A stretch of 64,000 nt of DNA, from contig CAUJIO010000009.1 of assembly GCA_963205315.1 (NCBI GenBank), positions 1 through 64,000 on the forward strand, in the 5' to 3' direction. Below the pieces are notes generated by a model. That model saw only the letters and a program-made list of their open reading frames with translations, searched no databases and had not been told where the DNA came from. Shown here piece after piece: positions 1 through 64,000 of the stretch (the stretch's first letter is position 1; each line of letters opens with the position of its first letter). Origin of the DNA: Pseudomonadota bacterium. GTDB taxonomy: Bacteria; Pseudomonadota; Alphaproteobacteria; Rhizobiales; Aestuariivirgaceae. A program made the translations under genes and the position numbers.

Positions 1-177
1 GAAGCCCTGGATGCGGGCAAGACGTTGCAGGACCATTGCACTCACCTTATTGTACATGGCTGCTTGCATCTGCTGGGCTACGACCACGAAGATGAAGCCG
101 AGGCTGCCGAAATGGAACAGCTCGAGATCGACATCCTGAAAGGATTGGGCATCTCCGACCCCTATGAGCGACAGTGA
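1..177 (+). CDS. ybeY: Endoribonuclease YbeY, C-terminal fragment (cut by window edge)
   Basis: The reading frame is open from base 1 and ends with TGA at 175-177, giving the last 58 residues. They contain the zinc-binding signature of Ybe[12 protein letters not shown], whose three histidines hold the metal. YbeY is a single-strand endoribonuclease needed for 16S rRNA 3' maturation and ribosome quality control. The stop lies 14 bases inside the next gene (corC), so the two are probably translationally coupled, as is common for ybeY-corC pairs. The N-terminal half is outside the window. Confidence 0.93.
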
Positions 178-1168
178 CAGTAGTAACGGCCTGACCCAGG
201 CCGAAGGCCGGCGTGATACGTTGTGGCGCCGCATCCGAAACAGGTTCGGCCGGGGCCGTGATCTGGGCTTGCGTGAAAGCCTCGAGGGCGCGCTCGAAAC
301 ACATGAGGCGCAGCACCCGGGCGAAAGCGTGCGCGAGGAAACCAAGTCGATGATGCTTAACATCATCGAGTTCTCGAATCTCAGGGTCGATGACGTCATG
401 GTACCGCGGGTCGACATCACGGCAATCGATGAGTCCGACACAATGCGCGATCTGCTGGAGAAGTTCGTCGACGCCAATCATTCCCGCGTTCCGGTCTACC
501 GCGAGACCCTCGATGGCGTTACCGGCATGATCCATGTGAAGGACTTCATGCGCTGGATGACCTCCAAGGGCGCCCGAAAGAAGAAGGCTGCGAAGGGCGA
601 GAAGCCGGTGCTGGCTGGCCTTTCCATTGCCGCATCCGAGCTTTCGACGCCGGTGAAGCAGGCGGGCCTCAACCGCGAGGTCTTGTTCGTGCCGCCATCG
701 ATGCCGGCCACCGACCTTCTGGTGCGCATGCAGGCCAGCCGCACGCATCTTGCCATCGTCATCGACGAGTACGGCGGTACCGAGGGGCTCGTTTCGATCG
801 AAGATCTGGTCGAAGTGATCGTCGGCGACATTGCCGACGAGCACGACACCGACGAGGCGGTCGAGATCAAGCCGCTCGAGGAGGGCCTTTATTCGGCCGA
901 CGGCCGCGTCGATATCGCTGAACTCGAAGCCCTGCTGAACGTCGACCTTCTGTCCGACGAAGAAGAGGAAGAAGCCGACACGCTCGCTGGCCTCGTCTTC
1001 AAGATCGCCGGACGCGTGCCCACACGCGGCGAAATCATCCGCCACGACTCGGGCCTCGAATTCGAAATCCTCGATTCCGACCCTCGCCGCGTCAAACGCG
1101 TGCGCATCAACGCCAGGAATGTCTCAGGCGGCGCGCTCGATACCGGCGAGGAAGAAGGGACGGGGTAG
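164..1168 (+). CDS. corC: CorC/HlyC-family CBS-domain protein
   Basis: This 334-residue protein has no membrane segment. It carries a tandem CBS pair (first about residues 78-135 starting V-M-V-P-R, second about 165-225 with D-E-Y-G-G-T-E-G) and a C-terminal CorC_HlyC transporter-associated domain (about 235-320). A run of acidic residues (D-E-E-E-E-E) lies near residue 265. The family is linked to magnesium/cobalt efflux; the cytosolic CBS module probably senses nucleotide or Mg. It starts inside ybeY. In many relatives lnt follows, but here the next gene is an FAD-linked oxidase, so the usual phoH-ybeY-corC-lnt order is broken. Confidence 0.9.
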
Positions 1169-1281
1169 GTCCGGCCCAACAATCAAGCCGTGATCTGTAA
1201 CATCCCGGCTTCTGCTGGCCTGACGCATGGGACATCAACGCACTCTTGCCTTCCCCGTGCAGTTCAGGTGAATTCTCCTTC

Positions 1282-2664
1282 ATGACATTGCATCGTGACC
1301 GAGACATTTCGCGAGAGAGCCTGATTGCCGACTTGCGTGCGGCGCTGGGCAAGGGCGCCGTCCTTACCGGTGCGGAGATCGGGGCCCGCCACGTGTCCGA
1401 CATGAGCGCCACGGGTACGGCTCCCCCTTTCGCGGTGCTCCGTCCACGGACGGCCGCTGAGGTGTCGGCCATTCTCCGGCTATGCCATTCGGCAGGTCAA
1501 TCCGTGATCGCACAGGGCGGCATGACTGGGCTGGCGGGCGGGGGAAATCCCACAGCCAATGACATCGTCATCAGCATGGAACTCTTGCGCGGCATCGAAG
1601 AGATCGACACGGTTTCCGCCACCATGACCGTCAAGGCCGGAACGCCGCTCGAAGAATGCCAGCAGGCGGCTGCTGATGCCGGTCTGTTTCTGGCGCTTGA
1701 CCTCGGATCGCGCGGCTCGTGCCAGATCGGCGGCAATCTCTCGACCAACGCCGGCGGCATCCGCGTCATCCGGTATGGAATGGCGCGCGAACAGGTGCTG
1801 GGCCTTGAAGCTGTGCTGGCAGACGGCACCGTCGTCTCCTCGTTGAACAAGATGCTGAAGAACAACGCCGGCTACGATCTCAAGCATCTGTTCATCGGTT
1901 CGGAAGGAACGCTGGGCATCATCACACGTGCGGTGTTACGCCTGCATCCGCGTCCCGCTGCAATAGCCACCGCCTTGTGCGGATTGGCGGATGACAAGGC
2001 CATCATCACCTTGCTCCGCCGGGCGCAAGCCGAACTCGGAAACGTCATGGCCTTCGAGGCCCTGTGGCCCGACTATCACCGCCATGTCGCCCAGATTCTC
2101 GATGTCCGGCCGTTCAGCGATGACCACGCCTTCTGGGTCATCCTCGAATCGACGGCCAAGGCCGATGATGTCGAGGCCTTCCTTGCCGGAATGATCGAAG
2201 AAGGTGTGATGCAGGATTGTGCGGTGGCGCAGACCGAGGCACAGGCCCATGCCTTCTGGAGCGTGCGCGACGGCCATCCCGTCGATGACTTGCCCAACAT
2301 AGTGAACTTCGATGTCTCGCTGCCGATCATGCAGATCGGAGCCTTTGCGGCGGATTGCCATGCCGCGATCAAGATGCGCTGGCCCAGCGCTCACTGTTTC
2401 ATCTACGGCCATATCGGCGACAGCAACCTGCACATCACGACCTCGATCGACTATGGCCCTGGTGAAGACATGCATACAGTGGACGATCTGGTCTACGGCG
2501 CAGTAAAGGCCCACAGTGGTTCGATTTCTGCGGAACACGGAATTGGATCCTTGAAACGCTCATATCTTCACCTGTCGCGCAGCCCGCAGGAGCTGGCTCT
2601 GATGAGAACGCTCAAGCAGGCGTTGGACCCCAGTGGCATTCTCAATCCCGGCAAGGTGATCTGA
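1282..2664 (+). CDS. FAD-binding oxidase, GlcD / D-2-hydroxyacid dehydrogenase family
   Basis: This 460-residue flavoprotein has the N-terminal FAD_binding_4 (PCMH) domain with G-G-M-T-G-L-A-G-G-G and G-G-N-L-S-T-N-A-G-G, and a C-terminal FAD-oxidase domain with H-I-G-D-S-N-L-H and A-E-H-G-I-G, the metal/substrate histidines of D-lactate, glycolate and D-2-hydroxyglutarate dehydrogenases. It probably oxidises a D-2-hydroxy acid and passes electrons to a quinone or carrier. The ATG at 1282 is preferred over the upstream TTG at 1246 because AGGTGA lies about 10 bases before it. The stop codon abuts the ATG of the next gene. The exact substrate cannot be told from sequence. Confidence 0.85.
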   Translation: MTLHRDRDISRESLIADLRAALGKGAVLTGAEIGARHVSDMSATGTAPPFAVLRPRTAAEVSAILRLCHSAGQSVIAQGGMTGLAGGGNPTANDIVISMELLRGIEEIDTVSATMTVKAGTPLEECQQAAADAGLFLALDLGSRGSCQIGGNLSTNAGGIRVIRYGMAREQVLGLEAVLADGTVVSSLNKMLKNNAGYDLKHLFIGSEGTLGIITRAVLRLHPRPAAIATALCGLADDKAIITLLRRAQAELGNVMAFEALWPDYHRHVAQILDVRPFSDDHAFWVILESTAKADDVEAFLAGMIEEGVMQDCAVAQTEAQAHAFWSVRDGHPVDDLPNIVNFDVSLPIMQIGAFAADCHAAIKMRWPSAHCFIYGHIGDSNLHITTSIDYGPGEDMHTVDDLVYGAVKAHSGSISAEHGIGSLKRSYLHLSRSPQELALMRTLKQALDPSGILNPGKVI

Positions 2665-3279
2665 ATGGACGTCTTCCGCCCACTGATCAACTCGCATTGG
2701 GCTTTCCGGCTTTTTCTCGCACTTCCAGCCATTGCCATGCTGTGGCGGTTCGGGCTGATGGCTGGCGGCACCGGGCAGTTGCTCTCCGCTTCCGGCGAAT
2801 GGGCCGCACGGCTGCTGATCGTGACGCTTGCCGTCACGCCTCTTCGCATGCTGTTCCACCAGTTCGGTCTGGCCCAGCACCTCCCGATGTGGCTGTTCAA
2901 ACGGCGGCGCGATCTCGGGCTTGCCGCCTTTCTCTATGCGGCCCTGCATCTTGCCACCTATGTGGCGCGGCAGTCCAACCTGCATCTCATCCTCTATGAG
3001 ATGCGGTACATCGAATATATCATGGGATGGATTGCCATCACGTCCATGCTGATCATTGCCGTCATCAGCAACGACTGGTCCGTGCACCACCTCGGTACGA
3101 AATGGAAGTTGTTGCAGCGCCTGGTCTATGTTTCGGCCGTTGCCGCTTTCCTGCACTGGCTGTGGATCAAGCTCGACGATGTCCCGGTTCTTGTCCATTT
3201 CGCGCCGCTGGCCGCGCTCGAAGCCTTTCGCCTCTGGTACAATTTTGCGCGGCCGGCGGGGCCCAGGCACCCGTCATAG
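2665..3279 (+). CDS. msrQ: MsrQ/YedZ-like heme-binding membrane protein
   Basis: The 204-residue protein has about five to six hydrophobic spans and the ferric-reductase-like transmembrane domain of MsrQ (YedZ), with conserved histidines in the A-L-H-L-A-T-Y and F-L-H-W-L segments that would ligate heme. MsrQ normally passes quinone electrons to the periplasmic molybdoenzyme MsrP, which repairs methionine sulfoxide. No msrP gene is beside it. Instead it follows a flavin oxidase with no gap (TGA then ATG), which suggests co-translation and possibly a shared redox role. The family call is solid; MsrQ function is inferred. Confidence 0.75.
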   Translation: MDVFRPLINSHWAFRLFLALPAIAMLWRFGLMAGGTGQLLSASGEWAARLLIVTLAVTPLRMLFHQFGLAQHLPMWLFKRRRDLGLAAFLYAALHLATYVARQSNLHLILYEMRYIEYIMGWIAITSMLIIAVISNDWSVHHLGTKWKLLQRLVYVSAVAAFLHWLWIKLDDVPVLVHFAPLAALEAFRLWYNFARPAGPRHPS

Positions 3280-3286
3280 CAGTCCG

Positions 3287-3336
3287 GGTGCGCCGTTTGT
3301 CCCCTCCGCCAAGCCAGAGGACACGTCCGGCGCACC
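3287..3336. terminator. Inverted repeat between convergent msrQ-like and RTX genes
   Basis: GGTGCGCCG at 3287-3295 pairs perfectly with CGGCGCACC at 3328-3336. The loop has further partial pairing (TGTCC with GGACA). It sits in the 72-bp gap between two convergent genes, so it may act as a bidirectional terminator. There is no strong T run on either strand, so Rho-independent action is uncertain. Confidence 0.4.
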
Positions 3337-3351
3337 ACTCCACGCGCTCGT

Positions 3352-5097
3352 TCAAAGAACGAAGTCCGTGCTGAAAAGCTCCTTGATGGATGTCACCAGG
3401 ATGGAGAAGTCGGCCACTGAATCGCCATTGATGTCGCCGCGCACGACAAGATCTGTTCCTGAATCGGCAATCCAGATCGAGTTTGCGGCAGCCGTGGTGC
3501 CGGCAAACTTGAAGGCCTGATCGTCTGCCTTCTTCACATTCGCATCGATGGCGTCGAGGTTGATCTTGTCCAGGCCAGAAACGAAATCCTGAATGGTGTC
3601 GCGCGCAGTGCCAGCGATGCCACTGTCCGACACGCGCAGGAAAATGAACTGGTCGGCGGCATTGTCGCCGGCACCGCCGCGCAGAATGTCCCCCTCGCTG
3701 CCGCCGGTCAGGCGATCGCGCCCGGCCCCGCCGAGCAGACTGTCAGTGCCACGATCACCTGTTAGCGTATCGTTTCCGTCACCGCCCTTGATGATGTCGG
3801 TGCCGTCCATTCCAAAAATCGTGTCGTTGCCGCCTCGGCCGTCAATCACGTCGGCATAGCGGGTTCCCGTGAAGGCATCCGAGCTGTCGCCCAACGCAAT
3901 GTCGAGCGCGCCGCGGGGATCGACGATCCGCGTCGCGGCAATCGCGTTGGTCTCCGGTGTCAGCGCCATGAACGTGAAGATCAGCCGTCCATCCGGAAGT
4001 TCGTCCACGGACCGGAGATCGGCGAAGTTCCGGATACCGTCATTGGGGACATAATTGTCATAGACTGTTGCGACGTCGCCGTCGGCAGTGCCATCGGCAT
4101 TGAAGATCCGGACCTGAATCTTGTAGCCAATCGTGTCGTTATCGGGGTTGCTGCGCCAGGTGACCGCAAAGCGGCCATCGCTCAGCGCTGTTATCTCGGA
4201 CCGCCGGTGCTCCGAGAAGATGTCGTCGGGCACCGTGAATATATCGCCAACCTTGTCACCGGCCGCAGTGATGATCTGGCCCTGTATCACCGGCCCCTTG
4301 TTGTATGGGGGCGTGAGGCTCTCGTCGGACCAGGTGACAACGAAATTTCCGTTTTGAAGTCTTTCGATTGCGACATCGGCGAACTGGCCGATTCCGGTCA
4401 GCGGGATTTCCTCTCCGGAGGGGCTTCCATTTTTATTGTAGCGCTGGACGGCCACTTCTTCATTGAGAACGCCGGAGATGGAGATGCCCGCCACAATCAG
4501 GCCCCCCGCTCCGAAGGTTGCGGAAAAACCACCCGATTCATCGACGAAGAAGCTGGCGGGAAGCGGCATTTCCCCGCCACTCGGCGTACCGTCAGCATTA
4601 TAGATGCGGAACCTCGTTGGAGGGCTCGACGAGGACGACGACTGGTCCTCCCAGAACACCACGTACCTCCCGTCATTCAGCGCCATGATTGATTCAACGT
4701 TCTGATCGCCACTGGTCACGGTCGGCACCGTGATTTCTCCGCCGATTTTTCCGCCGGAGGCACTGAAAATCTGCATGCGGACGGTTGTGCCGGTAAAATC
4801 AGGAGCAGTTTCACTTTCATCCGTCCAGACGACGACGATGTTGCCATTCTTGAGCTGCACCACCTGGGCATCTGACTGCTTGCCGAACGTCGTGGTGTTG
4901 ACATCCTGATTGTTGCCGGCAGCGGAACCGTCGACCGTGAACTGCCGCATCGAGATGTCGGCGGTGCTACTCAACTCATCGGCAACGACAAGCAGGTTGC
5001 CATTGCGCAGGATGATGGCGTCATTTGTCCAATCGACGGTGCTGCCGGGATCAACATCGTAAACGCTGAAATTCTGATAGACGACCGGCTTCGCCAT
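3352..5097 (-). CDS. RTX (hemolysin-type calcium-binding) repeat protein, putative type I secretion substrate
   Basis: The protein has 581 residues from the ATG at 5097, which has GAGGAG seven bases upstream; an upstream TTG lacks such a site. The first ~400 residues carry about six copies of a beta-strand motif of the form L-x-[DN]-G-[NR]-x-x-V-x-W, as in a beta-propeller or lectin-like fold. Residues ~419-478 are tandem RTX nonapeptides (G-G-x-G-x-D-x-L-x) that bind calcium. The C-terminal ~100 residues resemble a serralysin-type M10_C segment with D-I-N-G-D-S. There is no N-terminal signal peptide, fitting type I secretion, but no ABC exporter is nearby. No catalytic motif was seen, so it may be an adhesin or surface-layer protein. 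Confidence 0.8.
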   Translation of the reverse strand: MAKPVVYQNFSVYDVDPGSTVDWTNDAIILRNGNLLVVADELSSTADISMRQFTVDGSAAGNNQDVNTTTFGKQSDAQVVQLKNGNIVVVWTDESETAPDFTGTTVRMQIFSASGGKIGGEITVPTVTSGDQNVESIMALNDGRYVVFWEDQSSSSSSPPTRFRIYNADGTPSGGEMPLPASFFVDESGGFSATFGAGGLIVAGISISGVLNEEVAVQRYNKNGSPSGEEIPLTGIGQFADVAIERLQNGNFVVTWSDESLTPPYNKGPVIQGQIITAAGDKVGDIFTVPDDIFSEHRRSEITALSDGRFAVTWRSNPDNDTIGYKIQVRIFNADGTADGDVATVYDNYVPNDGIRNFADLRSVDELPDGRLIFTFMALTPETNAIAATRIVDPRGALDIALGDSSDAFTGTRYADVIDGRGGNDTIFGMDGTDIIKGGDGNDTLTGDRGTDSLLGGAGRDRLTGGSEGDILRGGAGDNAADQFIFLRVSDSGIAGTARDTIQDFVSGLDKINLDAIDANVKKADDQAFKFAGTTAAANSIWIADSGTDLVVRGDINGDSVADFSILVTSIKELFSTDFVL

Positions 5098-5212
5098 GGC
5101 TGTACTCCTCAATCTGAAAGTGTGCAGCCGCGCGGTTTAAACTTCCAATCACACAACCTTAAATAAACAAACTGTGATCCAACCGCATTTCACCAAATTT
5201 CGGGGATGACGA

Positions 5213-6826
5213 TCAGGGCCTGCCGGATAGAATGATTTCGGCGCCGCGCCAGCCGGCCATCATCGAGGGCGCATTGGTATTGCCGGCGATCAGGTTGGGG
5301 AAAATCGAAGCGTCGCAGATGCGCAGGCCCTCGATCCCGTGCACCCGCAACTGCGGATCGACCACGGAAGTGGCGGGATCAGGGCCCATGCGACAGGTGC
5401 AAGACTGGTGATAGACGGTGCCGCTGCGTTGCCGCAGGTCGTGGATCAAGTCCTCGTCGCGGCTGACAGCCGGTCCTGGGCGCAGTTCCTCGGCAATGAG
5501 GCTCTTCATCGGTTCGGTGGCGGCGATGGTGCGGAGATATTTCACTGCACTCAGCATCTCAGCCTCATCCTGCGCCGTGCCATAGACATTGAAGGACAGT
5601 TTCGGTGCCGTGAAGGGATCAGCGGACTTGATCATCACCTCGCCGGTGCTGGTGGGCCGGCAGTTGGACAGGCCAAGCGACAGGCCCGAGAAGGGATCTG
5701 GATTGAGCAACGGGCGTTCGCCATCCTTGGGGATCAGCGTCGAGAAGGCCTGCATGTAAAGCTGCATGTTGGGCCGGTCCAGATCGGGGCTGGTGCGGAA
5801 GAAGCCGCCGCCCTGATTGACGCTGAGAGACAGGGGGCCACGCCGCGTCAGGATATATTGCAGCCCGGTGCGCAGCTTGCCCCACCACGGGCGTAGTGTG
5901 TCGTTGAGCGTCGGCACCTTCATGCGGAAGGTGTAGTTGATGCCATGATGGTCCTGCATCCGCGCGCCGACATTGGCGTTGGCCTGAAGAACATCAATGC
6001 CAAGCGATTGCAGCAGAGGTCCGGGACCGATGCCTGACAGCTGCAACAGCTGCGGCGAGTTGAGGGCACCGCCCGAGAGGATCACATCGCTGCCCGCCCT
6101 GGCGGTGAGGCGCTGGCCATGCCTTGCATATTCGACGCCCACCGCGCGTTTGCCCTCGAAGAGGATTCGCGTCACGTGGGCACGGGTTTCGACTTTCAGG
6201 TTCTTCCGTCCCATGGCCGGCCGCAGAAAGGCGCGCGCGGCCGAAAGCCTGCGGCCGCCCTTGGTGGTGAGTTGATAGAGGCCAACGCCTTCCTGTTCGG
6301 CACCATTGAAGTCCGGATTGCGTTTCAGGCCCGTCGCTTCGGTGGCGGCGATGAAGGGTTCGCACAGGGGATGGGCGTCGGCGCCAATGTCAGTAATCGT
6401 CAGCGGTCCGCCACTGCCGCGCCAGGCGTGGTCACCCGCCGCATAGTCCTCCATCTGCTTGTAGATGGGCAGCACATCGTCCCAGCCCCAGCCTGTATTG
6501 CCCTGGCGCTTCCAATCCTCATAGTCTTGCGCGTGGCCGCGGATATAAACCATGGCGTTGATCGACGACGACCCGCCGAGAATTTTGCCGCGTGGATAAT
6601 AGTCACGCTGGCCATTGAGGCCGGGATCGGGCTCGGCCTCGTACATCCAATTGCAAGTCTTGTCATAGAAGGTCTTGCCGTAGCCCAGCGGCATCTGCAC
6701 GAAGAAGCGCATGTCGCTGCCGCCGGCCTCAAGCAGCAGCACACGATGCTTGCCACTCGCAGTCAGCCGGTTGGCCAGCACGCAACCGGCGGAGCCAGCA
6801 CCAACGATGATGAAATCAAAATCCAA
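5213..6826 (-). CDS. GMC-family FAD oxidoreductase (choline/alcohol dehydrogenase-like)
   Basis: The 537-residue enzyme begins with the dinucleotide fold I-I-V-G-A-G-S-A-G-C-V-L-A and has the GMC signature G-G-S-S-S-I-N-A-M-V-Y-I-R-G. The C-terminal H-Q-S-C-T-C-R-M-G and N-A-P-S-M-M-A-G supply the catalytic His and Asn. Members oxidise primary alcohols, choline or polyethylene glycol. The first in-frame ATG falls after the FAD motif, so translation must start at a non-ATG codon; TTG at 6826 is the best candidate, 14 bases after the tautomerase stop. The substrate is unknown. Confidence 0.88.
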   Translation of the reverse strand: MDFDFIIVGAGSAGCVLANRLTASGKHRVLLLEAGGSDMRFFVQMPLGYGKTFYDKTCNWMYEAEPDPGLNGQRDYYPRGKILGGSSSINAMVYIRGHAQDYEDWKRQGNTGWGWDDVLPIYKQMEDYAAGDHAWRGSGGPLTITDIGADAHPLCEPFIAATEATGLKRNPDFNGAEQEGVGLYQLTTKGGRRLSAARAFLRPAMGRKNLKVETRAHVTRILFEGKRAVGVEYARHGQRLTARAGSDVILSGGALNSPQLLQLSGIGPGPLLQSLGIDVLQANANVGARMQDHHGINYTFRMKVPTLNDTLRPWWGKLRTGLQYILTRRGPLSLSVNQGGGFFRTSPDLDRPNMQLYMQAFSTLIPKDGERPLLNPDPFSGLSLGLSNCRPTSTGEVMIKSADPFTAPKLSFNVYGTAQDEAEMLSAVKYLRTIAATEPMKSLIAEELRPGPAVSRDEDLIHDLRQRSGTVYHQSCTCRMGPDPATSVVDPQLRVHGIEGLRICDASIFPNLIAGNTNAPSMMAGWRGAEIILSGRP

Positions 6827-6840
6827 GATGTCCGACCCGT

Positions 6841-7020
6841 TCAGGTGCAATCCTTGTCGCCGACATACCATTCCTCGGCGGCGATGTCCTCGAACACGAT
6901 CCACATATCGGTGGGTTTCAGGCCGGTGGCCTCGACGACGGCATTCTTGATGCCGGTGGCCATCTTCTGCTTGGTCGCCTTCGAATGGCCCTTCAGGATC
7001 TTGACGGTGATCATCGGCAT
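6841..7020 (-). CDS. 4-oxalocrotonate tautomerase family protein (59 aa)
   Basis: This short gene is easily missed because the long frame of the GMC gene runs through it in another phase. Translation from the ATG at 7020 gives 59 residues starting M-P-M-I-T-V, with the catalytic proline exposed after Met removal, followed by the family pattern K-x-K-M-A-x-x-I and the C-terminal W-I-V-F-E-D-I. GAGAGGA lies about 6 bases before the start. The family tautomerises 2-hydroxymuconate-like enols. It is the first gene of a two-gene operon with the GMC oxidoreductase. Confidence 0.85.
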   Translation of the reverse strand: MPMITVKILKGHSKATKQKMATGIKNAVVEATGLKPTDMWIVFEDIAAEEWYVGDKDCT

Positions 7021-7100
7021 GGCAAATCCTCTCTCTGGTGAGCTGTAACACTATGAACCGAAGCATTTCGTAGCAAAAGCGCCAGTTCTTGCTCACCTTC

Positions 7101-7120
7101 GGTGATAATTTTTCATCACC
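7101..7120. promoter_or_regulatory. Imperfect palindrome in the divergent promoter region (putative operator)
   Basis: GGTGATAATTTTTCATCACC is a near-palindrome with perfect 6-bp arms, preceded by TCACC at 7093-7097 that can pair alternatively with GGTGA. It lies between the divergent tautomerase/GMC and dehydratase/dehydrogenase operons, where a shared GntR- or LysR-type operator would be expected. No regulator gene is adjacent, so the assignment is tentative. Confidence 0.3.
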
Positions 7121-7182
7121 CGCCGGGCCTGCGACCTGCTATCAGGGCATTCCAGCAGACCCTTGCGCTGGAGGCACTCCCC

Positions 7183-8376
7183 ATGAAAATCAAGGACCTC
7201 AAGGTCTTCATCGTCGGCAATCCGCCGCCCTCCTGGGGCGGGCGCTATTTCACCTTCGTCAAGCTAACCACCGACAACGGCATCGAAGGCATCGGCGAAT
7301 GCTATTGCGCCACCTTCGGGCCGAAGGCGATGACGACGATGATCGAGGATACATTCGGGCGCTATGTGGAGGGCATGGACCCGTTCCACATCGAGGACCT
7401 ATGGCGCAAAGTCTATGGCTCGGGCTTCACCCAGCGCCCAGACGTGTCGCTGATGGGCGTGCTTTCGGGCATCGAAATCGCGCTGTGGGACATCATCGGC
7501 AAATCCGTCAACAAGCCGGTCTATGAGCTCCTCGGCGGACGCGTGCAGGAGAAACTGCGTTCCTATACCTACATCTATCCCGACCTTGCCAAGGGCCAGG
7601 ACGACTCGATCTACTGGAATGCCGAGGCTTCGGCCGAACGAGCGGCCGAATATGTGAAGAAGGGCTTCACCGCCATCAAGTTCGATCCAGCAGCGCCATA
7701 CTCAGCGTTTGACCCGCGCCAGCCGTCGCTGGAATCGATCGAACTCTGTACGCGATTCTGCCGGCTGATCCGCGAGGCGGTGGGCGACAAGGCCGATCTC
7801 CTGTTCGGCACGCACGGACAGTTCACGGCCTCTGGCGCCATCCGCTTTGCCAAGCAGATCGAAAAATACAATCCGCTGTGGTTCGAGGAGCCGACGCCGC
7901 CCGACCGTCCGGAGGAAATGGCCCTTGTGGCGCGCGGCACATCGATTCCGGTAGCGACCGGCGAACGGCTCACCACCAAGTATGAATTCGGCCGTGTGCT
8001 GGAGTTGCGCGCCGCATCGATTCTGCAAATGGCGCTGGGCCGCGTCGGCGGCATCTGGGAGGCCAAGAAGATCGCCGGCATGGCGGAAGTCTTCTACGCT
8101 CAGATCGCGCCACATCTTTATGCCGGACCGATCGAGGCCGCCGCCAATATTCACTATGGCACGTCGCTGCCCAATTTCCTCATTCTGGAATCAATCGAAA
8201 CCTTCGGCGGCTTCTATGCCAAGCTGCTGAAGAAGCCGATCCAGTGGGAGGACGGCTATGTCATCCCGCCCACGGCGCCAGGTCTCGGCGTCGAGCTCAA
8301 TGAAGAGGTCGCGCTGGCGCATCCCTATACCGGAACCAAGTTACATCTGGAAATGACCAACCACGTGGTGAGATAA
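7183..8376 (+). CDS. Mandelate racemase/muconate lactonizing enzyme family (enolase superfamily) dehydratase
   Basis: The 397-residue protein has the enolase-superfamily N-terminal cap, then a barrel with the expected catalytic set: A-I-K-F-D, F-G-T-H-G-Q, W-F-E-E-P, A-T-G-E-R and the base His in A-P-H-L-Y. The H-G-Q and E-E-P pattern is typical of sugar-acid dehydratases such as galactonate or mannonate dehydratases. ATG 7183 is preceded by GGAGG eight bases upstream, better than the distal start at 7102. It is followed after one base by a dehydrogenase gene, so both probably serve one sugar-acid or hydroxy-acid pathway. The exact substrate is unknown. Confidence 0.85.
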   Translation: MKIKDLKVFIVGNPPPSWGGRYFTFVKLTTDNGIEGIGECYCATFGPKAMTTMIEDTFGRYVEGMDPFHIEDLWRKVYGSGFTQRPDVSLMGVLSGIEIALWDIIGKSVNKPVYELLGGRVQEKLRSYTYIYPDLAKGQDDSIYWNAEASAERAAEYVKKGFTAIKFDPAAPYSAFDPRQPSLESIELCTRFCRLIREAVGDKADLLFGTHGQFTASGAIRFAKQIEKYNPLWFEEPTPPDRPEEMALVARGTSIPVATGERLTTKYEFGRVLELRAASILQMALGRVGGIWEAKKIAGMAEVFYAQIAPHLYAGPIEAAANIHYGTSLPNFLILESIETFGGFYAKLLKKPIQWEDGYVIPPTAPGLGVELNEEVALAHPYTGTKLHLEMTNHVVR

Positions 8377-8377
8377 A

Positions 8378-9277
8378 ATGCATTACGGATACATCGGCCT
8401 CGGCAATCTCGGCGGACATCTCGCCATGAGCCTGATCAGGAAGGGCTACAAGCTCACGGTCTTTGATCTCGATCCCAAACTGGCCGAGCGCCACGTCAAG
8501 GCGGGCGCCACGCTGGCTGCTTCCCCGAAGGAGCTGGCGGCGCAAGTTGACCACGTCTTCACCTGCCTGCCCTCGCCGACGATTTCGGAGAAGGTGTTGG
8601 GCCAGATCCTCGATGGCTTGAAGCCCGGCGGCACATGGATCGAGAATTCGACCAACGGCCGCGACGAGATGAAACGCCTCGCCGCACTGGCTGAGGCGCG
8701 CGGCATCCGCACGCTGGAAGCACCAGTAACGGGTGGCGTGCATCTGGCGGCGCGCGGCGAGATCACCGTGCTGGTGGGCGGTGACAAGGATTTGTTCGAT
8801 CTCCATGCGCCAGCGCTTCAAACCATCGGCAAGAAGATTTTCCACATGGGGCCGCTGGGCTCCGCCGCCGTCATCAAGGTCATCACCAACATGCTGGCCT
8901 TCATCCACCTGGTCGCCGACGCCGAGGCGCTGATGCTGGCCAAGCGCGGCGGCCTCGATCTCGCACAGGCATGGCACGCGATCACCGCGTCGAGCGGATC
9001 GAGCTTCGTGCATGAGACGGAAGGCCAGTTGATCCTCAATGGCAGTTACGACATTGCCTTCACCATGGACCTCGCCTTGAAGGACCTGGGCTTCGCCATG
9101 AACTTCGGCAAGGAATTCGGCGTGCCGCTCGACCTCGCTTCGATGACCAACCAGACCTTCATGAAGGGCAAGGCCGCCTATGGTGGGTCAGCGCAGTCGA
9201 CGCAGATCGCCAAGCTGCTCGAAGACGTGCTCGACACCGACCTTCGCGCCCCCGGCTTCCCGGCGCGGCTGGAATAG
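8378..9277 (+). CDS. NAD(P)-dependent beta-hydroxyacid dehydrogenase (3-hydroxyisobutyrate / tartronate semialdehyde reductase family)
   Basis: This 299-residue protein starts with the Rossmann motif Y-I-G-L-G-N-L-G. It has the family substrate loop A-P-V-T-G-G-V-H-L-A-A-R-G and the catalytic lysine in V-I-K-V-I-T-N-M. Homologues reduce tartronate semialdehyde or oxidise 3-hydroxyisobutyrate. It directly follows the dehydratase gene (one base gap), so it likely acts on a product of that route. A strong GC hairpin lies just after the stop. Confidence 0.88.
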   Translation: MHYGYIGLGNLGGHLAMSLIRKGYKLTVFDLDPKLAERHVKAGATLAASPKELAAQVDHVFTCLPSPTISEKVLGQILDGLKPGGTWIENSTNGRDEMKRLAALAEARGIRTLEAPVTGGVHLAARGEITVLVGGDKDLFDLHAPALQTIGKKIFHMGPLGSAAVIKVITNMLAFIHLVADAEALMLAKRGGLDLAQAWHAITASSGSSFVHETEGQLILNGSYDIAFTMDLALKDLGFAMNFGKEFGVPLDLASMTNQTFMKGKAAYGGSAQSTQIAKLLEDVLDTDLRAPGFPARLE

Positions 9278-9281
9278 CCAA

Positions 9282-9306
9282 GGGCGGACCTTCATGTGGT
9301 CCGCCC
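9282..9306 (+). terminator. GC-rich hairpin after the dehydrogenase gene
   Basis: GGGCGGACC at 9282-9290 pairs perfectly with GGTCCGCCC at 9298-9306 across a 7-base loop, starting four bases after the stop codon. The U tract is weak. It is also at the convergent boundary with the GFA gene, so it may stop transcription from both sides. Confidence 0.6.
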
Positions 9307-9327
9307 CGGCTTTCCGCCGCTCCGGTG

Positions 9328-9741
9328 TCAGCCGCGCGGCGGCACGGTGTCCGCCACCGGCAGCGACGGGTCGAGATGGTCCCATGCCACGTGCCGCTTG
9401 TGATAGACGGCAATCACCGGCGTGATGGCGCCGGGATCGTCCATGCTTCCGGCGGTGAGGGCCAGCATGCCGGGCATGGCACTCGAGCGGAAGCTGATAC
9501 GTCCGCCACACTCGGGGCAGAATTCGCGCGTCGCCGTCGCGCCGGAATCGGTCGGGCTCGCGAAGGCCTTGGTCGTCCCTGTCACGCGAACAGCTTCCGC
9601 CGGGAAGGCGGCAGCGGTGATGTGGCCGGCACCTGAGGATTTCTTGCAGTCCAGGCACTGGCAATGCAGGGCAAACATCGGGTCGGCCTCGACCTCATAG
9701 CGCACGGCGCCGCACTGGCAGCTTCCGGTGATCTTTCCCAT
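9328..9741 (-). CDS. GFA-family (glutathione-dependent formaldehyde-activating enzyme-like) zinc protein
   Basis: The 137-residue protein carries the cysteine pattern of the GFA/CENP-V fold: G-S-C-Q-C-G, H-C-Q-C-L-D-C and F-C-P-E-C-G, which bind zinc. The name comes from Gfa, which speeds S-hydroxymethylglutathione formation, but most small members have no proven activity. It lies 12 bases downstream of a YCII-domain gene on the same strand, so the two likely form an operon. Confidence 0.85.
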   Translation of the reverse strand: MGKITGSCQCGAVRYEVEADPMFALHCQCLDCKKSSGAGHITAAAFPAEAVRVTGTTKAFASPTDSGATATREFCPECGGRISFRSSAMPGMLALTAGSMDDPGAITPVIAVYHKRHVAWDHLDPSLPVADTVPPRG

Positions 9742-9753
9742 GATCCCTGTCCC

Positions 9754-10065
9754 TCACATGTCCATGCAGGCGGCGATCTCAATCGAGCCGCCGGCCTTCA
9801 GGATCGGACAGCCGCTGGCCTTTTTGTGGGCGTCCTCGAGGCTCGACGCCTCGATCAGGCTGTAGCCGCTGGCAGGGTTTGCGCCACCGCCCGCCGCGAG
9901 AGACCCATCGGACTTGACCGTGCTGGATTTGCCAACGGGATTGCCGCCGTCAATAACGGCCGATCCCATGGAGCCGAACCAATTGCCCCAGGCATCCATG
10001 ACCTTCTTGACGTCCGCGGGGTTTGGGGCGCTGCCGCCGTGATAGACAAACAGATACTTGGGCAT
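9754..10065 (-). CDS. YCII-related domain protein
   Basis: The 103-residue protein fits the YCII/DGPF dimeric alpha-beta fold: M-P-K-Y-L-F-V-Y-H-G-G start, a W-G-N-W-F central helix and the S-L-E-D-A-H-K-K helix before I-L-K-A-G-G-S-I-E-I. Proteins of this type often sit beside ECF sigma factors; none is here. Its function is unknown. It is transcribed ahead of the GFA gene and divergently from the PucR regulator. Confidence 0.8.
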   Translation of the reverse strand: MPKYLFVYHGGSAPNPADVKKVMDAWGNWFGSMGSAVIDGGNPVGKSSTVKSDGSLAAGGGANPASGYSLIEASSLEDAHKKASGCPILKAGGSIEIAACMDM

Positions 10066-10189
10066 CGTCGTTCCTCTCTGCTGTTGGCGTGACGGGTCTC
10101 GCCCGTCACTGTAAGATACGCTCAGTCACGCACGTCCAAAATGGCAAGTCTTCCGGCAATTCGATCATCTTCATTGTAGGAACTTCACA

Positions 10190-11479
10190 ATGCCAAGCTA
10201 CGATCCCTCCGGTTTGCGGCGGCTGCAGGAGCAACTGATGCAGTTGCACCGCTGCGGCGTCATTCCGGCTGCAGCGCCGGTGCTAGGCGCGATGATGACC
10301 GAGACCCTGCTGCGGCTGCAGGATACGCTGCTGGCGGAAATTCCGGCCTTCACCTCCTCGGCCAACCCAGATGTGCTGCCGGCTCTCAGACAACACGCGG
10401 AGGATCAGGCGCGCGAGCTCCTCCGCCTGTTCTCGGGTGGGAGCGTGGGCGATTTCCGGTTTGTCCGCGACCACGCCCAGCGCCGTGCCGAACAGCATTT
10501 TCCTCTTGAGGTGGTTCTGCATGCCTATCGCTGCGGCCACCGCGTGCTGTCGCAATGGCTGCGCGAGGCGGCCCTGGCCACCGCACCGGGCTCGCCGGAC
10601 ACGATGGCGGCGGCGGTCGCGGATTTCTCCATCGAATATACCAACGCCATCAGCATCATTGCCGCGTCGGACTACGTAACCCGCACGCGCCTCCTCACCG
10701 AAGCCGAAGGCGACCGCCGCTCCGAACTTTTGAATATCCTGCTGTCGGGGCATGACGAGTCGGATGGCCGCGTGTCGCGTCTGATGAAACGCGCCGGCTA
10801 CCTCGATCAGCGCCAGACCTACTGCGTCATCGCCGCGCAGGCGGTCAATCCACCGGAGATGGAAAACCCCGAGCGCGTGCGGCGGATCATCGATGCGATC
10901 GCCACGGCCATCACCGGCAGCAGCATCCGCTTGCTGGCGGGGGTGCGGAACAATGTCGTCACCGCCGTGCTGTCCGATCTCCGCCGCCAGTCCGGCTGGA
11001 CTGCCGCAAAGAGCAATCTGTCCGAACGCATCCAACCACTGCTGATGACGCTCGGACCATCAGTCCTGGTGGGCGTCAGCGCCGATCATCCGTCCACGTC
11101 CTATCTCCCTCAGGCTTTGACCGAAGCGGGCATCGCCCTTGATCTTGCCGATGTCACGCAACGCGTCGCGATGTTTACCAAGCTTCCGGTGCGTGGTCTG
11201 CTTGTGTTGCGTGGCGCAGAGGATGTTCGAAAGGCGCCACCCACCTGGCTGGCGCGGTTGATCGCTGCCGATGGCGAAGCCTCCGGTAGCCTGATCACGA
11301 CATTGCGCGCCTTTGCCGATGCCGACATGAATATGCAGCAAGCCGCGCGGCAGCTGTCGCGGCATCCAAATACGCTCTATGCGCGCTTCGCGCGCATCCA
11401 TGAGATCACCGGCCTCGACGGCCAGCGCTACCGCGAACTCACCGAGTTGCTGCTGGCAGCGGATTGCTGGTGCGTGTAA
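10190..11479 (+). CDS. PucR-type transcriptional regulator with RsbRD-like N-terminus
   Basis: The 429-residue protein ends with the PucR C-terminal helix-turn-helix (M-Q-Q-A-A-R-Q-L-S-R-H-P-N-T-L-Y-A-R-F), residues about 375-425. Residues ~20-165 look like an RsbRD-type helical sensor (L-R-L-F-S-G-G, H-A-Y-R-C-G-H-R-V-L) and the middle is GGDEF-derived as in the CdaR/PucR group. ATG 10190 has AGGAA seven bases upstream. PucR proteins control purine or polyol catabolism. The next gene is an NCS1 nucleobase permease, its likely target. Confidence 0.82.
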   Translation: MPSYDPSGLRRLQEQLMQLHRCGVIPAAAPVLGAMMTETLLRLQDTLLAEIPAFTSSANPDVLPALRQHAEDQARELLRLFSGGSVGDFRFVRDHAQRRAEQHFPLEVVLHAYRCGHRVLSQWLREAALATAPGSPDTMAAAVADFSIEYTNAISIIAASDYVTRTRLLTEAEGDRRSELLNILLSGHDESDGRVSRLMKRAGYLDQRQTYCVIAAQAVNPPEMENPERVRRIIDAIATAITGSSIRLLAGVRNNVVTAVLSDLRRQSGWTAAKSNLSERIQPLLMTLGPSVLVGVSADHPSTSYLPQALTEAGIALDLADVTQRVAMFTKLPVRGLLVLRGAEDVRKAPPTWLARLIAADGEASGSLITTLRAFADADMNMQQAARQLSRHPNTLYARFARIHEITGLDGQRYRELTELLLAADCWCV

Positions 11480-11611
11480 GTTATATAAAGCTCACCACCA
11501 TAAATTGAAGTCTGTTCGCTATTTTCCTATTGAGCGATTCACCCAATTGGCCCAACCTTCCGGCGGGGACCAAGCTGGTCCCCAGGGGAAACAATGGCTT
11601 GGGGAAGCGAT

Positions 11612-13045
11612 ATGACAATCAAGAATCCGTCACCCTCGTTGTATAACGAGGATCTAGCGCCTGCGACCGAACGGAAGTGGGGAGCCTTTTCAATCTTCAA
11701 TGTGTGGACGTCGGACGTTCACAGCCTATGGGGATACTACCTGGCAGCGAGCCTGTTCTTGCTGTGTGGAAGTTTCATCAACTTCGTACTGGCCATCGGC
11801 ATCGGTTCACTGGTGATCTTTGCATTGATGAGCCTGGTCGGAAATGCCGGTGTGCGCACGGGCGTGCCCTATCCGGTTCTGGCGCGGGCGTCGTTCGGTA
11901 CGTTCGGTGCCAATGTCCCCGCACTCGTTCGCGCGATCGTGGCCTGCTTCTGGTACGGCGCCCAGACGTCGGCGGCTTCCGGCGCAATCGTCGCACTGCT
12001 CGTGCGCAATGAAGGTCTTCTGTCATTCCACCAGACCAGCCACATGCTTGGTCACTCGACACTCGAGGTGATCTGCTACGTGATCGTATGGGCTTTGCAG
12101 CTGCTGATCATCCAGCGCGGCATGGAAACAGTTCGCAAGTTTCAGGATTGGGCTGGTCCAGCTGTATGGGTGATGATGCTGATCCTCGCCATCTATCTGC
12201 TGGTCAAGTCCGGCACCTTCTCGTTTGGCAGCGAAATCCCGCGGGACGTGCTGCTGAAGGCCACGGCCGATGCGGGCGTTCCCGGAGAACCCGGTTCGTT
12301 TGCCGCCCTCGCTGCAGTCGCCGCCACGTGGATCACCTATTTCGCAGCGCTCTATCTGAATTTCTGCGATTTCTCGCGTTATGCAACGAGCGAGAAGGCT
12401 CTGCGCCAAGGAAATCTCTGGGGTCTTCCCATCAATCTGCTGGCCTTCTGTCTGGTCGCCGGCGTCACAACCACCGCTGCCTTCACGGTCTATGGCGAAG
12501 TGCTGCTGCACCCTGACCAGATCTCCGCGAAGTTCGACAGCTGGTTCCTGGCGCTCCTCGCCGCACTCACATTCGCTGTTGCTACACTGGGCATAAATGT
12601 GGTGGCGAATTTCGTGTCACCTGCATTCGACTTCGCAAATGTCTTTCCGTCGAAGATCAACTTCAAGCGCGGCGGTTACATCGCTGCTGGCATTGCCCTG
12701 GTGCTCTATCCATGGGCGCCATGGCAAACCGGTGCCGCGCATTTCGTGAACTTCATCGGCGCAACCATGGGCCCGGTGTTCGGCATCATGATGGTCGACT
12801 ACTATCTGATCCGCAAAGGCGTCATCAACGTCGAAGCGCTGTATCAAGAGAATGGCGAGTTCAAGTTCCAGAACGGCTGGCATGTGAATGCTTTCATCGC
12901 CTTCGCGGTAGGCGCGATCTTCTCGTCGATCCTGCCTACATTCACGAACATCCTCCCGACCTGGTGGGGAACCTATGGCTGGTTCTTCGGCGTTGCCATC
13001 GCGGGCGTGGTCTATTACGTGCTGCGCATGGGTTCGCGGAAATAG
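11612..13045 (+). CDS. NCS1-family nucleobase/allantoin/hydantoin:cation symporter
   Basis: The protein has 477 residues from ATG 11612 (483 from the alternative ATG at 11594; both have purine-rich upstream sequence). About 12 transmembrane spans are visible. The N-terminus W-G-A-F-S-I-F-N-V-W-T-S-D-V-H-S and F-G-T-F-G-A-N match NCS1 permeases such as CodB, PucI and Mhp1. It likely imports a purine, pyrimidine, allantoin or hydantoin at the inner membrane. The preceding PucR gene suggests a purine-derived substrate, but no catabolic enzymes are adjacent. A terminator follows. Confidence 0.87.
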   Translation: MTIKNPSPSLYNEDLAPATERKWGAFSIFNVWTSDVHSLWGYYLAASLFLLCGSFINFVLAIGIGSLVIFALMSLVGNAGVRTGVPYPVLARASFGTFGANVPALVRAIVACFWYGAQTSAASGAIVALLVRNEGLLSFHQTSHMLGHSTLEVICYVIVWALQLLIIQRGMETVRKFQDWAGPAVWVMMLILAIYLLVKSGTFSFGSEIPRDVLLKATADAGVPGEPGSFAALAAVAATWITYFAALYLNFCDFSRYATSEKALRQGNLWGLPINLLAFCLVAGVTTTAAFTVYGEVLLHPDQISAKFDSWFLALLAALTFAVATLGINVVANFVSPAFDFANVFPSKINFKRGGYIAAGIALVLYPWAPWQTGAAHFVNFIGATMGPVFGIMMVDYYLIRKGVINVEALYQENGEFKFQNGWHVNAFIAFAVGAIFSSILPTFTNILPTWWGTYGWFFGVAIAGVVYYVLRMGSRK

Positions 13046-13064
13046 GCTCTCGTAGCAATAACGA

Positions 13065-13098
13065 GGGGGCGGTCTGCACAGTCCGCCCCCTTTTCTTT
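13065..13098 (+). terminator. Rho-independent terminator after the NCS1 permease gene
   Basis: GGGGGCGG at 13065-13072 pairs with CCGCCCCC at 13083-13090 over a 10-base loop, followed at once by TTTTCTTT. This is a classical intrinsic terminator 20 bases after the permease stop. Confidence 0.85.
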
Positions 13099-13135
13099 AC
13101 TCATTTTAGCGAATTGAACAGCCCATAAAACCAGC

Positions 13136-13263
13136 GGCCCCGGAGGATGTACCTCGCGGGGCCTGTCCGTGCAGCTTGCACTTTGCCCTTTCTCTCGGGC
13201 GATTGATCACCGCATGGCGCGGTGCTGTTGCAGAGGATATGTGGGGCACCTGCTGATCAGGTG
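13136..13263. other. Hairpin-rich intergenic segment, possible structured RNA
   Basis: Within 128 bases there are five successive potential stem-loops: GGCCCC-g-GAGG / CCTC-gc-GGGGCC (13136-13163), GTGCA/TGCAC (13169-13181), GCCC/GGGC (13185-13200), CACCGC/GCGGTG (13208-13224) and CACCTG/CAGGTG (13247-13263). It begins after the permease terminator, so it is not needed to end that gene. No known riboswitch, 6S, SRP or tmRNA signature was recognised. From 13264 to about 13440 nothing further could be identified. Confidence 0.35.
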
Positions 13264-13450
13264 AGCGGACCTTGCGTCGGGGGCATCAGTGTCATAGACC
13301 TCGCTGCTTCTTGTTGTTGTCAGCTTCTGCTCACATGATGTGTTCGTCAAATCACGCTTTGAGACAGGAGTGTTGACGCGTCATCGGATGCCGCGTCCTG
13401 GCTAGAAAAAATGCCGCGCCCCAAGGCCAGGGAAAAGGTGTAATTGACGA

Positions 13451-15784
<2,334 letters not shown>

Positions 15785-15841
15785 CTCGAAATCACGCGCG
15801 GGGAGAACCCGAGCGGGAAATCGCGCACGATGCTTGAAACA

Positions 15842-15870
15842 GGGGCGGCCCCGGCCAGGGGCCGCCCCTT
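15842..15870 (+). terminator. Perfect 11-bp GC hairpin after katG
   Basis: GGGGCGGCCCC (15842-15852) pairs exactly with GGGGCCGCCCC (15858-15868) across a 5-base loop. Only two T residues follow, so the stem alone is strong but the U tract is weak. It lies 58 bases after the katG stop. Confidence 0.7.
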
Positions 15871-16031
15871 GTCATGTCATCTCACGACACTTCGAGACCA
15901 TCCAGCATGCGCGCAGCCATCAGCGTGTTTTTCGGCCAGCGGTTTTGGGCTTGCAATATTTGTTCCTCAAATGTTCTTGACGGAGGCCGCTGACCTCCTG
16001 TAGCGTCAAGCTCATCTGGTGAGGCGGGATC

Positions 16032-17564
16032 ATGACATCGCGTGTGGCAACCGTAGCGTTTCAAGGCATCGAAGCCGTCGCAGTGGATGTGCAGGCACAA
16101 TTCGTCTCCGGCCAGGTGGTTTTCAATGTCGTCGGTCTTGGCGACAAGGCGGTGGCGGAAAGCCGCGAGCGGGTGCGCGCCGCCCTTCATGCCATCGGAC
16201 TGGCGCTGCCGGGCAAGCGCATCGTCGTCAACCTGTCACCTGCCGACCTGCCGAAGGAGGGGAGCCATTTCGACCTTCCCATCGCGCTGGCGCTCCTGTC
16301 GGCGCTTGGTATCATCCCGCCGGATTTTCTCTCGCGCTATGTGGTGATGGGCGAACTGGCGCTCGATGGCGCCATTCTCGGTGTCTCCGGAGCGCTGCCC
16401 GCCGCCATTGCCGCCAACGCCAAGGACATGGGGCTCATTTGTCCCAAGGTGTCAGGTGCCGAAGCAGCCTGGGCCGGTGAAGACATCGACATTCTTGCCC
16501 CTGAAAACCTGATCCAGCTGATCAATCACGTCAAAGGCACCCAGGTGCTGTCGCGGCCACGGCCCGGGCTTGCACCCGAGGCTGAGGCGCTGCCGGACCT
16601 CAAGGATATCAAGGGCCAAGAAGCCGGCAAGCGGGCTTTGGAAGTCGCGGCGGCGGGCGGACATCATTTTCTCATGGTCGGACCTCCGGGGGCCGGAAAA
16701 TCAATGCTCGCGCAACGGCTTCCTTCGATCCTGCCGCCGATGGATCCGCGCGAGATGCTGGACGTCAGCATGGTGGCCTCGCTGGCCGGCGAACTTTCAG
16801 GCGGACACTTGTCGCGGCGGCGGCCGTTCCGTGCGCCGCATCATTCGGCCTCGATGCCGGCGCTGGTTGGCGGAGGGTTGCGGGCCAAGCCCGGCGAAAT
16901 GGCGTTGGCGCATCACGGTGTGCTTTTCCTCGATGAACTTCCGGAGTTCCAGCCGCGCGTTCTCGAAAGTTTGCGCCAGCCGATGGAGAGCGGCGAGGCT
17001 GTCGTGGCGCGAGTCAATTATCACGTCACCTATCCGGCCCGTTTCCAGCTCATCGCCGCGATGAATCCGTGCAAATGCGGCATGGCGGGAGCACCAGGAC
17101 ACGTGTGCCGCAGTGGTCCGCGATGTGCCTCCGACTATCAGTCCCGCATTTCAGGGCCATTGCTCGACCGCATGGACATCCAGATCGAGCTGCCGGCCGT
17201 GAAAGCGTCAGATCTCACACTGCCGCCACCCAAAGAATCGAGTCTCGACGTTGCGGCCCGCGTTCTTGCCGCCAGGCAGATCCAGCTCAAGCGGTTTATA
17301 GCCTTGGGCAAGCCCACGCTCCGCACCAACGCCCAGGCCGATGGCGCCATGCTGGAGGCAATCGCCACACCCGAAGCAAGTGGGCAGAAGCTGCTGCGCG
17401 AGGCGGCTGATGCGATGAACCTCTCGGCGCGAGGCTATCATCGCGTGCTGCGTGTTGCGCGGACGCTGGCAGATCTCGATGGACGCGCAGAGGTGGCGCG
17501 GCTTCATATTGCCGAAGCCCTGAGTTATCGGCAGCGGCTTGCGGCCTTCCAAACTGCGGCTTGA
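16032..17564 (+). CDS. comM: YifB/ComM-family Mg-chelatase-like AAA+ ATPase
   Basis: The 510-residue protein has the N-terminal ChlI-like domain (F-N-V-V-G-L-G-D-K-A-V-A-E-S), a central Walker A G-P-P-G-A-G-K-S near residue 220, Walker B V-L-F-L-D-E-L-P, and the C-terminal Mg_chelatase_C region. ComM is a hexameric helicase that extends branch migration during integration of transforming DNA; the family is widespread in non-competent bacteria too. The gene is monocistronic between katG and a histidine kinase. Confidence 0.92.
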   Translation: MTSRVATVAFQGIEAVAVDVQAQFVSGQVVFNVVGLGDKAVAESRERVRAALHAIGLALPGKRIVVNLSPADLPKEGSHFDLPIALALLSALGIIPPDFLSRYVVMGELALDGAILGVSGALPAAIAANAKDMGLICPKVSGAEAAWAGEDIDILAPENLIQLINHVKGTQVLSRPRPGLAPEAEALPDLKDIKGQEAGKRALEVAAAGGHHFLMVGPPGAGKSMLAQRLPSILPPMDPREMLDVSMVASLAGELSGGHLSRRRPFRAPHHSASMPALVGGGLRAKPGEMALAHHGVLFLDELPEFQPRVLESLRQPMESGEAVVARVNYHVTYPARFQLIAAMNPCKCGMAGAPGHVCRSGPRCASDYQSRISGPLLDRMDIQIELPAVKASDLTLPPPKESSLDVAARVLAARQIQLKRFIALGKPTLRTNAQADGAMLEAIATPEASGQKLLREAADAMNLSARGYHRVLRVARTLADLDGRAEVARLHIAEALSYRQRLAAFQTAA

Positions 17565-17639
17565 GCCAGCAATCATATTATCCACAGTTTACGGTATATT
17601 TACCATGATCCGGGCCAGTAAGGCTTTTGCAATTGGTGC

Positions 17640-19532
17640 ATGGCAAGCCTTGCATCGATGGGAAAGACAGAACCACGACCGGCTCCCGATTCTGCGCTGA
17701 ACCAGGCGAAGACGAAGGATGACGATCTGTCGGAAGCGCTGGTTCATCTGGCGCGGCCGGAGCTCGGCTATGGCACCATCATAGGCGGCGCATCGGTGGT
17801 CATGTTGCTCAGCGGCATCTGTGTCGCCATCGCATTCTCATCGCAAGCAACTTACACGCTGCTCTGCCTGACATTGGCGGGGCTGATCATGACGGTCGGC
17901 GTCATGCTGGGTGAAGTCTACTGGCGCCGCGGCACCACCCGCCGCATGGCCGCACTGGCCACGGCGATCTCTGCCTTGCAGGACTCGCAGCGGCAGGCGG
18001 AAGCTTCGAGCCGGGCAAAGTCGCGGTTTCTTGCAACAACGAGCCATGAAATCCGCACGCCCATGAACGGTGTCATCGGCATGATCGGGCTGCTGATGGA
18101 AACGCCGCTGACGCCGGAACAGAGAAACTATGCTCACACTGCCGAGGCATCGGCGCGGGCCCTGTTATCGATTGTCGACGAACTTCTGGACAGCTCGAAA
18201 GCCGAGCAACAAGATCTTACCGCCGCGTGCGAACCGGTGGATTTGCTAGCACTGGTCGAATCCGTCACGGAACTGCTGGCTCCACGCGCGCATGCGAAGG
18301 GAGTTGAAATCTCATGCTTCGTGTCGAGCAGCCTTCCAAACAGGATCCTTGGCGATGAAAAACGCCTGCGCCAGGTCTTGTTCAATCTCTGTGGCAATGC
18401 GATCAAATTCACATCCAGAGGCGGTATCGCCGTCTCGGCCCTGGCTGGCACTGACAATACACTGCATTTGCGTGTTGCAGACAGTGGGATTGGCATGACC
18501 GAGGCCGAACTTGGCCGCGTGTTCGAGGAATTCACCCAGGCCAATCCCGAAACCAAACGCCTGTTCGGTGGCACCGGCCTCGGCCTGTCGATTTCGAAAC
18601 ATCTGGTCGAAGCCATGGGGGGCCGAATCTCTGCGTCCTCGACGCCAGGCGAAGGGTCGTGCTTTGACGTCTTCCTGCCACTGCAATCCGCCGTTCCGGA
18701 GAATCACGTCCGCTTGCTCGATGGCCGTCATTATCTGATCGCCGCACCGCGCTCGATCACATCGCAGCACCTCTATCAGACCCTCGAGGAACACGGCGCT
18801 CAGGCGACCTGGGTTGAATCGCCGGAGGAGCTTTCACGTATCCTCAGGCGCGATGCATCTGGTGCAGCTCATCTGATCTGTGATGCGAGTTATGCCGACA
18901 TGCTGCGTGGGTGGGCGGCCGAAAATGCCGGCCCATCAGCAGTTCGTCACATCTTCGTCTTCGTCAAGGCGGAGGAACGGCGCCAATACAGTGATCTGTT
19001 GACGCGCCCCTTCTCCGGTTACCTGCTCAAGCCATTTCGCCGCCAATCAGTTCTACGGCTTCTCACGTCGCAGGATGAAAGCCAGATTGCCACTGCGGTC
19101 GAGGATCTGCGCGACATCGTCAAGGGCTCCGTGCCTGCCCGCGGCATGAACGTGCTGCTGGCCGAAGATAATCCGGTGAATGCCCTGCTCGCCCGCACGA
19201 TGCTGGAGCGCGCGGGGTACAAGGTCATGCATGCGCTCAATGGGCAGAAGGCTGTCGAGGCCATCGGAGCGGGCTTCGTGCCGGATATGATCGTCATGGA
19301 TGTGGAAATGCCGATCATGAACGGGCTAGAGGCTACGCGCCGCATCAGGGCAATGGAGACTGCCAGGGGTGCGGGCCGGACGCCGATACTGGCGCTAACG
19401 GCCAACGCTCAGCGCGAGGATATCGCCGAATGCCTGGCGGCCGGAATGGATGGCCACCTCTCCAAACCATTCGACCGGCAGGACCTCGATGAAGCCATCC
19501 TCAGACTGGTTGCCCGCCGCTCGGCGGCCTGA
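17640..19532 (+). CDS. Hybrid sensor histidine kinase / response regulator
   Basis: The 630-residue protein has two membrane spans (about 46-66 and 72-92) with almost no periplasmic loop, so it probably senses a membrane or cytosolic signal. It has a HisKA domain with H136 in T-S-H-E-I-R-T-P, a HATPase_c domain with G-T-G-L-G-L-S-I-S, a pseudo-receiver-like stretch (about 360-480) and a C-terminal receiver with phospho-acceptor D554 in V-M-D-V-E-M-P. An output regulator is not encoded nearby. Weak ribosome site; an alternative start is the ATG at 17658. Confidence 0.9.
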
Positions 19533-19632
19533 TTTTCCCACACTTTCATAATGCCCGGGTCTGTGGCAAACAGGCGGAATTGGAGTAATTGACCTGTCCG
19601 AGACACCAGATATCCGGGCCGAACGCGGCAAC

Positions 19633-20412
19633 TTGATCCTCCGTCAGGCGCAAGGAGCAGACGAGATCGAAGCCTGCCAACGATTGCGCTTTCGAGTCTT
19701 TTATGAAGAACTTGGCGCGCGTGCGGATGCAGACGCCGTCGCCACGAAGCGCGATCATGACCGCTTCGACGCCATCTGCGACCACCTCGTCGTCGTGCGG
19801 ACCGAGGGAACGGGCCAGACTGATGCCATTCAACTCAAGGACGGCGAACTGATCGGCACGTATCGTCTGCTTCGCCAGTCCGTGGCGGACACGCATGGTG
19901 GATTCTACACTCAAGATGAGTTCAACATTGCGCCGCTGATCGCCTCGCATCCCGGCCTGCGGTTTCTGGAGCTTGGCCGCTCCTGTGTGCTGAAACCATT
20001 CCGCACAAAACCTGTCGTCGAGTTGTTGTGGCAGGGTATCTGGAACTACGTCCGGGCTCACAACCTGCATGTGATGCTAGGCTGTGCCAGTCTTGAGGGG
20101 ACCGATCCCACGCCGCATGCACGGGCACTCAGTTTTCTTGCACATAACGCCAAGGCTCCGGCAGAGTGGCGGGTGCGGGCCCTCGATCATCGCTACATTG
20201 AGATGAACCGAATGCCGGCCGATCAGATCGATCCGCGTCAGGCGTTGCGTGACTTGCCGCCCCTGATCAAGGGGTATCTCCGGCTCGGCTGCTACATCGG
20301 AGATGGGGCCGTCATCGATGAGCAGTTCAACACCATCGACGTCCTGATCGTCCTGCCGGTATCAGCCATCAGTGAGAGATATTTCGCGCATTTCGGCCGG
20401 CCTAGCGATTGA
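19633..20412 (+). CDS. GNAT-type N-acyltransferase (OlsB-like ornithine-acyl-ACP N-acyltransferase / hemolysin-like)
   Basis: The protein has 259 residues from TTG 19633. It matches the OlsB/hemolysin-like acyltransferase fold: R-F-R-V-F-Y-E-E, F-D-A-I-C-D-H-L-V-V, G-T-Y-R-L-L, F-L-E-L-G-R-S-C-V and G-C-A-S-L-E-G-T-D-P. OlsB makes lyso-ornithine lipid from ornithine and 3-hydroxyacyl-ACP. No ATG is available. A CTG at 19594 with GGAG eight bases upstream would add 13 residues that fit better with relatives, so the true start is open. The OlsA/PlsC partner that often follows is missing. Its 3' end overlaps convergent maeB by 11 bases. Confidence 0.75.
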   Translation: MILRQAQGADEIEACQRLRFRVFYEELGARADADAVATKRDHDRFDAICDHLVVVRTEGTGQTDAIQLKDGELIGTYRLLRQSVADTHGGFYTQDEFNIAPLIASHPGLRFLELGRSCVLKPFRTKPVVELLWQGIWNYVRAHNLHVMLGCASLEGTDPTPHARALSFLAHNAKAPAEWRVRALDHRYIEMNRMPADQIDPRQALRDLPPLIKGYLRLGCYIGDGAVIDEQFNTIDVLIVLPVSAISERYFAHFGRPSD

Positions 20413-22675
20413 TATCGTAAGCCGTGATGGCCGCCAGATTCAGAATCTCCGAAGCCGTGGCGGACATCGAGGCGATCTGGACCGGGCGGTCCAGCCCGGT
20501 CAGCAGCGGGCCAACGACGGTGACGCCGCCCAGTTGCTGCAACATCTTTGTCGAGATCGATGCCGAATGCGCGGCCGGCATAACCAGCACATTGGCCGGT
20601 CCGGTCAGACGGCAGAAGGGGTAAAGCGCCATGGCTTCGCGTGACAGCGCAACATCGGCTCCCATCTCGCCATCATATTCGAAATCAACAGAACGCTTGT
20701 CGAGGACCTTGACCGCATTGCGCACGTATTCCGAACGTTCACCGCGTGGATAGCCGAAGGTAGAATAGGACAGGAAGGCAACACGCGGTTCATAACCAAA
20801 GCGGCGGGCAACACCTGCTGCCTCCTGCGCGATGTCGGCAAGCTCCTCTGCTGACGGCAGCTCGTGAATAGACGTGTCAGCGATAAAGACTGTCCGGCCG
20901 CGAACCAGCGCCATCGAGACGCCGATTGGCCGATGACCCGGGCGGTTGTCGATGGCACGCCTCACATTATCAAGGGCGACGGAGAAGTTCCGGGTGAGGC
21001 CGGTCACCAAGCCATCGGCATCTCCCATCGCCACCATGCAAGCAGCAAAGACGTTGCGGTCCTGGTTCACCATGCGCTGGCAATCCCTCAGCAGGAACCC
21101 ATTCCGCTGCAGCCGTTCATACAGGAAATTTGCGTAATCGACATTTCGGTCGGATATGCGCGCGTTGGAGATCTCGACGTTCTCATGAAGTTCAAGAGCG
21201 CCGCTCGCCAGGGTTTTTGCCACCTCGGCCTCCCGGGCCACAAGGATTGCGCGGCCAAGGCCGGCACTGGCAAACGCATTGGCAGACCGTATCATCCGGT
21301 CTTCCTCACCCTCCGCAAAGACGATCCGCTTGGGCGAGACACGCACCTTCTCGAACACACTTTGCAATGTGCCGGCAATTGGATCGAGACGGGCGGAAAG
21401 CTTTTGCGCATAATCGGCGAGATCGGCGATGTGAATTCGCGCGACGCCGGTTTCCATCGCGGCCTTTGCCACGGCAACAGGAATGGTCGAAATCAACCGG
21501 GGATCAAAAGGAACCGGTATCAGATAGTCGCGTCCAAAGGAGGGACGCGAGCCATGATAGGCGGCGGCGACTTCATCCGGAACATCTTCGCGTGCAAGTC
21601 CTGCGAGCGCCTGCGCGGCGGCGATTTTCATTGCGTCATTGATCGTGCGGGCGCGCACGTCAAGTGCACCACGGAAGATGTAAGGGAAACCCAGAACATT
21701 GTTGATCTGGTTTGAATAGTCCGAGCGGCCCGTCGCCATGATGGCATCAGTCCGGACCTTCAGCACATCCTCGGGGAGGATTTCCGGATCGGGATTGGCC
21801 ATGGCAAAAATAATCGGATTGGGTGCCATGCTTTTCACCATGGCTTGGGTCAGCGCGCCCGCAATCGACAGACCGAAGAAGACGTCGGCACCTTCAAGGG
21901 CATCGGCGAGCGAGCGCGCATCGGTTTCAACCGCGTGGGCCGATTTCCACTGATTCATCCCCTCGGCACGGCCCTTGTAGACCACCCCCTTGGAATCGGC
22001 GAGGATGACGTTGCTGTTCGGCACTCCCAGTGACTTGATGAGTTCGACGCAGGCGATTGCGGCTGCACCCGCGCCATTGCAGACGATCTTGGCAGTCTTG
22101 AGTTCGCGGCCAGTGAGGTGAAGGGCATTGATCAGGCCAGCGGTGGCGATGATCGCCGTGCCGTGCTGGTCATCGTGGAACACCGGAATGTCCATCAATT
22201 CCCGCAGCTTCTGCTCGATGATGAAACAATCGGGCGCCTTGATGTCCTCAAGGTTGATGCCGCCGAAGGTGGGCCCGAGATAACGCACCGCGCCAATGAA
22301 CTGATCGACATCCTTTGTGTCGACCTCGAGATCGATCGAATCGACGTCGGCAAAGCGTTTGAAGAGAACTGCCTTGCCCTCCATGACCGGTTTGGAGGCC
22401 AGGGCCCCGAGATCTCCCAGGCCCAGAATTGCTGTCCCGTTCGAGATGACGGCGACGAGATTGCCCTTGGCCGTGTAGTCATATGCCGTATCCGGGCTTT
22501 CAGCGATACGCCGTACCGGAACTGCAACGCCCGGGCTGTAGGCCAGCGACAGGTCGCGCTGGGTAGCCATCGGCTTTGTGGGCGTGATTTCCAGCTTTCC
22601 CGGCTTGCCTCTCTGGTGAAACTGGAGCGCCTCTTCGTCGGTGATCGTCGGGCGGCGCGAGGGTTTCTGGTCCAT
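20402..22675 (-). CDS. maeB: NADP-dependent malic enzyme with C-terminal phosphotransacetylase-like domain
   Basis: The 757-residue protein combines a malic enzyme (residues ~1-430; H-D-D-Q-H-G-T-A and A-A-G-A-A-A-like N-G-A-G-A-A-A nucleotide motif) with a PTA_PTB-like domain (~440-757; [10 protein letters not shown] and A-A-H-S-A-S-I-S-T). This MaeB type decarboxylates malate to pyruvate with NADP; the PTA part is catalytically silent and allosteric, responding to acetyl-CoA. It is divergent from mutS and convergent with the acyltransferase. Confidence 0.95.
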
Positions 22676-22783
22676 GGTGGCAATCCCAATCCTGCAGGTT
22701 CTTTAAGCCTAGCCTAGAGACAGGCACGCCGACACTCAAGCCTTGTCCAAACTGGTCTTGTGCCACTTTGGTCAATTCCTGCT

Positions 22784-25510
22784 ATGGATGCGGCCATGAA
22801 CGATGTTGGACAAATGCCGGAAAAGCAGACTGACGCAGCGTCTGCCAGGACGACGCCGGTCATGGCGCAGTTTCTCGACATCAAGGCCGCAAATCCGGGT
22901 TGCCTGCTGTTCTACCGGATGGGAGATTTCTACGAATTGTTCTTCGAAGATGCCGAGATCGCCGCGCGGGATCTGGGGATCACACTCACCAAACGCGGCA
23001 AGCATCAGGGCGAAGACATTCCCATGTGCGGCGTGCCGGTGCATGCCGCTGACGCCTATTTGCAGAAACTGATCCGCATCGGCCATCGTGTCGCCGTCTG
23101 CGAACAGATGGAAGATCCGGCGGAAGCCCGCAAACGCGGCTCGAAGTCCGTTGTGCACCGCGATGTCATCCGCCTGGTCACACCCGGCACGCTGACCGAG
23201 GACAATCTGCTGGAATCGCGAAGCGCCAATTATCTGGCGGCAATCGCGCGTCACAAAGGTTCCGGCGAGATGGCGATCGCATGGGCCGACATCAGTTCCG
23301 GTGAACTTGCCGTTGTCGCCACCGCGGCCGATCGGCTGGGCGCTGATCTCGCACGCCTTGACCCGCGCGAGATCATCCTGCCCGACGGACTGCTGACCGA
23401 GCCTGACTTGGTGACCGTCGTCGAGCGCTTCAATGCTCCTGTCACACCACTGCCCGCATCACGATTCGACTCCATGGCCGGGGAGAAGCGGCTGAAGGAC
23501 TATTTCGGTGTCGCTGCCCTCGAGGGATTCGGCAGCTTCTCGCGCAGCGAGATCGCGGCTCTGGGCGGATTGCTGGACTATGTGACGATGACACAGGCTG
23601 GCCGTCTCCCGCATTTTCGCCAGCCGCGGAAGGACATTGCAGCCGCGGTCCTGCTCATTGATCCAGCGACACGGGCCAATCTCGAACTGACACGCACCAC
23701 GGCAGGTGACAAGCGCGGCAGCTTGCTTGCCATCATCGATCTCACCATGACTGCGGCGGGGTCGCGCAATCTTGCAGCAAGACTTTCCAATCCCCTCGTC
23801 GACAAGGATGCGATCCGATCCAGGCTGGATCAGGTCGCCGTGTTTGCGGATGATCGCCGCTTGCGCGAGAATGTCCGGCGCATCCTGTCCACCATGCCCG
23901 ATCTCGAGCGGGCGCTCGGCCGCATCATTGTTGCCCGGGGTGGACCACGCGATCTCGCAGCTGTTCGCGATGGTCTGGGTGCTGCGGCGGAGCTCGCCGG
24001 TGTATTGGCCAGTCACAAAAGTCTTGCGGGCCTTCCCGCACGGCTTCAGGAGATCCAGCGCATTCTGGATCTGGGCGACCACTATATCGCTTCCGAGTTT
24101 GCATCGGCCCTCGCGGACGATCTCCCGTTGCTGCCGCGCGACGGAGGTTTCATCCGAGCTGGCTATTCCACCGATCTTGATGAGAACCGTCGCTTGCGGG
24201 ACGAGACCCGGCAGGTGATCGCCGGTCTGCAATCGCAATATGCCGAACAGACCGGTGTCAAGTCGCTCAAGGTCCGCCACAACAATGTGCTGGGGTACTT
24301 CATCGAGGTGTCCGCACAGTCCGCGCCAGCCCTTACAGCAACCGAGCAGGCCGCAAGTTTCATCCATCGCCAGACGGTGGCGGGCGCCATGCGTTTCGTC
24401 ACCACGGAGCTTGCGTCGCTTGACCAGCGCATTGCCGCCGCCGCGGAGCGGGCAATATCAATCGAGCAGGACATCTTTCAGCGATTCACGTCCATGGTCA
24501 GCGCCAGGCGCGAAGAACTTTCTGCTTTGGCACTGGCTGCCGCTGAGATCGATACGGCAAGCGCACTGGCGGAGCTGGCGCAGCGCCGGCGTTATGTCAG
24601 GCCAGTTGTCGATGACTCAACCGCCTTCGACATCAAGGCAGGCCGCCACCCGGTGGTCGAGGCGATGTTGGGAGATGCGGCATCCGGTTCATTCGTTTCC
24701 AATGATTGCGCCCTCTCCGGCGAGGGCAAGCGGCTTTGCCTGCTGACGGGCCCCAACATGGCGGGCAAGTCCACATTTCTCAGGCAAAACGCGCTCATCG
24801 TCATTCTTGCCCAGATGGGGTCCTATGTGCCCGCAGACGAGGCGCATATCGGCATCGTCGACAGACTCTTCAGCCGCGTCGGTGCCTCCGATGACCTTGC
24901 CCGTGGGCGGTCTACCTTCATGGTCGAGATGGTGGAAACGGCGGCAATCCTCAACCAGGCAACCAGCCAATCCTTCGTCATCCTCGACGAAATCGGCCGC
25001 GGAACTGCAACTTATGACGGGCTATCCATCGCCTGGGCGACCCTCGAAAACCTGCACAGCGTGAATCGGTGCCGGGCTCTGTTTGCCACTCATTACCACG
25101 AGTTGACGGCCCTGGCCGCCAAACTTCCGCATCTGACCAACGCAACCGTAAAGGTGCGCGAATGGAAGGACGAAATCATCTTTCTGCACGAGGTGATCGC
25201 CGGCGTGGCCGACCGGTCCTACGGACTGCATGTCGCCAGGCTTGCAGGCCTGCCCCCAGGCGTTGTCGCGCGGGCCGAGAAAATCCTGCAGCGGCTCGAG
25301 TCTGGACAAACCAGACCCAACCCGGCGGCTTTGTTTGAGGACCTGCCACTCTTTGCGGCAGCCGCATCAACACCAGCCGAGCAGGAGCTGCCCTCACGGG
25401 ATAATATGCTTGAGAAGAGGCTTGCAGCCGTGATGCCAGATGAGTTATCGCCGCGCGACGCACTGGCGCTGATCTATGAACTCAAGGGACTGCTGGCGAA
25501 CCGCGAATGA
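22784..25510 (+). CDS. mutS: DNA mismatch repair protein MutS
   Basis: From ATG 22784 the protein has 908 residues, normal for alphaproteobacteria. The mismatch-binding motif G-D-F-Y-E-L-F-F is near residue 47. The ATPase has Walker A G-P-N-M-A-G-K-S-T, Walker B V-I-L-D-E-I-G-R-G-T and the signature T-F-M-V-E-M. MutS recognises mispairs and recruits MutL. ATG 22796 is an equally possible start. The stop codon overlaps glnD by four bases (ATGA), so the pair is translationally coupled. Confidence 0.97.
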   Translation: MDAAMNDVGQMPEKQTDAASARTTPVMAQFLDIKAANPGCLLFYRMGDFYELFFEDAEIAARDLGITLTKRGKHQGEDIPMCGVPVHAADAYLQKLIRIGHRVAVCEQMEDPAEARKRGSKSVVHRDVIRLVTPGTLTEDNLLESRSANYLAAIARHKGSGEMAIAWADISSGELAVVATAADRLGADLARLDPREIILPDGLLTEPDLVTVVERFNAPVTPLPASRFDSMAGEKRLKDYFGVAALEGFGSFSRSEIAALGGLLDYVTMTQAGRLPHFRQPRKDIAAAVLLIDPATRANLELTRTTAGDKRGSLLAIIDLTMTAAGSRNLAARLSNPLVDKDAIRSRLDQVAVFADDRRLRENVRRILSTMPDLERALGRIIVARGGPRDLAAVRDGLGAAAELAGVLASHKSLAGLPARLQEIQRILDLGDHYIASEFASALADDLPLLPRDGGFIRAGYSTDLDENRRLRDETRQVIAGLQSQYAEQTGVKSLKVRHNNVLGYFIEVSAQSAPALTATEQAASFIHRQTVAGAMRFVTTELASLDQRIAAAAERAISIEQDIFQRFTSMVSARREELSALALAAAEIDTASALAELAQRRRYVRPVVDDSTAFDIKAGRHPVVEAMLGDAASGSFVSNDCALSGEGKRLCLLTGPNMAGKSTFLRQNALIVILAQMGSYVPADEAHIGIVDRLFSRVGASDDLARGRSTFMVEMVETAAILNQATSQSFVILDEIGRGTATYDGLSIAWATLENLHSVNRCRALFATHYHELTALAAKLPHLTNATVKVREWKDEIIFLHEVIAGVADRSYGLHVARLAGLPPGVVARAEKILQRLESGQTRPNPAALFEDLPLFAAAASTPAEQELPSRDNMLEKRLAAVMPDELSPRDALALIYELKGLLANRE

Positions 25511-28272
25511 AACACGCAGCTCCTCCACCCCAATTGATTGAGCCTGGTGAATTCCAGTCCCGGCTGAGAGCCATTGCGACCGATCATGCCGGAAATATCA
25601 CGGCGATGCGGCAATCCATCGTTGCTGAACTGAAATTGCGGCTGGATCACGCACACGCCCGCGCGGAGCAACGTCTCATCATCGACGGCGAAGGCACGAT
25701 CTGCGCCGAGACACTGAGCCTGGCCGAAGACGGACTGATCCGCGGATTATTCGAGCTTGCGTGCCACCAGATCTTCCCCGCCACGTCTACCGCAGAAGAG
25801 AGGATTGCGGTCGTCGCCGTCGGTGGGTATGGGCGCGGCACGCTTGCCCCCGGCTCGGACATCGACCTGCTCTTCGTCCTTCCCGCCCGCCAATCTCCCC
25901 GGGTTCAGAGCATTGTCGAATTCATTCTCTATTCGTTGTGGGACACGCGTCAGAAAGTCGGCCATGCGACCCGAAACATCGACGAGTGCATCCGTCTTGC
26001 GAAATCCGACAATACAATCCTCACCGCCATTCTGGAGGCCCGCTTCATCTGTGGCGACGAGAACCTGTTTGGCCGGCTGGTCACCGACTTTCGGCGCGAG
26101 ATCGTTTCAAAGGGAGCCCGTGATTTCATTGCCGACAAGCTGAGCGAGCGCGATAGCCGCCACATGAAGGTCGGTGAGAGCCGATATCTTGTCGAGCCTG
26201 ATGTCAAGGATGGCAAAGGTGGATTGCGCGACCTGAATACACTGTTCTGGATCGCCAAGTTTCTGTACGCCACGAATTCGACGGACGAGCTTGCCGAGAA
26301 GGGCGCCTTCTCACGCGATGAACTGGCCGTCTTCAAGAAGTGCGAACGTTTTCTCTGGGCGGTGCGTTGCCATCTGCACTTTCTTTCGAAACGCGGCAAC
26401 GACCGCCTGAGCTTTGACCGGCAGCCGGAAATTGCCGAGCGGCTCGGATACAAGGCTCATGGTGGATTGAAGCATGTCGAACGCTTCATGAAGCATTATT
26501 TTCTGGTCGCCAAAGATGTCGGCGATCTTACCCGCATTCTATGTGCGAGTCTTGAAGCCCGTCAGGTCAAGGATGCACCGGGTCTCGGCCGCGCCATCGG
26601 GCGCTTCATCACGCGAACCGTCAATGGCTTGCCGGACGCTCCGGCTTTTCGGCTTGAAGCGGGCAGAGTGACCCTCAAGTCCGCCGATGCATTCGAGACA
26701 GATCCGATCAACATGATCCGGTTGTTCGCGGTGGCTGGCCGCAACGGTGCCGAGATACATCCCGATACCCTCAAACTTCTTCGCAAGTCGCTCGGGCTCA
26801 TACGTGGACCTATTCTTGAAGACGTAGAGGCCAACGCCATCTTCCTGGAGTTGCTGACGACATCAGACAATCCAGACATCGTCTTGCGCATGATGAATGA
26901 GGCTGGTGTGCTTGGCCGCTTCATTCCGCCTTTCGGGCGCATCGTGGCGATGATGCAATTCAACATGTATCATCACTATACTGTGGACGAACATTTGATC
27001 CGTGCGGTAGGCCATCTCGCCGCTATCGAGAGGGGCAGGCTTTCGGAAGATCATCCATTGGCATCCGCCATCTTTCCGACGATCACCGGCCGCCGACTGC
27101 TTTATGTCGCGGTCTTCCTTCATGATGTCGCGAAGGGCCGCAAGGAAGATCATTCCATCACCGGGGAGCGTATTGCACTCGAGTTCTGTCCGCGTCTTGG
27201 CCTCTCTTCTTCGGAAACGGAAACCGTGGCCTGGCTCATCCGGAACCATCTGTTGATGAGCGAAACAGCACAGATGCGCGACCTCAACGATTTCAAGACG
27301 ATCCTGGATTTCTGCGCCATCGTGCAGAGCATGGAGCGTTTGAAGCTATTGCTCATTCTCACCATCGCCGACATTCGCGCCGTTGGGCCCGGTGTCTGGA
27401 ATGGCTGGAAGGGTCAGTTGCTGCGCACGCTTTTTGCGGAAGCTGAGCCGGTGCTGACCGGTGGTCATACGGCGGTCTCGCGCAAGGAGCGCGTCACAGA
27501 AGCGCAAGCGGCCTTTGCAGCAAGTTTGCCTTCGTGGAGCGACACGGACAAGAAGTCCTACATCGCGAGGCATTATGAGGCCTATTGGCTCGGCACCAGC
27601 ACTGAAAAGCAACTGAAACATGCCCGATTGATTGCCTCCGCCGCGCCCAAGACCGTGGTGACCCAGGCAGAGCCCGACGCCTTTACGGCTATTACCGAGA
27701 TCACGATTTACACACCAGACCACCCCCGCCTTCTGGCGCTGATCACCGGTGCCTGCGCCGCTGCAGGCGCCAATATTGCGGGCGCACAGATTTTTACAAC
27801 AGCAGACGGCATGGCGCTCGATACGATTCTCATTCAACGTGAGTTCCAGTCGGAAGATGATGAGCGTCGGCGCGCCGAGCGTATTGCGGATCTGGTACGT
27901 AAGGCATTGCGTGGCGAACTCTGGTTAAAGGAGGCTGTCGCGCGCGCCTACCGTCCCCAGCAGCGCATCAAAGCTTTCACGGTGGAGCCCCGTGTCATCA
28001 TCGACAACACGTCGTCAAATCGTTTCACGGTGATAGAGATCAACGGGCTCGACCGCCTTGGCCTGCTCTATGATCTCACCGAAGTGCTTTACAAGCTCAA
28101 TCTCAATATTGCCTCCGCGCATATCACGACATTTGGCGAGAAGGCGATCGACGTGTTCTATGTGACGGATCTCACCGGAGCCAAGATCGAGAACGCCACG
28201 CGGCACAAGCAGATCGAGAACGCGCTAGGCAGCGTGCTTGCGCCGCCCCAATCCGCGCTGGCCACGGCCTGA
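25507..28272 (+). CDS. glnD: Bifunctional PII uridylyltransferase / uridylyl-removing enzyme GlnD
   Basis: This 921-residue nitrogen sensor has an N-terminal nucleotidyltransferase motif G-G-Y-G-R-G-T-L-A-P-G-S-D-I-D, a helical linker, an HD hydrolase domain (F-L-H-D-V-A-K-G, residues ~535-545) and two C-terminal ACT domains (about 725-800 and 840-915) that bind glutamine. It uridylylates PII under nitrogen limitation and reverses this when glutamine is high. It overlaps mutS by four bases and is followed after five bases by murJ. Confidence 0.96.
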   Translation: MKHAAPPPQLIEPGEFQSRLRAIATDHAGNITAMRQSIVAELKLRLDHAHARAEQRLIIDGEGTICAETLSLAEDGLIRGLFELACHQIFPATSTAEERIAVVAVGGYGRGTLAPGSDIDLLFVLPARQSPRVQSIVEFILYSLWDTRQKVGHATRNIDECIRLAKSDNTILTAILEARFICGDENLFGRLVTDFRREIVSKGARDFIADKLSERDSRHMKVGESRYLVEPDVKDGKGGLRDLNTLFWIAKFLYATNSTDELAEKGAFSRDELAVFKKCERFLWAVRCHLHFLSKRGNDRLSFDRQPEIAERLGYKAHGGLKHVERFMKHYFLVAKDVGDLTRILCASLEARQVKDAPGLGRAIGRFITRTVNGLPDAPAFRLEAGRVTLKSADAFETDPINMIRLFAVAGRNGAEIHPDTLKLLRKSLGLIRGPILEDVEANAIFLELLTTSDNPDIVLRMMNEAGVLGRFIPPFGRIVAMMQFNMYHHYTVDEHLIRAVGHLAAIERGRLSEDHPLASAIFPTITGRRLLYVAVFLHDVAKGRKEDHSITGERIALEFCPRLGLSSSETETVAWLIRNHLLMSETAQMRDLNDFKTILDFCAIVQSMERLKLLLILTIADIRAVGPGVWNGWKGQLLRTLFAEAEPVLTGGHTAVSRKERVTEAQAAFAASLPSWSDTDKKSYIARHYEAYWLGTSTEKQLKHARLIASAAPKTVVTQAEPDAFTAITEITIYTPDHPRLLALITGACAAAGANIAGAQIFTTADGMALDTILIQREFQSEDDERRRAERIADLVRKALRGELWLKEAVARAYRPQQRIKAFTVEPRVIIDNTSSNRFTVIEINGLDRLGLLYDLTEVLYKLNLNIASAHITTFGEKAIDVFYVTDLTGAKIENATRHKQIENALGSVLAPPQSALATA

Positions 28273-28277
28273 AGAGC

Positions 28278-29834
28278 ATGTCGCTTTTCAAGTCAGTCAT
28301 GACGGTTGGGGGATTCACGCTGGTGAGCCGTGTTCTCGGCTTCGTTCGAGATCAATTGATCGCCTTCACCCTGGGGACGGGCCCGGTGGCCGAAGCATTC
28401 TTCGTCGCGCAGCGTTTTCCAAATCTCTTCCGCACGCTATTCGCAGAGGGGGCTTTCAACAATGCTTTCGTACCGCTCTTTGCCAAGCGAATTGAGGGTG
28501 AGGGCGAGTCAAAGGCGCGGGAATTTGCGGTTGAGGTGTTTTCGGTCCTGCTGACCTGGCTTCTATTGTTCTCAGCGATTGCCATGATCGCCATGCCCCT
28601 GGTGATCTACGTGATCGCACCCGGTTTTTCGGGTGACAACATCAAGTTCGATCTGGCCGTCAATCTCACCCGGATCTGCTTTCCCTATCTCCTGTTCATG
28701 TCACTCACGGCGCTGCAATCGGGGGTGCTGAACAGCCTTCATCGCTTCACCGCCGCCGCAGCCGCGCCCATCCTTCTCAACCTCGTAATGATCGCCTCGA
28801 ATGCCGTTGCCTGGATACTGGCAACCGGCAACACACCGGCAACCGGCTATATCTTTGCATGGGGTCTCTTCGCTTCGGGAATTGCACAGTATGCCTTGTT
28901 GGCCGTTGCCTGCCGCCGTGCCGGAATGGCACTCTGGCCGCGCTGGCCACGGTTCACGCCCGATGTAAGGCGTGTCATCGCGCTGTCAGTTCCCGGCATT
29001 GTCTCTGGCGGCATCATGCAGATCAATTTGGTCATCGCCACGATGATCGCGACGACAATTGAAGGCGCCGTTGCCTTCCTTTACTATGCGGATCGCCTTT
29101 ACCAGCTGCCGCTCGGCGTCATCGGTGTTGCCATTGGCGTCGTGCTGCTTCCCGACATGTCACGAAAACTGCGCGCAGGAAATGAAGCCGGTGCCGCGGC
29201 CAGCCAGAACCGCGCGCTTGAACTTTCGCTTTTCCTCACCTTGCCGGCTGCGTTCGCCTTGATGGCAATTCCCGCGCCCATCATTCACACGGTGTTCGAG
29301 CATGGCGCGTTCTCGCGGGCCGATACTTTGGCTGTCGCACCTGCCGTATTGGCCTTTGCCGCCGGGCTGCCGGCCTTCTCCATGACCAAAGTCTTCCAGC
29401 CGGGGTTTTATGCCCGCGAGGATACGAAGACACCGATGCGCTTTGCGATAATATCCGTGATTGTAAACATCGTCGCCAGTATAGCCCTGTCGCAGTGGTT
29501 CGGCCATGTCGGGATCGCGCTGGCGACGACGCTGGCCGCCTGGGTCAACTGCGTCCTGCTTGGCCTCACGCTTTCGCGGCGTGGTTTGTTTAGCCTGGAC
29601 GAGCGATCCCGCGTCCGCCTGCCGCGCATTGTGGTGTCTGGTATCTTCATGGGCATTCTGCTCCTTGCAGGCGCCTGGGCGTTGCGCGACAACTATGCAG
29701 AAGGCCGAGGCTTCATGGCGGCAGCCTGGGGGCTGCTACTGCTCGTCACAGGGGGCGGTTTGAGCTACTTTGCCATTGCCCACCTGACCGGCGCCATGCG
29801 ACTTGGCGAGATGAAGTCCATGCTGAAACGTTAG
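28278..29834 (+). CDS. murJ: Lipid II flippase MurJ (MviN)
   Basis: The 518-residue MOP-superfamily membrane protein has about 14 spans. It starts F-K-S-V-M-T-V-G-G-F-T-L-V-S-R, with R-D-Q-L-I-A and F-P-N-L-F-R-T-L-F-A-E-G-A-F that form the conserved N-terminal cavity, and G-A-F-S-R-A-D-T in the second half. It flips lipid II to the periplasm for peptidoglycan synthesis. It follows glnD by five bases. In many relatives trpS comes next; here ubiE does. Confidence 0.95.
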   Translation: MSLFKSVMTVGGFTLVSRVLGFVRDQLIAFTLGTGPVAEAFFVAQRFPNLFRTLFAEGAFNNAFVPLFAKRIEGEGESKAREFAVEVFSVLLTWLLLFSAIAMIAMPLVIYVIAPGFSGDNIKFDLAVNLTRICFPYLLFMSLTALQSGVLNSLHRFTAAAAAPILLNLVMIASNAVAWILATGNTPATGYIFAWGLFASGIAQYALLAVACRRAGMALWPRWPRFTPDVRRVIALSVPGIVSGGIMQINLVIATMIATTIEGAVAFLYYADRLYQLPLGVIGVAIGVVLLPDMSRKLRAGNEAGAAASQNRALELSLFLTLPAAFALMAIPAPIIHTVFEHGAFSRADTLAVAPAVLAFAAGLPAFSMTKVFQPGFYAREDTKTPMRFAIISVIVNIVASIALSQWFGHVGIALATTLAAWVNCVLLGLTLSRRGLFSLDERSRVRLPRIVVSGIFMGILLLAGAWALRDNYAEGRGFMAAAWGLLLLVTGGGLSYFAIAHLTGAMRLGEMKSMLKR

Positions 29835-29857
29835 GCCTTTGCCGCTAGAGTTATCCC

Positions 29858-30625
29858 ATGACTGAGTTCAAGACCGACCATGACGTCGCCTTTGGCTTTC
29901 GCCGGGTGGGCGAGGAAGAAAAGCAGGGCCTCGTAAACGAGGTCTTCTCCAAGGTCGCCGAGCGTTACGACCAAATGAACGACCTGATGTCCGCTGGACT
30001 GCACCGGTTGTGGAAAGACGACTTTGTCGCCGGCCTCAATCCGCCGCGTGGAATACAGGCCTTCCACCTTCTCGATGTCGCGGGCGGCACTGGTGATATC
30101 GCGTTCCGCGTGGCGCGCGCCGGCGGCCCCAATGTCCGGGTTACCGTGGCCGATATCTCGCCTGAGATGGTTGGCGAAGGCCGCAAGCGGGCGACGTCAG
30201 AAGGGCTTCTAGACAAATGCTCGTTCTCAGTCGGAAATGCCGAAAAGCTGGCCTTCCCCGACAGGTATTTCGACGCTTATACGATCGCCTTCGGCATCCG
30301 CAATGTCACGCATATCGACCGGGCGCTGGCAGAGGCGTACCGGGTGCTCAAACCTGGCGGCCACTTCATGTGCCTGGAATTCTCACATGTCGACATCCCG
30401 CTGCTGGACCGCATCTATGATGCTTATTCCTTCACGGTCATTCCAGCGGTTGGAAAGGTCGTCACCGGTGACGGTCACCCGTATCGGTATCTTGTCGAGT
30501 CGATCCGCACCTTTCCGAAGCAGGATGAGTTCAAGGCGATGATCGAGGCGGCGGGATTTGCCAAGGTGTCGTATCGAAATCTTACTGGCGGCGTGGTGGC
30601 CATTCACTCGGGCTGGCGGATCTGA
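29858..30625 (+). CDS. ubiE: Ubiquinone/menaquinone biosynthesis C-methyltransferase UbiE
   Basis: This 255-residue SAM-dependent methyltransferase has motif [14 protein letters not shown], the UbiE signature Y-D-x-M-N-D-L-M-S-x-G-x-H-R-L-W-K and F-G-I-R-N-V. It adds the C-2 methyl group of ubiquinone. Its last base is the first base of the ubiB start (TGATG), showing tight coupling. In related genomes mutM usually precedes this pair; it is absent here. Confidence 0.96.
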
Positions 30626-32184
30626 TGTTCCAGACGGTCCGGCATTGCTTCAATCTGCTAAAGGCAGGGCGCACGCTGGCGGCCCATGACGCGCTGCTCA
30701 GCACCGAGCAGATGAACAGCCTCCCGTGGCTGGCACGATCGGGATTGAAGCTTGCAAAATTCGGAACGCGAAAGCCTGCCGTCGCGGGCAACCCTGCAGC
30801 GGCTGCGCTTGCCGCACTCGGACCCAGTTATATCAAGCTTGGCCAGTTCCTCGCCACGCGTCCAGATCTCGTAGGGCCACGCCGGGCCTTCGACCTCAAG
30901 TCGCTACAAGACAGATTGCCGCCATTTCCGATGGAAGCGGCGCGCGAGATCATTCGGCGCAATCTGGGAGCAGATGTCGGGCAGATCTTTGCGGAATTCG
31001 GCGATCCCGTTGCAGCGGCTTCGATCGCCCAAGTCCACAAGGCGGTGAGCCCCGAGGGCCGGGTGTTGGCCGTCAAGGTGTTGCGGCCAGGTGTCGAGAA
31101 ACGTTTTGCTGCCGATCTTGGCAGTTTCTTTTTTGCGGCCCGGCTGATGGAGCGTTTGAGCGCTGAAGGCCGCCGGCTGCGGCCCATTGCTGCCGTGCAG
31201 ATGCTCGAGCAGTCGATGAAGCAGGAGCTTGATCTCCGCATGGAAGCCTCGGCCATGTCGGAAATGGCCCAAAATACCAAGGACGATCCCGGATTTCGCA
31301 TTCCCAAGGTCGATTGGCAGCGCACGGCGCGCGAAGTCCTGACGACGGAGTGGATTGACGGCACGCCAATTGCCGACATCGACGGTTTGCGGGCGCGTGG
31401 CTTCGATCTCAAATCCCTGGGTGACCTCGTCATCCAGAGTTTCCTGCGGCATGCCATCCGGGATGGATTTTTTCATGCCGACATGCATCAGGGCAATCTT
31501 TTCGTCGACCACTCCGGCAAGCTGGTTGCAGTCGATTTCGGTATTGTCGGACGGCTGGGATCGAAGGAGAGCATGTTCCTGGCCGAGATCCTTTACGGCT
31601 TCATCACCCGGGACTACATGCGGGTGAGCCAGGTTCATTTCGACGCGGGATATGTGCCACGCGATCAAGACCCTGCGATCTTTGCGCAGGCGTTGCGCGC
31701 CATCGGCGAGCCGATCATGGATCGTGACGCCAGCGAAATCTCGATGGCCCGGCTGTTGACGCAACTCTTCGAGGTGACGGCGCAGTTCAACATGCAGACC
31801 CAGCCGCAATTGCTTTTGCTGCAGAAGACCATGGTCGTGGTCGAAGGCGTGGCGCGGACGCTCAACCCCAATCTCAACATGTGGGTTACCGCCGAGCCCG
31901 TCGTTCGCGGCTGGATCGAGCGCAAGCTGGGCCCCGTGGGCAAGATTGAAGACGCGACAGGATCAATTGGCAAACTCATCTTCAGTCTTCCCGCGATGCT
32001 GGATGATGCCCAACGTGCCACCGCTCTGTTGGCAGGCATGGCGCAGACCGGTGGGTTAAAGCTCGATGCCGAAACCACCGCCGAGCTGGCGCGAAAACAG
32101 GACAAATACGGCTGGCTCGTGCGGGCGAGCCTCGTGGTGGGGGCCATTTCGCTGGCTGTGATCGCATTCAATCTGGCGACATAA
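30625..32184 (+). CDS. ubiB: Ubiquinone biosynthesis kinase-like protein UbiB
   Basis: The 519-residue ABC1/UbiB protein has the K-x-G-Q motif (Y-I-K-L-G-Q-F-L), the A-rich loop S-I-A-Q-V-H-K-A, the catalytic-loop H-A-D-M-H-Q-G-N-L and D-F-G metal site, and a C-terminal pair of hydrophobic helices that anchors it in the inner membrane. It is an atypical ATPase that probably helps extract ubiquinone precursors. It is co-translated with ubiE. Confidence 0.95.
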   Translation: MFQTVRHCFNLLKAGRTLAAHDALLSTEQMNSLPWLARSGLKLAKFGTRKPAVAGNPAAAALAALGPSYIKLGQFLATRPDLVGPRRAFDLKSLQDRLPPFPMEAAREIIRRNLGADVGQIFAEFGDPVAAASIAQVHKAVSPEGRVLAVKVLRPGVEKRFAADLGSFFFAARLMERLSAEGRRLRPIAAVQMLEQSMKQELDLRMEASAMSEMAQNTKDDPGFRIPKVDWQRTAREVLTTEWIDGTPIADIDGLRARGFDLKSLGDLVIQSFLRHAIRDGFFHADMHQGNLFVDHSGKLVAVDFGIVGRLGSKESMFLAEILYGFITRDYMRVSQVHFDAGYVPRDQDPAIFAQALRAIGEPIMDRDASEISMARLLTQLFEVTAQFNMQTQPQLLLLQKTMVVVEGVARTLNPNLNMWVTAEPVVRGWIERKLGPVGKIEDATGSIGKLIFSLPAMLDDAQRATALLAGMAQTGGLKLDAETTAELARKQDKYGWLVRASLVVGAISLAVIAFNLAT

Positions 32185-32239
32185 CCAGCCTGTTTGCCGG
32201 GCGTTGGCAGTTCAGTCGATTTGCTGCCATAATGCGCGC

Positions 32240-33463
32240 ATGACTTCGCTCACTGGAAAGACCATACTTCTTATCATCGGTGGCGGCATCGCTGCCTACA
32301 AGTGTCACGAGCTGATCCGCCTCCTGAAGACCAGAGGCAGCCGGGTCAAGGTCATCATGACACGGGCAGCGGAAGAGTTCGTCACGCCATTGTCGCTCGC
32401 CAGCCTGTCAGGCGAGAAGGTACACACGGCGCTGTTCAATCTCACCGACGAAATCGAGATGGGACATATCGAGCTGTCACGCGCCGCTGATTTGCTCGTT
32501 GTTGCCCCGGCCACCGCAGATCTCATGGCGAAAATGGCGCACGGCCTGGCTGATGATCTTGCATCGACCGCATTGCTCGCAACCGACAAGGCGGTGCTCG
32601 TCGCACCGGCAATGAATGTGCGGATGTGGAATCATCCCTCAACCCAGCGCAACATCTCACAATTGAAACGCGATGGCGTCAGCTTCGTCGGTCCCAATGC
32701 CGGAGAGATGGCCTGCGGTGAATTCGGCCCCGGCCGCATGGCGGAACCGGCCGAGATCGTTTCTGCAATCACCACTCTTCTGCAACCAAAGGAACGGCCG
32801 CTGGCGGGACGCAAGGTTCTGATCACCGCAGGGCCGACACGTGAGCCGATTGATCCTGTGCGCTATATTTCGAATTATTCCTCCGGCAAACAGGGCTATG
32901 CAATTGCCGAGGCTGCCGTTGCCCTCGGCGCGGAAACTGTCCTGGTTTCCGGTCCGGTTTCGCTACCCATTCCGCCTGGCGTGCAGATGATGCCCGTCGA
33001 GTCGGCCCGGGACATGTTGAAGGTTTGCGAAGCCGAACTTCCATGCGATATCGCCATTTTTGCCGCAGCAGTTGCGGACTGGCGCGTTGGCGACGCCGCC
33101 GGAGAGAAGCTCAAAAAGGGATCCGGCGGACCGCCTCAACTCGCACTTACCGAGAACCCCGACATTCTCCGCACAATCGCACTCCGAAAAGAGGGACGGC
33201 CACTGCTTGTCGTGGGATTTGCTGCCGAAACGGAACAGGTTGTGAAGCATGCCACTGAGAAGCTGGAAAAGAAGGGATGCGACCTTATTGTTGCCAACGA
33301 CGTCAGCCCTGAGAAGGGTGTATTTGGCGGCGACCAGAACAGTGTGCATCTCGTCTCGAAAAGCGGCGTTGAAAGCTGGCCGGCCATGAGCAAACGCGAC
33401 GTGGCACACCGCCTGATGCTGCAGCTGTCCGAGATGCTGCATCACCAGAGGACGACACCGTGA
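32240..33463 (+). CDS. coaBC: Bifunctional phosphopantothenoylcysteine decarboxylase / phosphopantothenate-cysteine ligase
   Basis: From ATG 32240 it has 407 residues. The N-terminal CoaC flavoprotein part has G-G-G-I-A-A-Y-K and the P-A-M-N-V-R-M-W active-site motif. The CoaB part has [14 protein letters not shown] and the K-x-K-K-like stretch L-K-K-G-S-G. It carries out two steps of coenzyme A synthesis. Its stop overlaps the GTG start of dut (GTGA). With coaA and coaE the window holds three CoA loci. Confidence 0.96.
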
Positions 33464-33900
33464 TCAAGGTCGATATCAACCAACTTGAACATGGGAAAGA
33501 TTTGCCACTTCCGGCCTATGAGTCCAGTGGTGCGGCGGGGATGGACTTGCGAGCCGCGGCGGACATGACACTCGGGCCGGGAGCGCGCTGCCTGGTGCCC
33601 ACCGGAATCGCCATTGCGCTGCCGGAGGGCTTTGAGGCGCAGGTGCGGCCCAGATCGGGTCTGGCGGTCAAGCATGGCATTACCGTTCTCAACGCCCCTG
33701 GCACCATCGACAGCGATTATCGCGGTGAGGTGAAGGTGCCGCTGATCAATCATGGCAACGAGGATTTCGTGATTGCCCGCGGAGACCGGATCGCCCAGAT
33801 GATTATCGCCCCTGTGACCCGCGTCGTCTGGAACAGTTCCGCCCGTCTCGCCGAGACTGACCGTGGCGGGGCAGGCTTCGGATCATCAGGCAAACGCTAA
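33460..33900 (+). CDS. dut: dUTP diphosphatase (dUTPase)
   Basis: This 146-residue trimeric enzyme has all five family motifs, including A-G-M-D-L-R-A, R-S-G-L-A, the catalytic-loop [15 protein letters not shown] and the C-terminal [10 protein letters not shown]. It hydrolyses dUTP to keep uracil out of DNA. It starts with GTG, overlapping coaBC by four bases, and ends one base into moeB. Confidence 0.96.
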
Positions 33901-34715
33901 TGGCACTGTCCGACGACGAGATCGAGCGCTATGCACGTCACCTGGTGTTGCATGAGGTTGGTGGCCCCGGACAGAACAAGCTCAAGGCTGCACGCGTTCT
34001 GGTCATTGGTGCTGGTGGTTTGGGGGCACCGTTGATCTACTATCTCGCCGCCGCCGGCGTCGGCACGATCGGCATCATCGATCACGACATCGTCGGACTA
34101 TCCAACTTGCAGCGGCAGATCATTCACACGACATCGCGTGTCGGACAGCCAAAGACTGCAAGTGCAAGGGAGACTGTTCAGTCTCTCAATCCGCATGTGG
34201 ACGTGATCGAACACAGTTATCGCATCACCACTGCCAATGCGCTGGAGATCGTGACCCAATATGATCTCGTGGCCGATGGATGTGATAACTTTCCGACGCG
34301 GTTTCTCGTCAGCGATGCTTGCTATTTCGCCAGAAAGACTTTGGTGTCAGCGGCGGTCGGACAGTTCGATGGTCAGATTTCGACCTTCAAGCCTTACGAG
34401 AAAACATCTGACGGAACCCCGTTTCCGACCTACCGCTGTCTGATGGGTGAACTTCCGCCTCGCGGGCTTTTTCCGGCCTGCGAAGAGGCAGGTATTCTTG
34501 GCGCTCTTCCCGGATTGCTGGGATCCATGCAGGCGATGGAGGTTCTGAAGGAAATCCTTGGCGCTGGCGACAGTCTCGCCGGACGCCTTCTGATGTATGA
34601 TGCATTGGCCGCGCGCTTCTATGAAACACGACTGGCATGGAACCCCGAAAATCCGCTAACCGGGCGCAATGCTTCGATCACCTCTCTTGAGGCCGAGAAC
34701 TATATCGACCGCTAG
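33900..34715 (+). CDS. moeB: MoeB/ThiF/HesA-family E1-like adenylyltransferase
   Basis: The 271-residue protein has the nucleotide motif V-I-G-A-G-G-L-G-A-P, the R-x-x-x-x-x-Q-R-like S-N-L-Q-R-Q-I-I-H arginine region, D-G-C-D-N-F and the catalytic-cysteine segment A-C-E-E-A-G. It activates the C-terminus of MoaD or ThiS. Of the CxxC zinc ligands of E. coli MoeB, only one Cys remains (T-Y-R-C-L) and the second pair is absent, so this form probably binds no zinc. Which carrier it serves is not certain. It overlaps dut by one base. Confidence 0.87.
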   Translation: MALSDDEIERYARHLVLHEVGGPGQNKLKAARVLVIGAGGLGAPLIYYLAAAGVGTIGIIDHDIVGLSNLQRQIIHTTSRVGQPKTASARETVQSLNPHVDVIEHSYRITTANALEIVTQYDLVADGCDNFPTRFLVSDACYFARKTLVSAAVGQFDGQISTFKPYEKTSDGTPFPTYRCLMGELPPRGLFPACEEAGILGALPGLLGSMQAMEVLKEILGAGDSLAGRLLMYDALAARFYETRLAWNPENPLTGRNASITSLEAENYIDR

Positions 34716-34786
34716 CGCATTGGGCGAGCAAGTGGAGACGCCTGCGACGCGAAAAATGCGCCACATTCAGAGTGATCGAGCAACTG

Positions 34787-34810
34787 GTCGGCGCTTGATC
34801 GAGCGCCGAC
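34787..34810. terminator. Perfect hairpin between convergent moeB and fabI
   Basis: GTCGGCGCT (34787-34795) pairs exactly with AGCGCCGAC (34802-34810) around a 6-base loop. It lies four bases beyond the fabI stop and 71 after moeB. On the fabI strand a TTTTT run follows some 30 bases later, not directly, so it may be an imperfect bidirectional terminator. Confidence 0.5.
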
Positions 34811-34814
34811 TGCT

Positions 34815-35615
34815 CTACGAGTTCTTGATATCCTCGGGCCTCGGCATCGAGATAATGTTGTAGCCTGAATCGACGTAGTGAATCTCGCCTGTAACCCCGC
34901 CTGAGAGCGGCGACAGCAGATAGAGACCTGCGCCACCCACTTCCTCAAGGGTGATGGTCCGGCGCAACGGCGCATGATTCTGCTGGTAACTGAACATGGC
35001 GCGTGCGTCACCGATGCCAGCGCCTGCCAGCGTGCGCATCGGACCCGCCGAGATGGCATTCACGCGAATGCCCTGCGGGCCATAATCCGCCGCCAAATAG
35101 CGGACCGAGGATTCAAGTGCTGCCTTGGCAACGCCCATCACATTGTAGTTCGGCATGACCCGAACCGAGCCGCCGTATGTGAGCGTAATGATCGAACCAC
35201 CGTCGGGCATCAACTCGGCGGCCTTGCGGGTGATCTCCGTGAAGGAGAAGCAGGAGATCACCATGGTGCGAATGAAGTTCTCGCGCGTCGTGTTGGCGTA
35301 CTTGCCCTTGAGTTCATTCTTGTCAGAAAAGGCAATGGCGTGAACGAGAAAATCGATCTTGCCCCATTCGGCCTTCAGCGCCTCGAATACCTTGTCGACC
35401 GTTGAAACGTCTTCGACATCACAGGGGAGCAGCAATGAGGAGCCGACCGAATCGGCGAGCGGCTTGACGCGCTTGCCAAAGGCCTCACCCTGATAGGTGA
35501 AGGCCATTTCCGCGCCTTGTTTGTGCAATTGCTGGGCAATACCCCAGGCAATCGAATGATCGTTCGCGACACCCATCACCAGGCCGCGCCGTCCCGTCAT
35601 CAGTTTATCTGTCAT
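34815..35615 (-). CDS. fabI: Enoyl-[acyl-carrier-protein] reductase (NADH) FabI
   Basis: From the ATG at 35615 it has 266 residues. It is an atypical SDR with G-V-A-N-D-H-S-I-A-W-G in place of the usual glycine motif, the Y-x6-K active site seen as Y-N-V-M-G-V-A-K-A, and S-A-G-P-M-R-T. It does the last reduction of fatty acid elongation. The start lies four bases after the fabB stop, so fabA-fabB-fabI form one operon, with fabA first. Confidence 0.95.
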   Translation of the reverse strand: MTDKLMTGRRGLVMGVANDHSIAWGIAQQLHKQGAEMAFTYQGEAFGKRVKPLADSVGSSLLLPCDVEDVSTVDKVFEALKAEWGKIDFLVHAIAFSDKNELKGKYANTTRENFIRTMVISCFSFTEITRKAAELMPDGGSIITLTYGGSVRVMPNYNVMGVAKAALESSVRYLAADYGPQGIRVNAISAGPMRTLAGAGIGDARAMFSYQQNHAPLRRTITLEEVGGAGLYLLSPLSGGVTGEIHYVDSGYNIISMPRPEDIKNS

Positions 35616-35619
35616 ATGC

Positions 35620-36834
35620 TCAGCCGTTGTATCGCTGGAAGACGAGGGTTGCGTTGGTGCCACCGAAGCCGAAGCTATTCGACATCACAACGTCAATCTT
35701 GGCATTATCAATCCGTTTACGGACGATCGGGATATCTGCAAACTCTGGATCGAGTTCCTCGATGTTGGCACTTTCGCAGATGAAATTGTTCTTCATCATC
35801 AGAATGCAATAGATCGCTTCCTGCACGCCGGTGGCACCGAGCGAATGACCGGTCAGGGACTTGGTGCCGGAAATCGCCGGGATGTCGGCGCCGAAAACGG
35901 TACGAATTGCTTCGATTTCCTTTTTGTCGCCGATCGGCGTCGAGGTTGCGTGCGGATTGATGTAGTCAATTTTGTTCTTCATGCCCGCCATGGCCTGGCG
36001 CATGCAGCGGGCAGCACCTTCGCCGGAGGGCTGCACCATATCGTAGCCATCCGATGTCGCCCCATAGCCGACAAGTTCGCCATAGATCTTTGCGCCGCGG
36101 GCCTTTGCATGTTCGAGTTCTTCCAGAACGACGGTGCCGGCTCCTCCGGCAATGACGAAGCCGTCACGATTCTTGTCGTAGGCGCGGGAGGCCTTGTGCG
36201 GCGTTGCGTTGAACTTGGACGACATGGCGCCCATGGCATCAAACAGAACGGACAGGGTCCAGTCGAGCTCTTCGCCTCCTCCTGCAAACATCACATCCTG
36301 TTTGCCCCACTGAATCATCTCTGCCGCATTGCCAATGCAATGCGCCGACGTGGCACAGGCGGACGAGATGGAGTAGTTCACGCCCCGAATCCCGAAGGGT
36401 GTCGCGAGCGTTGCAGAATTGGTGCTCGACATCGCCGCTGGCACGGCGAAAGGACCGACGCGCTTCGGGCCCTTCTCGCGTGTCGTATCCGCGGCCTGCA
36501 CGATCGTCCGGGTCGATGGCCCCCCAGAGCCCATGATGATTCCCGTGCGATCGTTCTTGACGTCTTTTTCATCGAGGCCAGAATCGACGATCGCCTGCTG
36601 CATCGCGACGTAATTCCATGCTGCACCGTCCCCCATGAAGCGGCGGACCCGGCGGTCCACGGATTCGAGATCATAGGTGGGCGCTCCATGCACCTGACAG
36701 CGGAACCCGAACTTCTCGTAAGACTCCGCCTTGACGATTCCAGACTTTGCTTCGTGGAGGGAGTTCAGGACTTCCTGAACATTGTTTCCGATACTCGACA
36801 CAATGCCGAGACCGGTGACGACAACTCGCCGCAT
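35620..36834 (-). CDS. fabB: Beta-ketoacyl-ACP synthase I FabB
   Basis: The 404-residue condensing enzyme has the nucleophile Cys in [10 protein letters not shown] and the two histidines in N-P-H-A-T-S-T and L-T-G-H-S-L-G-A. Its place between fabA and fabI, and its sequence, fit FabB (unsaturated fatty acid elongation) rather than FabF. It starts with ATG 16 bases after fabA. Confidence 0.95.
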
Positions 36835-36850
36835 CTTCCTATCCTCTTGT

Positions 36851-37363
36851 TCAGGCTGCCGGTTGGAACAGGCCGACCTTCATATCGGTGACGTGGTAGA
36901 CAGCCTCCCCGTCCGCCCTCATGATGCCGTTGGCGACGGCAAGCTTGAGTTTGCGCAGGATCAGCCGCGTCACATCCACTTCGTACGTCACTTTCTTGAT
37001 GGCAGGGGTCACCATGCCGCCAAGCTTCACCTCTCCGACACCAAGCGCCCGACCCTTGCCAGGTTCACCGAGCCAGCCGAGAAAGAAGCCAGTCAACTGC
37101 CAGAGCGCATCAAGGCCGAGGCATCCCGGCATCACCGGATCGCCCTGAAAATGGCAGGGAAAGAACCATAAATCCGGCTTGATATCGAACTCTGCGACAA
37201 CTTTTCCCAATCCTGCCGAGCCGCCATCCTTTGAGATTTCGGTGATGCGGTCAAACATCAGCATCGGCGGCAGGGGTAGCTGGGCGTTGCCAGGCCCGAA
37301 AAGCTCGCCACGTCCACAAGCCAGAAGATCCTCGAAGTCGTAGCTCGATTTTTGTGCAGTCAT
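36851..37363 (-). CDS. fabA: 3-hydroxydecanoyl-ACP dehydratase/isomerase FabA
   Basis: From ATG 37363 it has 170 residues, the family's normal length. The hot-dog fold carries the catalytic His in [17 protein letters not shown] and D in L-G-L-D-A-L-W-Q. It introduces the cis double bond at the C10 stage. It leads the fabA-fabB-fabI operon and faces irr across 156 bases, the arrangement seen in rhizobia. Confidence 0.95.
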
Positions 37364-37519
37364 TGTCGATAGCAGCCCCAAAATCCCCGGCCTGACCGGG
37401 ACGTTGACGTTCCTATCACATGGAAATGGGGGGTCCAAGCCTACTTTGCACTGTGCGATCGCGCCGCAATAGGGCCCAGATTGCTTTGTTGATTGGGTTT
37501 CGCGTATAAGGTTCGAAGA

Positions 37520-37933
37520 ATGTCTTTACATGAAACAGAATTGGCCGGCCGACTCAGGCTGGCGGGTCTGCGTCCGACCCGTCAGCGGTTGTCGCTTGCG
37601 CAAATCCTGTTCGGTTCCGGCGATCGCCATGTCAGTGCTGAAGCACTGCACCAGGAGGCGTTGGCCGCCAAGATCAATGTTTCACTGGCTACCGTCTATA
37701 ATACTCTCAACCAATTCAAGGCAGCCGGGCTGTTGCGCGAGGTGGCGTTCGAAGGCGACAGGAGCTTCTTCGACACCAATACTTCGAACCACTTCCACTA
37801 TTATCTCGAGGAAACCGGCGGCCTGGTCGATATCGGAACCGAAACACTCGAGGTGACCGGCCTCCCCGCGTTGCCCGATGGCACGGAAATCGACCGCATC
37901 GACATCATCGTACGGTTGCGCAAGACGGTCTGA
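37520..37933 (+). CDS. irr: Iron response regulator Irr (Fur superfamily)
   Basis: The 137-residue protein has the Irr/Fur winged-helix hallmark L-R-P-T-R-Q-R and [10 protein letters not shown], then a dimer domain with N-H-F-H-Y-Y. The divergent fabA-fabB-fabI neighbour is diagnostic of Irr in Rhizobiales. Irr senses heme and controls heme and iron genes under low iron. There is no GCPWH-type heme motif at the N-terminus, and the usual H-H-H is H-F-H. A likely target box lies upstream of katG in this window. ATG 37520 is chosen over the upstream 37493 start because the protein then begins like its relatives. Confidence 0.88.
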
Positions 37934-37940
37934 AGCTTCT

Positions 37941-38819
37941 TCAGGCTGCCGCGGAATCGTTGCCCAGAATACCTGCCTCCCAGCCGAGAATGGCCTGCTT
38001 GCGCGTCAGGCCCCAGTGATAGCCTCCGAGACCTCCAGACTTCGCTAGCACGCGGTGACACGGCACGACAAAGGAGATCGGGTTCCTTCCCACTGCCGAA
38101 CCGACGGCACGCGCTGCCTTGGCACTGCCGATATGGGCGGCAATGCCGGAATAGGTCGTGGCCCGGCCAATTGGAATTCTCAGCAGCGTCTGCCAAACCT
38201 TGGTGTCGAACTCCGACCCGATAAAGACGATACGGAGCGGTTCGTCGGCTTTCCACTGAGCCGGACTGAAGATGCGCGCGGCGATTGGTGCGGTGGCGGT
38301 CTCATCCTGTACATAGCTGGCCTCCGGCCAGCGCTTCATCATGTCCGCCAGGGTCGTCTGCTCGTTTCCGGCATCCGCGAAGGCAATGCCACAGATGCCA
38401 TAGTCGGTGACCATGATCAGCGCGCGGCCAAACGGGCAGTCATGAAAACCGTAACGGATCGACAGGCCCTGCCCTCTCACCTTGTAAAGGCCAGGCGACA
38501 TGCCTTCGTGGGTGACAAACAGATCATGCAGCCTGCCGGGCCCTGAGAGTCCCACCTCATAGGCCGTATCCAGAACGCTGGCCGAATTGCGCAACAGTTT
38601 GCGGGCGTGATCTATCGTGAGGGCCTGCAAGAAGGCCTTGGGGCTGAGGCCGGCCCAGCGCATGAACAGCCTTTGCATATGGGCTGCGCTGATACCGTTG
38701 CGCTCGGCTAGCGTTTCAAGCGATGGCTGTTCCCGCCAGTTCTCGCGCAGGAAAGCCAGATTGCGGCAGACCAGTTCATAGTCCCTGGCTGCCACTTGCA
38801 TGGAATTTGTCTCGGTCAT
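37941..38819 (-). CDS. AraC-type HTH fused to methylated-DNA-protein cysteine methyltransferase (Ada-like)
   Basis: The 292-residue protein has an AraC helix-turn-helix domain (residues ~20-115; L-A-E-R-N-G-I-S-A-A-H-M-Q-R-L-F), a central ribonuclease-like segment and the MGMT domain with acceptor Cys in V-V-P-C-H-R-V. It would remove alkyl groups from O6-alkylguanine and may also act as a regulator. The N-terminal zinc-binding Ada domain that senses methylphosphotriesters is missing, so it differs from E. coli Ada. It is convergent with irr, 7 bases apart. Confidence 0.88.
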   Translation of the reverse strand: MTETNSMQVAARDYELVCRNLAFLRENWREQPSLETLAERNGISAAHMQRLFMRWAGLSPKAFLQALTIDHARKLLRNSASVLDTAYEVGLSGPGRLHDLFVTHEGMSPGLYKVRGQGLSIRYGFHDCPFGRALIMVTDYGICGIAFADAGNEQTTLADMMKRWPEASYVQDETATAPIAARIFSPAQWKADEPLRIVFIGSEFDTKVWQTLLRIPIGRATTYSGIAAHIGSAKAARAVGSAVGRNPISFVVPCHRVLAKSGGLGGYHWGLTRKQAILGWEAGILGNDSAAA

Positions 38820-38866
38820 GGGCAGAGATTAGTCCCTGGACACCTTGCTTCCCACCCGAAACCTGA

Positions 38867-39343
38867 TCAGATCCGGGGAATGGCCAGAGCTTGCCTCAGC
38901 GCAATCGCCAGCGTTTTCCGTTCGTCGGGCGCCAGGAACTCACCAATCGTTTCGCGGGTTTGACCGGAAACCAGGCACAACCGGCCGATCAGTTCCCGCT
39001 CTCTGTCCTCTTGCAGTTCAACCCTCACCCAGCGCCTCACAAACCGGCATTGAACCGCCGGCCGGTCCTCGCGCAAACGTTCAAGAACCACTTCGTGATC
39101 GGTTATGCTGATCCGCTCCTGCTGGCGGGCATCCGAAAAATTCGCCTGGAAGGCCCACCAGACAAGCAGCACGTCCAGCCCCGCAAAGCCTGCGATCGGC
39201 CAGGCCCCAAGCGCGGCAAACAGACCGCCGATCGTCAGATTGACCAGGACAACCAGACCCATCACGACCAGAAAGCCTTGTTTTGAGAGGCTCCGGTGCG
39301 GCGTCAGCACGGCATGCCAGGTTTTGCTATTGCCAGTATCCAT
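38867..39343 (-). CDS. DUF2244 membrane protein
   Basis: The 158-residue protein starts at ATG 39343. Two hydrophobic spans lie at about 25-45 and 52-70 after a W-H-A-V-L-T-P-H-R-S-L motif, followed by a cytosolic beta-rich part (I-S-I-T-D-H-E-V-V-L). This matches the DUF2244 family, common in alphaproteobacteria and of unknown role. It is divergent from nth across 41 bases, as in many relatives. Confidence 0.8.
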   Translation of the reverse strand: MDTGNSKTWHAVLTPHRSLSKQGFLVVMGLVVLVNLTIGGLFAALGAWPIAGFAGLDVLLVWWAFQANFSDARQQERISITDHEVVLERLREDRPAVQCRFVRRWVRVELQEDRERELIGRLCLVSGQTRETIGEFLAPDERKTLAIALRQALAIPRI

Positions 39344-39384
39344 CACCCTGTCCTACCCATGAAGCAACAAGAGAACAGTGATTC

Positions 39385-40044
39385 ATGGCCAAAGCAAGCC
39401 GCCTCAAACCGGCCGATATCGAAGAAGTATTTCGCCGTTTTCAGGCCGTCAATCCCGAGCCCAAAGGCGAGCTCCATTCTGTCAACGACTATACGTTGCT
39501 GGTGGCGGTGGTACTTTCGGCGCAAGCGACTGACGAAGGCGTAAACCGGGCCACCCGGACGCTATTCGCGATCGCCGATTCCCCGCAAAAGATGGTGGCC
39601 CTGGGAGAGGACAAGTTACGCGACTATATCAAGACGATCGGACTGTTCCGCGGCAAGGCTAAAAATGTCATCGCATTGTCCCGGCAGCTCATCGAAAAAC
39701 ATGATGGCAAGGTACCCGACGACCGCGCCGCGCTGGAAGCGCTTCCAGGTGTCGGCCGCAAGACGGCGAACGTCATTCTCAACAGTGCCTTCGGTCATCC
39801 GACGATTGCCGTTGACACGCATCTCTTCAGGCTTGGCAACCGCATGGGACTGGCGCCTGGCAAGACACCGTATGACGTGGAAATGAAGCTCCTGAAGGTT
39901 GTGCCCGAAGCCTATGGCCGGCACGCCCACCATTGGCTGATCCTCCATGGCCGATATGTCTGCAAGGCGCGCAAGCCAGAATGCTGGCGCTGCATTGTCG
40001 CCGACCTTTGCCCCTTCAAGCCGAAGACGCCCGGACCTGCTTGA
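39385..40044 (+). CDS. nth: Endonuclease III (DNA glycosylase/AP lyase)
   Basis: The 219-residue enzyme has the helix-hairpin-helix L-P-G-V-G-R-K-T-A with the catalytic Lys, the catalytic Asp in A-V-D-T-H-L-F-R, and the C-terminal iron-sulfur pattern C-x6-C-x2-C-x5-C. It removes oxidised pyrimidines. Its last 29 bases overlap the convergent EI24 gene, so the final residues of both are encoded by the same DNA. Confidence 0.96.
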   Translation: MAKASRLKPADIEEVFRRFQAVNPEPKGELHSVNDYTLLVAVVLSAQATDEGVNRATRTLFAIADSPQKMVALGEDKLRDYIKTIGLFRGKAKNVIALSRQLIEKHDGKVPDDRAALEALPGVGRKTANVILNSAFGHPTIAVDTHLFRLGNRMGLAPGKTPYDVEMKLLKVVPEAYGRHAHHWLILHGRYVCKARKPECWRCIVADLCPFKPKTPGPA

Positions 40045-40678
40045 ACAGGTGGACGAAGTAGGCGGTCGAGAACAAGGGCACAACAAGGTTTGCGAAGGGC
40101 ACGAAGGACAACAAGGCCGGGAGCAAGCCGGCCACGAAAATGGCCGGTCCGTTCGCCTTGCGGAGCTCGCGCGCATCGTCACGCGGCATGTGGCGCATGG
40201 CGGCCATTTCGAAGAATTCGCGGCTGAGCAAATAGGCGTTGGCAATCACCAGTGCCACGACTCCTACCCCAAACAGAACGAACGGCAACACCGCGAGGTT
40301 CACGCCCAAAACCAGCAAAAAGAACTGCAGGGCCGTCATGATCGCCTGGACAGCCGGTAATGGGCGTCCCACCGGGTCAGCCGGGTAGTGCTCGCGTTCC
40401 ACCAATTCCGCTACGTAGTCAAGGAAGAGGCCGGCAAAAGCGGCTGTTACCGGAAAAATCAGGAAGAAGAAAGCCACGAAGAGGGCGAGCCCAGTGCCTA
40501 TGCCCAACACCCAATCCGCCCAGGGCCAGGAGAACTGGGTCAGCCCTATCAGCAAAATCTCGACGGCAATCAGCAAGCCAATGAACAACGCGATTGTCAG
40601 TCCAAGAGCCTTGAGCAGGACCGACCGGAATTCCGGCGACATGACGTCGCCTATGGCTTTGAGCGCAGCTTGAAGCAT
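40016..40678 (-). CDS. EI24/CysZ-like membrane protein
   Basis: The 220-residue protein has about four to five hydrophobic segments and the EI24 (PF07264) pattern, including F-L-D-Y-V-A-E-L-V-E-R-E-H-Y and R-E-F-F-E-M-A-A-M-R-H-M. CysZ is a sulfate permease; the alphaproteobacterial branch has no proven substrate. It is divergent from adenosine kinase and overlaps nth at its 3' end. Confidence 0.8.
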   Translation of the reverse strand: MLQAALKAIGDVMSPEFRSVLLKALGLTIALFIGLLIAVEILLIGLTQFSWPWADWVLGIGTGLALFVAFFFLIFPVTAAFAGLFLDYVAELVEREHYPADPVGRPLPAVQAIMTALQFFLLVLGVNLAVLPFVLFGVGVVALVIANAYLLSREFFEMAAMRHMPRDDARELRKANGPAIFVAGLLPALLSFVPFANLVVPLFSTAYFVHLFKQVRASSA

Positions 40679-40758
40679 GATGGCAAGAAGTAGTTGTGAA
40701 TACTTGCCAGCGCAAGCCCGCTTCGCTAGGCCGTTGTCGCAGATGTAAGGAGCCCCCC

Positions 40759-41754
40759 ATGACGCCTTCGGATTTTGACGTAGTATGTCTCGGCAACGCC
40801 ATCGTCGATGTCATCGCACGGGTGGACGAAAGCTTTGTTGCCCGGCATGGCTTGGTCAAGGGTTCGATGAATCTCATCGACGAGGAACGGGCAGAGCTCC
40901 TGTATTCCGACATGGGGCAGGCCATCGAGGTTTCCGGTGGATCGGCTGGAAATACAGCGGCGGGTATTTCCTCCTATGGCGGCAGGGCTGCCTATTTCGG
41001 CAAGGTGAAGGCCGACCAGCTGGGCGCGATCTTTCGGCATGACATGCGGGCCCAGGGCGTGAGCTTCGAGACTGCGGCGGCAACTGACGGGCCGGCCACG
41101 GCGCGGTCGTTCATTCTGGTTACGCCTGACGGTGAGCGTACGATGAACACATATCTTGGCGCATGCGTGAACTTCACCACGGCAGACGTGGATGCCAAGG
41201 TGATCGAGGCCGCACAAGTGACTTACATGGAAGGCTATCTGTGGGACAGGCCCGAGGCCAAGGAGGCTTTCAAGCTGGCAGCAAAAATCGCTCGCGCCGC
41301 CGGCCGCAAGACATCGATCACCCTCTCTGACTCATTCTGCGTCGAACGTCACCGCGAGAGCTTCCTCGATCTTATCCGTAACGACATTGATATTGTCTTT
41401 GCCAATGAGTCTGAGATCAAGTCGCTCTACCTGACCCAGAATTTCGACGGCGCCATGCAGGCCATCGCCAAGGATTGCCCGGTCGCCGTCCTTACGCGCT
41501 CCGCCGCGGGCTGCGTTGTAGTCGACAACCACAAGATCCACGCGACACCTGCCTATCCCGTGAACAAAGTCGTTGACGTAACGGGCGCGGGCGATTTGTT
41601 CGCGGCCGGTTTCCTCTTCGGTTACACCAATGGCAAATCGGTCGCCCAATCCGCTCAGCTCGGGGCTCTTGCTGCTGCAGAAGTGATTTCTCATGTCGGT
41701 GCAAGGCCCGAGATAAACCTCCAAGCCCATTCCAAGGCACTCGGTCTGCTATAA
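40759..41754 (+). CDS. Adenosine kinase (PfkB family)
   Basis: From ATG 40759, with AAGGAG upstream, it has 331 residues. It starts [11 protein letters not shown], has the G-G-S-A-G-N-T-A glycine pair and the catalytic [13 protein letters not shown] anion hole. Rhizobial homologues phosphorylate adenosine to AMP; ribokinase-like activity on another sugar cannot be excluded. It overlaps coaA by six bases at the 3' end. Confidence 0.85.
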
Positions 41755-42705
41755 TTTCCGCAGGAAGACACTGCGGATAAAATGATCCGCGCCCTTACGC
41801 AAAACAAGATCGGCACGCGGTCGCGTCGGCAAAACATTCTCGCGTAGATTCACAAGATTGATCGTGTCCCAAATGCGCGTCGCGGTCTCGCACGCTTCCC
41901 TGTCTGTCAGGGTTGAATAGCGATGAAAGTAGGATTTTGGATTGCGGAAGGCGCCATCGCGCAGCGCCAGAAAGCGTTCGATGTACCAGGTGTGAAGGTC
42001 GCTGACATCGGCATCGATATAGATCGAGAAATCAAAGAAATCGGATGTATTCGGAATACCACGTCCATCGCGGGGCGGGCGGCCCGTCTGTAGCACATTC
42101 AATCCTTCGACAATCAGAATATCGGGTTGATCAACGACGACGCGATCATCCTTCAGCACGTCATAGGTGAGATGCGAATAAAGCGGAGCGGTGACATTTC
42201 GCTTGCCCGCCTTGATGTCGGAGAGAAACCGAAGGATCGCTGGCAAGTCATAGCTTTCCGGAAAGCCCTTGCGAGTCATCAAACCTTCGCGTTCCAGAAT
42301 GGCGTTCGGCATGAGGAAGCCATCGGTCGTCACAAGATCGACCTTCGGATGCTTCGGCCACCGTGCAAGCAAACGCTGAAGGATACGCGCCGTCGTACTT
42401 TTTCCCACCGCCACGCTGCCGGCCATGCCGATCACGTAGGGAACCTTGCGTTCACTCAAATGCAGAAAATTATTGGTGGCGCGGAACAGGCCCTGCGTAG
42501 CAGCCACATAAAGATTGAGGAGCCGCGACAGAGGCAGATAGATCGTCTCAACCTCATGCAAGTCAATCCGGTCATTCAGACCCCGCAATTCATCAAGATC
42601 GGCCTGGGTCAACGTCATCGGCGTATCGGCACGCAGCGCGGACCATTCCTCACGCGAGAAACGGCGAAATGGGGAAACTTCCTTGACCAATTCTTCCATT
42701 GTCAA
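41749..42705 (-). CDS. coaA: Pantothenate kinase (type I)
   Basis: The 318-residue enzyme has the P-loop G-S-V-A-V-G-K-S-T, the F-S-R-E-E-W start typical of CoaA, and the D-F-S-I-Y-I-D segment that binds pantothenate. It does the first committed step of CoA synthesis and is usually inhibited by CoA. Its start overlaps the hisE stop by four bases, so it is the last gene of the his cluster. Confidence 0.95.
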
Positions 42706-43034
42706 TCCTTCGGGCGGGACGCCTTTTCGGCAATGCCGCTCACGCCCTGACGGCGCGAAAGTTCGGCCATAACTTCTGCGAGGTTGACACCAGTCGCTTC
42801 CAGCAAGACCAAAAGGTGGTAGAGCAGGTCAGCAGATTCCGAAACTATGAATTTCCTGTCGCCCTCGACTGCTGCCAACGCTGTTTCTACGGCCTCCTCG
42901 CCAAGCTTCTTGGCGCATCGGGAAACCCCCTGTGACAGCAGCTTGGCTGTGTAGGACTGATCCGGAGGCGCGCCCCTCCGATTTGCGATCTCGTTTGCGA
43001 GGTTTGCCAGAACATCAAGTCTGTAGTCGGTCAT
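42702..43034 (-). CDS. hisE: Phosphoribosyl-ATP pyrophosphatase
   Basis: The 110-residue all-alpha NTP pyrophosphohydrolase has [10 protein letters not shown] and [10 protein letters not shown], the E-x-x-E and E-x-x-D metal ligands. It does the second step of histidine synthesis. HisI is not in this window, so the two activities are on separate proteins. It starts 18 bases after hisF. Confidence 0.95.
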
Positions 43035-43052
43035 TCAATGCACATCCCTGTC

Positions 43053-43814
43053 CTAACGCAACCGCATCGGTATGCCATTGGCCGAAAGGTGTTGCTTGGC
43101 TTCAGCGATGGAATAGGTGCCAAAGTGAAAAATCGAGGCAGCAAGAACTGCAGCGGCGTGGCCATTCCTGATACCATCGACCAGATGATCAAGCGTCCCG
43201 ACACCACCTGATGCGATGACAGGGACTGAGACCGCATCGGCGACTGCGCGTGTCAGTTCGATATCGAATCCCTTGCCGGTTCCGTCTCGATCCATCGAGG
43301 TGAGCAAGAGCTCACCGGCACCCAGCGATACGACCTCCTTTGCAAACGCAATGGCATCTATCCCTGTCGGCTTGCGGCCGCCATGCGTGAAGATTTCCCA
43401 TTTCCCTTCGGCCGTCGCCTTGGCATCAATCGCCACGACAACACATTGCGCCCCAAATTTTTCTGCAGCCTGACGTACGAAGTCACGGTTGGCAACGGCG
43501 GCGGAATTGATCGAGACCTTATCTGCACCCGCCAGCAAGAGCTTGCGAATATCTTCCAACGCGCGAACACCACCGCCAACTGTCAGCGGCATGAAACACG
43601 CCTCAGCGGTTCGCGAAACGACATCGAAGATGATTCCGCGGTTTTCGTGCGTGGCAGTGATGTCAAGGAAACACAATTCGTCCGCGCCGGCTGCGTCATA
43701 CGCCTTGGCGATCTCAACGGGATCTCCCGCATCGCGCAGGTCAACGAAGTTCACGCCCTTGACGACGCGGCCGTCTTTTACGTCAAGGCAGGGAATGAGG
43801 CGTGCTTTCAGCAT
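43053..43814 (-). CDS. hisF: Imidazole glycerol phosphate synthase, cyclase subunit
   Basis: The protein has 253 residues from the ATG at 43814, which overlaps the hisA stop by one base (an upstream GTG at 43817 is less likely). It is a TIM barrel with [14 protein letters not shown] and the two catalytic Asp (D11 and D130 region), plus phosphate-binding A-S-G-G-V-G. It joins HisH to make IGP and AICAR. Confidence 0.96.
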
Positions 43815-44545
43815 CACGCCATTTCCCTGATGAGGCGCAGGGCCTCAGTCACGTCAATCCGTCCGTCATAGATGGCCCGGCCAGAAATGGCACCTTCAAG
43901 AATTCTGCAATCGGGCTCGAGCAAGCGGTGGATGTCATTCATGGACGCCAAGCCGCCTGAGGCGATGACCGGAATGCGGACCGCATTGGCGAGTGCGAGA
44001 GTCGACTCGATATTCAATCCTTTCAGCACTCCGTCCCGGTCGATATCAGTGAAAACGATCGCGGCGACGCCGGCATCAGCAAAACGCGCCGCCAGCTCGA
44101 CGGCGGTCAGACTCGACGTTTCGGCCCAGCCCTCGACGGCGACATGCCCGTTTCTGGCATCAATACCAACCACGATGCGGCCCGGAAATTTCTGGCAGGC
44201 TTCGCGGACGAGTGCGGGGTTACGCAGGGCCACGGTTCCGAGGATGACGCGCTCGATACCTTTGTCCAGCCAGGTCTCGATTTGAGCGAGAGACCGTATG
44301 CCGCCGCCCAGTTGAATTGGAATGTCCACCGCATTCAGAATCGAGTCGACAGCGGCTTCGTTCACCGGCTTGCCTTCGAAGGCGCCGTTGAGATCGACGA
44401 GATGCAGCCACTCAAATCCCTGTGATACAAACCGTGCAGCCTGGTTGGCGGGATTGTCATTGAAGACAGTCGCCTGATCCATGTCGCCGAGCTTGAGGCG
44501 AACGCACTGGCCGTCCTTCAAGTCGATAGCCGGAAACAGGATCAT
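43814..44545 (-). CDS. hisA: ProFAR isomerase HisA
   Basis: From ATG 44545 (four-base overlap with hisH) it has 243 residues; an ATG at 44554 is possible. The TIM barrel has [13 protein letters not shown] and F-T-D-I-D-R-D-G, the two catalytic Asp, and A-S-G-G-L-A-S. It isomerises ProFAR to PRFAR. Confidence 0.95.
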
Positions 44546-45192
44546 GGCCGCCACCTCAGAAAATTGGCGATCAGCGACAGGCCAAGGGTCTGACTCTTCT
44601 CGGGATGAAATTGGGTTCCAATCATGTTGTCACGCCCGACAGCCGCCGTCACCGTCCCACCATGGTCTGTAGTTGCGACGACGTGGTCTGGATCGCGCGG
44701 CTTCAGATGATAGGAATGCACGAAATAGGCGTGAAGGCCCTGAGGACCCAGCGGGATGCCCTCAAACACGGCATGTGGCCGCTTGAGCTCCAGCGTATTC
44801 CAGCCCATGTGGGGAATCTTGAATTCGGGCCCTTGGGGCGCGATCAATTCAACCGTGCCCGGGATCCAGCCGAGGCCCTGCGTCACATCATGCTCAAGGC
44901 CCTCGCTTGCCATCAGCTGCATGCCGACGCAAATGCCGAGAAAGGGCTTGGCCCCGCGGATGACTTCGTCTTCCAGCGTTTCCCACATGCCGGGCAAGGC
45001 CTTCAGCCCGTTGCGGCAATCCTTGAACGCGCCGACGCCTGGAAGCACGATGCGCTCCGCAGCCCGGACTTTGGCGGGATCGGATGTGACAACAACCGGC
45101 ATTGAAATGCCACTGTCCCGCGCCGACCGCTCAAAGGCCTTTGCCGCCGAATGCAGATTGCCAGACCCATAATCGATAATGACAACACTCAT
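44542..45192 (-). CDS. hisH: Imidazole glycerol phosphate synthase, glutaminase subunit
   Basis: The protein has 216 residues from ATG 45192. It is a class I amidotransferase with nucleophile Cys in G-I-C-V-G-M-Q and His-Glu in F-H-P-E-K-S-Q. It supplies ammonia to HisF. It lies 7 bases after a DUF2628 gene. Confidence 0.96.
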
Positions 45193-45199
45193 GTCGGGT

Positions 45200-45646
45200 T
45201 CACACGTTTCCGAAAAGACCAAGCGTATCGTGGGCAGCGGGGGCGCGAATTGGCGCCACTGCTGTCGACATGCCCATCCGTGACGGCTGGCGCCCCATGA
45301 AATAGCTGAGTTCCGCGGCCTCACGGCTGGAAGCTTCGATCAGCCCAGCCGTATGATAGCCAGCCTTTTCCAGAGACCGGATATAGAGCCCCCGCGCTTC
45401 AAAGCCAAAGATCAGCCCGATCGCGATCTCCAGCACGCTGCCCAAGGTCGAATTGATGCCCAGAACATTTACCAACAGGGCGGTTGCTACAAACAGGGCA
45501 AAGAGAATGGCGGAAATGACCCACATGCGATGCCACAGCGCCCAGAATACCGTAAAGATCAGGGCGCTGGCCGAAAAGCCATCCCTGACGACGACAAGGC
45601 GGTCGGACTTGTGGTCGGGTGCTTCCAGAATGGTGAAAAGTGCCAT
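45200..45646 (-). CDS. DUF2628 membrane protein
   Basis: The 148-residue protein starts at ATG 45646, overlapping the hisB stop by one base. Two hydrophobic spans (about 28-45 and 48-68) follow F-T-I-L-E-A-P, and the C-terminal part has [11 protein letters not shown]. This is the DUF2628 protein commonly found inside alphaproteobacterial his clusters; its function is unknown. Confidence 0.82.
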
Positions 45647-46248
45647 CAGCCCGCCAGTGAACCCTTGGTGGAGGGAATCCGGTCCTTCTGGCGCGGATCT
45701 ATCTCGAGTGCTTCGCGCAGGGTGCGTGCCAGAGCCTTGAAACAGGATTCCGCGATGTGATGATTGTTGTCGGCGTAGAATGTTTCGACATGCAGCGTCA
45801 CGCCGGCATTCATGGCGAATGCCTGGAACCATTCACGCACCAGTTCGGTATCGAATTCGCCAATCTTATGCGCCGTGAAGGATACCTTCCATACCAGAAA
45901 CGGCCGGCCCGAAACGTCGATCGCCGCCCGTGTCAGGGTGCCGTCCATCGGCAGATCAAGACTGGCGTAGCGGCGGATACCCTTGCGATCAGCCAGCGCT
46001 TTGGCAACAGCCTGGCCGATGGCGATGCCGGAGTCTTCCGCCGTATGGTGAAAGTCGATGTGCAAGTCGCCTTTCGCCTTCAGCGTGATGTCGATCAGTG
46101 AATGACGCGACAACTGCTCCAGCATGTGGTCGAGAAATCCTACGCCGGTCTTAATGTCATAGGCACCCGTGCCGTCGAGATCGATCTCGACAGCAATTTC
46201 GGTTTCATTGGTCTTCCGTTCGAGAGAGGCCTTGCGCATGGGGAGCAT
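45646..46248 (-). CDS. hisB: Imidazoleglycerol-phosphate dehydratase
   Basis: The 200-residue enzyme has the two manganese motifs H-H-T-A-E-D and N-N-H-H-I-A-E and the opening [14 protein letters not shown]. It is the monofunctional type, without the histidinol phosphatase part. It leads a leftward hisB-DUF2628-hisH-hisA-hisF-hisE-coaA run and is divergent from hslV. ATG 46239 is an alternative start. Confidence 0.95.
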
Positions 46249-46360
46249 CCGTCTTCAGCAGATGGGGCCTCTTAGCAGATGCGAAAGGAATTGGCCAAGG
46301 GTGGCTTTTCTTTCGGGTTTGCGCGGCCTACATGTGGACTGATCGTGAAAGGAATAGCTG

Positions 46361-46906
46361 ATGTCAGATCCGTTGACGTGGCACGGAACCACCATTCTCT
46401 CGGTGCGCAAGAACGGCAAGGTCGTTGTGGTGGGTGATGGTCAGGTCAGCCTCGGGCAAACGATCATCAAGGGCAACGCCCGCAAGGTGCGGCCGCTGGG
46501 CAATGGCCAGGTGATCGGGGGCTTTGCCGGCGCCACGGCCGACGCCATGACGCTCTTCGAACGGCTGGAAGCCAAGCTCGAACAATATCCGAGCCAGCTC
46601 ACCAGGGCTTGCGTCGACATGGCGAAGGATTGGCGCACGGACCGCTATTTGCGAAAGCTCGAGGCCATGATGATCGTCGCCGACCGGTCTGTGACGCTGG
46701 TGCTGACGGGAACGGGTGACGTCCTCGAGCCCGAACGGGGTGTGGTCGCCATTGGATCGGGGGGCAACTACGCGCTGGCCGCCGCGCGGGCACTGGCTGA
46801 AACCGACATGGACGCGGAGACCATTGCCCGAAAGGCAATGGCGATTGCAGCAGACATCTGTGTTTACACCAACAACACTCTGACGCTCGAAAGCCTCACC
46901 GCGTGA
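46361..46906 (+). CDS. hslV: ATP-dependent protease peptidase subunit HslV (ClpQ)
   Basis: The 181-residue protein has the catalytic N-terminal threonine at T10 in H-G-T-T-I-L-S-V-R, so a nine-residue propeptide must be cleaved, as usual in alphaproteobacteria and unlike E. coli. [10 protein letters not shown] and F-A-G-A-T-A-D-A confirm the family. AAAGGAA lies six bases before ATG. Its stop overlaps the GTG start of a membrane protein gene. Confidence 0.95.
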
Positions 46907-47967
46907 CCAGCGCATACTCCAGCGCCGGCCTTGCGGCGGTGCGCCTTCAGGCCGCCGTGACGGCCGGCGTGATCGATGCACAGACCGCTGAGAAATTACT
47001 GCCGTATCTTACTGCGAACGATGTTGCAGGCCAAACCTCTGTCAGCGCGGACGAAGAGCAGCTCCGCCTGATCACCGGCTTCAACGATATCTTTGTCACC
47101 ATTGGGCTGGTGCTGTTTCTCGGCGCGCTGTGTTATCTGTTGGCGGAATTTGGACTCGCCCTCGCCACTGTAACGGCCGCCGTCGCCTGCTGGCTGCTTG
47201 CTGAATTTTTTACACGCCGCAAGCGCATGGCGCTGCCGAGCATTGTCTTGTTGCTGGCATTCACCGGCATGGTATTGACGGCGGCGGCTTCGCTTTTTGC
47301 CAAAACATCTCAGGTCAATTTCATTGACGCTGTCGCCGATAATGGGCCAGCCCTGTCGCTGGCAGCTCTTGTGGCGGCAGCTGCGGCTGCGGTTCATTGG
47401 CTGAGGTTCAAGGTGCCGATCACCGTGGCTGCCGGCTGCGCAGCGCTGATCATCATGATCCTGACCGCCTTGAGTTCACTCTCGCCCGACCTGATCTCAA
47501 CTCATCCGGCACCGGTCTTTCTTCCGCTCGGCCTCCTGACTTTCGCCGCTGCGATGTGGTTTGACACAACAGACCGTCTTCGCAAGACGCGTCGAACCGA
47601 CATTGCCTTCTGGCTGCATCTTCTTGCCGCGCCACTCATTGTTCACCCCGTCATTCGCAGCCTGGGCGTCACCAGTGGGTCTGAACCCGTGGATGCGCTG
47701 GTCATCATTGCGCTGTTTCTTGTGCTCTGCCTCGTGGCACTGGTGGTCGACAGGCGGGCGCTTCTTGTGTCGTCTCTCGGTTATCTTGCTTACGCAGCCT
47801 ACTCATTGCTGGCCGCCACGCAATGGTCCGCCGCAGCATCGGCGATTGCGGTCCTGACAGTCGGCGCCCTCGTGCTTATGCTTTCGGCCGCCTGGCGGCC
47901 GCTGCGCAAATTTGCAATAGGCATTATGCCTGCGGCTGTGCGCTTGAAGGTGCCTGAAGCTGCGTAA
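46903..47967 (+). CDS. DUF2157-like polytopic membrane protein between hslV and hslU
   Basis: The 354-residue protein starts at GTG 46903 (GTGA overlap with hslV). A soluble N-terminus ([16 protein letters not shown]) precedes about ten hydrophobic spans from residue 62 on, as in DUF2157 proteins. Its role is not known. Being co-translated with HslV suggests membership of the hslVU operon, perhaps as a membrane stress protein, but that is inference. Confidence 0.75.
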
Positions 47968-48009
47968 TATAAACTGTTCCCTTGTTATTTCTGCAATACG
48001 AGCAATGCC

Positions 48010-49314
48010 ATGACTGACTTCTCTCCGCGTGAAATCGTCTCCGAGCTTGACCGCCACATCGTCGGGCAATCCGACGCAAAGCGTGCGGTCGCGATTGCGC
48101 TGCGCAACCGCTGGCGGCGGCGGCAGCTTCAGGGTCCGTTGCGCGAGGAAGTGACACCAAAGAATATCCTCATGATTGGCCCAACTGGCGTCGGTAAGAC
48201 CGAGATCGCCCGGCGTCTGGCAAAGCTTGCCAATGCGCCGTTCATCAAGGTGGAGGCGACGAAATTCACCGAGGTCGGATATGTCGGCCGCGATGTCGAC
48301 CAGATCATCCGAGACCTGGTCGAATCCGGGATCGTCATGGTCAAGGCCGCGCGGCGCAAGGATGTCGAGGCGCAGGCTCATCTCAATGCCGAACGGCGGG
48401 TGCTCGACACACTGGTCGGCAGCAATGCGGCCGAGTCGACGCGAGAGTCATTCCGCAAGAAGTTGCGCGCCGGCGAGCTCGACGACAAGGAAATCGAAAT
48501 TCAGGTGAGTGATTCTGGAGGAGGCGCAAATTTTGACATTCCGGGAATGCCCGGAGGGTCCGCCAGTGTGATCAACCTCTCGGACATGCTTGGCAAGGCT
48601 CTGGGAGGACGCACCAAGACAAAGCGCATGAGTGTGAAGGCGAGTCATGACGTCCTTTTGGTCGAAGAACAGGATAAGCTTCTCGATCAGGATCAAATCG
48701 TGCAGGACGCCATTTCGGCTGTCGAGAACAGCGGCATTGTGTTCCTCGATGAGATCGACAAGATTTGCGCACGATCGGAGAGGCAGGGGGCTGACGTCAG
48801 CCGCGAAGGCGTTCAACGCGATCTCTTGCCGCTCATTGAGGGCACGACGGTATCGACCAAACATGGTGCGGTCAAAACCGACCACATCCTGTTCATTGCG
48901 TCCGGCGCTTTTCACATCGCGAAACCGTCAGACCTGCTGCCTGAACTTCAGGGCCGCCTGCCCATTCGCGTCGAATTGAAAGCGCTCGACCGTGCCGATC
49001 TGAAGAAAATCCTGACAGAGCCCGAAGCCAGCCTGATCAAGCAGTATATTGCGCTTCTTGCTACCGAAGGCGTTGTTCTGTCGTTCACCGACGACGGGCT
49101 GGAATCCATCGCCGGTATTGCGGCCGACACAAATGCGAGTGTCGAGAATATCGGTGCGCGCCGACTGCAAACGGTGATGGAACGTCTTTTGGATGAGATC
49201 AGTTTTGCCGCACCCGACCGTTCCGGAGATTCGATCGTCGTCGATGCGGCCTATGTCGAGAAACATGTCGGCAATCTCGCGCGGAACGCCGACCTGTCCA
49301 AGTTCATCCTCTAG
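48010..49314 (+). CDS. hslU: ATP-dependent protease ATPase subunit HslU (ClpY)
   Basis: The 434-residue AAA+ unfoldase has [10 protein letters not shown] at the N-terminus, Walker A G-P-T-G-V-G-K-T, the pore-type motif [11 protein letters not shown], Walker [11 protein letters not shown] and a conserved C-terminal L-S-K-F-I-L that docks into HslV. It feeds substrates to HslV. Its last 11 bases overlap the convergent xre gene. Confidence 0.97.
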
Positions 49315-49675
49315 GTTTGGATTTCCTGCGGTCGAGGATCGTCAGGATTTCTTCGAGCACGATGGAGTCGAGCTTGCCGATTTCATCCGCAAGCCGGTTT
49401 GAAAGTTCGGTCGCCTTTGGGGACAGACCAGCTGTATCAATCGTGATGCGCGGGTGAGAGATGCGGGCAAGCCGGACAACTTCCTCGGCCTCGTCCCAGA
49501 TGATGTTGAAATAGGCAATGATACGCTGAATCAGGTGCCAGCCAGGGCGCCCACGTTTGCCATGTTCGAGAGCCGACAAATAGGCCGGCGATACGCCGAT
49601 GGCATCCGCCATGTCCTTCAAAGTCACACCGCGCTCGGCGCGCAGATTGCGCATGCGGTCACCGAAGGGAGTCAT
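49304..49675 (-). CDS. XRE-family transcriptional regulator
   Basis: The 123-residue protein has an N-terminal lambda-repressor type helix-turn-helix ([20 protein letters not shown]) at residues ~18-40 and a helical C-terminus. It ends the Tim44-mltA-smr-xre operon, its start overlapping the smr stop by one base. The target is unknown. Confidence 0.88.
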
Positions 49676-50247
49676 CAGGCCTCCCTGATCCGGCGAACCT
49701 TGACGTAGAAAGCTCCGCCGCCGCCATGTTTCGGGTGGGCCGGCTGATAGCCAGACACAACGGCGCGGTAATCTGCATCATGAAACCAGTCCGGCACCAA
49801 CCGACGAAGGCGGCCCTGGCGCTCAGGAGAATGAAAATGATCAGACCCATGCAACGTATGTCGCGAGAAGGGCGAATCACCCTTGCCGGTTATGACGAGA
49901 ACGGTTCTGGCGCCCATCGATTGGGACTCTCTCAGGAACTGCAGCAGCCTTATGCGCGCCATTTCGATGCCGGTGCCATGCAGATCGAGGCGCCGCTCGA
50001 TTTCGACATTTCCACGCGTCAGGCGTTGCTGTGTACGCCTGTCGAGGCCGGTGATCTGAGGTGGTGATTTGCGGTGAACAGCCGGAGCCGGCAAATGCGG
50101 ACTGGCCGGGGAGTGGTGCGATTTTTTGGGTTCCATCAAATTCTTGCCCACCGAAACCGCAGGATGGCGCAACCGTGGGCTGCTCAGCGGTTTGATCGTC
50201 TTGGTTGTTTCGATCCAGAGATCGAAATCTTCGGGCTTGCGGCTCAT
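49675..50247 (-). CDS. Smr-domain protein
   Basis: The 190-residue protein has a variable, proline-rich first half and a C-terminal Smr domain (about 85-188) with L-D-L-H-G, V-I-T-G-K-G-D-S and G-G-G-G-A-F-Y-V-K. Smr domains nick branched DNA or cut RNA on collided ribosomes. It overlaps mltA by four bases. Confidence 0.9.
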   Translation of the reverse strand: MSRKPEDFDLWIETTKTIKPLSSPRLRHPAVSVGKNLMEPKKSHHSPASPHLPAPAVHRKSPPQITGLDRRTQQRLTRGNVEIERRLDLHGTGIEMARIRLLQFLRESQSMGARTVLVITGKGDSPFSRHTLHGSDHFHSPERQGRLRRLVPDWFHDADYRAVVSGYQPAHPKHGGGGAFYVKVRRIREA

Positions 50248-51407
50248 CGCAATAGGCCCAGTCTCGTGGCAACGGTGTTGGGAAGAAGCACCACCATGGT
50301 CCCGGGGCTCTTCATGCGGCCGGCAACCGCGGCTGCATGTTCACCAAAGCCCCAGTAGACGTCGCCTCTGGCGTATCCCCTGATGGCCGTTCCAGTATCC
50401 TGTGCGATGAGCAACTGCCTGAGTGGCGCTGAGCTACCCTGATCGCCAGTGGGTGCTTCGGTATCGAGCCATACCGGCGTACCGAACATCCAGATACTGC
50501 GATCAACTGCCAGGCTTCGTTGTGGCGTGAGCTGAACATGCTGAGCGCCCAGAGCCCCAAGTGACGAGTCTTCCAATTCTGTCTCACGAAAGAAGATGAA
50601 GGACTCATTCTGCCACATCAGCTCTCGCGCTTCTTTTGGATGACTCCTCAACCACTGGCGAATCGCCTGCATCGACATGTCTTCACGGCTGAAGGCGCCG
50701 CGTTCCACAAGGAGCGCGCCGATTCCAGTATAGTCACGGCCAGACTTCGCTGCATAGCTCAGCCGCATCACCGATCCATCCGACAACCTCACCCGGCCGG
50801 ATCCTTGCACATGAATGAAAAAAGCATCAGCCCAATCCTTCAGCCAGACAAGTTCCAGACCGCGATCCGCTAGCCCTCCCTGTTCAATCTCCTTGCGCGA
50901 GAGATATGGCAGCGGCTTGCCGTTGGCCAACTGGCCATAGTCCAGTCCAGTCTCCTGCTTTTGGGTCTTGCTGAAGCTAACAAGATCAGCGGGTTTGCCA
51001 TAAATCGGAACAGTGTGACTCCGATCGGCAGTGCGCGAACCCTCAGCCTCAGGTTCATAATAGCCGGTGAACAGTCCGGCCGGCCTCGCGGCATCTATCA
51101 CTCTGAAGGGGGTGAACTGCGTTTCGAAAAATGCCCTGGCGTCCTTGACCTGTTGGGCTTGGCTACAGATGCCGTCCCAATCACTCTTCGCGCCACCAAA
51201 TTCGACAGGCCTGCCAAATGCCGCACCGTCCTTCAGGATCTCGCGGCAGGATAGGCGAAATGAATGAAGCGCGGCAGCATGATCATCCGCCGCCCACCCT
51301 GGAAGTGCCTGAAAGCTCTGCCGTTGCAAGGTTGTGGCTGCCGCCGTTTGCACGACACTAATCGCCGCAAGAAGGAGAAAACCAGCAAACCGGCACGTCG
51401 ATATCAA
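50244..51407 (-). CDS. mltA: Membrane-bound lytic murein transglycosylase A
   Basis: The 387-residue protein has an N-terminal signal sequence (residues 1-25), the MltA domain with F-T-G-Y-Y-E-P and V-Q-G-S-G-R, and the 3D domain with catalytic Asp in A-Q-D-T-G-T-A-I-R-G and G-D-V-Y-W-G-F-G. It cleaves peptidoglycan to anhydromuropeptides. No lipobox Cys is obvious at the signal end. It overlaps the Tim44 gene by four bases. Confidence 0.94.
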   Translation of the reverse strand: MISTCRFAGFLLLAAISVVQTAAATTLQRQSFQALPGWAADDHAAALHSFRLSCREILKDGAAFGRPVEFGGAKSDWDGICSQAQQVKDARAFFETQFTPFRVIDAARPAGLFTGYYEPEAEGSRTADRSHTVPIYGKPADLVSFSKTQKQETGLDYGQLANGKPLPYLSRKEIEQGGLADRGLELVWLKDWADAFFIHVQGSGRVRLSDGSVMRLSYAAKSGRDYTGIGALLVERGAFSREDMSMQAIRQWLRSHPKEARELMWQNESFIFFRETELEDSSLGALGAQHVQLTPQRSLAVDRSIWMFGTPVWLDTEAPTGDQGSSAPLRQLLIAQDTGTAIRGYARGDVYWGFGEHAAAVAGRMKSPGTMVVLLPNTVATRLGLLR

Positions 51408-52120
51408 CCCGACGCCTGCGTCGAGACCAGCTTCCAGTTCGGATTTCGGGATGTGACGTCACGCTCGAATGTCCAGACGTCGGTCACCTCGCGGATTTCG
51501 CGAGAATCCCCATCAACCACGTCCCCGGCCTTTGATAGCGTCGCGGAAATCAGTTCGCTGATGAATTCAAGTGTCACGGCGGCCATGTTTCCGCTCAGAC
51601 TGGCCGACAATAGCTTGGCCGAGCTGATTCCGACAAACCGCTGATCGACGCGCTGGCCTGCCGCTTCGCGCTTGTCGATTGCCGCCGCGAATCCATCGAA
51701 GACGTCCTTCGACAAAAGATTCTTGAGCGCGGCCTTGTCACCCTTGGCATAGGCTTCGATGATCATCTCATAGGCAAGCTTGGCGCCTTCAACAAAGGAT
51801 CTGGGAACGAAACTCGAATCCCTGGCCATGATCTGGTCGAGGCCGTTGGCGAGCGCTGAACCCGGCTCCGCAAGTCCCGTCCAGGCTGGCGGCATGGCTT
51901 CCGTTTCCTGGGGTCGTGGAGTTTCGCTTTCCGCGGATGGCGGAAAACGCAAGACCTTGCCGGTCTTGGGCTGGTCCTGCTGGGAGTCGTCGGCCCGCCC
52001 GCCAATGGGATCAACCGGCGGCCGCTCGTTTCCGGTCCGCGTTCCCAGCACCGCGCGCAGACGCCAGAACACCACCAGTGCCACCGCTAGAAGTAGAATA
52101 TTCAATGGATCCAGTGACAT
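51404..52120 (-). CDS. Tim44/TimA-like domain membrane protein
   Basis: From ATG 52120 it has 238 residues. One N-terminal span (I-L-L-L-A-V-A-L-V-V-F-W) is followed by a low-complexity linker and a Tim44-like domain (about 105-235: S-F-V-E-G-A-K-L-A-Y-E-M-I). It resembles the alphaproteobacterial TimA that preceded the mitochondrial Tim44 import factor. In bacteria the role is not proven. It is the first gene of a coupled operon and is divergent from fxsA. Confidence 0.88.
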   Translation of the reverse strand: MSLDPLNILLLAVALVVFWRLRAVLGTRTGNERPPVDPIGGRADDSQQDQPKTGKVLRFPPSAESETPRPQETEAMPPAWTGLAEPGSALANGLDQIMARDSSFVPRSFVEGAKLAYEMIIEAYAKGDKAALKNLLSKDVFDGFAAAIDKREAAGQRVDQRFVGISSAKLLSASLSGNMAAVTLEFISELISATLSKAGDVVDGDSREIREVTDVWTFERDVTSRNPNWKLVSTQASG

Positions 52121-52242
52121 TTCATTTTCCAGTGAGCAATTTGACGACGCATCAGACCTTGGGGGTTGGCGCACCTCGGAACTGCGACCTATATATAGGC
52201 GAGGACCCGCAGGTCCAAGGCCAAAGGATAGCTGTTTCCATC

Positions 52243-52707
52243 ATGTTCCGATTTCTGTCGATCGTGTTCCTCGCCGGCACTTTGCTGGAAATTGCATCGA
52301 TCATCTGGGTCGGAAGCAAGCTCGGCGTATTGCCCACTTTGCTGTTGTTGATCGCGGGCGGAGTTGTCGGTGTGTCGCTTTTCCGATCGGCCGGCGCCAA
52401 TGCCGTTGCGGTTTTGCGGTCTTCCATTCAAGATCAGCGGATCATTGAGTCCCTCGCTGGCACGACAATGGTTAGGGTTCTTGCCGGGGTCCTGTTCATG
52501 GTTCCTGGATTTTTGAGCGATGTGGCCGGTCTGCTTTTGCTCGTGCTGCCCATGCACCGCTGGATTGGCGTGAAAACTCCCGTCAGGAACGGTGAGACCT
52601 CGGGGTTCCCTCGTCATCACCAGGAATTTGGACAGGTGATTGAAGGTGAAGCAGTGGAAATCACCTCTGAAATGACATTCCACCCGGCGAACGACCAAAA
52701 GTCCTAG
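52243..52707 (+). CDS. fxsA: FxsA family membrane protein
   Basis: The protein has 154 residues from ATG 52243. About four hydrophobic stretches and the pattern E-I-A-S-I-I-W-V-G, G-G-V-V-G-V-S-L-F-R and V-P-G-F-L-S-D-V match FxsA, a cytoplasmic membrane protein that in E. coli relieves phage T7 exclusion. The paired order fxsA-secB, divergent from Tim44, is typical of Rhizobiales. Confidence 0.9.
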   Translation: MFRFLSIVFLAGTLLEIASIIWVGSKLGVLPTLLLLIAGGVVGVSLFRSAGANAVAVLRSSIQDQRIIESLAGTTMVRVLAGVLFMVPGFLSDVAGLLLLVLPMHRWIGVKTPVRNGETSGFPRHHQEFGQVIEGEAVEITSEMTFHPANDQKS

Positions 52708-52775
52708 CAGTCCCGCCTTGCGGGGTGTGGGATGCCATGTTAGCCAAAGTGGGAATCGATCACGAGGGATCTGAC

Positions 52776-53333
52776 ATGCCAAAATCGCCAAAAACGACAG
52801 CCAAGGCCGAAGAAAACGCCGGCAATGGAACGACAGCCGCCGCCAGCGCAAGTGCTGCGTCAACGGTTCAGGCGGCAGCAACTGCCGCCAATCCTCAGGT
52901 AGCGCCGTCGTTGCGTATCCTGGGACAATATCTCAAGGATTTGAGCTTTGAGAATCCAAATGCCCCGCAAACGCTTGCGCCCCAGCAAGCGCAGCCGGAT
53001 ATTAACATCTCGGTTAATGTCAATGCCCGCAATCTTGCGCCGACGGATTTCGAAGTCGAACTGCACCTTGATGCCAAGGCCACCTTGCAGGACAAGGTCG
53101 TCTTCGCGGCCGAACTGGTTTATGCGGGGACGTTCCGGCTCGAGAACTTCCCAGCTCAAATGATGCACCCTGCCGTGCTCATCGAATGTCCGCGCATTCT
53201 CTTCCCCTTCGCGCGGCAAATTCTCGCCGAAGCGACCCGCAATGGCGGTTTTCCGCCGCTAATGCTTGATCCAATCGATTTTGCGGCGATGTATCAGAAG
53301 CGCTTGCAGCAGCAGACAGCTGGCAAGGCCTAA
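52776..53333 (+). CDS. secB: Protein-export chaperone SecB
   Basis: From ATG 52776 it has 185 residues: a low-complexity Ala/Thr-rich leader (1-45) and the SecB fold with Y-L-K-D-L-S-F-E-N-P, I-N-I-S-V-N-V-N-A and I-E-C-P-R-I-L-F-P-F-A. It keeps preproteins unfolded and hands them to SecA. The leader is longer than in E. coli SecB (155 aa), a common alphaproteobacterial trait. Its stop is one base from the dnaQ stop. Confidence 0.95.
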   Translation: MPKSPKTTAKAEENAGNGTTAAASASAASTVQAAATAANPQVAPSLRILGQYLKDLSFENPNAPQTLAPQQAQPDINISVNVNARNLAPTDFEVELHLDAKATLQDKVVFAAELVYAGTFRLENFPAQMMHPAVLIECPRILFPFARQILAEATRNGGFPPLMLDPIDFAAMYQKRLQQQTAGKA

Positions 53334-53334
53334 T

Positions 53335-54030
53335 CTATAGCCCTGCCTTCAGCCACAAAGCGTTTTCCCCGAGGCCCTGCACAAAAAGTGCGTGGGCCTC
53401 TTTTTCTTGCAGTGTGAGGCGGCCTGGCAACGGCAACGGTCTTTGGCCAACACGCGAAGTTGCGATCTCTGAGCGCGCAGCCGGCCGGCCGGCCGATGTC
53501 ACAAGGTTGAGCGCAGTTTGGCGGCCTCCAATGAGTTCAAGATAGACCTCTGCAAGGAGTTCGGAATCGAGAAGGGCGCCGTGCTTTGTCCTCTTGCTGT
53601 TGTCGATCCCGTAACGCCTGCACAGGGCATCTAGGCTGTTGGACGCTCCCGGATGTTTCTGACGTGCCAAGTGCAGTGTATCGACGATCCGCTCTGCCGG
53701 GATTGCGCTGCGTTTCTCGAAGGCCAGTTCGGCATTGATGAACGCCATATCGAAGCTGGCGTTGTGAATGATCAGAACCGAGTCTGCGATAAACTCGAGA
53801 AAGTCGTCGGCGATTTTCGCGAATACGGGTTTATCGGCAAGGAAAGCAGAGGATAGCCCATGAACGGCCTCGGCTTCGGCCGGCATATTACGTTCAGGAT
53901 TGATGTAAACGTGGAATGTTCGACCTGTCGGAAGGTGATTGAGGAGTTCCACCGCACCGATTTCAACGATCCGGTCGCCAGTTGCAGGGTCGAGGCCTGT
54001 AGTTTCGGTATCAAGGATAATTTCACGCAT
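53335..54030 (-). CDS. dnaQ: DNA polymerase III epsilon subunit (3'-5' proofreading exonuclease)
   Basis: The 231-residue DEDDh exonuclease has ExoI I-L-D-T-E-T-T-G-L-D-P, ExoII H-N-A-S-F-D-M-A-F-I and ExoIII H-G-A-L-L-D-S-E-L-L. The C-terminal tail binds the alpha subunit. It is the last gene of the leftward ppsR-maf-aroE-coaE-dnaQ operon, five bases after coaE. Confidence 0.96.
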   Translation of the reverse strand: MREIILDTETTGLDPATGDRIVEIGAVELLNHLPTGRTFHVYINPERNMPAEAEAVHGLSSAFLADKPVFAKIADDFLEFIADSVLIIHNASFDMAFINAELAFEKRSAIPAERIVDTLHLARQKHPGASNSLDALCRRYGIDNSKRTKHGALLDSELLAEVYLELIGGRQTALNLVTSAGRPAARSEIATSRVGQRPLPLPGRLTLQEKEAHALFVQGLGENALWLKAGL

Positions 54031-54035
54031 GCTTT

Positions 54036-54635
54036 TCAGGATCCTGACGGTCGAGACAACTGCAACAATATATCATCAACTTGGCGCTGGCTGTCGGCAA
54101 TACTGATGGAAGTATCGATCACATAATCTGCCCGGGCTCGTTTTTCAGCATCCGCCATCTGTCTTGATAGGATGAAGTCCAGCTTTTCAGGTGTCATCCC
54201 CGGCCGCTGAAGAGCGCGTTCCCGTTGAATTTCGGCAGTGGTGGAAACCACGGCAATTCTGTCCACCTCTTGTTCCCGCGCCGTTTCAAATAGCAGCGGA
54301 ATATCCAGAACGGCGACTGTGGCCCCTGTCCTTTGCGCGTTGGCAAGAAAGATCTTCTGCCTGTCACGCACCATCGGATGCACGATGGCTTCAATCTTCT
54401 TCAACAGATCCGGTTGCTCACGCACAGCTTGCGAAAGCCGGTTGCGGTCGACGGCTCCGTCGATGACTGCGGAGGGAACAAGTTCCATGAGCGCTGGAAC
54501 AGCTGCGCCTTCCTTCGCATAGAGTTCGTGCACCACCTGATCGCTGTCGAATACAGGAACACCGCGTGCAGCAAACTGTTTCGCGGTTGCGGATTTCCCC
54601 ATGGCAATCGAACCCGTCAGGCCGATCACGATCAT
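54036..54635 (-). CDS. coaE: Dephospho-CoA kinase
   Basis: The 199-residue P-loop kinase has G-L-T-G-S-I-A-M-G-K-S and D-S-D-Q-V-V-H-E-L, with H-P-x-V-R in the lid region. It makes coenzyme A from dephospho-CoA. Its start overlaps aroE by four bases. Confidence 0.95.
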   Translation of the reverse strand: MIVIGLTGSIAMGKSATAKQFAARGVPVFDSDQVVHELYAKEGAAVPALMELVPSAVIDGAVDRNRLSQAVREQPDLLKKIEAIVHPMVRDRQKIFLANAQRTGATVAVLDIPLLFETAREQEVDRIAVVSTTAEIQRERALQRPGMTPEKLDFILSRQMADAEKRARADYVIDTSISIADSQRQVDDILLQLSRPSGS

Positions 54636-55471
54636 GTCTTATATCCGGGGTCGATGTCGCGCGCGATGAGATCGTGAAGCTCGATTGTAACGGCCGGTCT
54701 TACGCCAAACCAGAGTTCGAATCCGCGAACCGCCTGGTGCAACAACATGCCGAGACCTTCGACGACCGGATTGCCCCTTGCGGCGGCGGCGGCCAGCAAT
54801 TTCGTGCGCAGTGGGACATAGACGATATCGGTTACAACGGCCTTCGGTGCAAGCATCGTCAGATCGATCTGCAGATCTTCCTGGCCTTTCATGCCGAGGG
54901 ACGTGGTGTTCACGAGCAGCTCACACTCGGAAAGTTGATCATTGCGCTTTGTCCATTCCAGGGGTTTCACCCTGTTGCCGAAGCGTTTGCGCAGGTTCTC
55001 CGCCTTGTCGATTGAACGATTGGCGACGACCACCTCACCTGCTCCATTCAGAAGCAAGGCGTTGGTGATCGCGACCGCTGCACCTCCGGCGCCGAGAACA
55101 ATTACGCGGCTATTGCGGATCCCAAGCGCGGGCGCGCCGGCACGCAAGCTATTGATGAAACCTTCGCCATCGGTGTTGGTACCCAGCACTTTCCCGTCTT
55201 TGACGAAGACCGTGTTGACAGCGCCAAGGCGCTCTGTCGGTTCGTCTGCGGGTGTCACGAGTCGAAAGGCCTGTTCCTTGTGTGGAAGCGTGACGTTACA
55301 CCCCGCAAAGCCATTGTCGGCGAGACTGTGCAGAAATGCCGGGAGTTTCTCAGGTTCGACCGGAATACGCTCATAACTGCCTTCGATACCGAATTTCTTC
55401 AACCAGTAGCCATGAATCAGCGGTGAGCGCGAATGGCTGATTGGCCATCCGATGACACAAGACTTGATCAT
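54632..55471 (-). CDS. aroE: Shikimate dehydrogenase (NADP)
   Basis: The 279-residue enzyme has S-H-S-R-S-P-L-I-H-G, the catalytic Lys in T-L-P-H-K-E and Asp in N-T-D-G-E-G-F, and nucleotide motif G-A-G-G-A-A-V-A. It reduces 3-dehydroshikimate in aromatic amino acid synthesis. It overlaps maf by four bases. Confidence 0.95.
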   Translation of the reverse strand: MIKSCVIGWPISHSRSPLIHGYWLKKFGIEGSYERIPVEPEKLPAFLHSLADNGFAGCNVTLPHKEQAFRLVTPADEPTERLGAVNTVFVKDGKVLGTNTDGEGFINSLRAGAPALGIRNSRVIVLGAGGAAVAITNALLLNGAGEVVVANRSIDKAENLRKRFGNRVKPLEWTKRNDQLSECELLVNTTSLGMKGQEDLQIDLTMLAPKAVVTDIVYVPLRTKLLAAAAARGNPVVEGLGMLLHQAVRGFELWFGVRPAVTIELHDLIARDIDPGYKT

Positions 55472-56052
55472 GTCCGAAGGTCTCCCGTCCCACGGAGGAA
55501 CTGCATGAGTGGAAGCAAAGGCAATCCGAGAATGGTAAAGTAATCGCCGTCGATGCTTTCGAAGAGCTGAGACCCCTGACCTTCGATCTGGTACGCCCCC
55601 ACTGATGATAACAGGTTGTTGCCGTTTTGCTCCAGATACTCTTCGAGGAAAGCTGCGCTGAATCCTCTGACGGTCAATCTTGCGGCGCTGCTGTGGGTCC
55701 AGACTGGTTCACAATCACGAACACAGACCACAGTCGAGATGAGCTCATGCGTGTGGCCTCTGAGTTGAAGAAGTTGCCGGCGGGCAGCCTCAAGGTCGAC
55801 AGGCTTGGAGTAGATCCGGCCCTCGAAGGCGAGGACCTGATCGGCGCCGATCACGATATTTCCGGGATTCTGGCGTGACACATCGATGGCTTTCGCTTCG
55901 GCGAGGTTCCGAGATGCCTCGGCGGGCGTCCATTCGGGGTGTGTGGCCAGGAGAGCTCCTTCATCGACAGCGGGAGAGGCCGCAGTGAACGAGAGTCCAG
56001 CGTTGGTGAGCATCGATTTGCGGGTTGGACTGCTGGAAGCAAGAATGATCAC
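55468..56052 (-). CDS. Maf-like nucleoside triphosphate pyrophosphatase
   Basis: Starting at GTG 56052 it has 194 residues and begins (V/M)-I-I-L-A-S-S-S-P-T-R, exactly as Maf proteins do, with GTG one base after the ppsR stop and AGGA nearby; a TTG at 56082 would overlap ppsR by 29 bases. E-A-K-A-I-D and I-G-A-D-Q-V-L are family motifs. Maf proteins hydrolyse non-canonical or pyrimidine NTPs to limit mutation or delay division. Confidence 0.9.
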   Translation of the reverse strand: MIILASSSPTRKSMLTNAGLSFTAASPAVDEGALLATHPEWTPAEASRNLAEAKAIDVSRQNPGNIVIGADQVLAFEGRIYSKPVDLEAARRQLLQLRGHTHELISTVVCVRDCEPVWTHSSAARLTVRGFSAAFLEEYLEQNGNNLLSSVGAYQIEGQGSQLFESIDGDYFTILGLPLLPLMQFLRGTGDLRT

Positions 56053-56053
56053 G

Positions 56054-56890
56054 TCATTTGTCCTGTCGGCGGCTTTCGGCAAGGAGATTGAGGATGGATG
56101 CCGCTGTTTCCTCGACCGATCGGCGAGTGACGTCGATCATCTGCCAATCGTTTTCCGAACAGAGATTCTTCATGAGCATGAGCTCGTCAGTAATCAGTCT
56201 GGGATCGATATAGTCAGTTGATCGCGTCTCTTTGAGGGAGAGAAGGCGGTGACGGCGGATCTGGGCGATGCGTTCTGCTGTTGCAAACAATCCAACGATC
56301 AAGGGGCCCTTGAGACCGTTAAGTTTCGCCGGCGCCGGTACGCCCGGAACAATGGGAATATTTGCGGTTCGAACACCTCGTTGCGCGAGATAGATCGAGG
56401 TTGGGGTTTTTGACGTGCGGCTTATGCCAAGAATGATGACATCGGACTTTTCGATGTCTTCGACGCTCTGACCATCGTCATGGGCCATAGTGAAGTTGAG
56501 TGCGTCAATGCGCCGAAAATAGTCGGAGTTCAACGCGTGCTGACCAGCGACCTGCGGCGTCGATTGGGTGTTGAGATATTGCGCGAGGATGGCGATGATC
56601 GGGTCAAGGATCGAGACGCAGGGTACGCCGAGTGTCTCGCAGTATTCTTCGAGATGCCGTCGGATGTCGGGATTTACGAGGGTGAAAAGAACGATGCCCG
56701 GTTGCTGTTCAATTTCGCGGAGTGCCCGATTCAGTTGGGAAGGTGTTCGGACCAGCGCATAGATGTGCGCGACTGGCCGGAAATCGGAATATTGCGCTGC
56801 GGCAGCTTTTGCTACTGTATTGAGGGTTTCACCGGTCGCGTCGGAAACCAGATGGAGATGGTAGAAGCGCTGTGAACCGGACTGGGTCAT
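56054..56890 (-). CDS. ppsR: PPDK regulatory kinase/pyrophosphorylase (DUF299)
   Basis: The 278-residue protein has H-L-V-S-D-A-T-G-E-T and the P-loop-like G-I-S-R-T-S-K-T-P-T-S. DUF299 proteins phosphorylate and reactivate pyruvate phosphate dikinase or PEP synthase. The homologue flanks the origin beside hemE in Rickettsia and Caulobacter. It begins 324 bases left of hemE and is transcribed away from it, leading the operon with maf, aroE, coaE and dnaQ. Confidence 0.93.
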   Translation of the reverse strand: MTQSGSQRFYHLHLVSDATGETLNTVAKAAAAQYSDFRPVAHIYALVRTPSQLNRALREIEQQPGIVLFTLVNPDIRRHLEEYCETLGVPCVSILDPIIAILAQYLNTQSTPQVAGQHALNSDYFRRIDALNFTMAHDDGQSVEDIEKSDVIILGISRTSKTPTSIYLAQRGVRTANIPIVPGVPAPAKLNGLKGPLIVGLFATAERIAQIRRHRLLSLKETRSTDYIDPRLITDELMLMKNLCSENDWQMIDVTRRSVEETAASILNLLAESRRQDK

Positions 56891-57065
56891 GGTGTTGATA
56901 GAATGTGGATAGTTCCATGAGCGGAAGAGGAACCGAAAAATCTGGGCGACATGTCAGTTGGGTATTCCACAGCTTTGGGTCTGCAGCAATGAATGTCTTC
57001 CTGCTGGGGACAAGGGCGACAATGAGGCTCCGTCGGGCGGAGTTGTTCGGATTGGCTGATAGCTA

Positions 57066-57080
57066 TTAACGTTTTGTTAA
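57066..57080. promoter_or_regulatory. CtrA-type box 1 (TTAA-N7-TTAA)
   Basis: TTAACGTTTTGTTAA has both TTAA half-sites of the CtrA binding consensus with exact 7-base spacing. It lies in the ppsR-hemE gap. CtrA bound at such sites represses initiation in Caulobacter. Confidence 0.7.
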
Positions 57081-57086
57081 TAGGTC

Positions 57087-57101
57087 TTAATTTTGGGTTA
57101 A
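57087..57101. promoter_or_regulatory. CtrA-type box 2 (TTAA-N7-TTAA)
   Basis: TTAATTTTGGGTTAA is a second full site, starting 21 bases after box 1, i.e. two helical turns, so both would face the same side of DNA. A further TTAA half-site lies at 57118-57121. Confidence 0.7.
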
Positions 57102-57214
57102 TGCCTTGCAGCGGTCTTTAAGAAATAAATGTTGGACTTGACCTGTGGATTGAGACCGGATTGGGATGTATGCCGCTTCCAGTCCTGCAAACAACAGTTA
57201 CAAGAAGAGATAGA

Positions 57215-58261
57215 ATGATAGATTCTAGGAAGGGTGGGAAACCCTTGGGCGGTGCGTTGCTGGATGTTCTTCTGAAGAGAACTCCCGATCGGCGGCCAAT
57301 GTGGTTCATGCGTCAGGCCGGCCGGTATCTTCCTGAATACCGGGCTGTCCGGCAGCGGGCAGGGTCCTTTGTGGATCTCTGCTATAATCCTGAACTGGCT
57401 TCGGAAGTAACGATCCAGCCTCTACGTCGATACGATCTTGACGCTGCGATATTGTTTGCGGATATCCTGGTGGTCCCTCACGCCATGGGTCTTCCTTTGA
57501 AGTTTGAGGAGGGAGAGGGCCCGGTTCTGGGAACCGTGAGGAGCCTGGATGATCTGAATGCGCTTCGGCCTCTGGTCGGTTCGTACGAGGTCAGGCAGGT
57601 TTGTGAGACTGTAAGGTTGACGAGGAGTAGCCTCGCTCATGACAAGGCTTTGATTGGTTTCTGTGGTGGGCCATGGACTGTGGCGAGTTACATGGTTGCG
57701 GGTGGAAGCTCTGACAGGGTGGATGCGAAGCTCGCTGCCTTCCGGCGGGACCCGTGGTTTGTGGCGTTGATTGATCGCTTGGTTGTGGAATCCATAGAAT
57801 ATCTGGTCGCGCAAGCAGAAGCAGGCGCGCAGGCCGTGCAGATCTTTGATTCCTGGGCGGGTGATCTTATCGGAGACCAGTTGCAGGAATTTGTGCTTGA
57901 TCCAATCTCGCGGATCGTTGCCGGTGTTCAGGCCCGGGTTCCGGGGTTGCCCGTCATTGTGTTTGCGCGGGGTATCGGATCCCATCAGATCAAGGCCGCG
58001 GCTCTTCCGGGCGTCAACGCGATTGGCGTGGAGACGGAGCTTGGGTTGGACGAGATTGATGTGAACGTTGCACTTCAGGGAAATCTTGATCCGGTCGCCC
58101 TTTTGGCTGGTGAGGACGTTGCCAGGCGTGAAGCGCTGATGGTCTGTGCCAAGATTCCGAAGGAACGGCACATCTTTAATCTGGGCCACGGCATCCGTTT
58201 GGGTACGGACCCGGCGGTGGTGGGTGCAGTTGTGGATGCTGTGCGGCGGAGTGAAGCCTAG
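57215..58261 (+). CDS. hemE: Uroporphyrinogen decarboxylase
   Basis: From ATG 57215 it has 348 residues. It has W-F-M-R-Q-A-G-R-Y-L-P-E-Y, the Asp in F-A-D-I-L-V-V-P and G-F-C-G-G-P-W-T. It converts uroporphyrinogen III to coproporphyrinogen III. It is the first rightward gene beyond the candidate origin. Upstream in-frame starts exist (57161), but the shorter one matches relatives. Confidence 0.96.
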   Translation: MIDSRKGGKPLGGALLDVLLKRTPDRRPMWFMRQAGRYLPEYRAVRQRAGSFVDLCYNPELASEVTIQPLRRYDLDAAILFADILVVPHAMGLPLKFEEGEGPVLGTVRSLDDLNALRPLVGSYEVRQVCETVRLTRSSLAHDKALIGFCGGPWTVASYMVAGGSSDRVDAKLAAFRRDPWFVALIDRLVVESIEYLVAQAEAGAQAVQIFDSWAGDLIGDQLQEFVLDPISRIVAGVQARVPGLPVIVFARGIGSHQIKAAALPGVNAIGVETELGLDEIDVNVALQGNLDPVALLAGEDVARREALMVCAKIPKERHIFNLGHGIRLGTDPAVVGAVVDAVRRSEA

Positions 58262-58691
58262 CGTGTATCTCTGGCTGAAGGTCATTCATATCTTGGCGGT
58301 TATCTCGTGGATGGCCGGACTGTTCTATCTGCCGCGTCTCTTCGTGTATCACGTGGAGAAGGGGTCTAGTGTTGCATTGAGCGCGACGTTCGAGGTGATG
58401 GAACGCCGTTTGCTGAAGGCGATCATGCGGCCTGCCGGTTTGGTCTCAGTATTGAGCGGGTTGGCGCTTATCTGGTCTGGCGCCTGGTATGGACCGGTTC
58501 CGGTTTGGCTTTGGCTGAAGCTTGTGCTGGTTGCGGCGATGCTGGCTTTTCATGGCCGGTTGGAGTTCCATGCCGGGCGGTTCCGGGACGGGAGCGAATC
58601 TCATAGTGGACGGTATTTCAGAATCCTGAATGAGGTGCCGACGTTGCTGTTGATCGGTATCGTCATTTTGGTGGTCGTGAAACCGCTTTGA
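58251..58691 (+). CDS. hemJ: Protoporphyrinogen IX oxidase HemJ
   Basis: The protein has 146 residues from GTG 58251, which overlaps hemE by 11 bases; GTG 58263 would give 142. It has about four spans and the HemJ pattern L-K-V-I-H-I-L-A-V-I-S-W-M-A-G-L-F-Y-L-P-R-L-F-V-Y-H given here only in parts, including the key His. HemJ oxidises protoporphyrinogen at the inner membrane and binds heme. It is coupled to hemE. Confidence 0.92.
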   Translation: MKPSVYLWLKVIHILAVISWMAGLFYLPRLFVYHVEKGSSVALSATFEVMERRLLKAIMRPAGLVSVLSGLALIWSGAWYGPVPVWLWLKLVLVAAMLAFHGRLEFHAGRFRDGSESHSGRYFRILNEVPTLLLIGIVILVVVKPL

Positions 58692-58819
58692 GTTTGTTGT
58701 TGGCGTCAATGGCCCAAAAGGCTATACTGAGATTGCATCGCAGCCGATTTGTGTTGTTGCGATCCCGCCATTCCTGTTCCCGCCGCGTGCCGGAACTTCC
58801 CCATTTGTGACAAGAGACA

Positions 58820-60103
58820 ATGACTGCCATATCTGAGCTGAAAGAAATCAAGCTTCAGGATTTGAAGCTGAAGACCCCGTCTGAACTGGTCTCGCTCGCT
58901 GAAGAGCTTGAGGTCGAGAATGCAAGCGCATTGCGCAAGCAGGAATTACTGTTCGCGATCCTTAAGAACCTTGCCAACCGTGATGTCGAGATCATCGGCG
59001 AGGGTGTGGTTGAGGTATTGCTGGATGGATTCGGCTTTCTTCGTTCACCGGATGCGAATTACCTGGCTGGACCTGACGACATTTACATCAGTCCCAGTCA
59101 GATCCGGAAATTTACCCTGAGAACGGGTGATACCGTTGAGGGTCAGATCAGGAGTCCCAAGGATGGTGAACGGTATTTTGCGCTGGTAAAGGTTAACCGG
59201 ATCAATTTTGAGGACCCGGAAAAAACCCGTCACAAGGTACATTTCGATAATCTGACGCCGCTTTATCCTGACGAGCGGTTGGAGATGGAGACAAACGATC
59301 CGACCAAGAAGGATTATTCGTCGCGGGTCATCGACATCGTTTCCCCGTTGGGCAAGGGTCAGCGCGGGCTCATCGTGGCGCCACCGCGAACGGGTAAGAC
59401 GGTCCTGCTTCAGAACATTGCGCACGCCGTCAGTGTCAATCATCCGGAATGTTATTTGATTGTGCTGCTGATCGACGAGCGTCCTGAAGAAGTCACGGAT
59501 ATGCAGCGATCGGTGAAGGGCGAGGTCATCAGCTCAACTTTCGACGAGCCGGCATCGCGCCACGTACAGGTCGCCGAGATGGTGATCGAGAAGGCCAAGC
59601 GTTTGGTCGAACACGGGCGGGATGTTGTCATTCTGTTGGATTCGATTACCCGGCTTGGCCGTGCCTATAACACGGTCGTGCCGTCTTCGGGCAAGGTGCT
59701 GACCGGTGGTGTGGATGCAAACGCCCTGCAGCGCCCGAAGCGCTTTTTTGGTGCGGCACGGAATATCGAGGAAGGCGGCTCGCTTACCATCATTGCGACG
59801 GCTCTTATCGATACTGGTAGCCGCATGGACGAAGTCATTTTCGAAGAATTCAAGGGTACGGGCAACTCTGAAATCATTCTCGACCGGAAGGTTGCCGACA
59901 AGCGCGTGTTCCCGGCGATTGACATCCTCCGCTCCGGGACGCGCAAGGAAGAATTGCTGGTCAAGCCTGATGTGTTGAAGAAGACGTACGTCTTGCGGCG
60001 AATTCTCAATCCAATGGGTACTGTGGACGCCATTGAGTTCCTTCTCGACAAGTTGCGGCAGACCAAGACAAACAGCGATTTCTTTGATTCCATGAACGCC
60101 TAG
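58820..60103 (+). CDS. rho: Transcription termination factor Rho
   Basis: The 427-residue hexameric RNA helicase has the N-terminal helical and cold-shock RNA-binding domains (D-G-F-G-F-L-R-S), Walker A P-P-R-T-G-K-T and the Q-loop/R-loop region R-L-G-R-A-Y-N-T. It is in the conserved alphaproteobacterial order hemE-hemJ-rho-mnmE. Confidence 0.97.
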
Positions 60104-60150
60104 GTGTTCTGCCAGCTGCTGTTCGGACTTCATTCCGATTCGGTTCCGAT

Positions 60151-61497
60151 ATGAGCGGACGTGACACGATCTATGCCTTGTCTTCCGGCTTTGGGACGGT
60201 GGCGCTCAGTGTCATCAGAGTCTCGGGAGACCGAAGCCGTATGGCGCTTGAGACACTCGCTGGTGAGGTCGGCGTAGCGCGCCGGTCCGAGCTCCGTGTC
60301 CTCCGGGACCCTGTGACGGGCGAGCCGCTGGACCAGGCAATTGCCGTCTGGTTCCCCGGTCCGAAATCATTCACGGGCGAAGATTGCGCCGAGTTTCATA
60401 TTCATGGCGGCCGCGCGGTTCAGGCGGGGGTACTCAAGGCATTGTCCCAACTTCCTGGGCTGCGTCTGGCTGAAGCGGGAGAATTCACCCGCCGGGCTGT
60501 GATCAACGGCAAGATGGATCTTGTCGAGGCCGAGGGCCTCGGCGACGTTCTCGCGGCGCGGACGGCCAGCCAGCGTCGACAAGCAATGGCGCAAATGAGC
60601 GGGAAGTCGAGCAGTGTTTTCGATTCGTGGCGGGAACAATTGCTTTTGATTCGGGCCGAGATTGAAGCGGCAATCGATTTTGCGGACGAACAAGGGGTGG
60701 CCGTAGAGGCGCACCGCTCCGTGGACCGGCGAATTTCATTGTTGTTGTCTGAGATGGAACGAGCCGAACGCCGATCGGCAACTGCGGCAGTGATTCGTGA
60801 TGGCGTGCGGGTCGTCCTTGCGGGTTTGCCCAATACGGGAAAATCCAGTCTGCTGAATGCGGTGGTTCGCTATGAGGCTGCGATCGTGTCGGCGGTGCCT
60901 GGCACCACCCGGGACGCCATCGAAGTGTTTTTGGACCTCGATGGTATCCCGGTCATTCTGACAGATACTGCAGGGCTTCGAGACGGCTCGTTGGATATTA
61001 TCGAGGTGGAGGGTATCCGCCGGAGCCGCTTGAAGCTGGCTGATGCGGATATCGTGGTGTGGGTGGCATCGGCCGATATTGCGGCGAGCGAGAAGTATGG
61101 CCCAGAAGTAGAACCAGACATTCTGGTTTGGGGAAAGTGTGATACCGCAGAGTCAAAATCGAGACTCCTCCGAAACGATGATTCGATTCGGAACCGTATT
61201 TCGCTCTCGGCACTCTCTGGCGAGGGAGTGTCGGCATTTCTCAGCATACTGACAGACCTGGTGAAACAGCGGTATGACTTCGAGGAGCTTCCCGTCGTTG
61301 TCACGGAACGCCAGAGGCAAATTACATCTGACTGCATTTGTTCATTGCGCCGTTCTCTCGGTCACGGTCTTGAAGAACTGGAGCTTAAAGCGGAAGACGT
61401 GCGAGTTGCGTCTGACGCCGTCGGCCGTCTAACGGGGCGGTTAGAAGTCGAGGAATGGCTCGGGGCCATTTTCAGCCGATTTTGTATTGGCAAGTGA
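60151..61497 (+). CDS. mnmE: tRNA modification GTPase MnmE (TrmE)
   Basis: The 448-residue protein has D-T-I-Y-A-L-S-S-G at the N-terminus, the G domain with G-L-P-N-T-G-K-S-S-L-L-N, D-T-A-G-L-R, and the C-terminal F-C-I-G-K motif with the catalytic Cys. With MnmG it makes cmnm5-uridine at the wobble base of tRNAs. mnmG follows after a gap holding a parS site. Confidence 0.97.
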   Translation: MSGRDTIYALSSGFGTVALSVIRVSGDRSRMALETLAGEVGVARRSELRVLRDPVTGEPLDQAIAVWFPGPKSFTGEDCAEFHIHGGRAVQAGVLKALSQLPGLRLAEAGEFTRRAVINGKMDLVEAEGLGDVLAARTASQRRQAMAQMSGKSSSVFDSWREQLLLIRAEIEAAIDFADEQGVAVEAHRSVDRRISLLLSEMERAERRSATAAVIRDGVRVVLAGLPNTGKSSLLNAVVRYEAAIVSAVPGTTRDAIEVFLDLDGIPVILTDTAGLRDGSLDIIEVEGIRRSRLKLADADIVVWVASADIAASEKYGPEVEPDILVWGKCDTAESKSRLLRNDDSIRNRISLSALSGEGVSAFLSILTDLVKQRYDFEELPVVVTERQRQITSDCICSLRRSLGHGLEELELKAEDVRVASDAVGRLTGRLEVEEWLGAIFSRFCIGK

Positions 61498-61502
61498 GTA
61501 AC

Positions 61503-61518
61503 TGTTTCACGTGAAACG
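61503..61518. other. parS site 1 (ParB-binding centromere)
   Basis: TGTTTCACGTGAAACG matches the parS consensus TGTTTCACGTGAAACA in 15 of 16 positions, with a perfect GTTTCACGTGAAAC core. It is in the mnmE-mnmG gap. Confidence 0.92.
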
Positions 61519-61564
61519 CTGCTGGCGTTTTGACGTGGCGTGGCAGATCCACTACATAAGCCCG

Positions 61565-63430
61565 ATGTCTCAGGATTTCGATGTCATCGTCATTGGCGGC
61601 GGCCACGCCGGCACAGAGGCCGCCGCTTGCGCGGCGCGTTATGGCGCACGCACGGCTCTCCTCACGCACCGCGCCGCTACCATCGGGGAGATGTCGTGCA
61701 ATCCCGCGATCGGTGGAATTGGAAAAGGCCATCTGGTTCGCGAGATCGATGCTCTTGACGGCCTCATGGGCCGGGTTGCGGATCTTGCGGGAATTCAGTT
61801 CCGTCTCCTGAATAGATCCAAGGGGCCCGCCGTGCGGGGACCTCGTGCCCAGGCCGACCGAAGACTTTACAGAGAGGCAATGCAAGCCGCGATCGCTCTT
61901 CAGCCCAACCTCACGGTCATAGAGGGGGCTGCTGAAGGGTTTGTCATCGACCAGGATCGCATCACGGGTGTCGTCTGCGAAGATGGCCGTGTTTTCACCT
62001 GCGCCGCAGCAGTCCTGACCACTGGAACATTTTTGAATGGTCTCATTCATCTCGGCGAGAAGCGCCTTCCTGCCGGCCGCCATGGCGAACCACCTGCTCG
62101 GGGATTTACGCAACAGCTCAAATCCAGAGGCCTTCAGCTTGGCCGCCTCAAGACCGGAACACCCGCGAGGTTGGATGGCAAGACGATTGCCTGGCATATG
62201 CTCGAAGAACAGAAGGGCGATGAGGCGCCATCGCCTTTCTCGTTCCTGACGGATCGCATAACGGCACCTCAGATATCCTGCCACATTACCCAGACGACAG
62301 GTGTGGGACATCAACTCATCCGGGACAACATCCACCGCTCCCCGATGTATTCCGGTCAGATTGAAGGTGTGGGGCCGCGCTATTGCCCTTCCATCGAGGA
62401 CAAGGTCTACCGGTTCAAGGACAAGGCGTCTCATCAGATATTTCTTGAGCCCGAGGGCCTTGATGATGACACGGTCTATCCGAATGGGATCTCGACATCC
62501 CTGCCGGAAGACGTGCAGGAAGCGTTCATTCATTCAATTCCCGGTCTTGAGAGCGTGACTATCAAGCGTTGGGGCTACGCCATCGAGTATGACTATGTCG
62601 ATCCGCGGGAATTAACTCCCTCGCTCGAGGTAAAACTGATTCCAGGCCTGTTTCTCGCCGGTCAGATCAACGGTACGACCGGGTATGAAGAGGCAGCCGC
62701 GCAAGGACTGTTGGCAGGTCTCAATGCGGCTCGACAGGCGTCCGGAAACTCGCCGGTCACTCTTGATCGGTCACAGTCCTACATCGGCGTCATGGTCGAC
62801 GATCTGGTGACCAAGGGCATTTCCGAGCCCTACCGGATGTTCACCTCCCGTGCCGAGTACCGGCTTACCCTGCGCGCCGACAACGCTGATCTTCGCTTGA
62901 CGCCACTTGGAATATCCCTGGGGATCGTCGGGCGAGAACGGGCCACCGCTTATGGCATACGATTCAACGCTATTGATCGTGGCCTGACCTTGGCGCGTGA
63001 ATTGAGCCTGACCTCCGCTGAAGTGTTGAAGCGTGGTTACCGTGTCAATCAGGACGGCCTTCGCCGCAATGCCCTGGAACTCATGTCGGTGCCGGGTATT
63101 GGTTGGGACGGAGTATGCCGCATCTGGCCTGAGCTTAAAGGGCTTGCACCTTCCGTTGTCGAGGCGCTCGAAGCTGATGCCCTGTATTCAGGCTATATCG
63201 ATCGCCAACAATCCGATATCGCGGCCATGAAGAAGGAAGAACAGCTTCTTCTGCCTGTCGATGTGGACTACGGCAGCATGTCGAGCCTATCGGCCGAGAT
63301 CCGTCAGAAGTTGGTCAAGATACGGCCGGCCACTCTCGGACAAGCCTCACGAATCGATGGAATGACGCCTGCCGCGCTTGGCGTCATTCTCGCACATGTC
63401 CGCCGGCGCGATCGAAAGACGGCAGCATGA
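61565..63430 (+). CDS. mnmG: tRNA uridine-5-carboxymethylaminomethyl modification enzyme MnmG (GidA)
   Basis: From ATG 61565 it has 621 residues. It has the FAD fold [19 protein letters not shown] and the family signature [11 protein letters not shown]. It is the partner of MnmE. An upstream GTG at 61511 lies within the parS site and is not needed. Its stop overlaps rsmG by four bases (ATGA). Confidence 0.97.
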
Positions 63431-64000
63431 ATGCAGCAGCCGACCGTGCCGACGAATTGGCCGCGAAGTATAATGTTTCACGTGAATCACTATCAGCCTT
63501 AAGGCTCTATGTTGATCTCTTGCTGACCTGGCAGCGGCGGATCAATCTGATCGGACCCGCAACGATCGAGTCGATCTGGGAGCGTCACATCCATGATTCA
63601 TTACAGGTGCTACCATTGATTCCCAGAGGAACCACCGCGATTGCGGAATTGGGATCGGGAGCGGGCATACCCGGGATGATCGTGGCAATTGCTGGTGGAT
63701 ATCAGGCGCATCTCTACGATAGCAATAGCAAGAAATCAGCGTTCCTTCGCGAAGCCATCCGCCAGACGGGTATTCGGGCCCAGGTCCACACTCTCCGACT
63801 GGAAGACCTTAAATTCGATCCCCATCTACCAAAGGTGCAATGTGTGCTGGCTCGCGCCTTGGCACCATTGCCATTACTACTCGACTACGCCGAACCTTTC
63901 ATCAAAGCCGGCGCAATCGGTCTTTTCCACAAGGGACAAGATGTTGACCTTGAATTGACCGAGGCTACCAAATATTGGACACTCAACGTGTCGAAACACC
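63427..64000 (+). CDS. rsmG: 16S rRNA (guanine-N7) methyltransferase RsmG (GidB), cut by window edge
   Basis: The frame opens at ATG 63427 and runs off the window after 191 residues without a stop; the family length is about 205-215. It has Y-N-V-S-R-E-S, the SAM motif [11 protein letters not shown] and V-L-A-R-A-L-A-P-L. It methylates G527 of 16S rRNA; loss gives low-level streptomycin resistance. parA and parB would be expected just to the right. Confidence 0.95.
63474..63489. other. parS site 2, inside rsmG coding sequence
   Basis: TGTTTCACGTGAATCA matches the parS consensus in 15 of 16 positions. It encodes residues N16 to S21 (N-V-S-R-E-S) of RsmG, a known way for alphaproteobacterial rsmG to carry a parS. 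Confidence 0.85.

Follow-up and report, generated by a model that had tools for sequence, protein, structure and literature searches.

The chromosomal origin of Caulobacter crescentus, Cori, has been located experimentally between hemE and COG1806, and is described as containing DnaA boxes, an IHF site and five CtrA sites (PMC1914354). An earlier, sequence-only reading of the DNA analysed here held that the ppsR–hemE pair flanks the origin in both Caulobacter and Rickettsia, and the same study agrees; for Rickettsia, the title of Brassinga 2002, which that study cites, mentions sites for CtrA and IHF (PMC1914354). The Sinorhizobium meliloti origin is described as being without CtrA motifs and unbound by CtrA (PMC4433202), and Brucella CtrA is reported as not binding the origin (PMC2877005). 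A 2015 review treats CtrA sites as unseen in origins outside the Caulobacters, with Rickettsia prowazekii as a possible exception (PMC4468827), and a further paper deals with the location of CtrA-pathway genes rather than with origin sites (PMC8116508).

The DNA analysed here (the window) comprises bases 1–64,000 of the 105.7-kb contig C9 of an Aestuariivirga-like Hyphomicrobiales draft genome (4.67 Mb, 112 contigs, 99.86% complete); Aestuariivirga belongs to the order Hyphomicrobiales. The closest named records by HemE identity are Aestuariivirga litoralis (73%), an Aestuariivirga sp. (70%) and one titled Bradyrhizobiaceae (68%). The candidate oriC is a 324-bp gap (56891–57214) with a GC content of 0.47, whereas 20 sampled stretches of the genome average 0.606. 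To its left, on the minus strand, lies ppsR (56054–56890, start at 56890), encoding a DUF299-family (PRK05339) regulator of pyruvate phosphate dikinase/PEP synthase; to its right, on the plus strand, lies hemE (57215–58261), encoding uroporphyrinogen decarboxylase (TIGR01464). ATG 57215 is preferred as the hemE start because the longer frame, from TTG 57161, contains an in-frame TAA within the extension in relative L009 and because a AAGAAGAG stretch stands ahead of ATG 57215, both of which make the TTG start unlikely. An Rfam scan of 50–64 kb at gathering scores gave no match.

The AT-richest patch of the window, measured as the AT content of 50-mers, is located inside the gap (57051–57108) and is a candidate unwinding element; nowhere else in the 64 kb does a 50-mer reach 70% AT. 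TCCACA cores are found in the gap at 56904, 56966 and 57144, and when a 324-bp frame is moved along the window in 20-base steps, three such cores occur together only at the gap. Across 364 kb of the genome, neither three TCCACA cores nor a pair of CtrA sites recur in any other 324-bp stretch. Two DnaA-like boxes lie at the ppsR end on the minus strand: a weaker one at 56893–56901 (2 mismatches, TGTTGATAG as written on the plus strand, read by eye), the TGT.GA of which is invariant in nine aligned gaps, and one at 56904–56912 with a single mismatch (CTATCCACA on the minus strand). These are followed by a plus-strand box at 56963–56971 (TATTCCACA, 2 mismatches), with TCCACA invariant in 9/9 aligned gaps, and by a decayed minus-strand box at 57005–57013 (TGGGGACAA on the plus strand, read by eye), a position that holds TGTGGACAA or TGTGGAAAA in L004, L005, L006, L008 and L009. 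Finally, the alignment reveals a conserved promoter-like block on the plus strand before hemE (57138–57169), containing TTGAC and the DnaA-like box TGTGGATTG (57144–57152). Whole-nonamer boxes with at most one mismatch are not more frequent in the window than chance allows (7 found, 6.2 expected), and the gap contains one of them, at 56904; the weight given to the boxes thus comes from their clustering and conservation, not from their number in the window. The exact IHF consensus WATCAANNNNTTR is absent from the gap, also when its sixth base is left free (the only degeneracy scored), as is GANTC.

The gap contains two predicted full CtrA sites, both exact matches to TTAA-N7-TTAA: TTAACGTTTTGTTAA at 57066–57080 and TTAATTTTGGGTTAA at 57087–57101, the second starting 21 bp after the first. 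They are the only two matches in the 64-kb window, and when the whole window was shuffled 100 times, two or more arose only once. Across the genome the motif occurs 31 times, compared with 19 for the backward control, and inspection of the list shows the pair in the gap to be the only one within 100 bp. The pair (57066–57101) overlaps no DnaA box that we found, the nearest being those at 57005–57013 and 57144–57152. The genome encodes a CtrA homologue (C69:119395), 85% identical over 224 residues to a Caulobacter CtrA probe sequence, and about 8 kb from this gene is a DUF1153 gene, a family that we take to be SciP. The sequence-only reading had described a 324-bp gap between divergent DUF299 (ppsR) and hemE genes that contained an AT-rich patch, three degenerate DnaA-box-like nonamers and TTAA-rich sequence. 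This description holds throughout: the gap is bounded by the ppsR and hemE starts given above, the window's AT-richest 50 bp fall within it, the nonamers form the window's only cluster of three TCCACA cores, and the TTAA-rich sequence is, specifically, the two exact predicted CtrA sites.

Nine gaps of close relatives, that of the window included, were aligned. Of the 16 CtrA half-site positions, 15 are invariant, compared with 21/227 positions outside the marked motifs, and conservation of the marked motifs exceeds that of all 278 circular shifts; as the motifs were picked on the window's own sequence, this is a test of conservation and should not be read as an unbiased search for motifs. Seven of the nine gaps have both CtrA sites in perfect form, L008 and L009 each retaining one perfect site, and the distance of the sites from hemE is nearly constant (243–245 and 222–224 bp before the HemE RQAGR codon). 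L010, a close relative among the nine, has no DnaA box at one mismatch or fewer; the same is true of L039 and L040.

We retained 80 hemE loci from the genome collection, 65 of which have a divergent ppsR adjoining hemE. In these 65, the 500 bp before hemE (32.5 kb in total) contain 138 DnaA boxes with at most one mismatch, and 111 fall in the other bins out to 6 kb, 23 in number and adding up to about 723 kb, a 28-fold higher density just before hemE than in the flanks. Full CtrA sites are confined to the same bin (19 sites, with 0 in the other 23). The 15 hemE loci without ppsR have 16 DnaA boxes in the 7.5 kb before hemE, together with four CtrA sites there and two elsewhere. Counted by gap, at least one DnaA box is present in 69 of 78 ppsR–hemE gaps and a full CtrA site in 26 (two loci being counted twice). 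One record in the collection, L061, is titled Bacillus subtilis and yet has a rhizobial-type ppsR–hemE locus; a HemE tree groups it with Phyllobacterium and Brucella, and the record is probably mislabelled or contaminated.

Loss of ppsR within the genus separates the boxes from the gene pair. Of 30 genomes sampled from the genus, a whole-genome family search found a ppsR-family gene in 11 and none in the other 19; completeness reaches 90% or more in 24 genomes of this sample, 9 of which have ppsR. Among the 11, ppsR adjoins hemE in all nine that have hemE coordinates. In all 16 ppsR-less congener loci (L012–L014, L016, L018 and L020–L030), maf directly faces hemE; 14 of these loci come from genomes in the 30-genome sample with no ppsR anywhere, the other two (G027 and G028) being outside the sample. 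The 400 bp before hemE contain DnaA boxes in 16/16 of these loci (38 in 6.4 kb), compared with seven in a 16-kb control taken farther out, which is mostly coding (maf) and so exaggerates the contrast. CtrA sites follow the same distribution, with 14 in the 400 bp before hemE and none farther out. The boxes persist beside hemE in the absence of ppsR, and therefore origin-like sequence stays with hemE.

Partitioning elements are also close to the gap. Two parS sites, each with one mismatch, are located at 61503–61518 and 63474–63489, 4.3 and 6.3 kb from the gap, and the best ParB match begins at C9:65049, a short way past the window end, so that two parS sites and parB lie 4–9 kb from the gap. 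The whole genome has three parS-like sites (at most two mismatches), two of which are those adjoining the gap. In eight other genomes, 13/13 parS sites (at most one mismatch) are within 20 kb of hemE. The dnaA gene of the source genome is on another contig (C37), and in six of eight other genomes, where both genes are on one contig, dnaA is 196–727 kb from hemE. The dnaA locus was considered as a rival origin and rejected: the 1.5 kb upstream of dnaA lack both DnaA boxes and CtrA sites, and the contig carries no parS.

GC skew gives a less uniform picture. The sequence-only reading had expected the cumulative skew minimum at the gap; as far as can be read on the gap's own contig of a 112-contig draft, the minimum is elsewhere, at 53.4 kb within the window alone and at 103.7 kb when the next 40 kb of the contig are included. 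Skew on this contig does not change sign at the gap (−0.008 to the left and −0.013 to the right, the latter made up of +0.14 at 57–62 kb and −0.029 beyond), and KOPS sites are too few to be informative on orientation (five on the contig in all). For relatives, we compared sampled stretches of eight genomes, oriented to hemE, using one-sided tests uncorrected for multiplicity and excluding stretches more than 1.2 Mb from hemE or spanning it (8 of 20 stretches were used for G052). A change at hemE stands out in two of the eight: the congener G004 (−0.016 to the left, +0.032 to the right; P = 0.0003), which shows the expected turn at hemE, and the family member G030 (a rise from +0.021 to +0.076; P = 0.008). 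G059 and G052 trend the same way non-significantly (P = 0.11 and 0.14), and G046, G039 and G013, the last being the sampled relative from the window's own clade, show no change at hemE (P = 0.4, 0.8 and 0.86). In the congener G022, skew is positive on both sides of hemE (P = 0.28). Stretches of its contigs C1 and C3 were examined apart from the eight-genome comparison: skew has nearly one sign per contig and is opposite between C1 and C2, and hemE is 200 kb inside C2. The broad sign change in G022 is therefore not at hemE but at least 200 kb away, a pattern that could stem from rearrangement, from faulty assembly or from relocation of the origin. As skew is uneven among relatives, we kept it out of the main support and count it as neutral to mildly adverse. 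The 2007 study likewise describes skew as insufficient for several alphaproteobacteria (PMC1914354).

A separate compositional feature surrounds the gap. Between 54600 and 61500, genes in either orientation are G-rich on the plus strand at their third codon positions (aroE 0.18, maf 0.28, ppsR 0.33, hemE 0.30 and mnmE fading to 0.09, with coaE, to the left, at −0.11). The 4-kb GC skew at 56–60 kb, +0.18, exceeds that of all 359 sampled background windows, and a comparable rise is seen in L033–L036. This block has no sign change at the gap and no simple account from transcription or two-way replication. In G013, seven stretches over about 150 kb of contig C20, from about −60 to +90 kb of hemE (L137–L143), have a GC content of 0.60–0.62, compared with 0.65–0.68 in thirteen other sampled stretches of that genome. 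The contig of the window shows a dip as well, with a GC content of 0.56 at 50–60 kb, though its far end is similarly low, at 0.57.

To place the CtrA sites in the order, we counted TTAA pairs in 107 gap or 400-bp upstream sequences. The N7 spacer accounts for 50 pairs, whereas the remaining spacers between 0 and 24 average 3.1, and a chance origin was rejected on this basis; the next-highest counts, 22 at N17 and 10 at N6, are those that cross-pairs of 21-bp tandems give, and control motifs at N7 are rare (AATT 4, TATA 2, ATAT 3). With loci sorted by record title, Hyphomicrobiales other than Rhizobiaceae and kin had a full site in 14 of 21 loci, and Rhizobiaceae and kin in 1 of 28 (Fisher P = 2 × 10^−6, uncorrected for kinship). 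Three of the 14 (L033, L034 and L035) belong to the window's own clade, and 16 of the 65 ppsR loci, unplaced or from other orders, stand outside this count, L098 among them having a site. The HemE tree puts L073, counted as non-Rhizobiaceae, among Rhizobium and Shinella; moving it gives 14/20 and 1/29. On this tree, built by a quick method, 36 of 102 rows have a CtrA site and at least 16 changes are required (five loci with gammaproteobacterial titles were excluded, and L033, a copy of L009, L035, a copy of L005, and the truncated L019 were dropped here and in the spacer counts and site distances). Gain and loss have thus been frequent, and an ancestral site is likely but unproven.

In several genera the position of the site is also nearly fixed. 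Outside the genus, it starts 245–260 bp before the HemE RQAGR codon in eleven loci, including those of Bosea, Methylocella, Rhodoblastus and Hansschlegelia; in Methylopila the distance is 237 bp, and in the nine close gaps it is 222–245 bp. Exceptions are the Cohaesibacter loci (408, 387; 455), L059 (424) and Agrobacterium vitis (181), and in other congeners the sites are scattered, from 91 to 372 bp before the codon. It is about as likely as not that direct CtrA control of the origin is an old Hyphomicrobiales feature, lost toward Rhizobiaceae and Brucella, the models behind the view that the order is without it. On this reading, it kept a near-fixed place (222–260 bp before RQAGR) in Aestuariivirga, Bosea, Methylocella, Rhodoblastus, Hansschlegelia and Methylopila, and in Aestuariivirga it would have evolved into a tandem lock, spaced by two turns, on the patch that unwinds.

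Taken with its relatives, the ppsR–hemE gap is very probably the chromosomal origin of this Aestuariivirga-like bacterium, and would be a hemE-type origin such as that of Caulobacter. The sequence-only reading had proposed as much, and the proposal is supported by synteny with Caulobacter, DnaA-box enrichment, conservation, persistence of the boxes without ppsR, the adjacent parS and parB, and a distant dnaA without boxes. Among the features of hemE-type alphaproteobacterial origins, the locus has hemE/COG1806 adjacency, a DnaA-box cluster, raised AT content and TTAA-N7-TTAA sites; among those of bacterial origins in general, it has a parS/ParB system nearby. We suggest that DnaA would load on the weak boxes toward either edge of the gap, that the AT-rich patch (57051–57108) would then melt, and that replication forks would depart both ways, with ParB on parS 4–6 kb away moving the new origin. 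CtrA control of the gap is a prediction: a 21-bp step corresponds to two turns of the helix, which would place a pair of CtrA dimers on one face, and phosphorylated CtrA on these face-aligned sites in the AT-rich patch may keep the origin shut in non-replicating cells.

Against this proposal stand the uneven skew, the absence from the gap of an exact IHF consensus and of GANTC, and the weakness of the boxes; the sites for CtrA and DnaA might also belong to promoters. The gap might then be only a two-way promoter region for ppsR and hemE, at which DnaA and CtrA serve as transcription factors, the origin being located elsewhere. The conserved TTGAC block with its DnaA-like box before hemE is what such a region would contain, both proteins are described in the literature as regulating promoters as well as origins, and skew does not change at the gap in the window's clade. 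However, boxes remain in all 16 congener loci that have lost ppsR, parS and parB cluster beside the gap, the same gene pair flanks the experimentally located Caulobacter origin, and the 1.5 kb upstream of dnaA is devoid of boxes, which together make a promoter-only role very unlikely. That the gap is a relic, the clade's working origin having moved and the skew being still unsettled, is extremely unlikely. It might be suggested by the broad sign change between the two large contigs of G022, at least 200 kb from hemE, but a recent inversion or assembly error could explain that pattern, G022 itself (L029) retains three boxes before hemE and has its only parS (at most one mismatch) adjoining hemE, and the motifs are conserved in the nine close gaps.

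A narrower alternative accepts the gap as the origin and assigns the two CtrA sites to hemE transcription instead of initiation. The pair is upstream of the conserved TTGAC block, a site is found at a near-fixed distance from hemE in several genera, and the pair overlaps no DnaA box that we found, unlike the arrangement described for Cori. Set against this, the pair falls within the window's AT-richest patch, and in ppsR-less congeners the sites are scattered 91 to 372 bp before RQAGR, more loosely than expected of a promoter element. We consider this assignment possible but on balance unlikely, and retain the origin with predicted CtrA control of initiation as the preferred reading.

What is new here is a predicted CtrA site at a near-fixed distance before hemE in several Hyphomicrobiales genera. 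A literature search covering the titles and abstract openings of open-licence papers returned, among the matches listed, no report of CtrA sites in Hyphomicrobiales origins; such sites at the origin were previously thought to be missing in the order's model species. If a conserved, spacer-exact CtrA site is indeed present in many Hyphomicrobiales origins, the rhizobial models would be the exception, and the finding would help to date the rewiring of origin control. The question becomes testable in cultured environmental species.

Compared with described systems, the locus shares the hemE/COG1806 pair with the R. prowazekii origin, which is far more AT-rich (82.55% AT) and belongs to a distant lineage (PMC1914354). 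S. meliloti is of the same order, and its relative S. medicae (L105) has a ppsR–hemE gap with one DnaA box but, unlike the gap described here, no full CtrA site. In Hyphomonas neptunium, a Caulobacterales species, ChIP-seq places CtrA next to the origin (PMC7200025). Differences from Cori, as it is described, concern the CtrA sites: two perfect sites form a 21-bp tandem in the AT-rich patch, whereas the five of Cori are spread over the region, and the pair is clear of the DnaA boxes found, so we do not class it as Cori-like in that detail; an exact IHF consensus was also not found in the gap. In other respects Cori is the closest parallel, with the same flanking genes, an AT-rich patch, several weak DnaA boxes and TTAA-N7-TTAA sites (PMC1914354), and with parS within 8 kb (PMC4468827).
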